Source: Candidatus Rhodoluna planktonica | Lineage (GTDB): Bacteria > Actinomycetota > Actinomycetes > Actinomycetales > Microbacteriaceae | NCBI RefSeq assembly: GCF_001854225.1 | Contig: NZ_CP015208.1 | Span: 620,001-684,000 of the forward strand | Reading direction: 5' to 3' | DNA length: 64,000 nt | Shown: one piece after another, positions 1 through 64,000 of the stretch | Numbering within the stretch: the first letter of the stretch is position 1 | Layout of the letters: each line of letters starts with the position of its first letter | Program-made: the position numbers and the translations under genes | Notes under the pieces: model-generated | The model's database searches: none | What the model was told of the DNA's origin: nothing | What the model saw: only the letters and a program-made list of their open reading frames with translations

Positions 1-76
1 CACCGCGGGCAGCGCCCAAAGAATAAATTTTTGAGTACTTAACCGGTTGATATTGATTCAACGTGGGCTGGGCCAT
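1..76 (-). CDS. fabH: 3-oxoacyl-ACP synthase III FabH, N-terminal fragment
   Basis: Only the first 25 codons lie in the window, reading leftwards from an ATG at 76-74 and running off the left edge. The visible peptide contains KYSKIYSLGAARG, which matches the opening strand of actinobacterial FabH proteins. An AAAGG Shine-Dalgarno sits a few bases upstream. It follows fabD by about 50 bp on the same strand, the usual fabD-fabH order of actinobacterial type II fatty-acid clusters. FabH condenses acyl-CoA with malonyl-ACP to start chain synthesis. The call rests on the short N-terminus plus position; acpP and fabF would be expected beyond the edge. Confidence 0.75.
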   Translation of the reverse strand, partial: MAQPTLNQYQPVKYSKIYSLGAARG

Positions 77-127
77 CGGTTGGTGCCTTTCGAGTATTTC
101 TATAATTTAGCGAATCTTTGAGCAGAT

Positions 128-1048
128 TTAGTTGTAGAGAATCGACAAAGCCGCATCGAGGTTTTCAGGAGTCTTTACAGCGACGATCTCCACTCCGGGC
201 ATAGCGCGCTTCGCGATTCCGGCTAGTGTTCCAGCCGGCGCTAACTCAATAACCGAGGTTACGCCCGAGTCAATCATGTTTTGCATACAGAGATCCCAAC
301 GCACCGGCGATGCAACTTGACTCACCAAACGTTTCAAGAACTCATCTCCCGAAGACACTTGATGGCCGTCCTGATTGCTCCAAATAGCAATGGTGGGGTC
401 CGCTACGGCCATCGAGTTAGCATATTGCGCTAATGAACTTTGTGCCGGTTTCATGAATCGACTGTGAAATGCTCCAGCAACCTGCAACGGAACAACTCGT
501 GTGCCAGCTGGCGGATTAGCCTGAAGTTCGCCAATTTGAGCAGTTGCTCCCGCGGCGACGATTTGGCCAGGGCCGTTGTAGTTGGCCGGTTCTAGTTCTA
601 GTTCGCTCAGGCGATCTTCAATTGCCTGCAGTTCGCCACCCAGAATTGCAGCCATAGAAGTTGACTCGAGTGCGGCTGCTCGGGCCATGGCTTCACCGCG
701 TTCCCGAACGAACTTGATTCCGGTGGCGGCATCAAATATTCCGGCACCAACCGCTGCAGTGATTTCGCCAACCGAATGTCCAGCTATGCCTGAGACCTTT
801 GAATCATGGAGGTCTTTGCCATCCATTAGCGCTGCCATCGTGGCAATACCGGCAGCAACAATTAGGGGTTGGGCGATGGCAGTGTCACGAATTGTGTCGG
901 CGTCGCTTACGGTTCCATGGGCAATAAGGTCGATTCCGGAAACTTCCTGCATCGATTCGATAGCCTCGCGAAAACTAGTCAGTTCTAGCCAAGGCGCAAG
1001 GAAGCCCGGTGTTTGAGAACCCTGACCTGGACAAAGGAGAGCAATCAT
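128..1048 (-). CDS. fabD: malonyl-CoA:ACP transacylase FabD
   Basis: Transfers malonyl from CoA to acyl carrier protein, providing the extender unit for type II fatty-acid synthesis in the cytoplasm. The 306-residue length is normal. The N-terminal GQGSQ motif (residues 8-12), the nucleophile serine in GHSVGE (Ser92), Arg117 and the histidine in AFHS (His195) are all present, so the enzyme looks intact. It starts 2 bp after the stop of the upstream PucR-type regulator and is followed by fabH, so the three are probably cotranscribed from the aceE side. The ATG at 1048 is the natural start, just ahead of the IALLCPGQGSQ strand. Confidence 0.96.
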   Translation of the reverse strand: MIALLCPGQGSQTPGFLAPWLELTSFREAIESMQEVSGIDLIAHGTVSDADTIRDTAIAQPLIVAAGIATMAALMDGKDLHDSKVSGIAGHSVGEITAAVGAGIFDAATGIKFVRERGEAMARAAALESTSMAAILGGELQAIEDRLSELELEPANYNGPGQIVAAGATAQIGELQANPPAGTRVVPLQVAGAFHSRFMKPAQSSLAQYANSMAVADPTIAIWSNQDGHQVSSGDEFLKRLVSQVASPVRWDLCMQNMIDSGVTSVIELAPAGTLAGIAKRAMPGVEIVAVKTPENLDAALSILYN

Positions 1049-1050
1049 GT

Positions 1051-2217
1051 TTATCTGCGCTTTCTGTTTTCTGACTCATTCATAGCACCTAAAACCATCG
1101 CGACCTGGAGTACGAATGCTTCTCGCGGACCGGTAGCATCCCAGCCGATAACGTCTGAAATTCTTTTCAATCGATATCGAACGGTATTTGGGTGTACGAA
1201 TAACTCTCGAGCAGTATTTTCTAGGGACCGACCGGACTCGAGATAAGCCCCGAGGGTTTCAAGCAGTTCTGTCGAGGTGCTGGCCAACGGTCGATAAATT
1301 TTATTAATCAATGTTGCCTTGGCCAACATGTCTCCGGCAAGCGCTCGCTCGGCAAGCAGATCATCGGCGGCAATAAGCTTTGGAGCCTTAGCCCAGGCTT
1401 TTACAACAACAAAACCGGCGAGAGCGGCTTTAGCTGAGCGATGTGCGTCTACAACAGAATTGACTTCTGGGCCAAGAACTTGGACAGGTCCTGTAAAAAA
1501 GTGGTCGAACTGAGTGGCTAGTTCAAAGAATTTTGTTTTATTTGCATCTGAATCGTTGGTAAAACCGAGTACAGCAACGAGGCGATTGCCATGAATTCCT
1601 AGCAAAACGTCGGCTTGGTTTTTACGCGCACTTCGTCGAAATTCGTCTAAGTCAACTGAGTCATCACAGTTACCAATAAGAACTGCTACCGAGCCTTTTG
1701 CTCGCCAACCAAGTGCGGCTACGCGAGAGGATAACTCTTCTTCGTTTTCACCGCTTAGGACACTGTCAACCACGAGAGCTTCAAGTCGCTCGTCCCAAAG
1801 GCCGCGGGCCTCGGCAGCGCGGGCGTAAACATCTGCAGCTGAAAAGGCTATTTCTCTTGAGTAGAGCAATACCGATTCGCGCATCGACTCATCAAATTGA
1901 ACAACTCGTTCTTCAACAATTTGAACGACGACGCGGATCAGCTGGAGTGTTTCCTGTAGCGAGATTGATCCCAGAAGCTCGCGAGGTGCGGTCGAGAAAA
2001 CATCTGCGGCAACCCAGGGTTGAGATTTTGGATCTCGATACCAGGACACGAACGAAGTAATGCCCGCCTGTGCAACCAGGCCCACTGCTGAGCGACGACT
2101 AGCCGGCATATCTCTATACCAGGGCAGAGTCTCGTCGAGACGCTTGAGCGTGGTTGTTGCTAACTCACCCGAAATCGAGTTGAGCCACTCTAGGGTTTCA
2201 GCCTTAGTTTTCGCCAC
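1051..2217 (-). CDS. PucR-family transcriptional regulator, FasR-like
   Basis: A 388-residue protein with a GGDEF-like central region and a C-terminal PucR helix-turn-helix at about residues 325-375; [15 protein letters not shown] is the recognition segment. In Streptomyces, a regulator of this type (FasR) sits directly upstream of fabD and activates the fatty-acid synthesis operon; the same aceE-regulator-fabD order is seen here. Its first codons overlap the end of aceE by 14 bp and fabD begins 2 bp after its stop, so it is probably translated from the same message as both. Function as a fatty-acid synthesis regulator is inferred from family and place; the DNA target is not visible. Confidence 0.85.
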
Positions 2218-4936
2218 CGGTTGATCCTGAGGTGCCGGCCGCTACATCGTGCAGACGATAGCGGTCGATTGCCTGTTGAGGAACGCTCGGATCAATCAGG
2301 CCTTTCTCAACCAACTGTTCAAGAACTCGAACGACGATTGACGGACCATCAATTTTGAAGAATCTGCGAGCCGCTGCGCGGGTGTCGCTGAAGCCGAAAC
2401 CATCTGCTCCAAGAGTCGCGTAGTCACCCGGAATCCAATTGCGGACCATGTCCGGCACCGCGTGCATATAGTCGCTAACACCGAGGAATGGCCCCTGAGC
2501 GCCGCCCAGTTTTTCAGTGATGTAGGCCTGGCCGGCAGGCTCGTTTGGAGCGAGGAATTTACGCTGATCGACGGCAAGTCCGTCGCGACGCAATTCCGTC
2601 CAAGACGTTACCGACCAGATGTCTGCGGATACTCCCCAGTCATCCTGCAGTAGCTTCTGAGCTTCGAGTGCCCAAGGAACTGCGACACCTGAGGCAAGAA
2701 TCTGAGCCTTGTGTCCCGAATTCTCGTTGCGGCTAATGTTGTGAATTCCGCGAAGGATGCCGTCCACATCTACGTTTTCAGGCTCAGCCGGTTGAACGTA
2801 AGGCTCGTTGTAGACGGTCAAGTAGTAAACCACGTTTGGATCTGGGTGGTTGCCGCCGTACATGCGCTCTAGGCCGGCGCGCACAATGTGGCCAATTTCG
2901 TATCCGTAGGCAGGGTCGTACGAGATCACGCCGGTGTTGGTGGACGCCAAAACCGGAGAGTGTCCGTCTGCGTGCTGAAGTCCCTCACCGGTCAATGTGG
3001 TTCTACCAGCAGTCGCACCGATCATGAATCCACGTGTCAATTGGTCTGTAGCTGCCCAAATTGAGTCGGCAGTTCGCTGGAAACCAAACATCGAATAGAA
3101 AACATAAATTGGAATGATTGGCTGACCGTGAGTTGCGTAACTAGACCCCGCCGCTGTGAAAGCAGCGATAGAGCCAGCCTCGTTAATGCCGGTGTGCAAA
3201 ATTTGCCCAGCAGTCGACTCTTTGTAGTTCAACAAAAGTTCGCGGTCTACCGAGATGTAGTGCTGGCCTTGAGGGTTATAAATCTTCGCGGTCGGGAAGA
3301 ACGCATCCATACCGAAGGTTCTTGCCTCGTCTGGGATGATCGGCGCAATTCGCTCACCTAGCCCCGGAGCGCGCAGCAAGTCTTTGAGCAGTCGCACAAA
3401 GGCCATGGTGGTGGCTACTTCTTGGGTGCCCGAACCAGTCTTCGAAACCTTGTAGACCTCGTCGCCGGGAAGGTCGAAAGAGACATACTTGCTGCGTCGT
3501 TCTGGAAGATAACCTCCCAGAGCCTTTCGACGCTCATGCATGTACTGAATTTCCGGAGCGTTCTCGCCTGGGTGGAAGTAAGGAGGTTGGTACGGATTCT
3601 CTTCAAGTTGTGCGTCAGAAATTGGAATACGCAACTCATCGCGGAAGCTCTTTAGATTGTCGAGAGTCAGCTTCTTCATCTGGTGTGTTGCGTTACGGCC
3701 CTCGAATGACTTACCCAAGGTAAAGCCCTTGATGGTCTTGGCCAAAATAACGGTTGGCTGACCCTTGTGTTCTATGGCTGCCTTGTAGGCCGCATAAACC
3801 TTGCGATAGTCGTGACCGCCTCGTTTCAGACCCCAGATCTGGTCGTCTGTCATATTTTCAACCAGTTTTGCGGTTCGTGGATCGCGGCCGAAGAAGTTTT
3901 CGCGAACAAATGCGCCGTCTTCAGTTTTATAGGTCTGATAGTCGCCGTCAGGGGTTTTGTTCATCAGGTCTACTAGCGCACCATCGTGGTCGCGGGCTAG
4001 CAGGTCATCCCATTCGCGACCCCAGACAACCTTGATGACGTTCCAGCCAGCGCCTCTAAAGAAAGACTCAAGCTCTTGGATGATCTTTCCGTTACCGCGA
4101 ACTGGTCCGTCAAGACGCTGAAGGTTGCAGTTCACAACGAAAGTCAAGTTGTCTAGTCCGTCGTTGGCTGCTAGTTGCAGTGCTCCGCGGCTTTCAACTT
4201 CGTCTAGTTCACCATCGCCCAAAAATGCCCAAACGTGCTGTTCTTCGGTGTTCTTGAAACCGCGTCCCGAAAGGTAGCGGTTGAATTGGGCTTGATAAAT
4301 TGCGTTGATTGGTCCGATACCCATCGACACAGTTGGAAATTGCCAAAAGTCGGGCATCAATCTAGGGTGCGGATACGATGACAGGCCGCCACCAGCGTGG
4401 GATTTCTCTTGACGGAACCCATCTAGCTGGTTGGCGGATAGGCGACCCTCGAGAAAAGCACGAGCGTATGGGCCGGGAGACGCGTGACCCTGGATGAAAA
4501 TCTGATCGGCACCGGCTGGGTGATCGGCACCTTTGAAGAAGTGGTTGAAGCCAACTTCGTATAGCGAAGCCGAAGAGGCAAAAGTTGAAATGTGTCCGCC
4601 AACGCCGACACCCGGGCGCTGAGCGCGGTGAACAAGCATGGCCGCGTTCCAGCGCATCCAGGCTCGGTATGTTCGTTCAATCGATTCGTCCCCGGGGAAT
4701 TCAGGTTCATTCTCGGGAGCAATTGTGTTTATGTAGTCGGTGGTTGGAACGATAGGCACGTTCAATTGCAGTTCGTGCGATCTGCGCAAGAGATTTAGCA
4801 TGATCTCTCGTGCTCTGCCTCGACCATGTACGCGGGCAACTGCATCAAGAGATTCAAGCCACTCAGCGGTTTCTTGCGGATCCTGGTCTGGGGTGCTGAC
4901 CGCGTAGGCATCGTTGTTGTTGATAGACACCGACAT
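2204..4936 (-). CDS. aceE: pyruvate dehydrogenase E1 component, homodimeric type
   Basis: Thiamine-diphosphate-dependent decarboxylation of pyruvate and acetyl transfer to the lipoyl arm of the E2 enzyme. The 910-residue length is that of the homodimeric E1 found in actinobacteria and proteobacteria. The thiamine diphosphate motif begins at GDG (residues 240-242) and closes at NCN (269-271). The ATG at 4936 is preceded by an AAAGGGA Shine-Dalgarno. The partners E2, E3 and the lipoate genes lie 20 kb away at 22.7-27.6 kb. The gene is divergent from ahpE across 131 bp, which must hold both promoters. Confidence 0.97.
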
Positions 4937-5067
4937 TCCCTTTCGTGGGGGATAGATAATGTTTTTCGCGAGCCTTTGTTTAAGCTCTCCAACAGTCTAA
5001 GGCGACAAAGGGAAGCAAATGTTTGTTTGCGCGGTTGATTACGAAACAACAATCTTGAAAGGTAAAC

Positions 5068-5526
5068 ATGTCTGCAGAAATCGGCGAACTGGCGCCTGAC
5101 TTTGAATTGCTCAACCAATTTGGAGAATCAGTAAAACTGAGTGATTTCCGAGGCAAGAAGGCAGTGACGCTGGTCTTCTATCCGCTCAGCTTCTCCGGGA
5201 TTTGTACCGGTGAACTTTGCGAACTGCGCGACAACATTCCGCAATTTGAATCGCAAGACACTGAGCTAATCGCCATTTCAGTCGACTCAAAGCACGTACA
5301 GCGTGCATTTGCCGAACAAGAGGGCTATAAATTCAATGTTTTGGCTGACTTCTGGCCCCACGGTGAAGTGGCGCAAAAATATGGAGTGTTTATCCCAGAG
5401 TCGGGTTTTGCTAACCGAGCCACCTTCGTCATTAATAAAGACGGTGTTCTAGTTGCCAAGTTCATCACCGCGCCTGGCCAGGCACGAAGCTTTGCAGACT
5501 ACCAGCGGGCGCTTGAACTGATCTAG
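5068..5526 (+). CDS. ahpE: one-cysteine peroxiredoxin, AhpE type
   Basis: Reduces peroxides with a reactive cysteine in the cytosol. The 152-residue protein has the peroxiredoxin motif PxxxSxxC (Pro39, Ser43, Cys46); Cys46 is the peroxidatic residue. A further cysteine at 51 is close by and there is no distant resolving cysteine of the typical 2-Cys type. Segments such as DFWPHGEVAQKYGV and ANRATFVI match mycobacterial AhpE, which also lies near aceE. The ATG follows a GAAAGG Shine-Dalgarno. Divergent from aceE; followed by a tRNA gene. Confidence 0.9.
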   Translation: MSAEIGELAPDFELLNQFGESVKLSDFRGKKAVTLVFYPLSFSGICTGELCELRDNIPQFESQDTELIAISVDSKHVQRAFAEQEGYKFNVLADFWPHGEVAQKYGVFIPESGFANRATFVINKDGVLVAKFITAPGQARSFADYQRALELI

Positions 5527-5568
5527 TCGATTTGAAGTTCAGCAAGAAGAAATGTAATGTTCTTGCGG

Positions 5569-5641
5569 GGGCCTTTAGCTCAGTTGGTAGAGCGCCACGC
5601 TTACACCGTGGATGTCATCGGTTCGAGCCCGGTAGGGCCCA
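5569..5641 (+). tRNA. tRNA-Val (anticodon TAC)
   Basis: A 73-nt cloverleaf: acceptor GGGCCTT pairs with AGGGCCC, the anticodon loop CTTACAC gives TAC, and the T arm carries TTCGAGC. CCA is not encoded. It reads the A/G-ending valine codons; the GAC isoacceptor is at 56529. A perfect hairpin follows directly. Confidence 0.97.
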
Positions 5642-5645
5642 CTCA

Positions 5646-5674
5646 AATGCCGAGGTGCGAAAGCACCTCGGCAT
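5646..5674 (+). terminator. hairpin terminator of the tRNA-Val transcript
   Basis: A perfect 13-bp stem (AATGCCGAGGTGC with its complement) capped by a GAAA tetraloop begins 5 nt after the tRNA. The downstream T tract is weak (AGTATTT), so termination may be partial. The hairpin ends at the -10 hexamer of the next gene. Confidence 0.75.
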
Positions 5675-5680
5675 TAGTAT
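5675..5680 (+). promoter_or_regulatory. -10 hexamer TAGTAT of a probable leaderless permease mRNA
   Basis: TAGTAT lies exactly 6 nt upstream of the ATG at 5687, with no Shine-Dalgarno. This spacing puts the transcription start on the A of ATG. The same arrangement recurs at many genes in this window. Confidence 0.6.
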
Positions 5681-5686
5681 TTGGGT

Positions 5687-7684
5687 ATGAGTTTGAATCC
5701 GAGCAATCCGCCAGAGCGCCGCGCCCTGAGCGATGAAGAGCTTCAAGCCCGGGTTTACCAACTTGCCGAAGAGCAGGGCGCCGCAACCGCAATAGCTTTC
5801 CTCGAGGAACAGGCGCGCCTGCGTGAACTCGACGAACTTGAATTAGCTAAGTGGCAATTAGACAACCCGCCTGTTTATCAGCCCGTCGTTGAAACTCCCC
5901 AGCTCGCTTCAGTAGCGCCATACGAGGTTATTTCCGCAGATGAAGAGGCGACTGTAGATGAGTTGGCGAAGCAGCGCGAATCGACTGCTCAAATAACTGG
6001 CACTGAATCACCTGATGTAACTGGCACTGAATCACCTGATGCTTCGCACTCGCTTACTTCTTCAGAGATTCTGTCCGCTACCGAATCTCCTGCCGCTGAG
6101 AACGCACCAGCAGTAATGGAAGCATCAGTTCCTCATCGTGAACCGTCTCCGGTATTGAGCGAAGCTGTTTTTGTTCCAAGTCCAAGCTCTGCCGCTGAGA
6201 TTGTTATCGACGAGGATTACCAACTCGAATCAGAACTTGAGCACAGCAGCCAGATCAGTGCCAGTCAAGTGAACTTTGCCAATTTTGATCTATCCGAGGT
6301 TCAACAGGCCAATCAAAAACGTAATCCGGTTAAGTTATCGGACCAAGCAACTACCGGAAGGCAGTCTGCCGCGTCTTTATTTTGGGTCTGGGCTTCGGTC
6401 TTCATGGTTGGAGCTCCAGCACTAGCTCTTTCAGGTTTATCTAGTCAGGGTTTCTCGAAGCAAGAGTCTTTGTTGGCAACCATAATCGGTTTCTTTGGAG
6501 CCGGCTTGGCGATATCGGTTGTTTCTATTGCCGGTAAGCGCAGCGGTCTTTCGACTTTGGTAATTTCGCGGGCAGCTTTTGGCTACTATGGCAACCTTTT
6601 GCCTGCGGTTTTGACCGTACTTGGCAAGTTAATGCTCTCGCTTGTTCTGGGTTTTGTTCTGCTCAGCACTGTTGATGATCTAAATGCGAACCAGGGTTTT
6701 GTCGGACTAGTTACCCTGGCGGTAATACTTCTCGTTGTGTCGCTAATCGCGGGCTTTGGCGGTGAAGTTCTTTACAGATTTCAGCAGGTTGTTTCAATCG
6801 CCGCTCTCGCACTGTTGATGTGGATTGTGGCCCAAGGCTATATGGACCAAGTTGTCAGTGCGCTACCCAGCGACATCAACCCAATCCGAGTACTTTCCGC
6901 TGCGGCCTTAGTTTTTGCAGTCTTTGGTCTTCTTCTTGCATCATCTGCCGGCGAGTACACCAGACAGATGTCGGTAAAGGTTCGGGGCAGTTCAGTAACA
7001 CTGTGGGTTCTTTTAGCAGTGTTTATTAGCGGTTCGCTGGGTGCAAGCATCCTGACCTATTTCTCTATCGAAACTGGGTGGCTTTCTCTAATTGCACTGA
7101 TCCTCGGCATTACAGTCTTGCTGACGTCTAACCAGTACAGCACCAGCCGCTCTTTCTCCGCTTTTGGCTGGAATGCAAAGCCGGCCATTTCGCAACCACT
7201 TCTTGCCCTGCTGGTCTTGGGTGCATCGTTTGCCCTACACTCACAGACCGATATCTCTAGTGGCTTGGCTTTAGATTTCTTAGCTTTTGCAGCTGTCCCA
7301 ATCTCGGGTTGGGCTGGAATCTTCATCAGCGACGTCTTGATTCGCCGAATCGCTTACCACGAGATTTCACTTAGCCGAAGCTATGGATTCTACAAAGCAG
7401 TCAACTGGGTCAACTTGGGCGGACTAGTCGTCGCCAGCGCAGTTGGATTTGGGCTGGCTGACAGCGACATGCCATTTCTCAACTGGCAAGGCTATCTGCT
7501 AATCGGTGTCCCAAATCCAGATTTCTGGGCATCAGGAAATATGGCGATTTTGACGACTTTCTCGCTTGGGATTCTGCTGCCATTGATTTTCGGTATCCCC
7601 AGGATCAAGCGACAGGAAGCCGAGGTGCTTGCCATTGAGGCTCGTCGCTCTGAATTGTTAGACGTTCTAGGTTTGGTTGAGTAA
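5687..7684 (+). CDS. NCS1-like (cytosine/purine type) permease with long cytoplasmic N-terminal tail
   Basis: An integral membrane transporter of 665 residues from ATG 5687. A TTG six bases earlier is in frame but lies between the -10 hexamer and the ATG, so it was not chosen. The first 215 residues are hydrophilic, acidic and rich in Ser/Thr/Pro/Glu, with a perfect duplicated TGTESPD block. The rest carries about 12 hydrophobic segments. Motifs GKRSGLSTLVISRAAFG, SAGEYTRQ and the RIAYHEISLSRSYG loop near the end resemble the NCS1 nucleobase permease family. The substrate cannot be told from sequence. Nif3 begins 2 nt after its stop. Confidence 0.75.
   Translation: MSLNPSNPPERRALSDEELQARVYQLAEEQGAATAIAFLEEQARLRELDELELAKWQLDNPPVYQPVVETPQLASVAPYEVISADEEATVDELAKQRESTAQITGTESPDVTGTESPDASHSLTSSEILSATESPAAENAPAVMEASVPHREPSPVLSEAVFVPSPSSAAEIVIDEDYQLESELEHSSQISASQVNFANFDLSEVQQANQKRNPVKLSDQATTGRQSAASLFWVWASVFMVGAPALALSGLSSQGFSKQESLLATIIGFFGAGLAISVVSIAGKRSGLSTLVISRAAFGYYGNLLPAVLTVLGKLMLSLVLGFVLLSTVDDLNANQGFVGLVTLAVILLVVSLIAGFGGEVLYRFQQVVSIAALALLMWIVAQGYMDQVVSALPSDINPIRVLSAAALVFAVFGLLLASSAGEYTRQMSVKVRGSSVTLWVLLAVFISGSLGASILTYFSIETGWLSLIALILGITVLLTSNQYSTSRSFSAFGWNAKPAISQPLLALLVLGASFALHSQTDISSGLALDFLAFAAVPISGWAGIFISDVLIRRIAYHEISLSRSYGFYKAVNWVNLGGLVVASAVGFGLADSDMPFLNWQGYLLIGVPNPDFWASGNMAILTTFSLGILLPLIFGIPRIKRQEAEVLAIEARRSELLDVLGLVE
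5995..6042 (+). repeat. 24-bp in-frame tandem duplication inside the permease tail
   Basis: Two consecutive 24-bp copies, identical over the first 23 bases, encode TGTESPDV then TGTESPDA. The near identity at DNA level implies a recent duplication within the disordered N-terminal extension. Confidence 0.9.
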
Positions 7685-7686
7685 AA

Positions 7687-8505
7687 ATGACTGCAAATTT
7701 GATCGACCTTATTGAGGTTTTTGAGACACTTTGGCCTACCAGAGACGCCGAAGAATGGGATCGCGTCGGTTTAGTTTGTGGTTCGGCTGATCAGAAAATA
7801 TCGCGCGTCTTATTGTCGGTTGACGTTTGCAGCGATGTATTAGAAGAGGCGAAGCAAGGCGAGTTTGACTTAGTGCTCGCACATCATCCACTGATACTTC
7901 GGGGCGTGACAACTCTGTCTGAGCAGACTGGTAAGGGCAGTCTGTTATCGACGGCGATTAGAAACTCAATAGCCATCTTTAGCGCTCATACCAATGCTGA
8001 TGTAGCCGAGGATGGCGTTTCAGACTCTTTCGCAAAACACCTCGAGCTTCGCAACATTTGTCCAATAATCGACCGCGGTGACGGTCTTGGTTTGGGGCGA
8101 ATTGGTGCTTTGGCTGAACCGCTCAGTTTGCTTGACCTTGCCAGAGTTGTAGCCTCGAAGTTGCCGTCGACCGCAACCGGTGTGCGAGTTGCTGGCAATC
8201 ACGAAAGGTTAATTAGCACTGTTGCGCTATGCGCCGGTGCCGGCGATTCGCTGCTCGAACAGGTCTCTAGGCTAGATGTGGATGTCTACATCACCAGCGA
8301 CCTGCGTCACCACGTGGTTCAAGATCAGCTTGAAAGAAATCTCGCGGTTGGCAATGGACCGGCGATTATTGACGTCAGCCACTGGGCGGCTGAGTGGCTG
8401 TGGCTTGATCATGCTGCTGCTAGGTTGTCAAAAGAATTTCCGGAAATTCAATTTGTGGTCAGCGCGATTCGCACCGACCCCTGGGATTTTGTAGTAACAC
8501 AGTAA
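7687..8505 (+). CDS. Nif3-like dinuclear metal centre protein
   Basis: A 272-residue member of the conserved Nif3/DUF34 family, which forms toroidal hexamers with a two-metal site; its cellular role is not settled and a GTP cyclohydrolase I-like activity has been proposed for some members. Metal ligands are visible as HHP (His66, His67), the SAHTNAD segment near residue 100 and HWAAE near the C-terminus. ATG 7687 follows the permease stop by 2 nt. The downstream order zinc-ribbon protein then RNase H/phosphatase is the same as in mycobacteria. Confidence 0.92.
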   Translation: MTANLIDLIEVFETLWPTRDAEEWDRVGLVCGSADQKISRVLLSVDVCSDVLEEAKQGEFDLVLAHHPLILRGVTTLSEQTGKGSLLSTAIRNSIAIFSAHTNADVAEDGVSDSFAKHLELRNICPIIDRGDGLGLGRIGALAEPLSLLDLARVVASKLPSTATGVRVAGNHERLISTVALCAGAGDSLLEQVSRLDVDVYITSDLRHHVVQDQLERNLAVGNGPAIIDVSHWAAEWLWLDHAAARLSKEFPEIQFVVSAIRTDPWDFVVTQ

Positions 8506-8512
8506 GGAAAAA

Positions 8513-9229
8513 GTGAATATTTCTTCAGAAGCTAAATCAGATTTGCTCGCGCTGCTGGCAATCGATTTAGAGATCACCAAGTCGAAAAATGACTCAGATC
8601 AGATAGCCAAATCCACCGAACTTTCTGAGATTCGAAACCGACTAATTGAGGCTGCCAGTGAGTTCACCAATGTGCTTTCAAAAGTTGAAACTATTCGAAC
8701 TGAAATTGAAAAAGTGGCCTCTGATCTCAACTTGGTCGAGACAAGGATTGCTAAGGACCAGACCCAACTGCTACAAACCAGTAGCCCAAAAGATGCCCAG
8801 GGAATTCAGTCCGAATTGGCAACGCTGGCGCGCCGCAAAGATGAGCTTGAAGACGCTGAATTGAATCTGATGGATGAATTGGAGCAGGTTGAACGCGACC
8901 TCGAAAAGAAGCAATTCGTTCGTGATGATTTAGACACCCAAGTTCGCGAAGCGCTCGAAGTCCAAGAGAAAGCGTTACAGAAAATTGCCTCGGGACTAGT
9001 TCTGCTTAAAGATAAGCGAGCGCAACTTGCCGCCCGTTTGGCTCCAGAACTTTTTGAAGTTTATGAACGAAAAGCCCGACGCTCGGTTCCAGTTGGTCTG
9101 CTCCAAGGCCGGGAATGCACTGCCTGTCGGATGACTCTCGGCGCAACGTCGCTTGAGGCTATTTCCGGTACCCCGCAAGATCAATTGATTGAGTGCCCAG
9201 AGTGCCAAGCCATTCTGATTAGGGAATAG
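8513..9229 (+). CDS. C4 zinc-ribbon, coiled-coil protein (CT398/DUF164 family)
   Basis: 238 residues. Residues about 20-170 are charged heptad sequence expected to form a long helical hairpin. The C-terminus carries two CxxC knuckles (CTAC and CPEC) forming a zinc ribbon. Members of this family are conserved beside Nif3 and RNase H genes in actinobacteria and are proposed to bind nucleic acid or assist flagellar or secretion complexes elsewhere; no role is proven here. GTG 8513 is preceded by TAAGGAAA, a fair Shine-Dalgarno, 7 nt after the Nif3 stop. Confidence 0.88.
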   Translation: MNISSEAKSDLLALLAIDLEITKSKNDSDQIAKSTELSEIRNRLIEAASEFTNVLSKVETIRTEIEKVASDLNLVETRIAKDQTQLLQTSSPKDAQGIQSELATLARRKDELEDAELNLMDELEQVERDLEKKQFVRDDLDTQVREALEVQEKALQKIASGLVLLKDKRAQLAARLAPELFEVYERKARRSVPVGLLQGRECTACRMTLGATSLEAISGTPQDQLIECPECQAILIRE

Positions 9230-9231
9230 CG

Positions 9232-10392
9232 GTGCCACGTTATTTCATTCTTGAGGCGGATGGTGGTTCGCGAGGTAATCCTGGACCGGCCGGATCAGGA
9301 GCAGTTGTAATTGATCTGAACACTGGGGAGCTAGTTGCAGAATTAGGTCGCTACGTAGGCATGGCCACAAATAATGTCGCTGAGTACATTGCCCTCGAAA
9401 TCGGTTTGAGCAAAATATTTGAAATCGACCCAGGGGCCACAGTTGAAGTGCGAATGGACTCGAAATTGGTTGTCGAGCAGATGTCTGGGCGATGGAAAAT
9501 AAAACATCCTGACATGCAGGATTTGGCAATCAATATCAAAAGGCTTATCGCCTCCCGAACGGTAAATTTCATTTGGGTTCCACGTGAGCAAAACAGCCGA
9601 GCCGACGCTTTAGCAAACGAAGCGATGGACTCAGCTGAGGATTTTTCTCGAGTCCTCGATGGGGGCAGTGAAAGCTTTGTGCCACCAGTAAACGAGCAAA
9701 AACTGACTCGACCAAGTTCAATTCGTGCACCGCAAGCCGAGAATGTTCCACCCGCTACCGTAATCATGGTTCGACACGGCAGAACTGAATTGACCGAAAC
9801 CAACCGCATTTCCGGTCGAACCGGACTCAACCCGGGATTGTCAGATTTGGGTCAAGAAGACGCGCAGCGTGCTGCGACCGAACTTTCAAATTTAGGTAAA
9901 CGTGGATTTTGGAAAAATATCAATCCGCCCACGGTAGTGATTAGCTCACCGCTTCAACGAACATTAGACACTGCTCAAATCATCGCCGCTAAGCTCGGGC
10001 TAAAAGTCGAGGTTGTCGAAGATTTTGCGGAAATTTCTTTCGGCGAGTGGGATGGACTTACCAACGAAGAGCTTTTTGAAAAGTGGCCTGACGAATATCA
10101 AACTTGGCGAGGATCATGGGATGTGCCGCCACCAAACGGCGAATCTCTAGCTGATTTCGATCTTCGTATCCGAGGTGCCCTTGAACGCACTATCGAAAAA
10201 CACGCGGGCGCTACGGTTGTAGTCGTAGCGCATGTGATGCCAATCAGGGGAGTACTTCGATACTGTCTCGGCGCCGGACCGGAGACCTATTGGCGACCGG
10301 TTGTTGCGCCGTGTTCGATATCCGCATTTAGGTTCTGGGGAAGTTCGGCCGCCGACCTACTGAATTTCAACGCAACATCGCATTTGAATTAG
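9232..10392 (+). CDS. bifunctional RNase H / histidine phosphatase
   Basis: A fusion of 386 residues. Residues 1-135 are RNase HI-like with Asp10, Glu51, Asp76 and Asp125 as the metal-binding set, so it should cleave RNA in RNA-DNA hybrids. A linker of about 40 residues leads to a phosphoglycerate-mutase-type phosphatase starting at VRHGRTE (about residue 180), similar to the alpha-ribazole phosphatase domain of mycobacterial Rv2228c-type proteins. GTG 9232 begins 2 nt after the previous stop, so translation is probably coupled. The rnpB -10 hexamer lies just past its stop. Confidence 0.93.
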   Translation: MPRYFILEADGGSRGNPGPAGSGAVVIDLNTGELVAELGRYVGMATNNVAEYIALEIGLSKIFEIDPGATVEVRMDSKLVVEQMSGRWKIKHPDMQDLAINIKRLIASRTVNFIWVPREQNSRADALANEAMDSAEDFSRVLDGGSESFVPPVNEQKLTRPSSIRAPQAENVPPATVIMVRHGRTELTETNRISGRTGLNPGLSDLGQEDAQRAATELSNLGKRGFWKNINPPTVVISSPLQRTLDTAQIIAAKLGLKVEVVEDFAEISFGEWDGLTNEELFEKWPDEYQTWRGSWDVPPPNGESLADFDLRIRGALERTIEKHAGATVVVVAHVMPIRGVLRYCLGAGPETYWRPVVAPCSISAFRFWGSSAADLLNFNATSHLN

Positions 10393-10400
10393 CCTGCGGT

Positions 10401-10406
10401 TATGCT
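10401..10406 (+). promoter_or_regulatory. -10 hexamer TATGCT of rnpB
   Basis: TATGCT lies 5-6 nt before the expected 5' end of RNase P RNA. No convincing -35 is visible at normal spacing. Confidence 0.5.
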
Positions 10407-10410
10407 AGGT

Positions 10411-10746
<336 letters not shown>

Positions 10747-10748
<2 letters not shown>

Positions 10749-11508
10749 ACTCGTCAGTTTTTGTCTTATGAGCTAGAACGGCCGCACCTAAAATTCCGGC
10801 ATTATTTCGCTTAGTTGCCGGGACAATCTCTGTATTGAGCCTCAGCAGCGGTAGAAACTTTTCATGATGTTTAGATATTCCGCCACCGACGATGAATAGA
10901 TCTGGCGTGAACAAGCGCTCCAGGTTGGAGTAATAAATCTGAAGCCGCTGAGCCCATTCAACCATCGTGAGATCTTCGTTTTCCTTAGCGGAGTAAGCGG
11001 CCTTAGTTTCGTAATCAACCCCACCAATTTCTAGATGCCCGAGTTCAGCATTTGGAACCAGAATGCCTTTGATAAACAGAGCCGTACCAATGCCTGTGCC
11101 CAAGGTAGTCATGATTACGAGACCACGCTTTTTCTTTCCGGCACCGAATTTCATTTCAGCAACCCCAGCTGCATCGGCATCGTTAACAATATGAACTTTC
11201 CGATTCAATTTCTGCGTGAAAAGTTTCTCAGCATCAAGCCCAATCCAAGCCTTTGAAACGTTAGCGGCACTCATGGTTACCCCGTGTTTGACTACGGCCG
11301 GGAAACAGATGCCAACCGGTGTCTGCGGATCAGTTTGTGGAAGCTGAGTCAACACTTTGACCACTGCGTTGGCAATCGCATCTGGTTCGCCGCCAGTTGG
11401 GGTTTCTATTCGAATTCTTTCACCCACCAGCTCACCTGACTTTAGGTCAACTAGGCCACCTTTGATTCCAGTTCCGCCGATGTCAATTCCGATTGCATAC
11501 TTGCTCAT
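10747..11508 (-). CDS. ppgK: polyphosphate glucokinase (ROK family)
   Basis: Phosphorylates glucose using inorganic polyphosphate (and ATP), a trait of actinobacteria that take up glucose without a PTS. The 253-residue protein has the phosphate loop IDIGGTGIKGG near the N-terminus, the catalytic Asp in VNDADAAG and the second glycine-rich loop TTLGTGIGTA. Its start overlaps the map stop by 4 bp, so it is cotranscribed with map. Its 3' end meets rnpB head-on. Confidence 0.94.
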
Positions 11509-12389
11509 GCCAAGCCTCCTTCAAAAAGGGTGAGAATCTCTGGGCCATTTTCTGTGACGGCAATTGTGTGCTCAAACTGAGCTGTCAAAGATTTGTCTTT
11601 GGTGGTAACAGTCCAGCCGTCTGGCCACATGTCCCACTCGTGAGTGCCCAAGGTGAGCATTGGCTCGACAGTAAACACCATGCCAACCTTGATCTCGTCG
11701 GCGTAGTGCGGTGCTGAATCGTAGTGCGGGATAATCAAGCCACTGTGGAATGCTTGGCCGATGCCGTGCCCGGTGAAATCGCGAACCACACCGTAATTGA
11801 AACGCTTCGCATAAGCCTCAATAGACCTTCCAATTATGTTCACTTGCCTGCCAGGCATGGCGGCACGGATGCCGCGCATCATTGCTTCATGGGTCCGGCT
11901 GACCAGCTGTGAAATTTCTTCGCTAGTTTCGCCAACTATAAAGGTGTGGTTGGTATCTCCGTGGAAACCATCCTTGAAAGCGGTTATGTCGATGTTGATA
12001 ATGTCACCTTCGGCAAGAACCGTGTTATCTGGAATTCCGTGACAAATGACTTCATTCACTGATGAGCAAAGTGATTTGGGGTAGCCGCGGTAACCCAGCG
12101 TTGAGGGATAGGCCCCGTGGCTAATGACGAATTCGTGCCCAATTTTGTCGAGAAAGTCGGTAGTTACCCCAGGCTTTATCTGTCTGCCAACCGCTTGAAT
12201 AGCAGCCGCAGCGATCTTTCCGGCTTCGCGAATCTTTGAGATCTCGTCAGCTGTTCTGATGTCGCCCCCGGTGTACGGTTGCGGGGCGGGCTTACCGACG
12301 TATTCGGGTCGGGGAATGAGGTCTGGTACGAACCGTGTGGGGCTTATTTCCCCGGGAATAAGATGTCCATGTACCAAATCGCGAGGCAT
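11505..12389 (-). CDS. map: methionine aminopeptidase, type I
   Basis: Removes the initiator methionine from nascent proteins. The 294-residue length reflects the N-terminal extension (about 40 residues, no zinc-finger cysteines) common to actinobacterial Map. The pita-bread fold ligands are visible: DITAFKDGFHGDTNHTF, GHGIGQAFHSG, EPML and a C-terminal QFEHT. ATG 12389 has no Shine-Dalgarno, but TAGACT sits exactly 6 nt upstream, indicating a leaderless message that also carries ppgK. Confidence 0.95.
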   Translation of the reverse strand: MPRDLVHGHLIPGEISPTRFVPDLIPRPEYVGKPAPQPYTGGDIRTADEISKIREAGKIAAAAIQAVGRQIKPGVTTDFLDKIGHEFVISHGAYPSTLGYRGYPKSLCSSVNEVICHGIPDNTVLAEGDIINIDITAFKDGFHGDTNHTFIVGETSEEISQLVSRTHEAMMRGIRAAMPGRQVNIIGRSIEAYAKRFNYGVVRDFTGHGIGQAFHSGLIIPHYDSAPHYADEIKVGMVFTVEPMLTLGTHEWDMWPDGWTVTTKDKSLTAQFEHTIAVTENGPEILTLFEGGLA

Positions 12390-12395
12390 AGAAGA

Positions 12396-12401
12396 AGTCT
12401 A
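12396..12401 (-). promoter_or_regulatory. -10 hexamer TAGACT of map (leaderless)
   Basis: Read on the minus strand, TAGACT-N6-ATG. It lies beside the Shine-Dalgarno (AAGGGAG, 12401-12407) of the divergent small gene. Confidence 0.6.
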
Positions 12402-12413
12402 AGGGAGTGGCAG

Positions 12414-12608
12414 TTGGCGAAAGATCAAAAAGACCAACCCGGATACTGGTTCAATTTGGCTAACCGTAAGGTCGAGTTCGGGCTAAAGACGAATGCGCTG
12501 AACCGGATTGGCCCTTTTGAAACGGCAGCAGAGGCAGAGCAGGCCCTCGAGATTATTGAGTCACGTTCGAAGGCGTGGCGCGACGAAGAGGATAGTGACC
12601 GAAATTAA
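12414..12608 (+). CDS. SPOR-like small protein next to map
   Basis: A 64-residue protein starting at TTG 12414, chosen because AAGGGAG lies 6 nt upstream; longer readings would extend back into the divergent map gene. The core YWFNLANRKVEFGLKTNALNRIGPF followed by a helix matches the short SPOR-type proteins found next to map in other actinobacteria. SPOR domains bind denuded peptidoglycan in larger proteins, but this one has no signal peptide or membrane segment, so a cell-wall role is doubtful. Charged, acidic C-terminus. Confidence 0.8.
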   Translation: MAKDQKDQPGYWFNLANRKVEFGLKTNALNRIGPFETAAEAEQALEIIESRSKAWRDEEDSDRN

Positions 12609-12620
12609 GCCCTAAGGCGA

Positions 12621-13418
12621 CTATTCAAAACTGTTCTCGGGCGCCGGAAATTGCTTGGCCTTGACTTCTTCTCGGTAGGAAACGACCGATTGGGTCAACT
12701 GATTTCGCAGGTCACCAAATTGCTTGACGAATTTTTTAGGTCTGCCATCACTGAAGCCCGACATGTCGGTCCAAACCAGAATTTGACCGTCTGTGTCCGG
12801 GCCAGCCCCAATTCCAACGGTTGGGATTTGCAATTCTTTCGTGATTTCTGCGGCCAAATCTGCCGGCACCATCTCTAGAACAACTGCAAAAGCCCCGGCC
12901 GCTTGAACGGCCAGAGCGTCTTCGCGAAGCTTAGCTGCGCCTTCACCTCTGCCTTGGACCTTGAAACCACCCAGCGAATTCACACTCTGCGGTGTAAAAC
13001 CAATGTGTGCCATGACTGGAATGCCCGCTTCAACAATGCGTCGGATTTGCTCGACAGATTTCGTTCCGCCTTCGAGTTTTACTGCTTCAGCGGCGGAAAG
13101 CTTAATTATTTTTAGGGCATTCTCCAGTGCCTGCTCGCCGCCAAGTTCGTAACTTCCAAAAGGCATGTCGACCACAACAAGAGCGCGGTGCGCCGATTTG
13201 GCTACCGGTCTAGCGAGCATGATCATCTCGTCGACCGTTACTGCGAGTGTTGAGTCTTGTCCCAGCACTGTGTCGGCTGCCGAGTCACCAACTAGCAAAA
13301 CATCAATACCTGCTTGATCGAAAATAGCTGAAGTAATTGCGTCGTAGCTGGTCAACGCGGTGAATTTCTCACCACGCTGTTTGAACTCGGCTAGCGTTGT
13401 CGCTCTGACTTTGGCCAA
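12621..13418 (-). CDS. panB: 3-methyl-2-oxobutanoate hydroxymethyltransferase
   Basis: First committed step of pantothenate synthesis: transfers a hydroxymethyl group from methylene-tetrahydrofolate to ketoisovalerate. The 265-residue protein shows the metal-site DSAAD, LTSYDAITSAIFDQAG at the N-terminus, KLEGG and PVMAHIGFTPQS. It begins directly after the stop of the RidA-like gene with no gap, in the order nadE-ridA-panB, so these are one transcript. No panC or panD is in the window. Confidence 0.95.
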   Translation of the reverse strand: MAKVRATTLAEFKQRGEKFTALTSYDAITSAIFDQAGIDVLLVGDSAADTVLGQDSTLAVTVDEMIMLARPVAKSAHRALVVVDMPFGSYELGGEQALENALKIIKLSAAEAVKLEGGTKSVEQIRRIVEAGIPVMAHIGFTPQSVNSLGGFKVQGRGEGAAKLREDALAVQAAGAFAVVLEMVPADLAAEITKELQIPTVGIGAGPDTDGQILVWTDMSGFSDGRPKKFVKQFGDLRNQLTQSVVSYREEVKAKQFPAPENSFE

Positions 13419-13811
13419 TTAGGCTCGCTTCCAGGCATCGACTTCAATTTCAATGAGCATTTTTGGATTGATGAATTTGATTCCAGCGAGCATTGTCGCG
13501 GCAGGGCGAATCTCACCGAAAATCTCACCGTGCGCCTTGCTGACGGCATCCATGTCTTCTGCGTTCGCAACATATACACGGCTTCTAACCACATCTTGCA
13601 GGGTATAGCCCGCTTGTGCGAGTGCTGGTGCAATTACTTCACGCAGGGCAACCAAAGTCTGGCCGTAGGCATCGCCTTCGTGCTGCAATTCACCGTTAAC
13701 GGTTGCAGTCGAGCCGGAAACGTGAACGTATTCGCCAGCCACCACTGCGCGTGAGTAACCGATAACCGATTCCCAAGGTCCGCCACTCGAAATTAATTTA
13801 TCTGCTGCCAT
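13419..13811 (-). CDS. RidA family protein (reactive imine deaminase type)
   Basis: 130 residues of the RidA/YjgF fold, which hydrolyses reactive enamine/imine intermediates in the cytosol. The fold-defining VRSRVYVANAEDMDAVSKAH strand-helix and the Rid-type IRPAAT segment with its arginine (GEIRPAATML) are present. Full length. Starts 3 nt after the nadE stop and abuts panB, so it is the middle gene of a cofactor-related operon. Its own substrate is unknown; protection of PLP enzymes is the family theme. Confidence 0.88.
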   Translation of the reverse strand: MAADKLISSGGPWESVIGYSRAVVAGEYVHVSGSTATVNGELQHEGDAYGQTLVALREVIAPALAQAGYTLQDVVRSRVYVANAEDMDAVSKAHGEIFGEIRPAATMLAGIKFINPKMLIEIEVDAWKRA

Positions 13812-13814
13812 TTT

Positions 13815-15458
13815 TCACCTGTATCTGTTTGTTATTGGAAGTCTGCGGTCTCGCCCAAAGGCGATAGCGGTAATTTTTGTGCCAATTGCCGATTGCCTGC
13901 GTTTCCACTCGGCTGAATCTACAAGTCGCGAGATTTTCGACACCAACTCCCGTTCGAAGCCTAAAGCAACAATCTCAGATACTGATTTTCGTTGGCCAAC
14001 ATAAAGTTCAAGCAGCGCATCCAGCAATTCATAGTCGGGCAGGGTATCTTGGTCAACTTGGCCGGGTCGAAGCTCCGCCGATGGTGGTTTCGAGATTGAG
14101 TTTTCCGGAATGGGTTCAATCTCGCTCAGTTCCCGGGCGATGCGGTTGCGCCATTTGGCAAGTTCCCAGACCAAGGTTTTTGGAACATCTTTGATCGGGG
14201 CAAAACCCCCCACAGAATCGCCGTAGATAGTGGAGTAGCCGACTGAAATCTCGGTTTTGTTTCCGGTTGTGAGCACGAGGTGGCCCTCAGAGTTGCTTAG
14301 AGCCATCAGCAGCGAACCGCGAACGCGTGCCTGAATGTTCTCGGCGGCGAGACCCGAGAGTCCAAGTTGCTTGTCGAAAGGTTCAACTAAGTCTGCGATT
14401 GGCTCGATCCGGTAGTCGATATCAAGACGGCGCGCAAGATCGGCTGCATCGTCAAGCGAGTGTTGCGACGAGTATTCAGAAGGCATCGCCACGCCGAAAA
14501 CTCGTTCTTTGCCCAAGGCATCGACCGCAAGAGCGGCACATAATGCTGAGTCAATACCGCCGGAGAGCCCAAGAATGACAGATTTGAAACTGTTTTTGGC
14601 CACATAGTCGGCAAGCCCTAGGCGGAGCGCATGCCAGATCTGCCAGAGTTCATCAGCAGGCTCCACAGACTGCGAGGTAATCGCGGAAATGTGATTTGCG
14701 GAGTCAAAATCGAACAGTAGCAGGTCGCTTTCAAACTGTTTACCTCGTGCGACTAAAGAGCCGTTCGCCGACACTACGAAACTATCTCCGTCAAAAACCA
14801 GATCATCCTGGCCACCAACTAAATTCGAGTAGGCAACGGCACAGTTGTATTTTTTAGCGATGTTGCTAACCAGCTGAACTCTGGTGTCAGCCTTTGAAAT
14901 CTCGAAAGGGCTGCCATTCAACACGCATAGCAGCTCAATTCCTTCAGCCTTGGTATGACCAACTGGTCCGCCCTCCTGCCAGATGTCTTCACAGATAACT
15001 ACACCAATGCGGTGCCCCTTTACTTCGAAAGAGAAATAGTCCGAACCCGAATTAAAGATTCGATACTCATCGAATACCGAGTAATTGGGTAGGTGATGCT
15101 TGTCATATTTTCCGGCCACTCGTCCGGCGCGAATTAGAACGGCTGAGTTTGTTGCTACTGACCAACTCTGTTCGTTTTTATCAGCCAGAGGTAGCCCAAC
15201 TAAAACATCAAGATTTGGGTGATTGGCCTCGAGCCAAGCGGCTAAGTTAGCAAGCGATTCTGCGCTATCTTGCAAAAACGATTCATTTTTCGCGAGGTCT
15301 TCGATCGGGTAACCCGAAATGACCATCTCGCCAAAAACCACCAGGTCTGCGCCACTCGAACTTGCCTGATTACAGGCGGTCTTAATGAGTTCAAGGTTGC
15401 CGACGAAGTCTCCCACTATTGGGTTCACTTGAGCAATCGCAAAGCGAAAAATCGGCAT
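13815..15458 (-). CDS. nadE: glutamine-dependent NAD+ synthetase
   Basis: Makes NAD from nicotinate adenine dinucleotide, ATP and glutamine-derived ammonia. Two domains: an N-terminal nitrilase-like glutaminase (Glu44 in FGEMVISGYP, catalytic Cys in GVVICEDIW) and a C-terminal ATP pyrophosphatase with the P-loop GLSGGIDSAL. 547 residues from ATG 15458. An in-frame ATG at 15464 exists, but TAGGCT lies 7 nt before 15458, pointing to a leaderless start there. Divergent from glnA2; ridA and panB follow. Confidence 0.95.
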   Translation of the reverse strand: MPIFRFAIAQVNPIVGDFVGNLELIKTACNQASSSGADLVVFGEMVISGYPIEDLAKNESFLQDSAESLANLAAWLEANHPNLDVLVGLPLADKNEQSWSVATNSAVLIRAGRVAGKYDKHHLPNYSVFDEYRIFNSGSDYFSFEVKGHRIGVVICEDIWQEGGPVGHTKAEGIELLCVLNGSPFEISKADTRVQLVSNIAKKYNCAVAYSNLVGGQDDLVFDGDSFVVSANGSLVARGKQFESDLLLFDFDSANHISAITSQSVEPADELWQIWHALRLGLADYVAKNSFKSVILGLSGGIDSALCAALAVDALGKERVFGVAMPSEYSSQHSLDDAADLARRLDIDYRIEPIADLVEPFDKQLGLSGLAAENIQARVRGSLLMALSNSEGHLVLTTGNKTEISVGYSTIYGDSVGGFAPIKDVPKTLVWELAKWRNRIARELSEIEPIPENSISKPPSAELRPGQVDQDTLPDYELLDALLELYVGQRKSVSEIVALGFERELVSKISRLVDSAEWKRRQSAIGTKITAIAFGRDRRLPITNRYR

Positions 15459-15465
15459 AACCATT

Positions 15466-15471
15466 AGCCTA
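15466..15471 (-). promoter_or_regulatory. -10 hexamer TAGGCT of nadE (leaderless)
   Basis: Minus-strand TAGGCT-N7-ATG(15458), no Shine-Dalgarno. It decides between the two in-frame ATG codons at 15464 and 15458. Confidence 0.5.
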
Positions 15472-15493
15472 GTAGCAAGAGAGAGGACTAAAT

Positions 15494-16831
15494 ATGGACA
15501 AGCAACGCGACTTCGTTTTGAGGACCATTGAGGAGCGCGGTGTTAAGTTTGTCCGTCTATGGTTCACCGACGTAGCCGGAACTCTAAAGTCGGTTGCAAT
15601 TGCTCCGGCTGAGGTCGAGGGTGCTTTTGCCGAAGGCCTAGGTTTTGATGGCTCAGCAATTGAGGGCCTTGCTAGAACATATGAAGCAGACATGCTGGCC
15701 ATGCCAGATCCCAGCACTTTTCAAATCCTTCCATGGCGCGGTGAAATCAATCCAACTGCTCGCATGTTCTGCGACATTCAAACCCCGGATGGTGCTCCAG
15801 CCGCTGCCGATCCACGTAACGTTCTGCGCCGCTCACTCGCCAAAGCCAGTGACATGGGCTTCTCTTTCTACATTCATCCAGAAATCGAGTTCTATCTCCT
15901 AAAGTCCTCGCAGTTGGGCCCTGAGGGCCCCATCCCAGTTGATAAGGCTGGCTATTTCGACAACGTTCCAGGTGGCACGGCACACGATTTCCGTCGCCGC
16001 GCCGTATCCATGCTCGAACAGTTGGGAATCTCGGTTGAGTTCAGCCACCATGAGGGTGGTCCCGGTCAAAACGAGATTGACCTCCGATATGCCGACGCCC
16101 TAACCATGGCCGACAACATCATGACTTTCCGCACCGTTATCAAAGAGGTTGCAATTGAACAGGGCGTTTATGCAACGTTTATGCCCAAACCGTTCACCGA
16201 ACATCCCGGTTCAGGTATGCACACCCACATGTCTCTCTTTGAGGGCGACTCGAATGCATTCTTTGAGGCTGGGTCGCAGTACCACCTGTCTAAGACCGCG
16301 AAACACTTCATTGCCGGATTACTCAAGCACGCTCCGGAAATCACCGCTGTCACTAACCAGTACGTGAACTCATATAAGCGACTCTGGGGTGGCGGCGAGG
16401 CACCGAGCTTTGTGTGCTGGGGTCACAACAACCGCTCAGCCCTGATTCGCGTTCCGTTATACAAGCCAGATAAAGGCCAGAGCTCACGGATTGAATACCG
16501 AGCAATTGATTCTGCGGCCAATCCGTACCTCGCTTATTCGCTGATTTTAGCTGCGGGTCTAAAAGGTATTGAAGAAGAGTATGTCCTGCCAGGGGAGACC
16601 GAAGACAACGTTTGGGCGCTTAGCGACGCCGAGCGTCGAGCCATGGGAATTCAACCTCTGCCACAAAGCCTCGACCATGCCATTCGCAAACTCGAAGAGT
16701 CTGAACTGGCTGCCGAAACTCTTGGTGAAGAGGTATTCAGCTATGTTCTTGCCAATAAACGTCGCGAGTGGAGTGAGTACCGCTCTCAGGTGACGCCTTT
16801 CGAATTGAAGCAAAACTTCGAGACCCTCTAG
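15494..16831 (+). CDS. glnA2: glutamine synthetase-like GlnA2 (type I, non-adenylylated)
   Basis: A 445-residue type I glutamine synthetase family member: FDGSAIEG, metal site EFSHHEGGPGQNEID, KPFTEHPGSGMHTH and the ATP/glutamate loop NRSALIRVP are conserved. The adenylylation-loop tyrosine of GlnA1 is absent (the segment reads EEYVLPGETEDNVWALSDAER), so GlnE should not modify it. It is encoded 3 nt upstream of glnE, as in Mycobacterium tuberculosis. Its reaction may be glutamine or gamma-glutamyl amide synthesis. AGAGAGGA provides a Shine-Dalgarno before ATG 15494. Confidence 0.93.
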   Translation: MDKQRDFVLRTIEERGVKFVRLWFTDVAGTLKSVAIAPAEVEGAFAEGLGFDGSAIEGLARTYEADMLAMPDPSTFQILPWRGEINPTARMFCDIQTPDGAPAAADPRNVLRRSLAKASDMGFSFYIHPEIEFYLLKSSQLGPEGPIPVDKAGYFDNVPGGTAHDFRRRAVSMLEQLGISVEFSHHEGGPGQNEIDLRYADALTMADNIMTFRTVIKEVAIEQGVYATFMPKPFTEHPGSGMHTHMSLFEGDSNAFFEAGSQYHLSKTAKHFIAGLLKHAPEITAVTNQYVNSYKRLWGGGEAPSFVCWGHNNRSALIRVPLYKPDKGQSSRIEYRAIDSAANPYLAYSLILAAGLKGIEEEYVLPGETEDNVWALSDAERRAMGIQPLPQSLDHAIRKLEESELAAETLGEEVFSYVLANKRREWSEYRSQVTPFELKQNFETL

Positions 16832-16834
16832 GCA

Positions 16835-19810
16835 ATGTCGCAATTAGAGCGTCCTGCTTCGCTTTCGAGTCTCGCCAAGTATGGTTTTGCAAACCTATCG
16901 CAGGCGATGGCGAACCTTGACGAGTTGCTTGCGCTGATTGGTGATCCGGCCAGACCATTTCTGGCAACTTTGGCAAAAGTTCAAGATCCCGACCAGGCCT
17001 TGAGTGCAACAGTTCGCTTAGCAAGGCAAGACAGCAGTTCCCTCAAAAAACTGCTTAGGCGCGATGAGAGCGCTCGAAGATTGGCCTTGCTTGCTGGTGC
17101 CTCGATTTCGCTAATTGAGTTTGTGGAGACGCATCCCTCGTCTTTGTCGATTTTTGATGAATCACCGGTAATGCCAAAAACCCAAGATCAGTATCAGCAC
17201 ATATTCTTGGAGGCACTTCCTCAAGAGTGGCCAGATGTGGCAGAGGCCTGGCGAGCCTTGCGCATCGCATATCGACAAGAGTTGCTAAGAATCGCAATTT
17301 TTGATCTGACTTCAGACTCGGTTACCGATGTGCTGCCGCTGGTCGCCACGGCGCTGTCCGACATTGCCGGTGCAGCGCTGGATGCAGCCATTTCAATAGC
17401 GCGAGTCGAACTTACTGCATCGAAAGAATTTGGAACGTTTACGGTCGATGAACTCTCATCGACTCGATTCGCCGTGATCGCAATGGGCAAGTGTGGCGCT
17501 AGAGAGCTTAATTACATCAGCGATGTCGATGTCATTTTTGTTGCTGAGTCTGGAAGTGATGATCTAGGCAACTCTCGAGCAATTGAGGTAGCTACAAAAA
17601 TAGCAACTCGCATGATGCGAGCAATTGACGGCGTTTGCATTGAGCCAGGATTGTGGCAGGTTGATGCCAACTTAAGGCCGGAGGGTAAGTCCGGTGCCCT
17701 GGTTCGAACTTTAGAATCGCACGTTGCTTACTATCAAAAATGGGCTGAAAGCTGGGAGTTTCAAGCTCTGCTAAAGGCCCGTCCAGTGGCTGGCGATCGC
17801 GACTTAGGTCAGAGATACGTCGCTGAGCTATCGCCTATGGTTTGGCAGTCGACTGAACGGGAAAACTTTGTTGAATCCGTTCAGAAAATGCGCGAGCGAG
17901 TGACCGCCAACATTCCCGCTGGCGAACTAGACAGACAAATAAAGCTCGGGCCCGGAGGGCTTCGAGACGTCGAATTTACCGTGCAACTGCTGCAATTAGT
18001 TCACGGCCGAACTGATGAAACGGTTCGAGTAAGAGACACTGTCTCCGCGATTCGTGCGTTAGCAACCGCGGGTTACATTGGGCGTTCAGATGCCTCCACC
18101 TTCGAGCAGCACTATAAGTTCTTACGAACTCTGGAACACCGAATCCAAATGTCTCAAATGCGCAGAACGCACTTGCTACCGCAAAACGAGGAAGCGGTGC
18201 GAGCCCTAGCCAGAGCATTCGATGTCACTTTTTCAGCGCAAGATTTGCTGGCTGCGTGGAACCAAATCAAGCTCGAGGTTAGGGCACTGCACCAAAGAAT
18301 CTTTTATCGACCTCTGCTGTCTGCGGTCGCAAAACTCGATCCAGATGCTTTCGCCCTAAGTTCTGACCAGATTCAGGATCGCCTTCGGGCAATTGGTTTT
18401 GTTGATCCCAAATCAGCGCAGCAGCACATTGCCGCACTTACTTCCGGGTTAAGCCGTCGCGCTGACATTCAACGTCAGTTGCTGCCGGTGCTTATCCAAT
18501 GGTTTGCTCAGGGTGCTGACCCGGATAGCGCTTTACTCAGTTTCAGACGGCTCAGTGAAGACCTCGGTGACTCTCCGTGGTATCTGCGGATGTTGCGTGA
18601 CTCATCCGGGGCAGCCGAAAAAATGACTCAGGTTTTGGCAAATTCTAAATTGGCCACCGCTCTGTTTGAGAAGATTCCTGAGGCCGCATCCTGGTTTGAA
18701 CGTGCCGAAGACTTGCAACCGACAAGTACACAAGATCTCGAGGCCGAGATAGACGCGATTAGCAGCCGACACGATGATTTCGAGGTGGCGGCATCCCTGA
18801 TAAGAAGCCTGCGGCGCCGAGAGACACTTAGAATTGCGATTGGCTCTGTTCTTGGCGAGCTTGACCTTTCGGCCGCGCAGAAAGGTCTGAGCGACCTCAC
18901 AAGCGCATATTTGCATGGCATGTTGCGTCTCGCCGAGGAAGCTGTCGGCACGGGTGAAAAGATCGCCGTGGCAATTGTTGCTATGGGTCGTTTCGGTGGT
19001 GAGGAGCTTGGTTTTGGCTCAGATGCAGATGTGATGTTTGTCTATCGAGCACTTGAAAATTCAGAAAGCCAAAATAATCAAAAGTTAGCTGAGCAAGTTG
19101 TATCGACGCTGCGAAAGTTAGTCCAAGACCCCGTTCTCGAGTTTGATTTGGACATTGACTTGCGACCGGAAGGCAAGAACGGGCCAATTATTCGTTCAAT
19201 TACCTCATACGCGAGCTATTACGAGCGCTGGTCTGACAGTTGGGAAGCTCAGGCTTTGCTAAGAGCCAGACTCATCACGGATGACACCGAACTTCGGGTT
19301 GAGTTTCTGGCCCTCATCGAGAAGTATCGCTACCCAAGCACAGTTTCTGAAGAGGCAATTATTCAGATTCGCCGCCTCAAGGCCCGAATGGAAACCGAGA
19401 GGTTGCCTCAGGGGGCCGATCCAAAGCGTCACATGAAACTCGGTCGCGGCGGGCTATCCGACGTTGAGTGGGTGATTCAATTGCTACAACTGCGACATGG
19501 ATCGCAATTTCAGAATTTGCGAACGCCAAACACACTCCTGGCCTTGGACGCGGCAGTTGAGTCTAAGCTCGTGGCTGAACACGATGCTCGCGTGCTTAGC
19601 GAGGCTTGGGTTTTTGTCTCCCGGTGTCGTTCTGCCATGACACTTTGGTCAAATAAACCAGCGGATGTGCTTCCTCACGATCGGAAGCAACTTGATGGAA
19701 TAGCCAGAATCCTTGGCTACTCGGCTAGTTCGGCATCCGCTCTCGAGCAGGATTACCTGGCGGTGACCCGGCGAGCCCGCTCGGTATTTGAGCGACTGTT
19801 CTACGAATAG
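16835..19810 (+). CDS. glnE: glutamine synthetase adenylyltransferase / adenylyl-removing enzyme
   Basis: Switches GlnA1 off and on by attaching or removing AMP at a tyrosine, according to nitrogen status. The 991-residue protein has the expected two nucleotidyltransferase halves: an N-terminal deadenylylase core (GKCGARELNYISDVDVIFV, near residue 228) and a C-terminal adenylylase core (GRFGGEELGFGSDADVMFV, near residue 727), each followed by a helical GlnD-PII-regulatory-type domain. Target GlnA1 is convergent across the repeat array. No PII gene is in the window. Confidence 0.96.
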   Translation: MSQLERPASLSSLAKYGFANLSQAMANLDELLALIGDPARPFLATLAKVQDPDQALSATVRLARQDSSSLKKLLRRDESARRLALLAGASISLIEFVETHPSSLSIFDESPVMPKTQDQYQHIFLEALPQEWPDVAEAWRALRIAYRQELLRIAIFDLTSDSVTDVLPLVATALSDIAGAALDAAISIARVELTASKEFGTFTVDELSSTRFAVIAMGKCGARELNYISDVDVIFVAESGSDDLGNSRAIEVATKIATRMMRAIDGVCIEPGLWQVDANLRPEGKSGALVRTLESHVAYYQKWAESWEFQALLKARPVAGDRDLGQRYVAELSPMVWQSTERENFVESVQKMRERVTANIPAGELDRQIKLGPGGLRDVEFTVQLLQLVHGRTDETVRVRDTVSAIRALATAGYIGRSDASTFEQHYKFLRTLEHRIQMSQMRRTHLLPQNEEAVRALARAFDVTFSAQDLLAAWNQIKLEVRALHQRIFYRPLLSAVAKLDPDAFALSSDQIQDRLRAIGFVDPKSAQQHIAALTSGLSRRADIQRQLLPVLIQWFAQGADPDSALLSFRRLSEDLGDSPWYLRMLRDSSGAAEKMTQVLANSKLATALFEKIPEAASWFERAEDLQPTSTQDLEAEIDAISSRHDDFEVAASLIRSLRRRETLRIAIGSVLGELDLSAAQKGLSDLTSAYLHGMLRLAEEAVGTGEKIAVAIVAMGRFGGEELGFGSDADVMFVYRALENSESQNNQKLAEQVVSTLRKLVQDPVLEFDLDIDLRPEGKNGPIIRSITSYASYYERWSDSWEAQALLRARLITDDTELRVEFLALIEKYRYPSTVSEEAIIQIRRLKARMETERLPQGADPKRHMKLGRGGLSDVEWVIQLLQLRHGSQFQNLRTPNTLLALDAAVESKLVAEHDARVLSEAWVFVSRCRSAMTLWSNKPADVLPHDRKQLDGIARILGYSASSASALEQDYLAVTRRARSVFERLFYE

Positions 19811-20086
19811 AAAAGGGCCACCTTGCGGTGACCCTTTTCAACTTCTAACTAAACGCCGAAGTGTGAAAAAGGGCCACCTTGCGGTGACCCTTTTCAACTT
19901 CTAACTAAACGCCGAAGTGTGAAAAAGGGCCACCTTGCGGTGACCCTTTTCAACTTCTAACTAAACGCCGAAGTGTGAAAAAGGGCCACCTTGCGGTGAC
20001 CCTTTTCAACTTCTAACTAAACGCCGAAGTGTGAAAAAGGGCCACCTTGCGGTGACCCTTTTCAACTTCTAACTAAACGCCGAAGT
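19811..20086. repeat. five perfect 52-bp tandem repeats carrying glnA1 terminator hairpins
   Basis: Cores at 19811-19862, 19867-19918, 19923-19974, 19979-20030 and 20035-20086 are identical; each is separated by the same 4 bp GTGA, giving a 56-bp period. Each core contains a hairpin (AAAAGGG/CACC stem, 4-nt loop, CCCTTTT) and the last 14 bp of glnA1 (Phe-Gly-Val-stop). On the glnA1 (minus) strand the stem is complete with one G-U pair, a GCAA loop and a T tract; on the plus strand the same position is a C-A mismatch. So each unit is a terminator, best for glnA1 and weaker for glnE. Confidence 0.95.
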
Positions 20087-21497
20087 AGAGTTCGAACTCG
20101 TATGGGTGAGGACGAAGGGCAATTGGCTGGATTTCCTTGGTGCGCTTGTAGTCAATCCAGGTTTCGATTAGATCCTTAGTGAATACGTCGCCCTGAAGAA
20201 GGTAGTCGTGATCTGCTTCAAGAGCCTTGAGGCAGTCCTCCAAGTTTCCAGGAACCTGAGGAATCAACTTTGCCTCTTCCGGTGGCAGCTCGTACAGATC
20301 TTTGTCGACAGGCGCGTGTGGCTCAATACGGTTCTTGATGCCATCAAGACCTGCCATCAACATTGCGGCGAAAGCCAGATAAGGGTTTGCCGATGCATCC
20401 GGTGCACGGAACTCAATGCGCTTCGCCTTTGGGTTGGTGCCGGTCATTGGGATACGAATTGCAGCCGAGCGGTTTCCAGCCGAGTAGACCAGGTTAACTG
20501 GAGCCTCGAAGCCTGGAACCAAACGGTGGAAAGAGTTTACCGATGGGTTGGTGAACGCCAACAGCGATGGTGCGTGTTTCAAAATTCCACCGATGTACCA
20601 GCGAGCGATATCTGATAGACCGCCGTAGCCGTTTTCGTCATAGAAAAGAGGCTTTCCCTCTTTCCAGAGTGACATGTGAACGTGCATACCCGAACCGTTG
20701 TCGCCAAATAGTGGCTTTGGCATAAAGGTTGCGGTCTTACCCCAGCGCTCAGCAACATTCTTGACGATGTACTTGAACTTCAGGATGTCATCAGCTGATG
20801 AGAGCAGAGTGTCGAACTTGTAGTTGATCTCGCCCTGACCAGCTGTACCAACTTCGTGGTGGCTGCGCTCTACCTCTAGGCCTACAGCTAAAAGTTCTGC
20901 AACGATGTCGTCGCGCATGTCAGCATGCTTGTCAACTGGTGTTACTGGGAAGTAGCCGCCTTTGTATGGGGTTTTGTTCGCTAGGTTACCGCCGATTTCT
21001 TCGCGGCCGCTGTTCCAAGCAGCTTCATCCGAGTCGATGAAGTGCATAGAACTGTTCTGCTTGTACTCATAGCGAACATCATCGAAAATGAAGAACTCGG
21101 CCTCAGGCGCAAAGAATGCGGTGTCGGCGATGCCGGTAGTAGCAAGGTAAGCCTGAGCCTTCTTTGCAGTCTGTCGGGGGTCGCGACCGTAAATCTCACC
21201 ATTGCGAGGGTTGTATACGTCGAAAATCATCACCAAAGTCTTTTGAGCACGGAAAGCATCGATGTAAGCGGTGGTGACATCTGGAATCAACTGCATGTCC
21301 GATTCGTTGATGGAGGCGAAACCTCGGATCGAAGAACCATCAAAGAGTTGACCGTTGACAAAAAAATCTTCGTCAATCATTGACGCCGGAAGGTTGAAGT
21401 GCTGCTGAACACCAGGTAGGTCGGTGAAGCGAACATCTAGGAACTTAACATCGTTTTCCTTGATGTATTGGACTACCTCAGAGGCGGTCTTAAACAT
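20073..21497 (-). CDS. glnA1: glutamine synthetase type I (GlnA1)
   Basis: The main ammonium-assimilating enzyme: glutamate + NH3 + ATP to glutamine, dodecameric. 474 residues. The adenylylation tyrosine is present at about Tyr402 (DLYELPPEE), the substrate of GlnE. Active-site segments: [41 protein letters not shown] and [17 protein letters not shown] 21497 follows a GAAGGGA Shine-Dalgarno. A TTTAC-N6-GAAAC element like a GlnR half-site lies 92 bp upstream, matching one before amtB. Its last 14 bp are part of the terminator repeat array. Confidence 0.97.
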
Positions 21498-21588
21498 GTG
21501 GATTCCCTTCGGAAGATTGATATTTTGCGGCGCACCCTCGAGCCACCTCTAGTTTAGTGAAGTCAATGTTGCGTGCATTCGACTTAAT

Positions 21589-21604
21589 GTTTCCGGCATG
21601 TAAA
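21589..21604 (-). promoter_or_regulatory. GlnR-like half-site upstream of glnA1
   Basis: On the minus strand TTTAC-ATGCCG-GAAAC. This matches the a-box/b-box layout described for GlnR (GTnAC-N6-GAAAC) and shares TTTACA, a C in the spacer and GAAACATT with the site before amtB. The next two half-boxes are degenerate (TCGAA, CAACA). Binding is inferred. Confidence 0.55.
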
Positions 21605-21613
21605 TCTTTGAAA

Positions 21614-21619
21614 TAGGGT
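21614..21619 (+). promoter_or_regulatory. -10 hexamer TAGGGT of the RDD gene (leaderless)
   Basis: TAGGGT-N6-ATG(21626) with no Shine-Dalgarno. It starts 10 nt beyond the GlnR-like element, so the RDD gene might also respond to it. Confidence 0.6.
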
Positions 21620-21625
21620 GGTCAC

Positions 21626-22018
21626 ATGACAGAGACTAATTGGGCCGGTAAGGATCTAGGATTACCTGCGAGCGGCCCAGGATCGTTAGCGAAGATGCCA
21701 ACTCGCATCGCGGCCATTTTGATTGACTGGTTAAGTTGCCTGCTTGTCTCCGCCGCATTCTTTGCGAGCGATAACGCAGCCACTTTAGTGATTTTCTTAG
21801 CTACCCAAAGTGTTTTTATTGCGACAGCAAACGGCTCGCTTGGGCATAAACTTTTGCGTCTGCGGGTAATCAAAATTGGTCATCGGCAAGTTGGCTTTTC
21901 CGCAGCAGCCATCAGATCTCTGCTTCTGATTTTGGTTTTACCGGTGGTCATAGTCGACAACAACAACCGCGGACTCCATGACCGCGCGGCAAAAACTGCG
22001 CTGGTAAAGACCAGGTAG
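21626..22018 (+). CDS. RDD family membrane protein
   Basis: A 130-residue membrane protein with three predicted hydrophobic segments (about residues 28-45, 50-65 and 90-110). The family signature is seen as RIAAILIDWLSC, GSLGHKLLRLRV and the C-terminal NNRGLHDRAAKTALV. The same gene sits between glnA1 and DUF4191-lipA in mycobacteria. Role unknown; some RDD proteins have been linked to ion exchange. Its stop codon touches the stop codon of the convergent DUF4191 gene with no base between. Confidence 0.88.
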   Translation: MTETNWAGKDLGLPASGPGSLAKMPTRIAAILIDWLSCLLVSAAFFASDNAATLVIFLATQSVFIATANGSLGHKLLRLRVIKIGHRQVGFSAAAIRSLLLILVLPVVIVDNNNRGLHDRAAKTALVKTR

Positions 22019-22702
22019 CTATCTTCTCGGAGCGCGGAACTTCTTAGGGTCAATACCCTTTGGAATCGGCAAGCTAGATCCGATAGCGTCGAGACGCTTT
22101 CTTACCACGGCAACTTCGGCACGATTCAACTGTTTCTTTAGTTTGTAAATCTCTTTTGTTAGTCGGTGCAGCTCAACACCGTCGCCAGTGGCGAAGATGG
22201 TGTGCACTGGTACCCCAGGAGCAATTCTCGCAATCTTCTTTTTCTCATCCTCGACCAGGCTCTTGACGCGAGTGCTGGCAGGTGCCTCGCCGATTAGAAC
22301 AATGCCGGCCTGACCAACTGTTCGATAAACGGCATCATGAGTCTTGGGGTTTACCGCCACCGGCATTTCAGAAGACGTGTAGTTTTTGCGAAGCGAGCTG
22401 GAGAGGACTGCTCCAACTGCTCCCGGCTGCCCTTCGATCTGGCTGTAAGCCACCTGCTCGGCTCGTCGAGACATGACAATTAGAGCGGCCAAGATACCTG
22501 TGATCGAACCAGAGATGATAAACAGCGTGTTACTGAAAACATTGCCCCCGCCAAAGAATGCAGCAAGGGAAATTCCAAAGCCAACACCCAAGGCCAGCGC
22601 TAAAAGAGCCCAGGCCAAGGAGGCCTTGTCTTTTTTGATTGTTAACTTGTAGACGCTGAGAAGTTGACGAACTCTGCCTGGGGTACCTTTGCTTTTAGCC
22701 AT
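22019..22702 (-). CDS. DUF4191 membrane protein
   Basis: 227 residues with a short basic N-terminus, two membrane segments (about residues 28-48 and 55-75) and a cytoplasmic domain containing VYRTVGQAGIVLIGEAP and a basic C-terminal tail (KKFRAPRR). This actinobacterial family is nearly always next to lipA and its function is unknown. ATG 22702 has TAGAAT exactly 6 nt upstream and no Shine-Dalgarno, so it seems to have its own leaderless promoter that overlaps the lipA stop codon, besides readthrough from lipB-lipA. Confidence 0.9.
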   Translation of the reverse strand: MAKSKGTPGRVRQLLSVYKLTIKKDKASLAWALLALALGVGFGISLAAFFGGGNVFSNTLFIISGSITGILAALIVMSRRAEQVAYSQIEGQPGAVGAVLSSSLRKNYTSSEMPVAVNPKTHDAVYRTVGQAGIVLIGEAPASTRVKSLVEDEKKKIARIAPGVPVHTIFATGDGVELHRLTKEIYKLKKQLNRAEVAVVRKRLDAIGSSLPIPKGIDPKKFRAPRR

Positions 22703-22708
22703 TTGAAA

Positions 22709-22714
22709 ATTCTA
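22709..22714 (-). promoter_or_regulatory. -10 hexamer TAGAAT of the DUF4191 gene (leaderless)
   Basis: Minus-strand TAGAAT-N6-ATG(22702). It overlaps the lipA stop codon (22712-22714). Confidence 0.5.
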
Positions 22715-23701
22715 TCGAACAGCTTGGGCAAAACCCTTGCTGATGGCGGCATCGGCAAGATGTTGCAAGGCCTCGGGAATCTCGGAACCTTTCTTCATCA
22801 TCGACTCCGCCCAAAGCCGACCGGCTCGATACGAGGAACGGACTAGCGGTCCGGAAAGAACTCCTAAGAAACCGATCTCTTCGGCTTCCTGCTGCATCTC
22901 CACGAACTCCTGAGGCTTTACCCAGCGCTCGACCGGATGGTGCAGGGGAGAGGGTCGCAAATACTGGGTGATGGTGATGATGTCCGTACCGGCAGAGTAT
23001 AAGTCCCTCAGAGCCTGGGAGATCTCTTCCCTAGTTTCACCCATTCCAAGAATTAGGTTTGATTTGGTGACTAGGCCGTAGTTCCTTGCCTGCGTGATTA
23101 CATCCAGGCTGCGCTCGTATTTGAATGCCGGGCGAATTTGCTTGAAGATTCTTGGCACAGTCTCGACATTGTGGGCAAAGACCTCAGGCTTCGCGTCAAA
23201 GACTTTTTTTAACAGTTCCGGATTGCCACTGAAATCTGGAACCAAGATCTCGACTCCGGTGCTTGGGTTTTTCTTGTGTATTTGCTTGATGGTTTCGGCA
23301 TAGAGCCAAGCACCCTCATCGGGTAAGTCATCGCGGGCAACTCCGGTTACGGTCGCATAGCGCAGATTCATTTCGCGAACCGAATTGGCAACGCGTCTTG
23401 GTTCGTCTGGGTCAAACGCAGCCGGCTTGCCGGTGTCTATTTGGCAGAAGTCGCAACGACGAGTGCACTGTGAACCGCCAATAAGAAAAGTTGCCTCACG
23501 GTCTTCCCAGCATTCAAAAATGTTTGGACAACCAGCCTCTTGGCACACCGTGTGCAGTGAATCGTTTTTTACTTTTTCGCGAATGGCTAAATACTCGGGC
23601 CCCATCTTCGCGGTTGCTTTAATCCACTCAGGTTTCTTTTCAATCGGCACTGCAGCGTTGCGGGCTTCAATGCGGAGAAGACGCTTAGATGTGTCCGTCA
23701 A
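22712..23701 (-). CDS. lipA: lipoyl synthase
   Basis: Radical-SAM enzyme inserting two sulfurs into protein-bound octanoyl groups. 329 residues. Both iron-sulfur sites are complete: the auxiliary cluster cysteines Cys53, Cys58 and Cys64, and the radical-SAM CxxxCxxC at Cys79, Cys83 and Cys86 (CTRRCDFC). The C-terminal RSSY segment contributes the serine ligand. Its start overlaps the lipB stop by 4 bp. With lipB it matures the lipoyl domain of the E2 protein encoded 1 kb away. Confidence 0.97.
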
Positions 23702-24336
23702 ATCTTTTTCCTTGGAGTTATTTCTTTCAGTCTAAGTCTTATTTTTTCTGCGGCCATCTCCGGAGTTACCTCCGAGCCGAGTAGTGCGGTAAGGGTGGAA
23801 GTTCGTGCGTCGCGGATTCCACAAGCGATGATGGTTTCGTAGGGTTCAAGGCTGTTATTGCAATTGAGTGCGAACCCGTGCATCGTGGTTTTTTCGGCAA
23901 CGCGGATGCCAATTGCGGCAACCTTCACCGTTTCATAACCGACGTTTACCCAAACGCCACTGCGTCCCTCGACTCTTTCCGCCGTGATTCCGAAATCGGC
24001 GATCACATCGATAAGAACACCTTCGAGCCATCGAACGTAACCGACAACATCGATTGGTTCCGGAAGTTTCATGATTGGATAACCAACCAATTGGCCAGGC
24101 CCATGCCAGGTAATTTTTCCACCACGATCAACATCAATTACGTCAGTGCCGTCCTGGGGGCGTTCACTGTCTTCAGTTCGCTTTCCAGCTGTGTATACGG
24201 GGGTGTGCTCTAGAAGAATTACGGTGTCCGGACGCGAACCGGAAACTACTTCTGCGTGGATTTTACGTTGCAAATCCCAGCCATCTGTATAGGAGACGAA
24301 GTTGGGGGATAAGCCAGCGGTAAGAAATTCGGGCAC
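23698..24336 (-). CDS. lipB: octanoyl-ACP:protein octanoyltransferase
   Basis: Moves octanoate from acyl carrier protein to lipoyl domains. 212 residues, with the [17 protein letters not shown] strand, catalytic Lys138 (ETVKVAAIG) and Cys172 (IIACGI). GTG 24336 is preceded by TAGACT at exactly 6 nt and no Shine-Dalgarno, so the lipB-lipA message is probably leaderless. Divergent from the small hypothetical gene at 24413. Confidence 0.96.
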
Positions 24337-24342
24337 AAAAAG

Positions 24343-24348
24343 AGTCTA
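24343..24348 (-). promoter_or_regulatory. -10 hexamer TAGACT of lipB (leaderless)
   Basis: Minus-strand TAGACT-N6-GTG(24336); identical hexamer and spacing to the map promoter. Confidence 0.6.
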
Positions 24349-24412
24349 AGTCTCTTTCCACAGTTTTGCCCTTTCGAATAGAAACTATGGGCCGCAAGAG
24401 CAAACTTGTTGA

Positions 24413-24844
24413 ATGGTTATGTCTCTGAAAGAACAGTTGCTATTTCGACCACATGCCAGCTATCGAAAGTTGCAGAAGCCCGACAAAATAAATTCAACGC
24501 GCATGAAAGTGGCTAAGGCATCCGCGCTTGGGATTGCTGTCGTTGCTGCCGTTGTCAGTTTTCAAAGCTTGTCGATGCAAAGCTCGCTGCGCGGTTCGTC
24601 CAACGCGAGCAGCGCCCCGATTGACACCGCGGATGACTGTGTGGCAGACCCCCAATTAACATCAACACAAATTCGAGAATTAGTGTCTGGCGGTGATCAA
24701 ATTGGTGGGCTGGTCTCAGCACTGGCAGAAGTCAGTTGTGGTGACTCGGTGGTTGCTTACCGAATGCTCATCAATGCTGCGGTCGAACCTCCAGAAATAG
24801 TTAGGGTCGACCAGCAAGCGCTGGCCGACCCTAATCTCAACTGA
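24413..24844 (+). CDS. hypothetical membrane-anchored protein
   Basis: 143 residues, family not recognised. A basic N-terminal stretch of about 30 residues is followed by one hydrophobic segment (about residues 35-52, ASALGIAVVAAVVSF), then a Ser/Asn-rich linker and a small outside domain with two cysteines (DDCVAD and VSCGD) that could form a disulfide. The start is uncertain: ATG 24413, ATG 24419 or ATG 24503; the last would place the anchor at the very N-terminus and has TAAATT 8 nt upstream. Its final codons form a hairpin that probably terminates the convergent E2 gene. Confidence 0.6.
   Translation: MVMSLKEQLLFRPHASYRKLQKPDKINSTRMKVAKASALGIAVVAAVVSFQSLSMQSSLRGSSNASSAPIDTADDCVADPQLTSTQIRELVSGGDQIGGLVSALAEVSCGDSVVAYRMLINAAVEPPEIVRVDQQALADPNLN
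24801..24834 (-). terminator. terminator hairpin of the E2 gene inside the convergent coding region
   Basis: A 15-bp stem (TTAGGGTCG-CCAGC with its complement) with a 4-nt loop. The one imperfect position is G-U on the minus strand and A-C on the plus strand, so the RNA hairpin is best for the minus-strand E2 transcript. It lies 12 nt past the E2 stop. The following run CTATTTC is only weakly T-rich. Confidence 0.6.
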
Positions 24845-24845
24845 A

Positions 24846-26195
24846 CTAGATGCCCAAATTGCCGCTGAAATTCGCTTCTTCAAGTCGAGTTTTTACGTCC
24901 ACCAAGAAACGAGATGCATCGGCACCATCGACCAATCGGTGGTCGTAAGAAAGGGCAAGGTACACCATGCTGCGAATCGCGATTGAGTCATGTCCGTCGG
25001 CGTCGGTAATTACCACCGGACGCTTAGTGACGACACCGGTTCCAAGAATTGCTACTTGAGGTAAGAAGACCACAGGAGTGTCAAATAACGCTCCTCTAGA
25101 GCCGGTGTTAGTCAGTGTGAAAGTCCCGCCGCCTAGTTCATCAGGCTTTAGCTGGTTGGCACGGGTTCGTGCAGCCTTGTCAGCAATTTGCTGCGCAATT
25201 TCAGCAATGTTCAAGGTGCTCGCATCGCGGATAACCGGAGTCAGTAGTCCTCGTTCGGTGTCTACTGCAAATGAGATGTTCTCGGTACCGTGATAGACGA
25301 TGTTTTCACCATCGATGCTTGCGTTTAGTTTTGGATGCGCCCGCAAAGCTTCTGCGGCGGCAAGTGCAAAGAACGGCATGAAGTTTAGCTTGGTGCCGGT
25401 CTTGGCAACGAACTGTTCTTGAACACGCTTTCTTAGGTCGGCAATCTTGGTTACATCTACTTCAACCACGGTTGTAAGTTGTGCAGTTGACACCATGCTT
25501 GCCACGGCACGTTCTGCAAGAACTTTACGCAGACGAGACATTGATTCTGTGGTGCCTCGCAAAGGTGAGTCCTGGGCTGGCTGGAGAGCAACTGCAGCGG
25601 GTGCGACCGTTGAAATAGAGCTAGTTGCAGCTAGAACGTCATCCTTGCGGATTCGACCGCCCACTCCGCTACCGGTAATGGTGGTTAGATCAATGCCTGT
25701 CTCGCTGGCAAGCTTTCTAACCAGAGGGGTCACGTAAGTTGGGTCAACCGAAACAGATTTGGTTGCTGTCACGCTCGGGCTGGCTACCGGGGCTGCCGGT
25801 GCGGCAACAACTGGAACACTCGGAACAACCGGTGTTTCAACAACCGGTGCGACCGGGCTGGTCTCAACTACCGGAGTCGGCTCAACTACTGGGGCTGCCA
25901 CAGGCTCTGGCTGCGAAACCACTGGCTCAGCAACCGGAGCTGCCGGCGCCTCGGCCGCAGCGCCATCACCAATGATTACTAGGACCGCGCCCACTGCAAC
26001 GGTTTCATCTTCTTGAACCAGGATTTGTTGAATCACTCCGGCAACCGGCGATGGAATCTCGGTGTCAACTTTGTCTGTCGACACTTCAACCAGTGGCTCA
26101 TCTACCGCCACGGTATCGCCAACTTTTTTGAGCCAGCGGGTCACGGTGCCTTCGGTGACGCTTTCACCGAGTGCTGGTAGTAAAACTTCGCTCAT
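24846..26195 (-). CDS. sucB: 2-oxoacid dehydrogenase E2, dihydrolipoamide acyltransferase
   Basis: Core of the pyruvate/2-oxoglutarate dehydrogenase complex. 449 residues from ATG 26195, chosen over an upstream in-frame TTG because GAGGA lies 5 nt before it. One lipoyl domain (residues 1-77, lipoyl-lysine Lys42 in STDKVDTE), a Pro/Ala/Val-rich swinging linker (about 80-145), a peripheral subunit-binding domain (VTPLVRKLASETGIDL) and a catalytic domain ending in SYDHRLVDGADASRFL with the active histidine. Downstream of lpd by 18 bp. It could equally be called DlaT; only one E2 is in the window. Confidence 0.93.
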   Translation of the reverse strand: MSEVLLPALGESVTEGTVTRWLKKVGDTVAVDEPLVEVSTDKVDTEIPSPVAGVIQQILVQEDETVAVGAVLVIIGDGAAAEAPAAPVAEPVVSQPEPVAAPVVEPTPVVETSPVAPVVETPVVPSVPVVAAPAAPVASPSVTATKSVSVDPTYVTPLVRKLASETGIDLTTITGSGVGGRIRKDDVLAATSSISTVAPAAVALQPAQDSPLRGTTESMSRLRKVLAERAVASMVSTAQLTTVVEVDVTKIADLRKRVQEQFVAKTGTKLNFMPFFALAAAEALRAHPKLNASIDGENIVYHGTENISFAVDTERGLLTPVIRDASTLNIAEIAQQIADKAARTRANQLKPDELGGGTFTLTNTGSRGALFDTPVVFLPQVAILGTGVVTKRPVVITDADGHDSIAIRSMVYLALSYDHRLVDGADASRFLVDVKTRLEEANFSGNLGI

Positions 26196-26213
26196 TATTT
26201 TCCTCAAGCCTGT

Positions 26214-27590
26214 TTATGCGTGTGCGTGCAATGGTTTTCCGGCTAACGCAAGGTGCGCTTCGCCAATTGCCTCATTCATAGTTGGGTGTGCGTGAACAAG
26301 GCTAGCAACATCTTCAGGATATGCCTCCCAGTTCACAATTAGTTGCGCCTCGCCGATTTGCTCGCCGACTCGTGAACCGATCATGTGGACACCGACGACC
26401 GGGCCATTGTTTTTACGAATAAGTTTGATGAATCCGGCAGTGCCCAAGATCTGGCTCTTACCATTGCCACCAAGGTTGTATTCATAGACCGATACATTGT
26501 CGGTACCGTGAATTTCGCGTGCTTTTGCTTCGGTTAGCCCCACTGAGGCGATTTCCGGCTCGCAGTAAGTAACCTTTGGAATACCGTTTTCATCAATTGC
26601 AACCGGGTTCAGTCCGGCAATTTCCTCCGCAATGAAGATTCCCTGCTGGAATCCTCGGTGTGCCAACTGGAGGCCAGGTACAATGTCGCCCGCTGCGTAA
26701 ACACCGGGGATGTTGGTCTGCAAGCGCTCGTTAGTGAGAACATAACCGCGATCCATCGCGATACCCTGCTCTTCGTAACCCATGTTTGCAGTGTTTGGGC
26801 CGCGTCCGACGGCCACCAACATTAGGTCAGCTTCAAACTTTTCCCCGTTTTCAAGAGTGGCGATTACGCCCTCGGAGTGCTGCTCGGCTCCGGCAAAGCG
26901 AACGCCGGTCTTGAACTCGATACCACGCTTGCGGAAGGCACGCTCTAGAGCCTTACTTACCGAAGGATCCTCATTAGGAACCAAATTCGGCAAACCTTCG
27001 ATGATGGTCACCTCAGTGCCGAATGAACGCCAAATCGACGCGAATTCAACGCCAATGACGCCACCACCCAAAACGATTGCTCGTTTCGGAACAAAATTCA
27101 GTTGCAGTGCAGACTCTGAAGTGATGACTCGACCACCGATTTCTAGGCCGGGCAGAGACTTACTGTAAGAACCCGAAGCAAGAACGATGTTTGTTCCGGT
27201 GTAGTTGTCACCGTTAACCGAAATGGTTTTTGGCCCGACCAAGCGGCCCTCACCAGCAACAACGGTGATGTTTTTCGCTGCAACTAGACCGCTTAGGCCC
27301 TTGAAGAGTCGATCCACGATGGAGTCGCGGTACTGGTTGACAACAGTCATGTCAATCGAGCCCAGGGTAGCCGAGATTCCGAAGTGGGCCGCGTCACGAA
27401 CATTGTCTGCTATTTCTGCAGAGTGCAGCAGTGCTTTAGTTGGGATACAACCTCTGTGTAGACAGGTGCCACCAAGTTTGTCTTTTTCGATAAGGGCGAC
27501 GGTTTTACCAAGCTGTGCAGAGCGAAGAGCGGCTGCGTAGCCACCACTTCCACCACCTAAAATTACGACGTCGAAGTTGTGGTCGGCCAC
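26214..27590 (-). CDS. lpdA: dihydrolipoyl dehydrogenase (E3)
   Basis: FAD enzyme that reoxidises the dihydrolipoyl group and makes NADH. 458 residues. FAD site GGGSGGYAAA, redox disulfide Cys43/Cys48 in GGTCLHRGCIPTK, NAD site VLGGGVIGVEFAS and the C-terminal catalytic His-Glu pair in HAHPTMNEAIGE. GTG 27590 is preceded by AAGGAGA, one of the stronger Shine-Dalgarnos in the window. It forms an operon with the E2 gene. Confidence 0.97.
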   Translation of the reverse strand: MADHNFDVVILGGGSGGYAAALRSAQLGKTVALIEKDKLGGTCLHRGCIPTKALLHSAEIADNVRDAAHFGISATLGSIDMTVVNQYRDSIVDRLFKGLSGLVAAKNITVVAGEGRLVGPKTISVNGDNYTGTNIVLASGSYSKSLPGLEIGGRVITSESALQLNFVPKRAIVLGGGVIGVEFASIWRSFGTEVTIIEGLPNLVPNEDPSVSKALERAFRKRGIEFKTGVRFAGAEQHSEGVIATLENGEKFEADLMLVAVGRGPNTANMGYEEQGIAMDRGYVLTNERLQTNIPGVYAAGDIVPGLQLAHRGFQQGIFIAEEIAGLNPVAIDENGIPKVTYCEPEIASVGLTEAKAREIHGTDNVSVYEYNLGGNGKSQILGTAGFIKLIRKNNGPVVGVHMIGSRVGEQIGEAQLIVNWEAYPEDVASLVHAHPTMNEAIGEAHLALAGKPLHAHA

Positions 27591-27623
27591 GGGATCTCCT
27601 TGCTAATAGACACTTAAACTTTA

Positions 27624-29051
27624 CTACCGGTTATTTGTTGAAATTCTCGCCGCTAAAGAAATAAGGGTTCGAATCATGACACCGGTTGCACCCTTGCCGG
27701 TGACACCGAATGCAGCACCAGAGTTATTTGCTGTCCCCGCTATGTCAAGGTGAACCCACGGTATCTGTTCACCGGTTTTCTTGCTGATTCCCACAAATTC
27801 CTTCAGGAAAATGGCGCCGATTAGCATGCCGCCAGCGCGGTTGCCAATTTTCACGTTGGCAATGTCAGCAATCTCCGAATCGAGCAATTCACGCAACTCC
27901 CGCGGCATAGGCATGCCCCAGACCAGCTCTTCGTTTTCGGCAGACGCATCAAGAATCTGCATGATAGCTTCATCCGAACCCATCGCTCCGGTGTACCTGT
28001 TTCCCAAAGCAATTGTTGCCGCACCGGTAAGGGTAGCGACATCGACTATGAGATCGGGCTGTTCTTCGCTGGCTAAAACCAAACCATCGGCCAGCACCAG
28101 ACGGCCCTCGGCATCGGTGTTTAGCACTTCGATGGTTTTTCCATTGCGGGCGGTAATCACGTCATTTGGTCTAGTCGAGTTTGGACCCGGCATGTTTTCA
28201 GCCAAACACATGTACGCAGTGACATTTACCTTAAGTTTCAGTTCGGCAATCGCGGAAATGGCAGCAAGTACGGTTGCTGCACCGGTCATGTCGTATTTCA
28301 TGCCAACCATCGATTCGGCTGGCTTTAGTGAGAGACCACCAGTATCAAAGGTGATTCCTTTTCCGACCAGCGCCAATTTTCCGGTCGCGCCTGAAGGTCG
28401 GTAGCTGATTTTCACCAGGCGAGGCTCCCGAATCGAGCCTTGACCGACGGCCAGAATGCCACCGCAACGCTCTTTAGCAAGACGCTTCGTATCCCAAACC
28501 TCAACTTTTAGGCCCAATTTGCCTGCCCAATTCTTAGCCTCGGTGGCCAGTAATTCTGGGTACATGTGATTGGCCGGAGTGTTGACTAAGTCCTTAGCCT
28601 TGGCAACGGCTGCGGCCTTAATCTGCAATTCAGCAAATTTGAGTTCCTTTGAGCTGAATTGAGTCACGAACATAATTTTTTGAGTCAGGTTTTTGGCCCG
28701 CTTGTATTGGGCGAATTCATAAGTGCCTAGAAGTAGCCCGAGAATTATGTTTCTAGAACTCTCCAGGTTTGCATCGGTATCAACTATCGCTTCAGTCTTA
28801 TCTGAAATTGCCTTGGCGGCATCAGCGCCTAATTGAAGCCACGACTTCTCTGGAGTTTCATCCGACACAAAAATGGTCAGGCTGTTTCCCTTGGGTGTGG
28901 TTATCTTGTCGGCTGCCTTCGATTTGCCGAGTTTTTCTCTGATCGGATTTGGCACCCAACTTGGGATGGCTTCACTTGATGGGTTTCCGAGGATCAATGC
29001 TCCGGAAAAGTCGTCGGGGCGCTTGGTAATAAATTCAATTTTCACAGCCAT
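27624..29051 (-). CDS. pepA: leucyl aminopeptidase (M17)
   Basis: Two-metal cytosolic aminopeptidase, hexameric in the family. 475 residues. Metal and catalytic residues are in VGKGITFDTGGLSLKP, MKYDMTGAATV and NTDAEGRLVLADGL. The N-terminal 150 residues form the variable domain. ATG 29051 has TAGCAT exactly 6 nt upstream and no Shine-Dalgarno: leaderless. Divergent from the PAC2 gene, with both -10 hexamers within the 34 bp between the start codons. Confidence 0.95.
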   Translation of the reverse strand: MAVKIEFITKRPDDFSGALILGNPSSEAIPSWVPNPIREKLGKSKAADKITTPKGNSLTIFVSDETPEKSWLQLGADAAKAISDKTEAIVDTDANLESSRNIILGLLLGTYEFAQYKRAKNLTQKIMFVTQFSSKELKFAELQIKAAAVAKAKDLVNTPANHMYPELLATEAKNWAGKLGLKVEVWDTKRLAKERCGGILAVGQGSIREPRLVKISYRPSGATGKLALVGKGITFDTGGLSLKPAESMVGMKYDMTGAATVLAAISAIAELKLKVNVTAYMCLAENMPGPNSTRPNDVITARNGKTIEVLNTDAEGRLVLADGLVLASEEQPDLIVDVATLTGAATIALGNRYTGAMGSDEAIMQILDASAENEELVWGMPMPRELRELLDSEIADIANVKIGNRAGGMLIGAIFLKEFVGISKKTGEQIPWVHLDIAGTANNSGAAFGVTGKGATGVMIRTLISLAARISTNNR

Positions 29052-29057
29052 ATGGCA

Positions 29058-29063
29058 ATGCTA
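29058..29063 (-). promoter_or_regulatory. -10 hexamer TAGCAT of pepA (leaderless)
   Basis: Minus-strand TAGCAT-N6-ATG(29051). Confidence 0.6.
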
Positions 29064-29073
29064 ATAGTTTGTT

Positions 29074-29079
29074 TAGGAT
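29074..29079 (+). promoter_or_regulatory. -10 hexamer TAGGAT of the PAC2 gene (leaderless)
   Basis: TAGGAT-N6-GTG(29086); fixes the GTG as start. It lies 10 nt from the divergent pepA hexamer. Confidence 0.6.
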
Positions 29080-29085
29080 TGACGT

Positions 29086-29991
29086 GTGGACAGTAGATTA
29101 TTCAAATTGCAGGGCCATTTCGCAGAGATTCCTCTAGGTTTACCCCTGGTCTGCAATCTGAATGGCTTCACCGACGCTGGCGGCACCTCTAGCCAGCTTT
29201 CTCAACATCTATTTACCAACTTGCAGCACGAGTTAGTAGCAACTTTTCTTAATGACGAGCTTCTCGATTACCGTTCACGTCGACCATTGATGTACTTCGA
29301 TAAAGACCACATCGCCGATTACGACGCCCCTGAACTCGCTCTCTATTTGGTCGAGGATGACGCCAACCAAAAATTTCTCCTGTTGAACGGTTACGAGCCT
29401 GATTTCCGCTGGGAAGAATTCACCGACGAGCTCGTCAATCTGGCAAAACAACTAGAAATTTCTGGCGTTACTTGGGTACACTCAATCCCTTTCCCAACTC
29501 CGCACACTCGACCATTGGGCATGACGGTCTCGGGTAACCGCGTTGAGATGATTGATCAATTTTCAGAGTGGAAACCACAAACCCAGGTTCCAGGAAATGT
29601 TTTGCACCTACTCGAATACAAGGCTAGCCAGGCAGAAATCGATGTAGTTGGCTTCGTCCTATTAGTTCCTCACTACCTTTCAGAATCTGATTTTCCGCTA
29701 ACGGCACTCACCGCTGTCGAACAAATTATGGCGACTACCGGTTTGGTTATTCCGAGCGATGATCTGCGTGCCCAAAATAATGAATTTGCAGCGAAACTTA
29801 ATGCCCAGGTAGCAGAGAGCGAAGATCTTCAAAAGATGGTTCAGGCTCTAGAAAATGGATATGGAAGCGAAAAAATGGGGCCAATTCGGGCTCCTATTCG
29901 CAGGCCAGAAACCCGCATCCCAGATGCCGAGGAGATCGCCATTGAGCTTGAGGAGTTCCTCGCTAAAAAGAACTTAGAGGCGGAAGATTAA
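29086..29991 (+). CDS. PAC2 (proteasome assembly chaperone-like) family protein
   Basis: 301 residues of the PAC2 family, conserved in actinobacteria and related to proteasome assembly chaperones of archaea and eukaryotes; the bacterial role is not established. Recognised from LGLPLVCNLNGFTDAGGTSSQLSQHL near the N-terminus, RPLMYFDKDHIADYDAPELALY and VHSIPFPTPHTRPLGMTVSGN. Acidic C-terminal tail. The last 29 bp overlap the convergent SDR gene. Confidence 0.88.
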   Translation: MDSRLFKLQGHFAEIPLGLPLVCNLNGFTDAGGTSSQLSQHLFTNLQHELVATFLNDELLDYRSRRPLMYFDKDHIADYDAPELALYLVEDDANQKFLLLNGYEPDFRWEEFTDELVNLAKQLEISGVTWVHSIPFPTPHTRPLGMTVSGNRVEMIDQFSEWKPQTQVPGNVLHLLEYKASQAEIDVVGFVLLVPHYLSESDFPLTALTAVEQIMATTGLVIPSDDLRAQNNEFAAKLNAQVAESEDLQKMVQALENGYGSEKMGPIRAPIRRPETRIPDAEEIAIELEEFLAKKNLEAED

Positions 29992-30790
29992 ATCCAGCAT
30001 TTTCGATAAGGCTTCTGGTTTCTAGGTAAATTGCCTCGCGGTCTACCTGCTCAAACCAATTGGGCATTTCAATTTTTGTTCCCGCGCCCCAAATTTCAAG
30101 TAGTCTCGGCGCGAAATAATCACCATTTTGACCTTGTAGCGCGGCATCAATGATTGGTCTTGCCCCAGATTTCGCACTTTGTGCAAATACTCGCTCTATG
30201 TGCTTAAGCCACCACGGACCGTAGTTTTTTGCGCGCGTGAAACCAGGATGGGCGGCAGCTGTAGTTTGTGCCGAGCCACGAATGATTGGCCGATTCAACA
30301 GGTTGAGCGCTTTTGAATTTGCGTAGGCAATGCTTGGTGAGGTTAGCGTTTTAGCCAAATCCAGAGTTGGTGGCTGACGTTTCGCAACGATGGATGAGAC
30401 ATTAACCAAAATAGAGTCCGAAATGCTTCTGCTTTTCAGTGAATGACTGATTAGAAAATTGGCCAGGTAATTTACTCCGAAGTGCCATTCAAATCCCTGT
30501 GAAGTTAGGCGAAGTGGGCTTTCAATCTTTGCGCCGGCATTGGTGAGCAGCACATCGAAACCGTCAAAATGATTGTTAATTCGATTGGAAGTATCCAAAA
30601 CCGAGTTCAAATCACCGAAGTCTGTTTCGAAGAAAAAGACCTTTCCTGGCCAGAGACCAGCAAGCGAAGTCCCGGCATCTCGGTCACGACCCGTGAAAAT
30701 AACGGTCGCATCTCTCTCAGCGAACGCAGCGACGCATTCACGGCCGATACCATTAGTTCCACCGGTAATAATTACCGTTCGATTTTTCAT
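29963..30790 (-). CDS. short-chain dehydrogenase/reductase
   Basis: A 275-residue SDR oxidoreductase: cofactor loop GGTNGIGRE at the N-terminus, NAG segment (LLTNAGAKIES), and the catalytic tyrosine-lysine in YANSK preceded by the VNVSSIVA strand. It resembles retinol-dehydrogenase-like/WWOX-type SDRs in overall layout, but the substrate is unknown. ATG 30790 has AAGGG 8 nt upstream. Only 11 bp separate it from the divergent MFS start, so the two promoters must lie within each other's coding region. Confidence 0.85.
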   Translation of the reverse strand: MKNRTVIITGGTNGIGRECVAAFAERDATVIFTGRDRDAGTSLAGLWPGKVFFFETDFGDLNSVLDTSNRINNHFDGFDVLLTNAGAKIESPLRLTSQGFEWHFGVNYLANFLISHSLKSRSISDSILVNVSSIVAKRQPPTLDLAKTLTSPSIAYANSKALNLLNRPIIRGSAQTTAAAHPGFTRAKNYGPWWLKHIERVFAQSAKSGARPIIDAALQGQNGDYFAPRLLEIWGAGTKIEMPNWFEQVDREAIYLETRSLIENAGFNLPPLSSF

Positions 30791-30801
30791 TTGGTGGCCC
30801 T

Positions 30802-32094
30802 TTGAATAGATCTAGATTGCGACTCATTTTAGGAGTTGCAACTCTTGCATACTTTGCTGCAGTAGTTAACCGAAGCAGTATGGGCGTCGCATCTTTGGAT
30901 GCCGCCGAGCGATTCCAAGTCTCAGCGGCAGACCTTAGTCTGCTTACCGTTGTGCAGTTAGCAACGTACGCACTTTTTCAAATTCCAGTCGGTTTAGTTC
31001 TCGACCGAGTTGGCTCCAAATTCACAATTTCTCTCGGTGTTGCCGCAATTGGCCTTGGTCAACTTCTGGTTGGCTATACCGACATGCTGTTTCTCGCCTT
31101 GGTCGGCCGAATTGCCGTGGGTTTTGGTGATGCTTTTGTATTCATTTCAATGCTGCGCCTGGTCAATGGTTGGATTCATGGACCAAAGGCCACAAAGATT
31201 CAGCAACTGCTTACCAACTTGGGGCAGTTGGGCCAGATATTTTCTGCCATTCCTTTTGTCGGGTTGCTGCACAACATCGGTTGGAATGCTGCCTTCTGGG
31301 TGATTGGTTTTTTCAGTTTGGCTGTTTCGCTTGTCGTGATCACGCTCATTCAAGATCCGGTCAATCACGAAAGACCCGAGACAATCCGCCACGCTTTTGC
31401 CGGGCTTCGGCAATCAGTCCGGCAACCCGTTGTGCGTATGGCTTTCTGGGTTCATTACAGCCTGCAGAGCGCCGCATCCGTTTTCATCTTGTTATGGGGA
31501 TACCCCTACCTCGTTGTCGGACAGCGTGTTGATCCCGCTCTAGCAAGTCTTCTTCTTGGATCATTCGTTATCGCAGGATTCTTGACCGGTCCGATTGTTG
31601 CTCAGCTGTGCACCCGCTTCCCGCTGCGAAGATCCAATTTAGTATTTGCCTTTGGCGGCTTTGCAATTTTCGCCTGGGCACTCGTGCTGTCCTTTCCAGC
31701 CCCAGCGCCAATTTGGGTGGTCATTTTGTTGGTTATTGCCTTGGCTATGGCTGGTCCGGCATCAATGATTGCCTTTGACTTGACTCGCAGTTCAGTAGAT
31801 TTTTCAAAACTTGGATCTGCCAATGGATTTGTTAACATCGGTGGTTTTCTTGCGACTTTCTGCATGATGTACGCAAGTGGTTTGGTTGTAGATCTCTACA
31901 CGGGAGGCTCAAGATTTGGCCTGGGAATCAACCCTGAAGCTTTCCGGCTGGCGATGTTAGTTCCTCTGGTCAACTTATTGTTCGGACTAAGCATGGTTGC
32001 CCTAGAGCGCAGAAAATCTCGAGCCGTACTGGCCGCGCAAGGAATCAGGGTTTCTCCGCTTTTGTCAGCGGCGAAAAACAAATTGTGGAAATAA
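30802..32094 (+). CDS. MFS transporter
   Basis: A 430-residue major facilitator protein with 12 hydrophobic segments. The N-terminal half carries FQIPVGLVLDRVGSKFTISLG, the family loop between helices 2 and 3. The N-terminus RLILGVATLAYFAAVVNRSSMGVASLDAAERF resembles nitrate/nitrite or sugar-phosphate porter-like MFS proteins, but a substrate cannot be assigned. The start at TTG 30802 is the only reasonable codon before the first helix; no strong Shine-Dalgarno is seen. Stands alone on the plus strand before rpoD. Confidence 0.82.
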   Translation: MNRSRLRLILGVATLAYFAAVVNRSSMGVASLDAAERFQVSAADLSLLTVVQLATYALFQIPVGLVLDRVGSKFTISLGVAAIGLGQLLVGYTDMLFLALVGRIAVGFGDAFVFISMLRLVNGWIHGPKATKIQQLLTNLGQLGQIFSAIPFVGLLHNIGWNAAFWVIGFFSLAVSLVVITLIQDPVNHERPETIRHAFAGLRQSVRQPVVRMAFWVHYSLQSAASVFILLWGYPYLVVGQRVDPALASLLLGSFVIAGFLTGPIVAQLCTRFPLRRSNLVFAFGGFAIFAWALVLSFPAPAPIWVVILLVIALAMAGPASMIAFDLTRSSVDFSKLGSANGFVNIGGFLATFCMMYASGLVVDLYTGGSRFGLGINPEAFRLAMLVPLVNLLFGLSMVALERRKSRAVLAAQGIRVSPLLSAAKNKLWK

Positions 32095-32123
32095 ATGCGA
32101 AATGCGTTTTGTTGACCATTTTC

Positions 32124-32140
32124 GTGCCATAATTAGGCAC
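32124..32140 (+). promoter_or_regulatory. rpoD promoter with overlapping inverted repeat
   Basis: An extended -10 (TGcCATAAT, 32125-32133) lies inside the perfect inverted repeat GTGCC-N7-GGCAC (32124-32140). A repressor bound here would cover the -10. TTGACC at 32112 is too close to act as a normal -35. About 75 nt of leader precede the rpoD start. Confidence 0.45.
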
Positions 32141-32211
32141 TAAGACCCAGTCAAGGAGCAACTTGACATGGGTCTTCAATCTGCCCGGAATTTGGGCACA
32201 AAGGGGACAGC

Positions 32212-33870
32212 ATGGCCAAGTCAGAGGAACAGGGCGCCAAGAAGCGCGGTTTTTTTGCGAACCTGCTGCACCCGCAGGAAAAGACTTCGGGGGAAGTTTC
32301 GAGCAACAAGAAAGAATCTAGAGAAATTTCTACTTCAGCAATCGCGTCAAACCCGAAAGTTAACAAGACTGCAAAGGCTTCAACGAAGACGGAGGCTAAG
32401 CCTGCCATCAAAGAAGCCAAGCCTGCTGCAAAGGCCGTGAAGCAGTCTCAAGAGACTGTCACAAAACCTAAGTCGGCAAAGGCCGCAGCGCCCGCATCGG
32501 CAAAAGCTACCAAAAGCACTGAGGCGAAGGCAGCCAAGGGCACTGAGGCGAAAGTTAAGGCTGCAAAACCCGAATCTAAGGTTGAACCCAAAGTCTCCGA
32601 AAAGGCAAAGGTTGCTAAGGCTTCTGCCAAGCCTGAGGTTTCTGACTTTGTCGAAGAGGCTGTTGTTGAAAGCCCGGCTACAGCTGCAAAGAAAACCACC
32701 GCAAAGGCAAAGCCTGCAAAAGCCGCAAAGCTTCCAAAAGGTTTAGAAGAGGATGAGGAAGAGCTCGACGAAGAAGAGCTCGGCTCGGTAGAAGAAATTG
32801 TCGCCGAGGCAACGTCATCCGTTGATTTAGCGACCGAAGAAGATTCGCTCGAAGACGAAACTGAAGACGAAGAGAAGATAGTCGTCCCTGAGGGTGCGTT
32901 GGTTCTATCCAACCGCGAGGAAGACGATATCCCGGCCATCACCACCACCATTACCGGTGCTACTGCAGACCCCGTCAAGGATTACCTCAAGCAGATCGGT
33001 AAAGTCGCACTGCTCAATGCTGAACTAGAAGTTGAGTTGGCAAAGCGAATCGAGGCCGGTCTTTTTGCTGAGGAGAAGCTGGCAACGTCGAAGAACCTCA
33101 CTCGCGAAATGGAACGCGATTTAAAGTGGGTTGTTAAAGATGGCCAGCGTGCGAAGAGTCACCTCCTAGAGGCGAACCTGCGTTTGGTTGTCTCGTTGGC
33201 TAAGCGCTATACCGGCCGCGGAATGCAATTCCTAGACCTCATCCAAGAGGGAAATCTGGGCCTCATCCGCGCAGTTGAAAAGTTTGACTACACCAAGGGC
33301 TACAAGTTCTCAACGTACGCAACCTGGTGGATTCGTCAGGCGATTACACGTGCCATGGCAGACCAGGCGAGAACGATTCGTATTCCAGTTCACATGGTTG
33401 AGGTAATTAACAAACTTGCTAGAGTTCAGCGCCAGCTTCTCCAAGATCTCGGAAGAGAGCCGACTCCTGAAGAGCTCGCTCGCGAACTAGACATGACTCC
33501 CGAGAAGGTTGTCGAGGTTCAGAAGTACGGAAGAGAACCAATTTCGCTTTCGACTCGGCTTGGTGAAGATGGCGATAGCGAATTTGGCGACCTGATTGAA
33601 GACACTGAAGCGGTTGTTCCGGCTGATGCGGTAGGTTTCACAATGCTTCAGCGAGAATTAGAGCGAATCCTCGACTCCTTGCATCCTCGAGAAGCCGGCG
33701 TAATCAGAAGCCGATTCGGTCTTGGCGATGGTGTTCAGAAAACTCTTGATCAAATTGGTGAAGAATTCGGCGTTACTCGCGAGCGCATTCGACAAATAGA
33801 GTCAAAGACGATGTCTAAATTGCGTCACCCTTCCCGATCACAGATGCTTAGAGACTATCTAGACAACTAA
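32212..33870 (+). CDS. rpoD: principal RNA polymerase sigma factor (SigA/HrdB/RpoD)
   Basis: The housekeeping sigma factor, 552 residues. Residues about 30-170 are a low-complexity Lys/Ala-rich stretch followed by an acidic run (about 180-215), an extension typical of actinobacterial HrdB-type factors. Region 1.2 starts at [11 protein letters not shown]; region 2 has the melting and -10 reading helix [15 protein letters not shown]; region 4.2 ends with [13 protein letters not shown] for the -35. All conserved. AAGGGG is 5 nt before ATG 32212. The MurT-like gene begins at the last base of its stop. Confidence 0.97.
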
Positions 33871-35138
33871 TGCGTTATCTGCCGGCCCTCCTTATTGGGC
33901 GTCTGCTGCGTGCTCTGGTGCGCATGGTCAGGCCGGGTGGCGGTTCGGCACTGCCAGGACTGGTGCTTTCTAAAATTGCCCCCGGTGTTTTGAAGCGGGC
34001 TTTGTCTGCGTTTCCACAAGGTATTTACCTGGTCTCCGGTTCAGCAGGAAAATCGACGACCACCAAAATGTTGGTTGCCATTCTTCGGGAACACGGTTTG
34101 AGTGTATTCACGAATCCATCTACAGCAAACATCAACCAGGGCTTCTACTCGACCTTGATTCAGTTAGGTTCGCTGACCGGCAGGCTTCCGGGTGAAGTCG
34201 CCGTACTCGAGGTTGACGAGGGCCACGCGCTAACCATTGCAAAATTGGTGAAGCCAAAAGGTGTTGTAATCCTGAACGTAACCGAGGATCAGTTAGACCG
34301 ATTCGTCGATCCGAGTTTAGTTAGAGACAAGCTGACTGACCTTGCTCAGGAAGCCACAGATTTTGTCGCTCTCAACGCGAGTGATCAAAACATGCTCATT
34401 TTGGCTGGATCAATTCAACTGCAGCCAACCTGGTTCTCAATTGATCACTCGCTTCGTGTTCTCAGTGAGATTGGTTTAGGGTATGCGCCAACCTATTTAG
34501 ATGCTCTAGATGAGCCAGTTACCGAAAACCTTGTCGTTGGAATGGATGGACGCAAAACGATTGTTTCGTTGGGCTCCGAGCGCGTCGAATTCAACTTGCC
34601 GAACCGTGGCGTTCACTTCGCCATTGATGCGGTTGCCGCACTAACCGGCGCGAAGAAAATTCTGCAATCTAGGTTTGATCCGACAGTGGCCGAAAAGTGT
34701 CTAAACCAACTGCCTCCAGTTTTCGCGAGGGGAGAGCTGCGCGAGGTGAGAGGACAGTTAGTCGAATTCAATCTGGTTCAAAATCCGCCAAGTTTTCAAC
34801 TAAACCTCGACTACTTACCAGATGATGCTGACTGCATTTTTGTCGGTATTGGCCGTGATGTTCACGATCCAAGTTGGTTGTGGACTGTCGATACTGAGAA
34901 GTTGGATCATGTAGCGATGGTCGCAGGTTACAACGCAGCCGAAATTACCCTCAAACTTCGAGCTGGCGGCTCAATCATCGACGAAGTTGTATATGACCTG
35001 GAAGAAGCAATCGAGAAGTATTTTGAGCTACCGGTTCCACCCGTTGGTTACAAGACAGTGATTTTTTCCGCAGATGTTATGCGTCGCATGCGCCGCTACC
35101 TTGGTCTAACAAATCCTGAGGATGTGAGCCGCATTTGA
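33870..35138 (+). CDS. murT: MurT-like Mur ligase (DUF1727), zinc ribbon absent
   Basis: 422 residues with the Mur ligase ATP-binding P-loop SGSAGKSTTTK (Lys61), the NINQGFYSTL and LEVDEGHA central motifs and a C-terminal DUF1727 domain. In MurT of other Gram-positives this protein activates the D-Glu alpha-carboxyl of lipid II for amidation with GatD. The four-cysteine ribbon usually inserted in the central domain is missing; only two scattered cysteines are present. ATG 33870 overlaps the rpoD stop by one base, and gatD overlaps its 3' end by 4 bp. The ligase core looks functional; the acceptor amine may differ. Confidence 0.85.
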   Translation: MRYLPALLIGRLLRALVRMVRPGGGSALPGLVLSKIAPGVLKRALSAFPQGIYLVSGSAGKSTTTKMLVAILREHGLSVFTNPSTANINQGFYSTLIQLGSLTGRLPGEVAVLEVDEGHALTIAKLVKPKGVVILNVTEDQLDRFVDPSLVRDKLTDLAQEATDFVALNASDQNMLILAGSIQLQPTWFSIDHSLRVLSEIGLGYAPTYLDALDEPVTENLVVGMDGRKTIVSLGSERVEFNLPNRGVHFAIDAVAALTGAKKILQSRFDPTVAEKCLNQLPPVFARGELREVRGQLVEFNLVQNPPSFQLNLDYLPDDADCIFVGIGRDVHDPSWLWTVDTEKLDHVAMVAGYNAAEITLKLRAGGSIIDEVVYDLEEAIEKYFELPVPPVGYKTVIFSADVMRRMRRYLGLTNPEDVSRI

Positions 35139-35716
35139 AAAAGCTAGTCAGGTTTCTTCCCAGCCACTTGAATTTGAACGGCGATGCAGCCAACTGTGAC
35201 GCGATAAGTTTTTACCTTAACAAATCGGGGATAGGTTCAACTGTCGTCGATTACCGCCTCGGCCAAACCTGGAGTCCTGACGCTGACTTTATTGTGGTCG
35301 GACACGGATCAATGGCCGCTTGGAATTCACTAACCGATCTCAAGCCAGTGATTGCAAAATTCTTGCTGGCAGCTCGTGATAACGGGGCGTTAGTGCTTCT
35401 GGTAAGCAGCGCAATCAGTGAACTGGCTGATTCGCTTGGACTGCATGTGCAGTTTGCCGAAATTGAAAGGCAATCGAAGTTCACACACACCGAGTTTGAA
35501 AACCAGAAAATCGTTGGCTATCTAAACAGCGATCGCAACCTGCCGCTCTTTGAGCGTCAAAATGGCTTTTGGCTAACGTCACTCCATGGGCCCCTGGTCG
35601 CAAAAAATCCTCAACTTTTGGAAACTTGGTTTTCAACTGTTGCCGTTTTGGACGATCAGCTTCAGGATGCTGTGAACAGTGCCAGAGACTTGGCTATAGC
35701 TTTAGCGGATGAGTAA
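35135..35716 (+). CDS. GatD-like amidotransferase subunit lacking the catalytic cysteine
   Basis: 193 residues, shorter than usual GatD (about 240). The N-terminal LPSHLNLNGDAANCDAISF corresponds to the family's LNxYGDxxN start, and SLHGPLVAKNP retains the C-terminal catalytic-histidine block (His151). At the nucleophile elbow, where GatD has VxCGGYQ, this protein reads LVSSAIS: the cysteine is replaced by Ser91. It should not hydrolyse glutamine. TTG 35135 overlaps the MurT-like stop by 4 bp, so the two are translationally coupled and probably form one complex. Confidence 0.78.
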   Translation: MKKLVRFLPSHLNLNGDAANCDAISFYLNKSGIGSTVVDYRLGQTWSPDADFIVVGHGSMAAWNSLTDLKPVIAKFLLAARDNGALVLLVSSAISELADSLGLHVQFAEIERQSKFTHTEFENQKIVGYLNSDRNLPLFERQNGFWLTSLHGPLVAKNPQLLETWFSTVAVLDDQLQDAVNSARDLAIALADE

Positions 35717-35914
35717 TTTTGCACTCTCGTCATGCCAAGATTTTGCGATGGGCGAGAGTTCTGCCTTTCGCTCGTTAGCATGATGCGCGCAGAAAAACAG
35801 TTCACCGGTCGAAAGCTCTACGTGAACAAATGCCTGTGCGCCACAGAGATCGCATCTGTCTGCTGCTGTCAATGACTTCGAAGGCTGCTCAACTGCTTGG
35901 GTTAAATTCTCCAC
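35702..35914 (-). CDS. DUF7455 small zinc-binding protein
   Basis: A 70-residue actinobacterial protein with a probable zinc site (CDLC then FCAHH) and the conserved SLTAADRCDLCGAQAFVHVEL opening. Function unknown; it is typically found near the parE/sigma-factor region. GTG 35914 was kept because the shared motif begins about 15 residues in; ATG 35916 is out of frame. Its 3' end overlaps the end of the GatD-like gene by 15 bp on the opposite strand. Confidence 0.85.
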   Translation of the reverse strand: MENLTQAVEQPSKSLTAADRCDLCGAQAFVHVELSTGELFFCAHHANERKAELSPIAKSWHDESAKLLIR

Positions 35915-36016
35915 ATGACTATTTGAACACGAGGATTTAGAAAACAGGCGCCAATTTCGCTAACTGCGAAGTCATAAGTTTTCGTGTCTATTAACTTGGC
36001 TCAAGGTCGACAGGCT

Positions 36017-36022
36017 TAGAGT
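36017..36022 (+). promoter_or_regulatory. -10 hexamer TAGAGT of parE (leaderless)
   Basis: TAGAGT-N6-GTG(36029), with TTGGCT at 35996 as possible -35 (15-nt spacer). It argues for GTG 36029 rather than TTG 36023 as start. Confidence 0.6.
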
Positions 36023-36028
36023 TTGAAG

Positions 36029-38110
36029 GTGCCAAACTCCGATTACTCAGCCCGCCATCTTTCCGTTTTAGAAGGTCTTGAAGCTGTTCGCAAGCGTCCT
36101 GGTATGTACATCGGTTCCACCGACTCTCGCGGACTGATGCACTGCCTCTGGGAAATCATCGACAACTCAGTCGATGAGGCTTTGGCTGGCCACGGTAGCG
36201 AGATTAGCGTAGTTCTGCACTCGGATGGATCCGTCGAGGTGCGCGATTTGGCCCGTGGTATTCCCGTTGATGTCGAGCCCAAAACAGGTCTAACCGGTGT
36301 TGAGGTTGTTTTCACGAAATTGCACGCCGGCGGAAAGTTTGGCTCTGGTTCTTACGCTGCATCTGGTGGCCTGCACGGCGTGGGCGCATCCGTCGTAAAT
36401 GCGCTTTCAGAACGACTAGATGTTCAAGTCGATCGCGATGGCAAAACCTACTCGATGTCTTTCCGTCGTGGCGAGCCAGGAGTCTTTGATGATTCAAAAG
36501 GCATCGCACCTACGAATGCTTTTGAGCCTTTTGAGAATGAATCGAAGCTGATCGTCTTAGGCAAGGCAGCCAAGGGTGTCTCTGGCACCAGAGTGCGCTA
36601 CTGGGCTGATCCGCAAATTTTTATCAAAGACGCCAATTTTGTCTTGAATGAATTACTCGAGCGAGCGCGTCAAACAGCGTTTCTCGTACCCGGACTCGCA
36701 ATCAAGATTTCTGACAACCGCGGGGAGTCGGCCGAAGAGTACAGTTTCAAATTTGATGGCGGAATCAGCGAGTTCGCTGACTATCTAGCTCCGGATGCTG
36801 CCATCACTCCGACCTGGCGGGTTACCGGCAGCGGCACGTTTACGGAAACGGTTCCGGTTTTGGACGAATCAGGCAACATGGTCTCGCGCGAGGTTGACCG
36901 GGTCTGTGAAGTCGATCTCGCCATTCGGTGGGGTGCGGGTTACGACACAACCGTAAAGAGCTTTGTAAACATCATTGCAACACCAAAAGGCGGAACCCAT
37001 CTTCTTGGTTTCGAGCAAAGCTTGTTGAAGGTGATCAGGTCAGAAGTGGAGGCCAATTCACGAAAGCTGAAGGCTGGTAGTGAAAAAGTCGAAAAGGATG
37101 ACGCCACCGCTGGCCTCACTGCTGTAATCACCGTCCGCCTCGCCGAGCCGCAATTCGAGGGACAGACAAAAGAAATTCTCGGAACACCAGCAGTGAAAAA
37201 CATCGTGGCTAGCGTGTTGGCCAAATCTCTCACTGAGAAGTTCCAGAGCTCTAAGCGTGAAGATAAGCAGGCAACTGCCGTCCTGCTCGAAAAAGTAGTT
37301 TCCGAGATGAAGGGCCGAATTTCGGCGCGAGCACAGAAAGAAACGCAGCGCCGAAAAAATGCACTAGAGACCAGCTCGCTACCTACCAAACTTGTGGATT
37401 GTCGAACCCAAGATACTGAGTCAAGTGAGCTTTTCATCGTCGAGGGTGATTCTGCGCTGGGCACTGCAAAACTGGCTCGAAATTCTGAATTCCAGGCTCT
37501 GCTCCCAATTCGGGGCAAGATTCTAAACGTACAAAAAGCATCTGTTGCCGACATGCTATCCAACGCTGAATGCGCGTCCATCATCCAAGTCATCGGTGCC
37601 GGTTCGGGGCGCACCTTTGATCTGTCTTTAGCTCGCTACGGCAAAGTCATCCTGATGTCGGATGCCGATGTGGATGGCGCACACATTAGAACTCTGCTGC
37701 TGACCCTGTTCTTCAAATACATGAGGCCCCTGGTTGAAGCGGGACGAGTATTTGCCGCGGTTCCACCGCTACATCGGGTTGAAGTAGTTAATTCCGGGTC
37801 AAAGGCTAACGAGGTGATTTACACCTACAGCCAGACAGAACTGGACGCACTTCTTCTTCGCTTAGGCAAGTCAGGAAAGCGCTATAAGGAACCGATTCAG
37901 CGATATAAAGGCCTTGGCGAGATGGACGCAGACCAGTTAGCTGAGACCACAATGGATGTCGGACAGCGAATGCTGCGCAGAGTGCGTGTCGAGGATGCAG
38001 CGGCCGCTGAGACTACCTTTGAGTTGCTGATGGGTAATGACGTAGCACCTAGAAAAGACTTCATCGTCGAGTCTGCAGACTCTTTCGAGCGCGACCGAAT
38101 AGACGCGTAA
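36029..38110 (+). CDS. parE: DNA topoisomerase IV subunit B
   Basis: ATPase subunit of the type IIA topoisomerase that decatenates chromosomes. 693 residues. GHKL ATP site (DNSVDEALAGH, GGLHGVGASVVNALS), Toprim domain EGDSALGTAKLAR and DADVDGAHIRTL, and the C-terminal RYKGLGEMDADQL. The EGDSALG form, rather than GyrB's EGDSAGG, points to ParE. GTG 36029 is taken because of the leaderless -10 spacing; TTG 36023 would add two residues. parC is convergent 70 bp away. Confidence 0.94.
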   Translation: MPNSDYSARHLSVLEGLEAVRKRPGMYIGSTDSRGLMHCLWEIIDNSVDEALAGHGSEISVVLHSDGSVEVRDLARGIPVDVEPKTGLTGVEVVFTKLHAGGKFGSGSYAASGGLHGVGASVVNALSERLDVQVDRDGKTYSMSFRRGEPGVFDDSKGIAPTNAFEPFENESKLIVLGKAAKGVSGTRVRYWADPQIFIKDANFVLNELLERARQTAFLVPGLAIKISDNRGESAEEYSFKFDGGISEFADYLAPDAAITPTWRVTGSGTFTETVPVLDESGNMVSREVDRVCEVDLAIRWGAGYDTTVKSFVNIIATPKGGTHLLGFEQSLLKVIRSEVEANSRKLKAGSEKVEKDDATAGLTAVITVRLAEPQFEGQTKEILGTPAVKNIVASVLAKSLTEKFQSSKREDKQATAVLLEKVVSEMKGRISARAQKETQRRKNALETSSLPTKLVDCRTQDTESSELFIVEGDSALGTAKLARNSEFQALLPIRGKILNVQKASVADMLSNAECASIIQVIGAGSGRTFDLSLARYGKVILMSDADVDGAHIRTLLLTLFFKYMRPLVEAGRVFAAVPPLHRVEVVNSGSKANEVIYTYSQTELDALLLRLGKSGKRYKEPIQRYKGLGEMDADQLAETTMDVGQRMLRRVRVEDAAAAETTFELLMGNDVAPRKDFIVESADSFERDRIDA

Positions 38111-38130
38111 ACGTCAAGCGGTTACGTTTT
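38106..38130 (+). terminator. parE terminator hairpin
   Basis: CGTAAACG and CGGTTACG pair with one mismatch around a 5-nt loop, followed by TTTT. The left arm includes the parE TAA stop. Confidence 0.65.
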
Positions 38131-38179
38131 CATTGAGCTGGTTATTTCCCTTGTTGCCAACTCTCTCGTACAAGATTTT

Positions 38180-40564
38180 CTAATAACTGCAACTTGCTAA
38201 TGGCGAAGACAGTTTTTGGCCCGATGCATCGCGTTTGGCAGTCGGGATGCTAACAGAAATTTTCCTGCCGGTTTCATCGAACAAAACCGACTCTTCGCTA
38301 AGTTGAGCCGCGAAGTAGAGCCGGTCTTCCCCCTTTAGAAGTTTTTGACTTCGGACACCTCCGGTAGCGCGTCCTTTGCGAGGGAATTCGGCTAACGGTG
38401 TTTGTTTAGCCGAACCTGGGTCGGTACCAGGCAGTGCGGCGTCCGAACAGGCGGCAGAAACTAGAGAGCTATCTGGCTTAACCGAATCAAAGTAAATGAC
38501 TTCATCATTTTCCGAGAGGCCGATTCCAGCCATTCCGCCTGCCGGTCTACCTTGCGGACGAACGCTTGCGGCCGGGAAAATCAGCGTTTGGGTGTCTTTG
38601 GTTGTGAAAATAAGCTCGGCATCATCGCCCGCTCGTGCGACGCCAACGACGGCATCGCCCTCTTTGAGTGAAATTATTTCGAACTCGTGCTTATCGGGGA
38701 ATTCAGGGAGCACTCGCTTCACAACACCCTGCTTGGTTCCGATGGCAATTGCTGTTGATGTGTCGTTCAGGTCAATTAGCGAAACAAATTTTGCGCTAAT
38801 TCCCAGAAAATCATTTACCTTAGGTGCCGAGTTAAGCTGATTCTCGTTTGCGAACTCGGGGATGTCTGCAGCGTGAATACGAATCACCGATCCATCCGAA
38901 GCCGCAAAGCCCAAATCTGATCGAGTAGTCGTTGATACTTGGGCCAAATAGCGGCCCGATAAGTCGTTGGAGTTGGCTAGTCGAGCGATCTGACCTGCTG
39001 CTGTCAAAACTATTGAGCAAGGCTCATCGGAAAGCTCTGCGGATGATGCCGACTTCAGAGCAGATGCCATACTCTGAACGACGACTTGACCATCCTGAAT
39101 TGCCGATCTTCTCTCATCACCGTAGGTTTTCGCTACCTCTCGCAACTCATCGGCAACGAGTGATCGCAATTTAGAGTCGTCAGCCAAAATTGCCCGGAGT
39201 TCTGCAATTTCTGCTTTGAGTTGGCTCTGCTCAGTTTCCAGTTCGATACGAGAAAATTTAGTTAGTCGACGAAGTTTTAGTTCAAGGATGTACTCGGCCT
39301 GAATCTCGGAGAGGTCGAAGATCTGCATCAACCGCTCGCGTGCCGCGGCAACCTCATCGCTGGTGCGAATTACCTGGATGACCTCGTCAATGCTTTCGAT
39401 GGCGACTAGAAGACCCTCAACCAGATGCAAGCGGGCAGTGCGCTTACCGAGTCGATTCGAACTTCGACGTCGAACGACCAGTACGCGATGCGCTAGGTAT
39501 ACGCCCAAGAGATCCCTCAGGCCAAGCGACTCTGGTCGACCATTGACCAGCGCAACGGCGTTGATTGCAAACGATTCCTCCATCGGCGTGAACTTGTACA
39601 GCAGCTCTAGAACGACATTCGGATCGAAACCAGTTTTTAACTCAATAACCAATTTCATGCCATTAGCCCGATCGGTTAGGTCAGTTACCGCCGAGATGCC
39701 GACAATTCTTTTGCTGTTGACGCCGTCTTTGATCTTTTCTATTACTTTTTCTGGACCGACCAGATAGGGAAGAGCAGAAACAACGATTCCGAGCTTTCTT
39801 GGTCCCACCGTCTCAACGGTTGTTTTGGCTCGCATCTTGAAGCTTCCACGACCGCTTGCGTATGCATCTCTAATGCCGTCAATGCCCAAAATTGTTGCTC
39901 CGGTCGGCAAATCTGGTCCGGGGATGAAATCCATCAGGTCATCCAGCGTCGCTTCAGGATGATCAAGCAAGTGGATTGCTCCGGCAATGACTTCACGCAG
40001 ATTGTGTGGTGCCATGTTTGTGGCCATACCAACCGCGATACCAGCGGAACCGTTGACTAAAAGATTCGGAAATGCCGCAGGTAAAACTTCGGGCTCGGAG
40101 AGCTGGGCGTCGTAATTGGGTTTAAAGTCGACTACATTCTCATCCAAACTCTCGTTCATAACCAGAGCAAGCGGGGCCAAACGAGCTTCCGTGTAGCGCG
40201 CAGCTGCTGGGCCATCGTCCAGGCTGCCAAAGTTTCCATGTCCGTCAATGAGGGGATAGCGGAGCGAAAAATCCTGGGCCATGCGCACCAGCGCGTCATA
40301 GATTGCGCTGTCGCCGTGCGGATGCAATTTACCCATGACTTCGCCTGTTACTCGGGCAGACTTGACGTGTCCTCGATCTGGCCGAAGGCCCATTTCGCCC
40401 ATTTGGTAAATGATTCTTCGGTGGACTGGTTTTAGACCGTCTCTGGCGTCAGGCAACGCACGTGCGTAAATAACCGAATACGAGTATTCAAGAAACGAAT
40501 CCTTCATCTCCATCGAAACGTCGATGTCTTGGATTTTCTCGCTGGCTGAAATTATCTCGCTCAT
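38180..40564 (-). CDS. parC: DNA topoisomerase IV subunit A
   Basis: DNA-cleaving subunit, 794 residues. Catalytic tyrosine in [10 protein letters not shown], winged-helix DNA-binding segment [41 protein letters not shown], coiled-coil region around [18 protein letters not shown], and a C-terminal beta-pinwheel. The pinwheel lacks the QRRGGKG GyrA box, which with the ParE partner supports topoisomerase IV. Convergent to parE. ATG 40564 is divergent from the phosphodiesterase; AGAGAA lies just upstream as a weak Shine-Dalgarno. Confidence 0.93.
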
Positions 40565-40603
40565 TTATTCTCTGTCTAGGTGGGTCATGGCAGACTAAGT
40601 TCG

Positions 40604-41674
40604 ATGCTACCTAGCCTGCCGAAATCTCTTGGGAATCTGACCACCGTGTTTGATTCCATGCAACGGGCTATCCGAGGCGAGCAAAACCGATTGAACCTGC
40701 CGAGAGTTTCATCGGCAATTTTGGTTTTGGTTGACGGTCTCGGCCTGGTTAATCTTTCGGAGCGGAAAGCTCACGCCAAAGAATTGTTCTCGGCTGATAC
40801 TTCTTCAAAACTCTATTCTTCACTGCCTTCCACCACTACGGTTTCTTTAGCAGGCATGGCAGCCGGAGGATCACCGGTCGATCATGGTGTTTTGGGCTAC
40901 AGCGCGTTTGATCGTCAATCTGAAGCGGTGATCAGCTTTCTAAAAATTTCGCCCGAGGATGCCAGGCGACACAGGCTGCAGTGGAAACAAAATCCGGGGA
41001 TTTCGGTCACTTCTGTCGGCCCAACAGCCTATGCCGCTTCGGGTTTTACTGAACTGACCTTTGGTGCTGAGGACTATCGGGGTGCAAATAAACTGAGCGA
41101 TCGCTTCGACACTGCACTTCAAGCAGCTTCGTCGGGGAGCAGTTTGGTCTACCTATATGTTCCGGAACTTGACCAAATAGGCCACCGATATGGTTGGTTA
41201 TCGCAAAAATGGGTTCAAGCGCTTGAGGATTTGAATCTCGAATTCAGGCGCGCAGACCAGATAGCCCGAAAAAATCGGATTGGTATTTTTCTAACCGCCG
41301 ATCATGGCATGGTCGATGTTCCCGAATCAGGTCACATCGAGATTGCGAACCACTTTCCGACCGCAATTGCCGTTACCGGTGATCCGCGATGTCGGTTTAT
41401 TTACCTCGAAGACACCTGGGACTCTGTCGACATGCCAACTGAACTTGAGTCGTTTGGTTTCTTGGTTTCTTACGCGGATTTCGCCAGTGCGGCTTACGGA
41501 GCGATCCCGGTAGGTAGCCTCAAGCCAGATTTAGTGCTTTTAGCCAAAGAGGGATTCGCGTTCTATGACCGAAGATTTAGCGAGCCCAAGAGCAGATTGA
41601 TTGTCGGACAGCATGGCTCTGTTTCGAATGCAGAACTTCGAGTTCCGGCAGTTGTCGCAGGCGGGTTCCGTTAG
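40604..41674 (+). CDS. alkaline phosphatase superfamily protein (nucleotide pyrophosphatase/phosphodiesterase type)
   Basis: 357 residues with the metallo-phosphatase fold: first metal Asp in VLVDGLGLVNL, the nucleophile Thr in SSLPSTTTVSLAGMAAG, then YVPELDQIGHRYG and FLTADHGMVDVP and a final GQHG histidine. No signal peptide. The family includes nucleotide pyrophosphatases and phosphodiesterases; the substrate is unknown. The start is uncertain: ATG 40604 lacks a Shine-Dalgarno, while GTG 40580 is an in-frame alternative that reads MGHGRLSS first. Often next to sepH in actinobacteria, as here. Confidence 0.85.
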   Translation: MLPSLPKSLGNLTTVFDSMQRAIRGEQNRLNLPRVSSAILVLVDGLGLVNLSERKAHAKELFSADTSSKLYSSLPSTTTVSLAGMAAGGSPVDHGVLGYSAFDRQSEAVISFLKISPEDARRHRLQWKQNPGISVTSVGPTAYAASGFTELTFGAEDYRGANKLSDRFDTALQAASSGSSLVYLYVPELDQIGHRYGWLSQKWVQALEDLNLEFRRADQIARKNRIGIFLTADHGMVDVPESGHIEIANHFPTAIAVTGDPRCRFIYLEDTWDSVDMPTELESFGFLVSYADFASAAYGAIPVGSLKPDLVLLAKEGFAFYDRRFSEPKSRLIVGQHGSVSNAELRVPAVVAGGFR

Positions 41675-41710
41675 CCGGAACGAGATTGCGCTAGCCGCAA
41701 GTAGGTTGGG

Positions 41711-42754
41711 CTAGTCGATGTCGTCGACTTTCGTGCCAAAAACGATTTCATCCCAGCTTGGCATACTGGCTCTGCCTTTTTTAACCGGCGGCGTCGGATC
41801 CTGTGACTCAGAATTTTCAGTTTGATCTTCGGGACTTGGTTCGAAACTTCTTGGGGGAGTCGTTGGTGAGTCAGTTGAATTCTCCTGCTGTGAATTTGAC
41901 TCGCGTTTACGTCTGATGGCTTCTAGCAGGTCGGCAGTCTCGGATAACAACTCTGGTTTTGCTACACCTTCGGGAATACTGGCTGAAGCTGTGTCGTCTT
42001 CAGAATCGTTCTCGACGGCTTCGGCATCCTCGCTGATAGGGGCAACAATGACGGGGGATTCGTCAGACGTTTTCACCAATTCAACTGTCTCAGCCGAAAC
42101 CGTCTCAGAACCTTCATCTTCAAGTCGAAAGGCTTTGGGCGTAAGCGGGATGATGTTGGAACTGTCTGGGGAATTCCTTAAAGGTGCAGTTGGAATCAAC
42201 CCGCCCAACACATTTTCGGCTGTCTTCGACGCGCTAAGTTTCGCGGCTAGAACCGACTCCGGAGTAAGAAATAGTTTCTTTAGGTCGAAGTGCCATTTGG
42301 CAACTTCGTCGATACCTTCAAGACTCAGTTCAACTAACCATCCTGGCCCGTCGAGTTTTTGGGCCGACCAACGTTGGCCGGCAGGTGTCCTGTCAGTAAT
42401 TAGTTCACGAAGTTCGAGCACTTTTTGCTCGCCAAAGCGATCGGCATCCAACGTGATGCGAGTAGCCTGGGCCATTTGCAGGACGTGCTCGATTTCATCA
42501 AGCACAGGTTGAGCAAACTTAATTACATAGTCTTCGGGCAATCCTGTTCGAGCACAGATTTGTGACACACTTTCACCGGCACGAACAGCATCCTGAATTT
42601 CACGTGGGCTGACCGGATTAGAGTTTGAAATGGTTGCGGCAGGCTTAGCTGCTCTCCGAACTGAATCATCAACCATCAGGCGGAATCGGGTTCCATCTTG
42701 AGATTCCAGAATCAGATATTCTCCGGCTGTCTCGAGAAGCAATAAATCTTCCAT
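41711..42754 (-). CDS. sepH: septation protein SepH
   Basis: A 347-residue actinobacterial cell-division protein that binds FtsZ and aids Z-ring assembly in Streptomyces and mycobacteria. The conserved N-terminal domain (residues 1-165, DUF3071) is seen as the ISNSNPVSPREIQDAVRAGES helix-turn-helix and GTRFRLMVDDSVRRA; the remainder is a disordered acidic Ser/Glu-rich tail ending in a conserved basic-plus-acidic tip (RASMPSWDEIVFG). ATG 42754 has a perfect AAGGAGG at good spacing. Divergent from DUF4193. Confidence 0.92.
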   Translation of the reverse strand: MEDLLLLETAGEYLILESQDGTRFRLMVDDSVRRAAKPAATISNSNPVSPREIQDAVRAGESVSQICARTGLPEDYVIKFAQPVLDEIEHVLQMAQATRITLDADRFGEQKVLELRELITDRTPAGQRWSAQKLDGPGWLVELSLEGIDEVAKWHFDLKKLFLTPESVLAAKLSASKTAENVLGGLIPTAPLRNSPDSSNIIPLTPKAFRLEDEGSETVSAETVELVKTSDESPVIVAPISEDAEAVENDSEDDTASASIPEGVAKPELLSETADLLEAIRRKRESNSQQENSTDSPTTPPRSFEPSPEDQTENSESQDPTPPVKKGRASMPSWDEIVFGTKVDDID

Positions 42755-42921
42755 GGCGTCCTCCTTATGAAGAGTTTGCCAGTAGGCCAGTATGTTGGTA
42801 ACTCACCACGCCGAATTATGAATTCGAAAAGTTTTCTGATTACAATCGGCGTTGCAGGTTTGCTATTGAAGTTTTTTTAAGGCAAACTGTGCGCGCCGAA
42901 TAGAAAACCTGAGAGGGCGGA

Positions 42922-43212
42922 ATGGCTACCGATTACGACGCACCGAGAAAGTCCGACGACGACAACGAGTCGATTGAGGCGATCAAGGAGCGAATCCCAG
43001 ACAAGCTATCCGGAGTAGTCGATGTTGACGAAACGGACCACGCCGAATCTTTCGTTATCCCCGACGTGGTGGCTGAAGATCTGGAAGTGGTTGTTTTGCC
43101 ACCCCAAGATGACGAATTTACCTGCACTGAGTGCTTCATCGTGAAGCACCACTCATTACTTTCCTCAGTCAAGGGCAAGTACGGGCAAGTTTGCGTTGAG
43201 TGCGCTGCCTAA
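42922..43212 (+). CDS. DUF4193 zinc-knuckle protein
   Basis: A 96-residue actinobacterial protein: acidic N-terminus (MATDYDAPRKSDDD), middle LEVVVLPPQDDEFTC and a C-terminal pair CTEC and CVEC expected to bind zinc. Function unknown; the family is almost always near sepH, dut and DUF3093 as here. GAGGGCGG is upstream of ATG 42922. A 167-bp intergenic region to sepH precedes it and holds both promoters; no clear operator seen. Confidence 0.93.
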   Translation: MATDYDAPRKSDDDNESIEAIKERIPDKLSGVVDVDETDHAESFVIPDVVAEDLEVVVLPPQDDEFTCTECFIVKHHSLLSSVKGKYGQVCVECAA

Positions 43213-43227
43213 ACAGGGCTAGATCCT

Positions 43228-43668
43228 TTAGTTTTTTCTCGATAGTGCTTCAACCAGCGAGCGTGGGTCGTTAGTTGACACCAACCAGTATGGTGTTGGG
43301 TCGCTTTTGTCTGAAACATCTATCTTTACCAACCCTTTTTTGCCAGATTTGAAACAAAGGTAAGCGCGGGCATCGAGATCTGGGCCCAATTGTGACCTCA
43401 TGTCCTCGGGAGCAATGATTTCGCTTTTCCCAAGCAGACTGAGCGGAATCTGGGCTGATCCGGCAGCGAATCGACCGTCGCGGATGTCTAATTTTTTACT
43501 TCGGGCAAGCATCGTTGCAATCACAACGAACCAAACGGCCAAGGCCACGACAATGGCAAATTCGCCCAAAATCGGAAGAGTAATTAGCCAAACGGCGGGA
43601 ATGACGAGCATGCTGGCCAGAACCTGCCAGAAACTGGGTAGAAGACGTTCAGAGTAAGAGAAAGACAC
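43228..43668 (-). CDS. DUF3093 membrane protein
   Basis: 146 residues with an N-terminal YSERLLPSFWQVLASMLVIPAVWL signature, two hydrophobic helices (about residues 14-32 and 36-52) and a cytoplasmic domain ending in PYWLVSTNDPRSLVEAL. Actinobacterial family of unknown role found next to dut. GTG 43668 is 22 bp from the divergent dut start and is preceded by TAGTCT at exactly 6 nt with no Shine-Dalgarno. Confidence 0.9.
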   Translation of the reverse strand: MSFSYSERLLPSFWQVLASMLVIPAVWLITLPILGEFAIVVALAVWFVVIATMLARSKKLDIRDGRFAAGSAQIPLSLLGKSEIIAPEDMRSQLGPDLDARAYLCFKSGKKGLVKIDVSDKSDPTPYWLVSTNDPRSLVEALSRKN

Positions 43669-43674
43669 CCTTTT

Positions 43675-43680
43675 AGACTA
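43675..43680 (-). promoter_or_regulatory. -10 hexamer TAGTCT of the DUF3093 gene (leaderless)
   Basis: Minus-strand TAGTCT-N6-GTG(43668). It overlaps the dut hexamer by two bases (43679-43680), so the two promoters probably exclude each other. Confidence 0.55.
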
Positions 43681-43684
43681 CGCT
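43679..43684 (+). promoter_or_regulatory. -10 hexamer TACGCT of dut (leaderless)
   Basis: TACGCT-N6-GTG(43691). TAGACT at 43674 is another candidate but would give an 11-nt spacing. Confidence 0.5.
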
Positions 43685-43690
43685 CTAAAC

Positions 43691-44128
43691 GTGCCAGAAC
43701 GTATTGAAGTGCTTATTACCGCTGATCCAAGTTTCTATCCGGCTTATGCGAAAGCGGGAGATGCTGGAGCCGACCTAAGGTCCAGTGTTGACCTGGTTAT
43801 ACCGGCACGGGGGCGAGCATTGGTCCCTACCGGAGTGTCCATTGCTTTGCCGAGTGGATACGTCGGACTTGTCCACCCTAGAAGTGGGCTAGCCGTTAAG
43901 CACGGCATCACAGTTCTGAACAGCCCCGGCACCGTTGACTCGGGTTACCGTGGCGAGTTGATGGTCGCGCTGCAAAATCACTCCGATGAAGAATTTGCTG
44001 TGAAGACAGGGGATCGCATTGCCCAACTTGTGATTCAGCGATACGTCCAGGCAGAATTTGTTCCGGTTAGTGAATTACCTGGCTCCGAAAGAGGAGCTAC
44101 CGGATTCGGATCTAGCGGGGTTAAGTAG
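43691..44128 (+). CDS. dut: dUTP diphosphatase
   Basis: Hydrolyses dUTP to dUMP, keeping uracil out of DNA and feeding dTMP synthesis. 145-residue trimeric type with all five motifs: AGDAGADLRS, PRSGLAVKHGI, GTVDSGYRGELMV, GDRIAQLVI and the C-terminal RGATGFGSSG that closes over the substrate. GTG 43691. The following DUF3710 start shares the last base of its stop codon, forming the dut-DUF3710-DUF3159 operon. Confidence 0.97.
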   Translation: MPERIEVLITADPSFYPAYAKAGDAGADLRSSVDLVIPARGRALVPTGVSIALPSGYVGLVHPRSGLAVKHGITVLNSPGTVDSGYRGELMVALQNHSDEEFAVKTGDRIAQLVIQRYVQAEFVPVSELPGSERGATGFGSSGVK

Positions 44129-44721
44129 TGAACTCACTTTTGAACTATAAATCTGCTCCTGCAGACCGCAAGAACGCGGGCCCGTTTGACATTTCTGAAG
44201 TAAGCGATGTTTCGCCCTACGTCGATTTTGGTGCCATAAGGGTTCCACCCCGAGACTCTCTCACCATGAAACTTGAGATCGAGGAAACCTCAAAGCGAGT
44301 TCTCGCGGTCACACTTGAACTAGCGCACTCATCGTTGCAGTTGCAAGCCTTTGCCGCGCCCCGAAACGAGGGTTTGTGGCATGAAGTTCGAGAGCAAATT
44401 TCCGCATCCATTAGTGCACAGGGTGGAAAACTTGAGGCGCGCACGGGTTCATTGGGCCCTGAGCTCTTAGCCCAGGTGCCAGTCAACAATCAGTCAGGTC
44501 AGCCGGTCTCGCAAAAGCTGATGAGATTCATCGGTGTTGATGGACCGCGCTGGTTTCTGAGAGGCGTCGTTAGTGGCGCTGCGCTAACTGACTTGGCAGC
44601 TTCGGCTGAAGTAGACGATGTCTTTCGCTCGGTGGTCGTCGTTCGTGGCGAGACACCGATGCCACCCAAAGATCTTCTCGAACTCCGTATCCCTGGTTCT
44701 TCAGGCTTCGTAAAGAACTAG
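44128..44721 (+). CDS. DUF3710 protein
   Basis: 197 residues, an actinobacterial family of unknown function always beside dut. Recognised from GPFDISEVSDVSPYVDFGAIRVPP and the later GVDGPRWFLRGVVSGAA and VVVRGETPMPPKDLLELRIP. No membrane segment or cysteines. GTG 44128 uses the last base of the dut stop, so translation is coupled. DUF3159 starts 3 nt after its stop. A lipid or nucleotide-binding role has been guessed for the family but nothing here proves it. Confidence 0.92.
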   Translation: MNSLLNYKSAPADRKNAGPFDISEVSDVSPYVDFGAIRVPPRDSLTMKLEIEETSKRVLAVTLELAHSSLQLQAFAAPRNEGLWHEVREQISASISAQGGKLEARTGSLGPELLAQVPVNNQSGQPVSQKLMRFIGVDGPRWFLRGVVSGAALTDLAASAEVDDVFRSVVVVRGETPMPPKDLLELRIPGSSGFVKN

Positions 44722-44724
44722 CTC

Positions 44725-45372
44725 ATGTCTAGTAATCGCCTTGGAATTGAAGTTTCCGAAAATGGTATCGGGTTTTCGAAGAAATCCTTACTGAGTAGTT
44801 TGGGGGGTTGGCTCGGAATCGCTGAGGTGGTTTTGCCGGCTACCACTTACACAATTTCAGTGATTGTGACCAAGGATGTTCTCACTTCCGTTATTCTTGC
44901 CGCGACTTTGGCGGTTGCATTTCTACTGCTGCAATTATTCAGGCGTAAACCAATCACTCAGTCGATTGCCGGGTTCATCGGCATTGCAATCTCTGCCGCT
45001 TTGCCGCTTCGTGAAGGTGGGCAAGCTGTCGATTACTTCATACAAGGCTTTTTTACCAACGCAATTTATCTCGTCGTCTTGGTCATTTCTGTTCTCATTC
45101 GCTGGCCGCTGGTCGGATTGCTGGTCGGCGCAATTCAAGGCGACCTCAATTTTTTTCGAGCATCTAAGGCACAGCTTCGCCGCTACACCTTGATCACCCT
45201 CATGTGGATCGGTTTATTTTCACTTCGACTCATCGTGCAGTTGCCACTGTTCTTCAGCAACCAGGTTGAAGCATTGGGTGCTGCACGGATTTTGATGGGC
45301 GTACCGCTTTATGCGCTTCTGCTTTGGTTTACCTGGTTGAGCATCAGAAATACGCTCAAGCCGGTTTCATAA
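44725..45372 (+). CDS. DUF3159 membrane protein
   Basis: 215 residues with about six hydrophobic segments between residues 25 and 210. The family motifs LLSSLGGWLGIAEVVLPATTY, RRKPITQSIAGFIGIAISA and RWPLVGLLVGAIQGD are visible. Unknown function; probably a small transporter or channel-like protein judging by its topology only. Third gene of the dut operon. acnA follows after 44 bp with its own Shine-Dalgarno. Confidence 0.9.
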   Translation: MSSNRLGIEVSENGIGFSKKSLLSSLGGWLGIAEVVLPATTYTISVIVTKDVLTSVILAATLAVAFLLLQLFRRKPITQSIAGFIGIAISAALPLREGGQAVDYFIQGFFTNAIYLVVLVISVLIRWPLVGLLVGAIQGDLNFFRASKAQLRRYTLITLMWIGLFSLRLIVQLPLFFSNQVEALGAARILMGVPLYALLLWFTWLSIRNTLKPVS

Positions 45373-45416
45373 ATGGTACTTTTAGAGAATACGTAACAAG
45401 TAAGGAATAGCGAGCA

Positions 45417-48095
45417 ATGTCAAAGGTGAACAGCTTCGGATCATCTGATCTACTAAACGTCAACGGAAAAAGCTATCGCATTTTTCGCCTTAACTCAGTT
45501 GATGCAAAAACTTTGCCCTATTCGCTGAAAATTCTGCTAGAGAACCTGCTGCGAACCGAAGACGGTGCAAACATCACTGCGGACCACATCAACGCTCTTG
45601 TCAACTGGGATGCAGCAGCCGAGCCAGATGTTGAAATCCAGTTCACACCTGCTCGCGTAATCATGCAGGACTTCACTGGTGTTCCATGTGTTGTTGACTT
45701 AGCCACTATGCGCGAAGCCGTAGCTGAGCTCGGTGGAGACCCAAACAAGATCAATCCTCTGGCACCCGCAGAGCTTGTGATTGACCACTCAGTTCAGATT
45801 GACGTAGCCGGATCACCAGACGCATTCGAAAAGAATGTCGACTTGGAGTACCAGCGCAACTCAGAGCGTTACCAATTCCTTCGCTGGGGACAGACAGCAT
45901 TCGATGACTTCAAAGTTGTACCTCCTGGCACCGGTATCGTCCACCAGGTAAACATTGAGTACCTTGCCAGAACCGTTATGGCCCGCGAGGTTAACGGTGA
46001 ACTTCAGGCATACCCAGACTCTTGCGTGGGTACAGACTCACACACCACAATGGTCAACGGCCTAGGCGTTCTAGGATGGGGTGTTGGCGGTATCGAGGCC
46101 GAGGCCGCAATGCTGGGTCAGCCGGTTTCGATGCTTATTCCGAAGGTTGTCGGATTCAAGCTAACCGGACAGATTGCTACCGGAGTTACCGCGACCGACG
46201 TTGTTTTGACCATCACCGAAATGCTCCGCAAGCACGGAGTTGTCGGCAAGTTCGTCGAGTTTTACGGCGCTGGTGTCACCAGCGTTCCGCTAGCTAACCG
46301 AGCCACCATCGGAAACATGTCTCCTGAGTTTGGCTCTACTGTTGCGATCTTCCCAATCGACGAAGTAACCATCGATTACCTAAGAACAACTGGTCGTTCG
46401 CAAGAGCAGCTTGACTTGGTTGAGGCATACACCAAGGCACAGGGCCTGTGGCATGACCCAAGCATTGAGCCTCGCTACAGCGAGTATCTTGAGCTTGATT
46501 TGTCCACTGTTGTTCCGTCGATTGCCGGACCGAAGCGACCACAGGACCGAATCGTTCTAAGCGAGTCAAAGTCGGCTTTCCAAAAGGTTCTACCTACCTA
46601 TTCAGCATCGGCAAGCAAGCCGACCGCAGTGCGCGGTCAAGAATTTGCACTAGACAACGGTCACGTTGCTATCGCCTCGATCACCTCTTGCACCAACACT
46701 TCTAACCCGTCTGTAATGCTTGCAGCCGGACTCCTTGCGCGAAAGGCCGTTGCCAAAGGCCTTAAGGCAAAGCCTTGGGTGAAGACCTCGCTTGCCCCAG
46801 GATCGAAAGTGGTTACCGACTACTACGAGAAAGCCGGACTAACTGCCGATTTGGACGCATTGGGCTTCAATTTGGTTGGTTACGGCTGTGCAACCTGTAT
46901 CGGTAACTCAGGTCCACTGTCTGATGAAATCTCAGAGGCCATCAACAACAACGACCTTGCCGTAACTGCCGTGCTTTCTGGAAACCGTAACTTCGAAGGC
47001 CGAATCAGTCCTGATGTCAAGATGAACTATCTTGCATCCCCACCGCTGGTCATCGCGTATGCCCTTGCTGGAACAATGGACTTCGATTTCGAAACCGAGG
47101 CACTTGGAGCCGACTCAAGCGGCAACCCAGTCTTCTTGAAAGACATCTGGCCTTCTGCTGAGGAGGTTCAGCAGACTATCGATCAGTCGATTAGTTCGGA
47201 CATGTTCAAAACACGCTACGCAGGCGTTTTTGATGGTGACAACCGCTGGCAGCAGCTACCAACGCCGAAGGGCGCGGTTTTCGAGTGGGATGAGAAATCA
47301 ACCTACGTTCGTAAGGCTCCATACTTCGATGGCATGCAGAAGACACCTGAGCCTGTTCGTGACATTACCGGAGCACGAGTTCTGGCTAAGCTTGGCGATT
47401 CGGTCACTACTGACCACATCAGCCCTGCGGGTTCGATTAAGGCTGATTCACCAGCTGGCCAGTATCTAACTGGAAACGGAATTTCACGAGCCGATTTCAA
47501 CAGCTACGGCTCTCGTCGCGGAAACCACGAGGTTATGATTCGCGGCACATTTGCCAACATTCGCCTAAAGAACCAGTTGCTAGATGGCGTTGAGGGTGGT
47601 TACACTCGCGACTTCACCCAGGCTGACGGTCCGCAGTCATTTATCTATGACGCCAGCAGAAACTACATTGCTGCTGGTACTGACCTAGTTATTTTGGGCG
47701 GCAAAGAGTACGGATCAGGTTCGTCTCGCGACTGGGCCGCCAAGGGCACCAGACTTTTGGGTGTCAAGGCAGTAATCGCAGAGAGTTTTGAGCGAATTCA
47801 CCGTAGCAACCTAATCGGAATGGGAGTACTACCGCTCCAATTCCCAGTTGGTGAAAACGCTGAATCTCTCGGCCTAGACGGAACTGAGATCTTTGAAATT
47901 GAAGGCGTGACCGAACTCAATGAAGGAAGAACTCCGAAGACACTGAAGGTTACCGCTAAGCCATCGGCTCACTCGAAAGAAGGCAAACCGGTCATCGTCT
48001 TCGATGCACCGCTGCGCATCGACACTCCTGGAGAAGCTGATTACTACCGCAACGGTGGAATTTTGCAGTATGTGCTCAGAAGTTTGGTTGCCTAG
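45417..48095 (+). CDS. acnA: aconitate hydratase (AcnA/IRP1 type)
   Basis: TCA-cycle citrate-isocitrate isomerase with a 4Fe-4S cluster. 892 residues. Cluster cysteines lie in [14 protein letters not shown] and [14 protein letters not shown]; the substrate-binding [12 protein letters not shown] and the mobile C-terminal domain are complete. ATG 45417 follows AAGGAAT. TAGAGAAT upstream (about 45383) is a possible -10. The codon choice is visibly more biased than in the flanking genes, as expected for a highly expressed enzyme. Confidence 0.97.
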
Positions 48096-48123
48096 GAATT
48101 TTGACTGGGCCTCATAGGTTCTA

Positions 48124-50073
48124 GTGACTATGTCAATTCTCGATGGAGTGAATCAGCCGGCTGATCTCAAGCGGTTAAGTCGCCATGAAATGACCGAGCT
48201 TGCCGCTGAGATTCGGGCAACTCTGATTTCACAAGTATCGAAGACTGGCGGCCATCTTGGCCCAAATCTGGGTGTAGTTGAGTTGACCTTGGCAATTCAT
48301 CGAATCTTTGACTCGCCAAAAGACTCAATTATTTTTGATACCGGTCACCAGTCCTACGTCCACAAATTGGTCACCGGACGCAAAGATCTCTCTACGCTTC
48401 GCCAAAAAGACGGCCTTGCAGGTTACCCGCAGCGTGGTGAGTCAGTCCATGACATCGTTGAGAGCTCCCATGCCTCCAGTTCGCTGTCTTGGGCTGACGG
48501 AATATCTCGGGCATACAAACTGACCAATCAGAGTGATCGTCACGTTGTTGCCGTCATCGGTGACGGTGCCTTGACTGGTGGAATGTCCTGGGAGGCCTTA
48601 AACAATATCTCTGACGACAACGATCGCAACCTGGTGATTGTTGTCAATGACAACGGTAGAAGCTATGCACCGACCATTGGTGGCTTGGCTCGGCACCTGA
48701 ACGATGTTCGAACAAACCAGACCTACCGTCGGCTTTACAAAGCAAGCAAGAAGATGTTCTACAAGTTCGGCGTTCCGGGTCGATTGATTTACTCGGCCGC
48801 GAGAGGTGCCGGCAAAGGTCTTTTATCAACTTTCGCGCCGGTAGGGCTTTTCCCAAATCTCGACATCAAGTACATCGGCCCAATTGATGGCCATGATCAG
48901 GATGCGCTAGAACAGGCCCTAAGTCAGGCCAAACGCTACGCGGGACCGGCGATTGTCCATGCTGTTACAGAAAAAGGTCGCGGCTACCAACCAGCTAGAT
49001 CAGATGACGCGGATCAGTTTCACGCCGTCGGTCAAATAAACCCTGAAACAGGTTTGCCTCTAAAAACAAGCTCGGCACAATCCTGGACCGACATTTTCGG
49101 TCAAGAGTTACTCAAGATTGCCGAAACCGACAAAAAGGTTGTAGCTCTGACCGGAGCGATGCTGCAGCCTGTCGGCTTGAAGAAATTTGCCGACAAATTC
49201 CCAGACCGCGTATTTGATGTCGGAATTGCTGAACAGCATGCTGTCACCGCTTCTGCTGGCTTAGCTTTCGGCGGACTTCATCCAGTTGTTGCTGTTTACG
49301 CCACTTTTATGAATCGCGCATTCGACCAGGTGCTGATGGACGTGGCGCTGCACAAAGCTGGTGTCACCTTTGTGCTTGATCGGGCCGGCGTAACCGGTCC
49401 AGACGGTGCATCCCACCACGGAATGTGGGATCTCTCAATTTTCCAAGTGGTTCCCGGAATCAAAATTGCAGCACCTCGTGATGCTGCAACGCTTGCCGAA
49501 GAGCTGCAAGAAGCTGTCACCGAAAAAAACTCACCAACCATGATTCGTTTCGGTAAGGGTAACGTCGGCGAAAGCATCCCTGCGATCGTTCGCACTGCCG
49601 ACGGGGTAGACGTTCTGCACCAGTCACCTAGCAAAGATGTTTTGATCCTCACCGTTGGTCAGATGGCGCAGTTAGGTATTGACGTAGCGAAGCACCTCGC
49701 TGACCAGGGGATTGGCGCGACTGTTATCGACCCTCGCTGGGTTATTCCGGTTAACAAGTCGGTTCTTGAGATGGCGAAGGAGCACAGACTTGTGGTCACC
49801 ATCGAAGACGGTATCAAGGTTGGTGGCATCGGCACCAGAGTTCGTCAAGATCTGCGCAGCGCTCAAATTGATACTGCTTTGAGCGAAGTGGGCTTGCCGG
49901 ATGAATTTTTAGAACACGCGACCAGGGAAGAGATTCTTGAGCGAGTTGGCCTCACCGCACGTCAGATCAGTCACGAAGTTGTTGCTCAGGTTCTGGGCGC
50001 ACGTGTTCCACATGCCCGAAAGCTAGATTCAGAAGTTGAGCTCAATCCGTCGCAACAGACTGAAGCGCAGTAA
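48124..50073 (+). CDS. dxs: 1-deoxy-D-xylulose-5-phosphate synthase
   Basis: First step of the MEP isoprenoid pathway: pyruvate + glyceraldehyde 3-phosphate to DXP using thiamine diphosphate. 649 residues. GGHLGPNLGVVELT, the thiamine diphosphate motif GDGALTGGMSWEALNN, the transketolase pyrimidine domain DVGIAEQHAVT and GPDGASHHGMWDL are conserved. GTG 48124 and ATG 48130 are both possible starts; neither has a Shine-Dalgarno, and TAGGTT at 48115 fits a very short leader to ATG 48130. The 3' end overlaps the convergent RNase D gene by 32 bp. Confidence 0.95.
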   Translation: MTMSILDGVNQPADLKRLSRHEMTELAAEIRATLISQVSKTGGHLGPNLGVVELTLAIHRIFDSPKDSIIFDTGHQSYVHKLVTGRKDLSTLRQKDGLAGYPQRGESVHDIVESSHASSSLSWADGISRAYKLTNQSDRHVVAVIGDGALTGGMSWEALNNISDDNDRNLVIVVNDNGRSYAPTIGGLARHLNDVRTNQTYRRLYKASKKMFYKFGVPGRLIYSAARGAGKGLLSTFAPVGLFPNLDIKYIGPIDGHDQDALEQALSQAKRYAGPAIVHAVTEKGRGYQPARSDDADQFHAVGQINPETGLPLKTSSAQSWTDIFGQELLKIAETDKKVVALTGAMLQPVGLKKFADKFPDRVFDVGIAEQHAVTASAGLAFGGLHPVVAVYATFMNRAFDQVLMDVALHKAGVTFVLDRAGVTGPDGASHHGMWDLSIFQVVPGIKIAAPRDAATLAEELQEAVTEKNSPTMIRFGKGNVGESIPAIVRTADGVDVLHQSPSKDVLILTVGQMAQLGIDVAKHLADQGIGATVIDPRWVIPVNKSVLEMAKEHRLVVTIEDGIKVGGIGTRVRQDLRSAQIDTALSEVGLPDEFLEHATREEILERVGLTARQISHEVVAQVLGARVPHARKLDSEVELNPSQQTEAQ

Positions 50074-51262
50074 ACAAAACTTCGGCGAGGGCCTCAATCT
50101 GCCAAGGCCTGGCGCTTAGTTCGATCAGTCGATTTCGAAAATCATCCATTGTCATATCGGTCTCGAATTCAAAAACCACCCGGCGTAACGTATCCGGGGT
50201 TAGGGCATGTTCCGGTGCAAATTTCAGTTGCGCGGCAACTTCATCTACGACTGCCTTGCCGACCAAGAGTCTTTGGTGAGCAAGGGGAAATCTTTTCTCC
50301 CAAGTTCGATGGTTTGGAATTCCTTCTGCTTTGAGACGCAACTCGGGTAAATCTTTTGAAGCGTAGCCTCGCTCCACTGCAGACCACCAAAGGTCGATGT
50401 AGGTTCGGCTGGCTCGGCCGTGGAATCCCTTTGAGTGTGCAAGTTCGCTGCGACTCGACACTTTGTTTGTCGCAGCCCAGACGATAGATGTGTCGGGAAT
50501 GAGTCTTCCTGGTGAAACATCTAATTTTTGGGCTAATTCTTCACGTGACTGCCAAAGTTCGCGCAAAACAGCGAGTTGTCGCTTGTCCTTGATTAGGTGT
50601 GCGCCAGAAGTTGATCGCCACCGTTCAATTTTTGGAGTTTTTGTCGGCTGCCTCAATACCTGAGCAAATTCTTGTTTCGCAATTTCACTCTTTGACTGGC
50701 TCTCGAGTTCAGCGCTAACTTTTTGCCAAAGATCGTGCAAGATTTCTACGTCCAGAGCCGCATAGGTGAGCCAATCTTCATGCAGCGGTCGGGTGCTCCA
50801 ATCAACTGCAGAGTGCTCTTTAGCAAGTGAAATTTCGAGGAAGAGCGCGCAAACTGCGGCCAGTCCTACTCTCTCGACACCGGCGAGACGAGAGCCGAGT
50901 TCGGTGTCAAAAATCTCTATGGGATTGAGGCCTAGTTCCCGCAGGCAAGGTAAATCTTGCGAGCCAGCATGAAAAATAAAAGGTCGCTCTACGCTGAGTG
51001 GCTTGAAAAGATTTTGGTCAAAGTCGAAGGCCGCCGGATCTAGTAAATAAATGGGCCCGTCGATCTGTTTCAGCTGCACTAGGTACGCGCGTTGAGAGTA
51101 GCGAAAACCACTGGCTCTCTCTGCATCCGCGGCAATAGGCCCGCTTCCGCGATTGAGTTCATCAAACATCGAGCTGAGCGAGGGCTCATCATCGACATAA
51201 ATTACCGGCGATGTTGGTTTCTCAAGTGAAAATAGCTGAGGTACGGCTTCAGAATCGGTCAT
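50042..51262 (-). CDS. rnd: RNase D-like 3'-5' exonuclease with HRDC domain
   Basis: 406 residues. DEDD exonuclease motifs: Exo I IAADAERASGFRYS, Exo II FHAGSQDLPCLRELG and Exo III LTYAALDVEILHDLW. An HRDC domain follows at about residues 215-300 and a second helical domain closes the protein. It trims structured RNAs. The ATG overlaps the DUF3000 stop by 4 bp, the usual actinobacterial DUF3000-rnd pair; its 3' end overlaps dxs. Confidence 0.9.
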   Translation of the reverse strand: MTDSEAVPQLFSLEKPTSPVIYVDDEPSLSSMFDELNRGSGPIAADAERASGFRYSQRAYLVQLKQIDGPIYLLDPAAFDFDQNLFKPLSVERPFIFHAGSQDLPCLRELGLNPIEIFDTELGSRLAGVERVGLAAVCALFLEISLAKEHSAVDWSTRPLHEDWLTYAALDVEILHDLWQKVSAELESQSKSEIAKQEFAQVLRQPTKTPKIERWRSTSGAHLIKDKRQLAVLRELWQSREELAQKLDVSPGRLIPDTSIVWAATNKVSSRSELAHSKGFHGRASRTYIDLWWSAVERGYASKDLPELRLKAEGIPNHRTWEKRFPLAHQRLLVGKAVVDEVAAQLKFAPEHALTPDTLRRVVFEFETDMTMDDFRNRLIELSARPWQIEALAEVLFTALQSVATD

Positions 51263-51828
51263 AGCGGATGAACGCCATCGGGGAGAGGGGAGAAGCCTGC
51301 CATGACGCAGAGAAGGTCTTGCCAGGCCTCTAAATGACCGGAGAAGTTATCGTCAGTAGGTGACCAAGATGCTCGAATCTCGAGTTCCCCGTGATCTGGT
51401 TCGCTCGCCAAAGAGCCAAACCCGGATGACACTATTCGGGTAGTAGTTCCAGCAGCAGCCTCACCGACTGCGTTTCGTCTTCTCAAGGCATCAGACAACC
51501 AGGCCAATGCCACATCAGAAATGCGCTCATCATCGGCAATATCTGGCTCTAAATTTGACTTCACAAAACATACAATGCGGAAATTCCCAGCCCAGGCGTC
51601 CTGCGGCGACTTATCCCAAAGAAAAACAAATCTTCCGGTTGCAACGTGTCCGTGGGAGTGATCGGAATCGGCAAGTTGCGCAGAAAAAGCGACTGCATTT
51701 TGGGCCAAGCCTTTAGGGGCGGCAATCTCAGTGACGGAAAGCTCTTTGCGGAGCTCTGCCTCAGCAAGGCGAGTCAAAGCAAGTTTGAATTCGGTGCTGG
51801 CTGAGTCTTGGGCTGAGATTTCGATCAT
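51259..51828 (-). CDS. DUF3000 protein
   Basis: 189 residues, an actinobacterial family of unknown function found directly upstream of RNase D. Recognised from FLWDKSPQDAWAGNFRIVCFVKSNLEPDIADDE and the C-terminal ELEIRASWSPTDDN. No catalytic motif or membrane segment. ATG 51828 lacks a Shine-Dalgarno but has TAACCT 7 nt upstream, so this two-gene unit is probably leaderless. Confidence 0.9.
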   Translation of the reverse strand: MIEISAQDSASTEFKLALTRLAEAELRKELSVTEIAAPKGLAQNAVAFSAQLADSDHSHGHVATGRFVFLWDKSPQDAWAGNFRIVCFVKSNLEPDIADDERISDVALAWLSDALRRRNAVGEAAAGTTTRIVSSGFGSLASEPDHGELEIRASWSPTDDNFSGHLEAWQDLLCVMAGFSPLPDGVHPL

Positions 51829-51835
51829 CTGAATA

Positions 51836-51841
51836 AGGTTA
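51836..51841 (-). promoter_or_regulatory. -10 hexamer TAACCT of the DUF3000-rnd unit (leaderless)
   Basis: Minus-strand TAACCT-N7-ATG(51828). Confidence 0.45.
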
Positions 51842-51863
51842 GAACATCCCTGTTTGCGCGGGC

Positions 51864-52448
51864 TTAGGCTCGCCGAATCAGCGGTATGAGGGTTATTTGG
51901 CGAGTGCCAAATTCGAACCAGGAGAGTGAACCCTGGCCTAAATTTCTTCGAAGATGCCCTGAATAAAAATCAGCTATAACCATTTCGATTTCAATCTCAC
52001 TTATGGCTCTGGGGCAACTTAGTGCAATCACAATGTCTTTGCCGCGTGACGCCAACTCAACGGCCAAGTTTGGTCCCGATTCAAGTAATACTTTGCCCGA
52101 GCGCTTGATCAGGTCGATGCAGTCTTCCAACGTTGAGAAAAAAATAGGAAACCTGGATGTGTCGGAATCGATTGTTTGACTCACCGTACGGCTGATAACA
52201 ACGATTGGGCAGAATCTCGACTGACGATAACTCTCGGCACGAAAAGTTTTTCCCGAGGTGACAATTAGGTCTGCTTTCGATCGCAAAAACATCAGCCACT
52301 CATTGTCGGAGGCGTCTGAAATAGATTTCGAGCTTTGGTCTTCGCCGTAGTAGTTACCAGCCGAATCTAGAGCAATCGAGTGCACTAGCGCGCTATCGAA
52401 CGATTCGGCAACTAAAGCAGCTAATTTGTCATCAGGAAGATTTTTCAC
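51864..52448 (-). CDS. RibD C-terminal-like (pyrimidine reductase family) protein
   Basis: 194 residues resembling the dihydrofolate-reductase-like RibD reductase fold: SIALDSAGNYYGEDQ, DNEWLMFLRSKADLIVTSGKTFRAESYR and VLLESGPNLAVELASRG correspond to the family's substrate and NADPH motifs. The first motif normally reads SxDG and is altered here, so activity is uncertain. It starts inside the end of sufE (17-bp overlap) and is the last gene of the sseA-sufE unit. Related stand-alone proteins occur in this same neighbourhood in other actinobacteria. A riboflavin role is not supported by neighbours. Confidence 0.65.
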   Translation of the reverse strand: MKNLPDDKLAALVAESFDSALVHSIALDSAGNYYGEDQSSKSISDASDNEWLMFLRSKADLIVTSGKTFRAESYRQSRFCPIVVISRTVSQTIDSDTSRFPIFFSTLEDCIDLIKRSGKVLLESGPNLAVELASRGKDIVIALSCPRAISEIEIEMVIADFYSGHLRRNLGQGSLSWFEFGTRQITLIPLIRRA

Positions 52449-52863
52449 TTACCTGCCGCTTAATCCGCGAAAGCATGCCGCGCATTCCACGCATACGCAA
52501 CGGGGAAACCGCCTCAGCTAAACCCAATTTGCTCGGAAAATCATCGTCGAAAGCTTGCACCTGGCTTGCCGGTAATCCATCCAAGACGCTGTGCAGAATA
52601 CTGGCGAAGCCGCGAGTAGTCGGCGACTCTTCCGGAGCAGTGAAAAACAGATTGACTGTCTTGTTTCCGTCGCTCAAAACCTCCACGAACAAGTAGATCG
52701 GAGATTGACACTCTTCGACTCTCTCGAGTAGATCGGGATGATCTACGTATCGGGCCGGCAACTGAGGCAGGTTCTCGGAAAATTCAAGAAGAAGATCTAG
52801 TTTTTCTTTGGTAGATACACTTTGAAAATCCTCAATCAGACTTTTTGGATCCTCGACTGGCAT
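52432..52863 (-). CDS. sufE: SufE family cysteine-desulfuration protein
   Basis: 143 residues. SufE accepts persulfide sulfur from a cysteine desulfurase and stimulates Fe-S assembly. The active cysteine is Cys52 in EECQSPIYLFVEV; the following strands NKTVNLFFTAPEESPTTRGFASIL match the fold. ATG 52863 shares one base with the sseA stop, so it is coupled to the sulfurtransferase, an actinobacterial sseA-sufE pairing. No suf operon is in the window. Confidence 0.93.
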   Translation of the reverse strand: MPVEDPKSLIEDFQSVSTKEKLDLLLEFSENLPQLPARYVDHPDLLERVEECQSPIYLFVEVLSDGNKTVNLFFTAPEESPTTRGFASILHSVLDGLPASQVQAFDDDFPSKLGLAEAVSPLRMRGMRGMLSRIKRQVSEKSS

Positions 52864-53765
52864 CAGGCTACCTTTGGAGCGATACCCGGTTCAGCGCCCT
52901 TAACGATCGGAACCCGAACAAGGCTTCCCCATTCGGTCCACGAACCGTCATAGTTTCTAACATTCTTGAAGCCAAGCAGGTAGTTCAAAACGAACCAAGT
53001 GTGGCTTGAACGCTCTCCGATTCGGCAGTAGGCGATAACGTTGTCGCCTTCCTTCAAGCCGGCTTGACCGAGATAGATTTCGTCTAATTCTTCACGCTCT
53101 TTGAAAACACCCAACTCGCCGGCTGCCTTTGCCCAAGGTACTGACTTTGCGCTTGGAATGTGTCCTCCACGTAACGCACCTTCTTCTGGATATGCAGGCA
53201 TGTGGGTTCGCTCTCCGGTGTACTCCTCAAGTGAACGCACGTCGATTAGGGGATTGCCAAAGTGCTTCAAAACGTCATCGCGAAAAGCCCTTAGCACGCT
53301 GTCATCACGGCCAATGACCGGGTAGTCCGTCGCTGTGACTGCAGGCTGTTCTTTGGTCAGTTCGCGACCCTCAGCGATCCATTTTTCGCGGCCGCCATCA
53401 AGCAGACGAACATCTTCGTGGCCGAAGAGCTTGAACACCCAAAGTGCATATGAAGCCCACCAGTTCGACTTATCGCCGTAGATCACGACGGTTGAAGATC
53501 GAGAAATGCCCTTCTGTGACATTAGCTTGGCGAACTCTGGCCCCTCAACGTAATCTCTGGTGACGGGGTCATTCAGGTCGGTGTGCCAGTCGATCTTGAC
53601 CGCGGTCGGAATGTGGCCAATTTCATAGAGCAAAACATCTTCGTCAGATTCGACAACTACCAAACCGTCTGTGCCTAGGTTTTGCTGCAGCCACTCGGTC
53701 GAAACCAAAACCTCCGGGTGTGCGTACTTTGCGAACTTAGGACTTGAATCGAAGCCAACGGCCAC
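52863..53765 (-). CDS. sseA: thiosulfate/3-mercaptopyruvate sulfurtransferase
   Basis: Two rhodanese domains in 300 residues; the N-terminal one is structural, the C-terminal one holds the active Cys247 in the loop CRIGERS. That six-residue loop is typical of thiosulfate sulfurtransferases of the SseA type. SWTEWGSL near the C-terminus is also conserved. GTG 53765 has GTGAG 6 nt upstream as a modest Shine-Dalgarno. First gene of sseA-sufE-RibD-like; divergent from zapE. Confidence 0.94.
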
Positions 53766-53859
53766 AATGAACTCACTTTCGAATACGGAACTAAACTTTC
53801 TCTATAAAGGTTAACCAGCCGGTGCCCAGTTTTTCTTCCTTACAAAGATTATTTCCCGA

Positions 53860-54849
53860 ATGAATTCAAAGACTTTTGCGTCTCTTTCTACGGTTTGGCC
53901 TCAGGTCGAACCCAGTCAACTGTTACTGGACTTTGTACCGCCACGTGAGTTTGCCAACGCTCGCTTCGATTCTTACAAGCCAAGTCCAGATTTTGAGTCC
54001 CAATCAGTGGCTCTCGCTCACTCTCGCGAATTCATTAGTGGAAAGCGCAAAGGTCTATTTTCGAAACCGGTGTTTGAAGCTGGCATCTATCTGGATGGCG
54101 GCTTCGGCGTGGGAAAAACTCACTTACTAGCATCCATTTGGCACGAATTTTCAGGCAAAAAAGCCTTCGGCGCCTTTATCTCCTTCACCGGTTTGATTGG
54201 TGCTTTGGGCTTTGCCGAAACCGTACAGGTCCTAAAAAAGTATGAACTCTTATGCATCGACGAATTTGAGTTAGATGATCCGGGCGACACAATGATGATG
54301 TCTCGGCTGTTGAATGAGCTCGCCCCGCTCGGGGTTCGTTTCGCCGCCACCAGTAACACCCCACCCAACGCCTTGGGCGAAGGTCGTTTCGCTGCCGCAG
54401 ATTTTGCTCGTGAAATTCACGGTATTGCCGATCGTTTCCAGATGGTGAGAATTGACGGTGAGGACTATCGTCATCGTCCCACATCCTTCGATTTCGTAAC
54501 TTATGAGGAGTCAGCGGCATTCGAGAAGGTTGCAACCTACTCGCCAAACGCAGTGGCTGTAGACGACTTCGAAGAGTTGCTTGCACATTTGTCAAAGGTT
54601 CATCCATCGAGGTATGGTCGACTACTTTCAGGTGTTGAGGCTTTGGTGCTGAAAGACATTCACGTTCTTCATGACCAGGTCAACGCACTCAGATTCGTCT
54701 CTTTTGTTGACCGCGCGTATGAAGCCCAGTTGCGAATTTTTGGCACCGGTATCGACCTGGTAAACGTTTTCTCAGATGAGTACATTTCGGGTGCCTATCG
54801 CAAAAAATACCTTCGAGCTATTTCGCGTTTGGGCGCAATGACCCGCTAA
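53860..54849 (+). CDS. zapE: cell division protein ZapE (AFG1-like ATPase)
   Basis: 329-residue P-loop ATPase. Walker A is GGFGVGKTH (Lys86), Walker B is LLCIDEFELDDPGD, and sensor region AATSNTPPN follows. In E. coli ZapE destabilises FtsZ at the closing septum; in actinobacteria the role is presumed similar. No Shine-Dalgarno: GATTAT lies 7 nt before ATG 53860, consistent with a leaderless or very short leader. Stands alone, divergent from sseA. Confidence 0.92.
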   Translation: MNSKTFASLSTVWPQVEPSQLLLDFVPPREFANARFDSYKPSPDFESQSVALAHSREFISGKRKGLFSKPVFEAGIYLDGGFGVGKTHLLASIWHEFSGKKAFGAFISFTGLIGALGFAETVQVLKKYELLCIDEFELDDPGDTMMMSRLLNELAPLGVRFAATSNTPPNALGEGRFAAADFAREIHGIADRFQMVRIDGEDYRHRPTSFDFVTYEESAAFEKVATYSPNAVAVDDFEELLAHLSKVHPSRYGRLLSGVEALVLKDIHVLHDQVNALRFVSFVDRAYEAQLRIFGTGIDLVNVFSDEYISGAYRKKYLRAISRLGAMTR

Positions 54850-54852
54850 CTG

Positions 54853-54890
54853 TTTACAAACGAGAAACATTTCAAGACCTCTCTCGAAAC
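54853..54890 (+). promoter_or_regulatory. GlnR-like site upstream of amtB
   Basis: TTTAC-N6-GAAAC-N6-AGACC-N6-GAAAC: four boxes at exact 11-nt steps, as in described GlnR sites (GTnAC/GAAAC alternating). Both b-boxes are perfect GAAAC; the first a-box is near perfect and the second is poor. It lies 72 bp before the amtB start and shares TTTACA and GAAACATT with the element before glnA1. Confidence 0.6.
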
Positions 54891-54962
54891 AGAGATACCC
54901 CAAACTCTTCTTCAACCAAGAAGTTGTTGGCTGTATTTGTTTTCAAAGAGAGAGGTAAACAA

Positions 54963-56231
54963 ATGGATCAGGGAAACACTGCGTTTGTCCTAATTTCCGC
55001 GGCACTAGTTCTATTGATGACCCCAGGACTGGCCTTCTTTTACGGCGGTTTAGTTAAAGCTAAGTCGGTCGTCAGCATGATGATGCTGAGTTTCGGGTCG
55101 TTGGCATTGATAGCGGTGCTGTGGGTTCTCTACGGTTATGCAATCGCCTTCTCAAACGGTGGCTCAAGCGGATTCTTGGGTATTGATGGTTGGTTCGGAA
55201 TCGATACCAGTTCAATCGGGCTCGCAGCTCAAGTGGCAGATGCTGCAGATCCTCAGGGATCTTTTCCAAGTCTCGCTTTCGTTGCATTTCAGGCAGCGTT
55301 CGCGATTATTAGCGTTGCTCTGATTTCTGGAGCGATAGCCGACCGTGCAAAGTTTGGAGCTTGGATGGTTTTCGCTGGAATCTGGGCGACGATTGTCTAC
55401 TTCCCAGTAGCAAACTGGGTGTTCAACTTCACCTTGCAGGACGGCAAGGTGGTTGATGGTGGCTGGATTGTGTATGAACTGGGCGCAATTGATTTTGCTG
55501 GTGGCACGGCAGTGCACATCAACGCCGGTGCAGCAGGTCTGGCCCTGGCCATTGTCCTCGGTAAACGTTTTGGCTTCAGCAAGGGCATTACCCAGCCTCA
55601 CAATGTTCCATTGACCCTACTTGGAGTAGCGCTTCTTTGGTTTGGCTGGTTTGGCTTCAATGCCGGCAGTGAGTTGGCAGCAGACGGTGTCGCGGCCCTA
55701 GCTTTCGTGAACACACTCGCCGCTCCTGCGGCTGCGATGCTCGGCTGGATTCTGGTCGAGAAAATGCAACAGGGTAAGGCAACTTCGATTGGAGCCGGCT
55801 CAGGCGCTATCGCTGGACTGGTAGCAATTACACCTGCCTGTGCAGTACTCGACCCACTGTGGGCAATTGCGCTTGGTCTCGTTGCAGGTGCTCTCTGCGC
55901 CTTGGCAATCAATCTGAAATTTAGTCTTGGCTTCGACGATTCACTTGATGTGGTAGGAATTCACCTCGTGGGTGGAGTCGTAGGAACTCTCTGGATTGGT
56001 CTATTCGGAAACGGAGTAGGGCTGTTCTTCGGGCACGGATTTGATCAGCTAATTGCCCAGGCTGTTGGCGCAATTGCTGTTCTTGTTTACAGCTTCGTAA
56101 TTTCACTCGTTATTGGTTTTGCAATTGAAAAAACAATGGGCTTCAGAGTTCGTGCCGAGGATGAGATTGCCGGCATTGACACTGTTGTGCACGGTGAAGA
56201 AGCATACGCATTTGGCGCTGATCGCGGCTGA
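54963..56231 (+). CDS. amtB: ammonium transporter
   Basis: 422-residue Amt channel with 11 membrane helices. ATG 54963 is chosen over the upstream in-frame codon at 54924 because GAGAGAGGT precedes it and MDQGNTAFVLISAALVLLMTPGLAFFYGGL is the family start. The twin pore histidines lie in GGTAVHINAGAAG and VGIHLVGGVVG. A GlnR-like site is upstream and a strong terminator follows at once, so amtB is monocistronic; the glnK-glnD genes that often follow it in actinobacteria are not here. Confidence 0.96.
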   Translation: MDQGNTAFVLISAALVLLMTPGLAFFYGGLVKAKSVVSMMMLSFGSLALIAVLWVLYGYAIAFSNGGSSGFLGIDGWFGIDTSSIGLAAQVADAADPQGSFPSLAFVAFQAAFAIISVALISGAIADRAKFGAWMVFAGIWATIVYFPVANWVFNFTLQDGKVVDGGWIVYELGAIDFAGGTAVHINAGAAGLALAIVLGKRFGFSKGITQPHNVPLTLLGVALLWFGWFGFNAGSELAADGVAALAFVNTLAAPAAAMLGWILVEKMQQGKATSIGAGSGAIAGLVAITPACAVLDPLWAIALGLVAGALCALAINLKFSLGFDDSLDVVGIHLVGGVVGTLWIGLFGNGVGLFFGHGFDQLIAQAVGAIAVLVYSFVISLVIGFAIEKTMGFRVRAEDEIAGIDTVVHGEEAYAFGADRG

Positions 56232-56238
56232 GAATGGC

Positions 56239-56276
56239 AAAAAACGGAGGGTGGATTTTCCGCCCTCCGTTTTTTG
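56239..56276 (+). terminator. amtB terminator
   Basis: AAAAAACGGAGGGTGG, a 5-nt ATTTT loop and the complementary CCGCCCTCCG (one G-U) followed by TTTTTT. A textbook Rho-independent terminator starting 7 nt after the amtB stop; the flanking A and T runs make it bidirectional. Confidence 0.9.
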
Positions 56277-56336
56277 CGTGTCAGTTTGACCACTTTGTGA
56301 ATTTCGGTTAGAGTTTTCAAGTCTTGAAAAAGACAT

Positions 56337-56409
56337 GCGGATGTGGCTCAGTTGGTAGAGCACAACCTTGCCAAGGTTGGGGTCGCGAGTTCGAATCTCG
56401 TCATCCGCT
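56337..56409 (+). tRNA. tRNA-Gly (anticodon GCC)
   Basis: 73-nt cloverleaf; acceptor GCGGATG pairs with CATCCGC, anticodon loop TTGCCAA. CCA not encoded. First of the Gly-Cys-Val cluster that is common in actinobacteria. Confidence 0.97.
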
Positions 56410-56437
56410 CGCAGTGGGAATAAGCCACGTGAGATCT

Positions 56438-56512
56438 GGTGGAGTGGCTGAGCGGCCCAAAGCAGCAGCCTGCAAAGCTGTATAACCACGGGTTCAAATC
56501 CCGTCTCCACCT
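56438..56512 (+). tRNA. tRNA-Cys (anticodon GCA)
   Basis: Acceptor GGTGGAG pairs with CTCCACC; anticodon loop CTGCAAA gives GCA; discriminator T as expected for Cys. The following bases are CCA, so this tRNA may have an encoded 3' end (56513-56515), unlike its neighbours. At 75 nt it is slightly long because of the D-loop. Confidence 0.95.
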
Positions 56513-56528
56513 CCAATTTGAATAGCAC

Positions 56529-56600
56529 GGACGATTGGCGCAGCGGTAGCGCACTTCCTTGACATGGAAGGGGTCACTGGTTCGATCCCAGTATCGTCCA
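56529..56600 (+). tRNA. tRNA-Val (anticodon GAC)
   Basis: 72-nt cloverleaf; acceptor GGACGAT pairs with ATCGTCC, anticodon loop TTGACAT. No encoded CCA. Reads C/U-ending valine codons and complements the TAC isoacceptor at 5569. Confidence 0.97.
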
Positions 56601-56603
56601 CGA

Positions 56604-56640
56604 AAAATAGCCTCCGGAAACGGAGGCTATTTTCTTTTTT
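56604..56640. terminator. bidirectional terminator between the tRNA cluster and mqo
   Basis: A perfect 13-bp stem (AAAATAGCCTCCG) with a GAAA loop, followed by a T-rich run (TTTTCTTTTTT). On the minus strand it is followed by TTTTT as well, so it serves mqo, which ends at 56665. Confidence 0.9.
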
Positions 56641-56664
56641 CTTATCGAGGTTTTTTGCAGCAGG

Positions 56665-58122
56665 TTACTTCAGCTGAAGTGTTTTTGCGGTTTCAGCCAG
56701 TGACTTAGCAGCAGCCTTTGCGTCGCTGTTGAGGCTCTTTCCGTACCACGGCATAATCTTCGAAAGTTTTGACTTCCAAATCGGAAACTGCTCCGGAAAT
56801 GAACGTTCCAGAACTTCAAGCATTGCGTTGACCGCGGTTGATGCGCCTGGTGAAGCACCAAGCAAAGCAGCGATAGAACCATCAGCTGAAGTAATAATCT
56901 CGGTGCCAAATTGCAGGATTCCGCCCTTAGCTTTGTCCTTCTTGATGATCTGCGCCCGCTGACCGGCGTTTAGTAACTGCCAATCTTTTGCATTCGCGGT
57001 GGGCATGAATTCGAGCAAAGACTCGAACTTTCGCTTTTTACCCTTGGCCAACTCGCCGACTAGGTACTTGATTAGCGGGAAATTCGAGACGGCAACGGCG
57101 AGGTAAGGAATGACGTTCGATGGGCGAATTGATTTTGGCAAATCAAGAATTGATCCGTGCTTCAGGAATTTAGGGTTTGAAGTGGCATATGGCCCGAACA
57201 ATAAACTTGGTTGCCCATCAACCATTCGGGCATCCAGGTGCGGTACCGACATTGGGGGAGCACCGACCGAAGCCTGACTGTAGACCTTGGCGCTGTGTCT
57301 GGCGACGATTTCCGGGTCATCGCATCGAAGCCACTGGCCACCTACTGGAAAGGTTCCGTAACCTTTGGCCTCTGGAATGCCAGCTTTCTGCAGTAGCTTG
57401 AGAGCCCAACCACCCGCTCCAACAAAGACGAACCTAGCTTTTGTGACAACTGAACCGGTCGAGACTAGCCAGCCATCCTTGGACTTTTTCAGGCCGCGAA
57501 CCTCAGAGTTGTAGTCGACTTCGGCCCCTTGGCTGACTAAATGGTCGATTAGCTGTCTAGTTATTTCGCCGAAGTTGACGTCGGTGCCAGTTTGAATTGT
57601 TGTCGCGGCGATGGTTTCGTTCTGGTCGCGACCTTCGATTAGTAGTGGAGCCCACTGTCTGATCACTTCCGGATCCTGTGAAAATTCCATACCTGCAAAA
57701 AGGGGCTGATTCTTGAGGGCCAAATAACGTCGCTTTAGATAGTCGCAATCTTTCTCGCCGCGGACAAAAGTCATGTGTGGGGTAGAAGTAATGAAACTCG
57801 ATGGATTCTTCAAAATTCCAACTTCAACAAGATGAGCCCAAAATTGACGGCTTAACTGGAATTGCTCGTTGATAGCAATAGCCTTTTGCGCATTTGGCAG
57901 CGACCCATCCGATGTGTCGGGCATGTAATTAAGTTCGCAAAGCGCAGCATGCCCGGTGCCAGCGTTGTTCCAAGGGTTAGAAGATTCTTGAGCCGGAGCA
58001 TCTAGTCTTTCGAAGATTTTTATAGACAGCTCGGGGTTCAGCAGTTTGAGAAAAGTACCAAGTGTGGCGCTCATTATGCCGGCGCCCACGAGTACAACGT
58101 CGTACGAGGATTTTTGACTCAC
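56665..58122 (-). CDS. mqo: malate:quinone oxidoreductase
   Basis: FAD-dependent peripheral membrane enzyme oxidising malate to oxaloacetate and passing electrons to quinone; common in actinobacteria in place of or beside malate dehydrogenase. 485 residues. FAD site VVLVGAGIMSATLGTFLKLLNP, NNAGTGHAALCELNYMP and the C-terminal GASPGASTAVNAMLEVLE are diagnostic. GTG 58122 has TAAACT exactly 6 nt upstream and no Shine-Dalgarno. Confidence 0.96.
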   Translation of the reverse strand: MSQKSSYDVVLVGAGIMSATLGTFLKLLNPELSIKIFERLDAPAQESSNPWNNAGTGHAALCELNYMPDTSDGSLPNAQKAIAINEQFQLSRQFWAHLVEVGILKNPSSFITSTPHMTFVRGEKDCDYLKRRYLALKNQPLFAGMEFSQDPEVIRQWAPLLIEGRDQNETIAATTIQTGTDVNFGEITRQLIDHLVSQGAEVDYNSEVRGLKKSKDGWLVSTGSVVTKARFVFVGAGGWALKLLQKAGIPEAKGYGTFPVGGQWLRCDDPEIVARHSAKVYSQASVGAPPMSVPHLDARMVDGQPSLLFGPYATSNPKFLKHGSILDLPKSIRPSNVIPYLAVAVSNFPLIKYLVGELAKGKKRKFESLLEFMPTANAKDWQLLNAGQRAQIIKKDKAKGGILQFGTEIITSADGSIAALLGASPGASTAVNAMLEVLERSFPEQFPIWKSKLSKIMPWYGKSLNSDAKAAAKSLAETAKTLQLK

Positions 58123-58128
58123 TATGAC

Positions 58129-58134
58129 AGTTTA
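58129..58134 (-). promoter_or_regulatory. -10 hexamer TAAACT of mqo (leaderless)
   Basis: Minus-strand TAAACT-N6-GTG(58122). Confidence 0.55.
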
Positions 58135-58142
58135 CTTCGTCG

Positions 58143-58886
58143 TTAGATAGCGGTTCCGACTAGTGCACCAATTGCGTAAGTAATCCCCATGGTGAGAAGT
58201 GAGATTGATACATTTCGGATGATCGCACGGAGCGATCTCGCACCACCAATTTTAGCCCCCACGAATCCGGTAATCGCCAAAGAGGCAACCACTGCACCAA
58301 CTGTGAGCGGAATCCGAATTTCAATCCAAGGGCCAGAAACAGCAAAAAGTGGAAGCAGTGAGCCGCCGAAAAAAGCAGCGAATGAACTAATCGCAGCTGC
58401 AATCGGACTGACCTGGTGATCTGAGTTGATTCCGAGTTCAGCCTCGGCGTGAGCCTTGAGTGCGTCTTTTTCGGTTAGTTCTTGAGCTACTTGGGCGCTC
58501 AATTCGGCGCTGATACCCTTCGCTTCGTAGAAAAGAGCGAGTTCGCGGAGTTCCATCTCAGGGTTTTCCGCTAGTTCGCGTCGTTCTTGCTCGAGTGCAG
58601 CTAGTTCAGAATCGCGTTGAGCGCTTACCGAAGTGTATTCACCACCGGCCATAGAGATTGAGCCAGCGACAGTCGCGGCAACGCCCGCTACAACGATTTC
58701 GGGTTGGCTTGCGCCGGCACCAGCAACACCCATGAGCAAACCAGCCGTGCTAACGATTCCGTCGTTGGCTCCCAGTACTCCGGCGCGCAACCAGTTAAGT
58801 TTTTTTGCTAAATCGACCTTGGCAGTTAATTGGTTTTCGAAAATAGACTCATCGAGCTGTGCAACAGATTTTGACTTTTCACTCAC
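58143..58886 (-). CDS. VIT1/CCC1 family iron/manganese transporter
   Basis: 247-residue membrane protein. The first helix LNWLRAGVLGANDGIVSTAGLLMGVAGA is the VIT1/CCC1 signature; a cytoplasmic metal-binding helical domain with acidic repeats (ELAALEQERRELAENPEMELRELALFYEAKG) separates helices 2 and 3; three more helices follow. It probably exports Fe2+ or Mn2+. GTG 58886 has TTTGAT 6 nt upstream, a weaker version of the leaderless hexamer seen elsewhere. mqo is on the same strand, 20 bp downstream. Confidence 0.9.
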   Translation of the reverse strand: MSEKSKSVAQLDESIFENQLTAKVDLAKKLNWLRAGVLGANDGIVSTAGLLMGVAGAGASQPEIVVAGVAATVAGSISMAGGEYTSVSAQRDSELAALEQERRELAENPEMELRELALFYEAKGISAELSAQVAQELTEKDALKAHAEAELGINSDHQVSPIAAAISSFAAFFGGSLLPLFAVSGPWIEIRIPLTVGAVVASLAITGFVGAKIGGARSLRAIIRNVSISLLTMGITYAIGALVGTAI

Positions 58887-58950
58887 CTGACTATCAAAGC
58901 ATCTAAATAGTGATTCGCTACGCAGGTGTGCGTAGGCGTGCCGAAACCGG

Positions 58951-58976
58951 TCCTACCGAAAATTGAGTCGGTAGGA
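58951..58976 (+). promoter_or_regulatory. inverted repeat in the thrS leader
   Basis: TCCTACCG and CGGTAGGA form a perfect 8-bp stem with a 10-nt loop, ending 25 nt before thrS. A second perfect hairpin, CTACGC-N6-GCGTAG, lies at 58918-58935. No T tract follows, so these are not ordinary terminators; an operator or leader control element is possible. Confidence 0.4.
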
Positions 58977-59001
58977 TTGCATGTAGTTGCGAGGGAGTTT
59001 T

Positions 59002-61005
59002 GTGTCGAAAATATCTATCACCGTCGACGGTGTTGCACATGTCGTAAGTTCAGGTATCGACGGGTTCGGTCTATTCGAAGATCGCAAAATTGTCGCCCAA
59101 AGAGTCAATGGCGCCCTAAAGGATCTAGCCCACAAGGTGGTCGAGGGTGATCAAATCGAATCTGTTTCGATCGACAGCCCAGATGGCCTTTCCATACTGC
59201 GCCATTCGACTGCCCATGTTTTGGCTCAGGCGGTTCAGAAGATCAACCCCGAAGCAAGGTTGGGCTTTGGGCCTCCTATTACCGACGGCTTCTACTACGA
59301 CTTTGATGTTGCCGAAGCCTTCACTCCAGAAGACCTAAAGAAACTAGAAAAAGAAATGGAGCGGATTATCCGTTCCGGCCAGCGATTCGTTAGGCGCGTA
59401 ACCACTGAAGAAAGCGCTCTAAAAGAGTTAGTTTCAGAGCCTTACAAATGCGAACTTATCGGCTTGAAGTCAAATCCAGATGCCGCCGGAGAAGGCTCAG
59501 CCGAGATCGGGCTTGGCGAGCTCACAATCTACGACAACATTGATCCAAGTACCGGCGAGTTGGTTTGGCGTGATTTGTGCCGCGGACCACATCTTCCAAA
59601 CACGCGAATGATTGGTCAAGGCTTTTCGCTAACCCGCGTTGCTGCTGCCTACTGGCGCGGTTCGGAGAAAAACAAGCAACTTCAGCGAATCTATGGAACC
59701 GCTTGGCCAAGCAAAGACGAACTTCGAGCCTTTCAAGCTCGTCTTGAAGAGGCAGCAAAACGTGACCACCGCAAACTGGGTGCGGAACTTGATCTCTTCA
59801 GTTTTCCTGAAGAAATCGGCAGCGGCTTAGCTGTGTTCCATCCAAAGGGTGGAATCATGCGACGGGTCATGGAGGACTACAGTCGCAAACGTCACGAAGA
59901 GTCTGGCTACGATTTCGTCTATTCGCCACACATCACAAAGAGCAACCTGTTCGAGCAGAGCGGTCACCTCGGTTGGTATGCCGAAGGAATGTTTCCACCC
60001 ATGAAAATGGACGAGGAACGCGACGAGTCAGGGGAAATCAAGAAGCAGGGCCAGGACTACTACCTGAAGCCGATGAACTGCCCATTCCACATCCTCATCT
60101 TCAAGTCGCAGTCTCGTTCATATCGAGATCTTCCATTGCGCATGTTTGAGTTTGGTTCGGTTTACCGATACGAAAAGTCGGGCGTGCTTCACGGTCTAAC
60201 TCGCGTTCGAGGTATGACTCAAGATGACGCACACCTCTTTGTCACTCCTGATCAGATGGAGCAGGAACTATCGAATGTTTTGAACTTCGTGCTCGGCCTG
60301 CTCCGTGATTATGGCCTGGATGATTTTTATCTAGAGTTGTCTACCCGCGAAGAGGGTAATGAAAAGTTTGTCGGCAGTGATGAAATCTGGAACACGGCAA
60401 CCGAAACTCTTGCGCGCGTAGCTTCAGCATCTGGGCTTGAACTGGTTCCAGATCCAGGCGGCGCTGCCTTCTACGGTCCTAAAATATCGGTTCAGGCTCG
60501 TGATGCCATTGGTCGAACCTGGCAAATGTCTACAATCCAACTCGACTTCAACTTGCCCGAGCGTTTTGACCTTGAGTTCACCGCTAGCGATGGCTCGAAA
60601 CAGCGTCCGGTAATGATTCACCGAGCTCTTTTTGGTTCAATTGAGAGATTCTTTGGAGTTCTCACCGAGCACTACGCAGGACACTTTCCGCCTTGGTTGG
60701 CCCCGGTGCAAGTCGCCGGTATTCCTGTTGCAGATGAGTTTGTTCCATATCTAAATGGCATTGCTGATGACTTGCGCAAGCGCGGCGTTCGTATTGTCGT
60801 GGATGCGTCAGACGACAGAATGCAGAAGAAGATTCGAAATCACACGACCGCGAAGGTGCCTTTCATGCTTATTGCCGGCGGACAAGATGCCGAGAGCGGC
60901 GCGGTTTCATTTAGATTCCGTGATGGTTCTCAGGAAAATGGTGTTCCGGTTGCCGAGGCTATTGATCGAATTTTGACGACTATCGAAAATAAGAGTCAGG
61001 TGTAA
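59002..61005 (+). CDS. thrS: threonyl-tRNA synthetase
   Basis: Class II synthetase charging tRNA-Thr. 667 residues from GTG 59002, chosen because GAGGGAG lies 4-5 nt upstream (the longer reading starts at TTG 58987, ahead of that Shine-Dalgarno). TGS domain (1-65), the SAD editing domain with [12 protein letters not shown] near residue 70 and CRGPHLPNT, catalytic core with MNCPFH and the [11 protein letters not shown] motif, and a C-terminal anticodon-binding domain from [10 protein letters not shown]. First gene of thrS-HIT-pdxS-pdxT-yebC-ruvC. Confidence 0.96.
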
Positions 61006-61016
61006 CCAAATTGGAG

Positions 61017-61571
61017 ATGTCCGCGAATCTTCCGGGTGTTCCAAACCATTTTCAGCACCTCTGGACTCCGCATCGACTCGTCTACATCAAGAACGGTCAG
61101 CAACCTCCGAAGGAAGACTGCCCCTTCTGTAACGGGCCATCGATGTCAGATGAAGAGGCGCTAATCGTCTTTCGAGGCAAAAGTGCATTCGTCTTACTAA
61201 ACCTGTTCCCGTACAACTCCGGGCACGTTTTAGTTTGCCCGTACCGACACATTTCGACCTACGATCAAGCTTCGTCCGAAGAAATTGCTGAAATCGGACT
61301 CCTTACCCAGCAAGCCATGAAGGTCCTCAAACAGGTTTCTGGGGCACACGGTTTCAACATCGGCATGAATCAGGGCGAGGTCGCAGGAGCTGGAATTGCT
61401 GGGCACCTGCACCAACACATCGTCCCTCGCTGGGCTAATGACGCCAATTTCTTTCCAATCATTGCCGAAACGAAGGCACTACCGAGGCTGCTTGGCGAAG
61501 TGCGAGATGACATTGCAAAGGCATGGCAGTCGCTGCTGTCTTCTGACATAAACTATTCGCATGACCTCTAA
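61017..61571 (+). CDS. HIT domain protein
   Basis: A 184-residue nucleotide hydrolase/transferase of the histidine-triad family, similar to AP4A phosphorylase-like proteins found after thrS in actinobacteria. A zinc-type pair CPFC precedes the fold; [12 protein letters not shown] is the central strand and [11 protein letters not shown] is the histidine triad. Start unsure: ATG 61017 or TTG 61011; GGAG sits too near the ATG to help. It overlaps pdxS by 11 bp. Confidence 0.9.
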
Positions 61572-62457
61572 CAACCCAATCACTGGTTCTTCATTAGTAA
61601 AGCGCGGCTTAGCAGAAATGCTCAAAGGCGGCGTAATCATGGACGTAGTAACTGCCGAGCAAGCAAGAATTGCTGAGGATGCCGGAGCAGTTGCGGTAAT
61701 GGCTCTTGAAAGAGTTCCAGCTGATATTCGCGCCCAGGGCGGCGTTTCTCGCATGAGCGACCCCGACATGATTGACAGCATTATCAACTCAGTATCGATC
61801 CCGGTCATGGCAAAGGCGCGCATCGGCCACTTTGTTGAAGCCCAGATTTTGCAGGCCTTGAAGGTCGATTACATCGATGAATCAGAAGTTCTCAGCCCCG
61901 CCGACTACGTAAACCACATCGACAAATGGAAATTCGATGTTCCCTTCGTTTGTGGCGCAACTAACTTGGGCGAAGCACTCCGTCGTATTACCGAGGGCGC
62001 GGCGATGATTCGCTCGAAGGGTGAAGCTGGAACCGGTGATGTTTCTGAAGCCATGAAGCACATTCGCACCATCGGCGGAGAAATTCGCGCTTTGTCCTCG
62101 AAGAGCGAAGATGAGCTATACGTTGCTGCCAAAGAACTTCAGGCACCTTACGAGCTTGTTCGCGAAGTTGCTCAAGCGGGAAAGTTGCCAGTGGTTATGT
62201 TTGTTGCGGGTGGCGTAGCCACTCCAGCCGATGCGGCACTTATGATGCAGCTGGGCGCTGACGGCGTCTTTGTTGGGTCAGGAATTTTTAAGTCTGGAGA
62301 CCCGGTTGCGCGAGCGAAGGCTATAGTCAAGGCGACAACTTTCTACAACGACCCAGACGTGCTAGCGAATGTTTCTCGAGGTTTGGGAGAAGCAATGGTT
62401 GGAATCAACGTCTCTGATCTTCCTGCTCCTCACCGTTTGGCCGAACGCGGCTGGTAA
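61561..62457 (+). CDS. pdxS: pyridoxal 5'-phosphate synthase, synthase subunit
   Basis: Builds PLP from ribose 5-phosphate, glyceraldehyde 3-phosphate and ammonia supplied by PdxT. 298-residue TIM barrel. Catalytic lysine Lys84 in VMAKARIGH, Asp28 in IMDVV, the second lysine in RSKGEAGTG and the phosphate loop GSGIFKS are conserved. It begins inside the HIT gene, and pdxT starts at the base after its stop. Confidence 0.97.
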
Positions 62458-63057
62458 ATGTCTCTCAGAATTGGAGTCCTGGCGTTACAGGGGGACTTTC
62501 GCGAGCATTTGCAGATCCTAAATTCAATTGGAATTGATGCCGTTGAGGTAAAAACACAATCCCAATTAGAGAGTGTCACGGGTTTAGTAATCCCAGGTGG
62601 AGAGTCGACAACCATTCAAAAGTTGGCGGAGAACTTCGGCCTGTTTGAACCGCTAAGGCGAGCAATTCTCGCCGGATTACCTGTCTTTGGAACATGTGCG
62701 GGACTGATTATGCTGGCCGACCGAATATCGGGCGGTACAGCAAATCAGAGAGGCTTCGGTGGCCTAGACATTGAGGTTCGGCGAAACGCGTTCGGCCATC
62801 AAGTTGATAGTTTTGAGGTTGATTTGGATTTCAAGGGTATCGACGGTCTTGTTCACGCCACTTTCATCCGTGCCCCCATTGTTGTGTCAACCGGCCCAGA
62901 AGTCGAGGTATTGGCCTCTTTGTCGGATGGCCGAGTAGTTGCTGTGAAGCACAAAAACCTGCTCGGGATTTCATTTCACCCTGAGATTTCAGGGGAGTCT
63001 CGAATTCATAAGTATTTCGTTCAAATGGTTGAACAGAATGAAACTAAACTTTCGTAG
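62458..63057 (+). CDS. pdxT: pyridoxal 5'-phosphate synthase, glutaminase subunit
   Basis: Class I glutamine amidotransferase delivering ammonia to PdxS. 199 residues. Nucleophile Cys80 in FGTCAGLI, GGESTTI near residue 50 and the catalytic His-Glu pair in SFHPEISG. Begins directly at the base after the pdxS TAA, with no gap. Followed by yebC after 22 bp with its own GGGAGAAAC leader. Confidence 0.97.
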   Translation: MSLRIGVLALQGDFREHLQILNSIGIDAVEVKTQSQLESVTGLVIPGGESTTIQKLAENFGLFEPLRRAILAGLPVFGTCAGLIMLADRISGGTANQRGFGGLDIEVRRNAFGHQVDSFEVDLDFKGIDGLVHATFIRAPIVVSTGPEVEVLASLSDGRVVAVKHKNLLGISFHPEISGESRIHKYFVQMVEQNETKLS

Positions 63058-63079
63058 TTAGCAAAACTCAGGGAGAAAC

Positions 63080-63841
63080 ATGTCCGGCCACTCCAAATGG
63101 GCAACGACCAAACACAAAAAAGCAGCGATCGACGCTAAACGCGCGAAGCTTTTTGCGAAACTAATTAAGAACATTGAAGTTGCAGCTCGTTTGGGCGGCC
63201 CCGATGTTGACGGAAACCCTACTCTTTACGATGCTGTCCAAAAGGGACGAAAGAGCTCTCTTCCAAACGACAACATTGAACGCGCAATAAAACGCGGTGC
63301 CGGTGTTGGCGGCGACGCAATCGAATACATGAACATCATGTACGAGGGCTATGGACCAAACGGCGTTGCCGTGATGATCGAATGTCTGACCGACAACAAG
63401 AACCGTGCAGCCGCTGAAGTTCGTTTGGCTGTGGGCAAGAATCACGGTTCGATGGCTGATCCTGGTTCGGTCTCATACCAATTCAGCCGCAAAGGCATCA
63501 TCGTGGTACCAAAAGACGGCGCGGCGAATGAAGATTCGATTCTTGAGGCTGTCCTCGAAGTCGGCATCGAAGACATCGAAGACAGAGGCGAGTCATTCGT
63601 GCTCACCACCGATCCGAGTTCAATGGTTGCTGTACGAACAGCGTTGCAGGCCGCCGGAATTGACTACGAATCTGCTGACGTCGAGTTTGTTTCGGCTATG
63701 CCGGTTCAAGTAGATGCGGCTACGGCTCGTAAGGTGATTCAACTAATCGATGCTCTAGAAGATCTCGATGACGTGCAGAATGTCTATTCGAACTTCGACA
63801 TTACTGCCGATGTTCTTGCCGAATTGGAAGCCGACGACTAA
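63080..63841 (+). CDS. yebC: YebC/PmpR family protein
   Basis: 253 residues. Members bind DNA as regulators or, as shown for some bacteria, act on ribosomes stalled at proline stretches. Recognised from the opening [20 protein letters not shown], the [21 protein letters not shown] segment and [17 protein letters not shown] precedes ATG 63080. Usually directly upstream of ruvC, as here; ruvC starts at the base after its stop. Confidence 0.95.
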
Positions 63842-64000
63842 TTGCTGGTACTAGGGATTGACCCTGGTCTAACTCGCTGCGGAGTTGGCATTATTTCTGC
63901 GACCAAATCCAAACGATCGCTAATCGCGGTTGAGACCATTCGAAGTTCGCCCGAACTTTCGATTGAAGCCCGTTTATTAGCAATTGGTTCTGCAATAGAC
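63842..64000 (+). CDS. ruvC: Holliday junction endonuclease RuvC, N-terminal fragment
   Basis: The first 53 codons, running off the right edge. Starts at TTG 63842 with no gap after yebC. The peptide LLVLGIDPGLTRCGVGII contains the first catalytic aspartate (Asp7) and matches RuvC. ruvA and ruvB are expected beyond the window. Confidence 0.92.
   Translation, partial: MLVLGIDPGLTRCGVGIISATKSKRSLIAVETIRSSPELSIEARLLAIGSAID

Follow-up and report, generated by a model that had tools for sequence, protein, structure and literature searches.

Which enzyme attaches the bridge amino acid to D-Glu in type-B peptidoglycan is the question raised by two adjacent genes of the freshwater bacterium Candidatus Rhodoluna planktonica. 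MurT/GatD caps the α-carboxyl of D-Glu in the cell-wall building block with ammonia. In type-B peptidoglycan, which is typical of Microbacteriaceae, the cross-link runs through D-Glu and not through position 3; genera of this family have long been told apart by the diamino acid of their walls. We know of no enzyme that places the bridge on D-Glu, and none was found in a literature search that covered mainly open-access published papers. The window, a stretch of 64,000 nucleotides (contig NZ_CP015208.1, positions 620,001 to 684,000 of the forward strand), contains a MurT/GatD-like pair, here called MurT'/GatD', that lacks the nucleophile cysteine of GatD. Comparison of family sequences suggests that this pair, which most members of the family carry, probably acts in type-B wall synthesis as the ligase that attaches the bridge amino acid to D-Glu.

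Recognition of the MurT'/GatD' pair

MurT' is a MurT-like Mur ligase of 422 residues (33870..35138, + strand) and GatD' is a protein of 193 residues with a GatD-like class I amidotransferase fold and a TTG start (35135..35716, + strand). As a single open reading frame, MurT' scores 37.3 bits against the Pfam model Mur_ligase_M; against MurT_C it reaches 23.1 bits, slightly below the cut-off of 25 (26 bits in the genome-wide search). GatD' alone has no Pfam match and a weak one to the NCBIfam GatD model (15 bits, E 0.017), and no GatD is among its phmmer matches to solved structures. When profiles were built with relatives, MurT' matched 6fqb_A (MurT) at 3.6e-48 and GatD' matched 6gs2_A (GatD) at 1.4e-53; the GatD' profile comprises 30 rows, one of which, L163, is Cys-bearing. 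The structure alignment (A3) was made without L116, whose range crossed a stop, and without six further rows, L106, L131, L135, L145, L162 and L163. AF2 models of the two proteins have mean pLDDT values of 90.0 (MurT') and 95.9 (GatD'). A protein with Mur_ligase_M and MurT_C is thus paired with a class I amidotransferase fold of the GatD type, the latter recognised via the profile only, and both proteins miss the NCBIfam equivalog cut-offs (71.7 against 800 bits for MurT', 15 against 450 bits for GatD'). The 4 bp overlap of the open reading frames and the two profile matches bear out the initial annotation, which had described overlapping MurT- and GatD-like genes.

A second intact MurT/GatD pair in the genome had been set beforehand as a test of the proposal, and none was found, the whole genome having one MurT_C match. 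Such a pair could hardly have been overlooked, because canonical MurT, where present in Microbacteriaceae, scores 60-94 bits (L035-L043). MurT' of the window gives three matches in its own genome, including its own gene, and the other two are probably other Mur ligases. The genome also has three GATase_3 matches, and GatD' of the pair is not among them.

Catalytic residues kept and lost

Alignment places Ser91 (codon 35405..35407, + strand) at the nucleophile cysteine position of GatD' and finds the histidine of the HGP motif, His151 (35585..35587, + strand), retained in the window, both as first read from the sequence. The nucleophile cysteine is absent in 61 of 64 family loci, being present in three, and in 76 of 77 named loci, where the sole bearer is a Saccharibacteria record; the two sets have at least eight loci in common, and L102, L159 and L166, which have no GatD directly downstream, were dropped from the second count. 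Since the same loss recurs in both sets, the loss in the window is not due to chance. The HGP histidine is lost in 28 of the 77 named loci.

In MurT', Lys61 (codon 34050..34052, + strand) of the P-loop GSAGKSTTT is invariant in 26 aligned rows, as are the rest of the P-loop, E114, D140, R144, N169, R287, N312 and D333. D333 belongs to the D-x-S-W motif and may correspond to the triad Asp D349 of S. aureus; the loop is shorter than that of order-mates and its geometry is uncertain. This loop, DVHDPSW in the window (residues 330-336; 34857..34877, + strand), stands at the place of the canonical ADGRD[MV]SW and its form varies between Dab, Orn and Lys genera. We show here by alignment that the predicted glutaminase centre of the pair is gone across the family and that the predicted ligase centre is retained. 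A degenerate or dying pair was considered and rejected, the pair being retained with invariant ligase residues in all 26 rows.

The zinc-ribbon cysteines, none of which is found in MurT' of the window, had been taken in the initial annotation as a further sign of changed function. The retention of Lys61 and the loss of the ribbon both stand, but the functional argument does not: the ribbon is also missing in 16 of 18 scored Cys-bearing order-mates, so its loss is not diagnostic. Among these order-mates (L197-L216) the nucleophile cysteine is present in 18 of 20 loci; L200 and L202 were unscored for GatD, another amidotransferase having been picked.

The main rival explanation, which is improbable, keeps D-Glu amidation as the function of the pair: free ammonia would replace glutamine, and the reaction would concern the wall fraction that stays free of cross-links. 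Amidation is undetectable after the acid hydrolysis used in wall typing, which would hide it, and the ligase centre of MurT' is kept. In S. aureus, according to the available part of each source, the GatD C94S substitution abolished activity (PMC6113224), which counts for bridge ligation, and MurT paired with the C94G variant of GatD retained the ability to amidate lipid II at pH 8.5 with ammonia (PMC3266927), which counts for the rival. The amide would, however, block the very carboxyl that carries the bridge.

A second rival, quite improbable, gives MurT'/GatD' an indirect role, in which they bind the precursor or regulate a true bridge ligase encoded elsewhere. A scaffold is expected to change fast, and GatD' of the window is 29-34% identical to its five nearest rows, for which MurT' identity is 53-55%; the invariance of the ligase residues listed above argues against such a role for MurT'.

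The sigA-parE slot

The pair is located between sigA, the principal sigma factor gene (32212..33870, + strand), and a gene for a parE/gyrB-type topoisomerase subunit (36023..38110, + strand), which form the left and right borders of an exchangeable slot. Of the 56 genomes of the family that lack MurT', 46 carry a gene for a CofE-like amide ligase, whereas none of the 243 genomes with MurT' does; at each of 17 loci read, this gene lies in the slot between sigA and parE. Genomes of both kinds occur in 13 of 78 genera. Altogether a MurT-type or CofE-like gene is present in 289 of 299 genomes; both are missing from the other 10, which counts against the bridge-ligase reading. An ATP-grasp gene as the substitute in these 10 was rejected, since it was found in one of them. 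The slot protein of G091 scores 52.5 bits against PF01996, and that of L183 scores 31.4 bits against the CofE equivalog model, far below its cut-off of 180.65, and is therefore a CofE paralogue.

In some genomes, the slot neighbours are Alr (alanine racemase) paralogues, EctB (diaminobutyrate transaminase) or MurJ, and one second pair precedes a class A penicillin-binding protein. None of the sought partner genes is present in clade A slots. EctB is above the cut-off in six of 20 chosen genomes and does not reach it in the window genome, G000 or G009, so it was rejected as a constant companion of the pair. An additional Alr was likewise rejected in that role: at E 1e-25, all nine chosen clade B genomes have at least two Alr genes, with one at the slot in six of them, and each of seven chosen clade A genomes has a single one. 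With no EctB above the cut-off and one Alr in its genome, the supply of D-Dab in the window organism is unaccounted for; this and the lack of partner genes in clade A slots count against bridge ligation.

Amidation from free ammonia gives no account of the replacement of the pair in the same slot by an unrelated amide ligase, or of the racemases, EctB and penicillin-binding protein that adjoin it in some genomes. The inconstancy of EctB and Alr in the slot would agree with an indirect role, against which stands the membership of the replacing gene in an amide-ligase family, PF01996. Direct ligation of the bridge residue by MurT'/GatD' is the reading to which slot exchange and slot neighbours point, together with the gene tree.

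Gene tree and bridge residue

The distribution of the bridge label (Dab versus Orn/Lys) was compared on the trees of MurT' and of the neighbouring ParE, rows without a ParE of more than 480 residues being excluded; 18 genus labels were used in all, eight of which were taken from general background, a point against the test. With rows from metagenome-assembled genomes (MAGs) left out, the label changes twice on the MurT' tree, as few as in none of 1000 genus shuffles, versus seven times on the ParE tree (691 of 1000 shuffles as few), and with literature labels only the values are two (26 of 1000) versus four (869 of 1000). The test is weaker when genus-named MAG rows are counted, with four changes (8 of 1000) versus eight (730 of 1000), and with literature labels only the four changes on MurT' are no better than shuffles (308 of 1000) versus five on ParE (888 of 1000). 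MAG rows had no bridge label in the main test, where two of them would have counted against the bridge-ligase reading: L137, Salinibacterium by name, falls in clade A, and L153, Cryobacterium by name, falls in the Orn/Lys clade.

Agreia, which has D-Orn in the bridge, is placed with Orn/Lys genera on the MurT' tree and beside Dab genera on the ParE tree; the group of Agreia, Herbiconiux and Subtercola is rejected on MurT' (p-AU 6.7e-32) and formed by ParE (SH-aLRT 97). Against the bridge-ligase reading count Salinibacterium soli, whose genus label would put it in the Orn/Lys clade but which falls elsewhere, one Agromyces given as D-Glu-L-Dab (PMC5217419) and one Cryobacterium with ornithine (PMC12113805). 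The available part of PMC6604993 gives no diamino acid for Curtobacterium. Overall, the MurT' variant appears to follow the bridge residue more than organism phylogeny, less clearly so with MAG rows, and amidation from free ammonia does not account for this.

A third rival, very improbable, is that the correlation is historical, the module having moved with other, unseen wall genes while the pair acts on another substrate. Alr and MurJ in some slots mean that linkage could mislead, and the weaker label test with MAG rows also favours it; yet clade A, whose slots are without the sought partner genes, is separate from the Orn/Lys genera, and the catalytic-loop motif varies with the bridge residue. 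Bridge ligation also agrees with the wall of Rhodoluna lacicola, the closest relative of the window organism with a measured wall, which is described in the available part of PMC4156110 as type B, B2beta (B10), with a D-Ala-D-Dab bridge; the genome attributed to it (G009) carries the pair, with a MurT' 58% identical to that of the window.

Proposed function

MurT' is proposed to be an ATP-dependent ligase for the α-carboxyl of D-Glu, and would use ATP to form an acyl phosphate on this carboxyl of the precursor. Whereas canonical MurT uses ammonia, here a diamino acid would attack the acyl phosphate through its amino group, and in this lineage it would be D-Dab. GatD', probably unable to cleave glutamine, may be an obligatory subunit that shapes the C-terminal domain and active site of MurT'. 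A penicillin-binding protein would then complete the cross-link by coupling the remaining amino group of the diamino acid to the D-Ala of an adjacent stem. In this mechanism, what the pair acts on, which donor it uses and what GatD' does are inferred. Bridge ligation at D-Glu, as originally suggested, is thus favoured by the cysteine loss, the gene tree, the slot exchange, the neighbours and the R. lacicola wall, and has lost the zinc-ribbon argument.

It is also somewhat probable that, in Microbacteriaceae, the region between sigA and parE serves as an exchangeable cassette for the wall chemotype, in which two unrelated ligase modules install the bridge on the α-carboxyl of D-Glu and decide its amino acid. 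The modules would be the Cys-less MurT'/GatD' or a CofE-like protein with an ATP-grasp protein, each with an optional D-amino-acid racemase and diaminobutyrate transaminase, and GatD would have turned from a glutaminase into a non-catalytic ligase subunit. If true, bridge attachment, and with it the enzymes of type-B cross-linking, would be assigned to two concrete gene modules, a glutamine amidotransferase would have been converted into a ligase for amino acids through loss of its glutaminase, wall type would be predictable from a single locus, and its variation within genera such as Microbacterium could be explained.

Comparison with known systems

MurT'/GatD' resembles the MurT/GatD isoglutaminyl synthase of S. 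aureus (6gs2) and S. pneumoniae (6fqb) in its two-gene operon, its Mur ligase middle and MurT C-terminal domains, its partner of class I amidotransferase fold, its ATP loop and the invariant Asp of the D-x-S-W loop. Unlike that enzyme, the family pairs are without the nucleophile cysteine and the zinc ribbon and often without the histidine, have DVRDPSY, GTPD[PIV]SW or SSYDPSW in place of the canonical loop, and sit between sigA and parE. The order-mate MurT/GatD proteins, the nearest Cys-bearing relatives found outside the family, mostly share the absence of the ribbon; unlike the family, they mostly keep the GatD cysteine, and neither sigA nor parE was matched in the 5.0-5.5 kb examined at their loci.

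CofE is the F420-0:gamma-glutamyl ligase, an amide ligase of PF01996 that couples an amino acid to a carboxyl, and the CofE-like slot protein belongs to the same family and is unrelated to MurT. In Micrococcus, Katz et al. reportedly described in 1967 an ATP-dependent addition of glycine to the α-carboxyl of D-Glu, with a lipid-linked substrate and the free amino acid, to which, to our knowledge, no gene has been assigned. This addition would share with the reaction proposed here the same carboxyl, the lipid-linked substrate, ATP and the free amino acid.

The MurT'/GatD' locus

The genome that contains the window (one contig of 1.42 Mb, 99.9% complete) carries MurT' (33870-35138), which is the 5' partner of GatD' (35135-35716), and the pair lies between sigA and a parE/gyrB-type gene, an interval referred to here as the slot. 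The initial annotation described two genes that overlap by 4 bp and resemble MurT and GatD, and this agrees with the ORF coordinates and with profile matches to solved structures: MurT' and its relatives match solved MurT at 3.6e-48, and GatD' and its relatives match solved GatD at 1.4e-53. GatD' alone is hard to recognize, since it has no match in the Pfam search, reaches 15 bits against the NCBIfam GatD model and has no GatD among its phmmer matches to solved structures. The AlphaFold2 models are confident (mean pLDDT of 90.0 for MurT' and 95.9 for GatD'). The genome search gives a single MurT_C match, and a second intact MurT/GatD pair, which the initial annotation had considered, was not found in it.

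Active centers of GatD' and MurT'

Ser91 of GatD' occupies the aligned position of the nucleophile Cys, as had been proposed, and the loss is common across loci of the family (Microbacteriaceae). Cys is kept in just three of 64 family loci (L035-L037), a set made of the 30 best loci and 34 picked by hand. Among the best 80 named loci from public genomes, which share at least eight loci with that set, GatD is identified in 77 and lacks Cys in 76, the exception being a Saccharibacteria record; the GatD histidine is also missing in 28 of the 77. Order-mates from seven other families of Actinomycetales have Cys in 18 of 20 chosen loci, the remaining two being not scorable. The Cys state changes twice on a quick 66-row MurT tree with a midpoint root only, once in a single clade that includes the window (SH-aLRT 100) and neighbors Cys-bearing order-mates, and once in a group containing zinc-ribbon forms. 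In S. aureus GatD, C94S abolishes activity (PMC6113224) and C94G abolishes glutamine-dependent activity (PMC6113224, PMC3266927). The glutaminase center of GatD' is, as judged from alignment, gone in the window and in the family generally.

The ligase center of MurT' is retained. Its ATP loop, which had been described as kept with Lys61, is invariant at this residue in 26 aligned MurT' rows, as are E114, D116, N136, D140, Q141, R144, N169, D172, R287, N312, D333, and S335. Loss of the zinc ribbon, initially taken as a sign of changed function, is uninformative because the ribbon is also absent in 16 of 18 scored Cys-bearing order-mates; according to the structure papers (PMC6113224, PMC6085368), it is known from a subset of bacteria and some Actinobacteria. 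Loci L038-L043 retain at least three of the four zinc-ribbon cysteines, yet their GatD has no Cys.

Distribution of the pair and replacement in the slot

At the slot borders of the best 80 named loci, sigA was found in 78 and parE in 72. Searched with the window MurT', 299 family genomes give 222 strong matches (E <= about 1e-30), 21 intermediate ones and 56 without match, and MurT_C (PF08353) is silent in all 23 checked of these 56. A CofE-like protein (PF01996 at 52.5 bits) stands at the MurT'/GatD' position in MurT'-less slots, for example at L173:1902-2591 and L183:3295-4002, and its gene lies beside sigA, with EctB interposed in L183, and upstream of parE in 17 of 20 MurT'-less genomes (13-kb stretches). 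Strong CofE-like matches occur in 46 of the 299 genomes, all among the 56 and none among the other 243, a count that excludes two weak matches (34 and 37% identity, genomes G049 and G134). Both kinds are found in 13 of 78 genera, so exchange is frequent. The CofE-like protein is mostly accompanied by an ATPgrasp_ST protein; an ATP-grasp protein is tagged in 14 of 17 CofE-like slots (PF14397 where tested) and is convergent in 13 of the 14. Ten of the 299 genomes (six of g45, two of g47, G017 and G057) do not fit this pattern, having neither a MurT'-type nor a CofE-like gene, and ATPgrasp_ST is found in just one of them.

Micrococcales bacterium 73-13 (L092:10001-13052) has MurT'/GatD' plus the ATP-grasp protein of the CofE-like module. 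A zinc-ribbon MurT is paired with a GatD that lacks both Cys and the HGP His in L044, L045 and L220:5604-8514; sigA and parE have no match in 3.3 kb around L044 and L045, and the L220 locus of G049 has a weak CofE-like match (34%) at its upstream end, at about L220:7698-8393. Three Rhodoluna-like loci (L047, L048 and L133) have a pair of MurT' tree clade B in the slot and differ in this from the window and Rhodoluna lacicola, which suggests replacement within the genus. The slot of L154, which bears the name Planococcus sp. APC 4015, resembles that of Microbacterium, and this record is therefore probably mislabelled or contaminated.

The murTgatD genes are called universal in Actinobacteria (PMC6085368). 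The MurT' profile alignment A3, at E 1e-10, has matches in 80 of 198 order genomes, the other 118 being without match to it. Genome G013 matches MurT' at 2.0e-51.

MurT' tree and the bridge residue

The bridge residue is the diamino acid (Dab, or Orn/Lys) that links D-Glu to the neighboring stem. Rathayibacter, Plantibacter, Leifsonia and Pseudoclavibacter are Dab genera, and Curtobacterium, Okibacterium, Mycetocola and Microcella have Orn or Lys. Dab is also given for Agromyces (PMC5217419), Cryobacterium and Glaciihabitans (PMC7033078), Herbiconiux (PMC10011130), Subtercola (PMC5945732) and Clavibacter (PMC9603630, PMC5358740), Orn or Lys for Agreia and Frondihabitans (PMC5945732), Frigoribacterium and Salinibacterium (PMC7033078), and D-Orn, L-Lys or Dab, depending on the species, for Microbacterium (PMC10757982). 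Such genus-level labels are coarse, the exceptions including one Cryobacterium reported to have ornithine (PMC12113805) and one Agromyces given as D-Glu-L-Dab (PMC5217419).

Trees of MurT' and of the neighboring ParE were compared on the same 70 loci. With 47 rows and 18 genera labelled, and MAG rows left unlabelled, the MurT' tree needs two changes of the bridge label, which none of 1000 genus shuffles matches (shuffle mean 7.0), and the ParE tree needs seven, which 691 of 1000 shuffles match. The second MurT' change is Salinibacterium soli, which has a genus-level label, and its exclusion leaves one. Labels from papers only (26 rows, 10 genera) give two changes for MurT' (26/1000 shuffles) and four for ParE (869/1000). 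The result is weaker when MAG rows are labelled by genus name, with four changes for MurT' (8/1000) and eight for ParE (730/1000) in 52 rows, and four (308/1000) and five (888/1000) in 31 rows with paper labels only. The extra changes arise with two MAG rows: L137, which is named as a Salinibacterium, and L153, which is named as a Cryobacterium and stands beside Salinibacterium sedimenticola on the ParE tree. The MurT' tree tracks the bridge residue, less closely once MAG rows are labelled.

Agreia separates bridge from descent. Its wall has L-DAB connected to D-Orn, type B2gamma (PMC5945732), which we read as L-Dab at position 3 and D-Orn in the bridge; Herbiconiux and Subtercola have Dab (PMC10011130, PMC5945732). 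Agreia groups with these two on the ParE tree (SH-aLRT 97), and among the best 80 named loci the six rows of these three genera are alone in having an inverted parE. Agreia MurT' falls in the clade of Orn/Lys genera (SH-aLRT 94), against the ParE placement, and therefore the gene follows the bridge and not position 3 or descent. In AU tests of groups chosen after the trees were inspected, an Agreia+Herbiconiux+Subtercola constraint is rejected for MurT' (p-AU 6.7e-32), and an Agreia+Frondihabitans+Frigoribacterium+Curtobacterium clade is rejected for ParE (p-AU 0.0078, quick tree).

In MurT', the loop that provides the triad Asp in the S. aureus enzyme has been remodelled, and it is shorter here than in order-mates. 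Its motif varies with the bridge residue as the gene tree does: Dab genera have DVRDPSY or GTPDPSW, Orn genera have GTPD[IV]SW, and Lys genera have SSYDPSW, HSRDPSW or GTPDISW. Both GTPDISW and GTPDPSW occur in Salinibacterium.

Wall genes in the slot

An Alr paralogue is found in the slot of 24 of the best 80 named MurT' loci, all of clade B; none of the partner genes looked for was found in the slots of clade A, which is separate from the Orn/Lys genera, among these 80. Locus L129 has the order MurT'-GatD'-EctB-Alr (EctB at 584.4 bits). In a hand-chosen selection of slot proteins that was annotated, Alr-family proteins occur in ten loci, the slot of L177 contains the lipid II flippase MurJ (L177:2329-3918), and L190 has a class III aminotransferase. 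EctB, the diaminobutyrate-2-oxoglutarate transaminase (L183:1945-3267, 601.8 bits against a cut-off of 552.2), stands between sigA and the CofE-like gene and thereby links the slot directly to Dab. Genome G111 has a second Cys-less MurT'/GatD' pair outside the slot, followed directly by a class A penicillin-binding protein (L221:3882-8119). A bridge pathway would require these functions, namely a ligase, a racemase, Dab synthesis, a flippase and a transpeptidase. The wall of R. lacicola has D-Dab (PMC4156110). The window genome and R. lacicola each have one Alr and no EctB over the cut-off, a poor fit to such a pathway, as these genes do not account for a D-Dab supply in the window organism.

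Proposed function

The invariant Mur residues suggest that MurT' would use ATP to activate the alpha-carboxyl of D-Glu. The pair could then amidate D-Glu with free ammonia, which S. aureus MurT with GatD C94G still uses (PMC3266927); we consider this improbable, as the gene tree and the neighbors point to a diamino acid that would replace ammonia as the attacking group. The Cys-less MurT/GatD form is thus proposed, from sequence comparison, to have a new function in bridge ligation. No assignment of a type-B bridge ligase was found in the literature searched, which excluded most subscription papers, and "MurT" is absent from the main text of a paper on Microbacterium diamino acids (PMC10757982). 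After ligation, a penicillin-binding protein would complete the cross-link; in Clavibacter, D-Dab connects adjacent stems through the D-Glu of the first and the D-Ala of the second (PMC9603630). GatD' may be retained as a non-catalytic subunit; S. aureus MurT likewise appears to depend critically on its interaction with GatD even when ammonia is the nitrogen source (PMC3266927).
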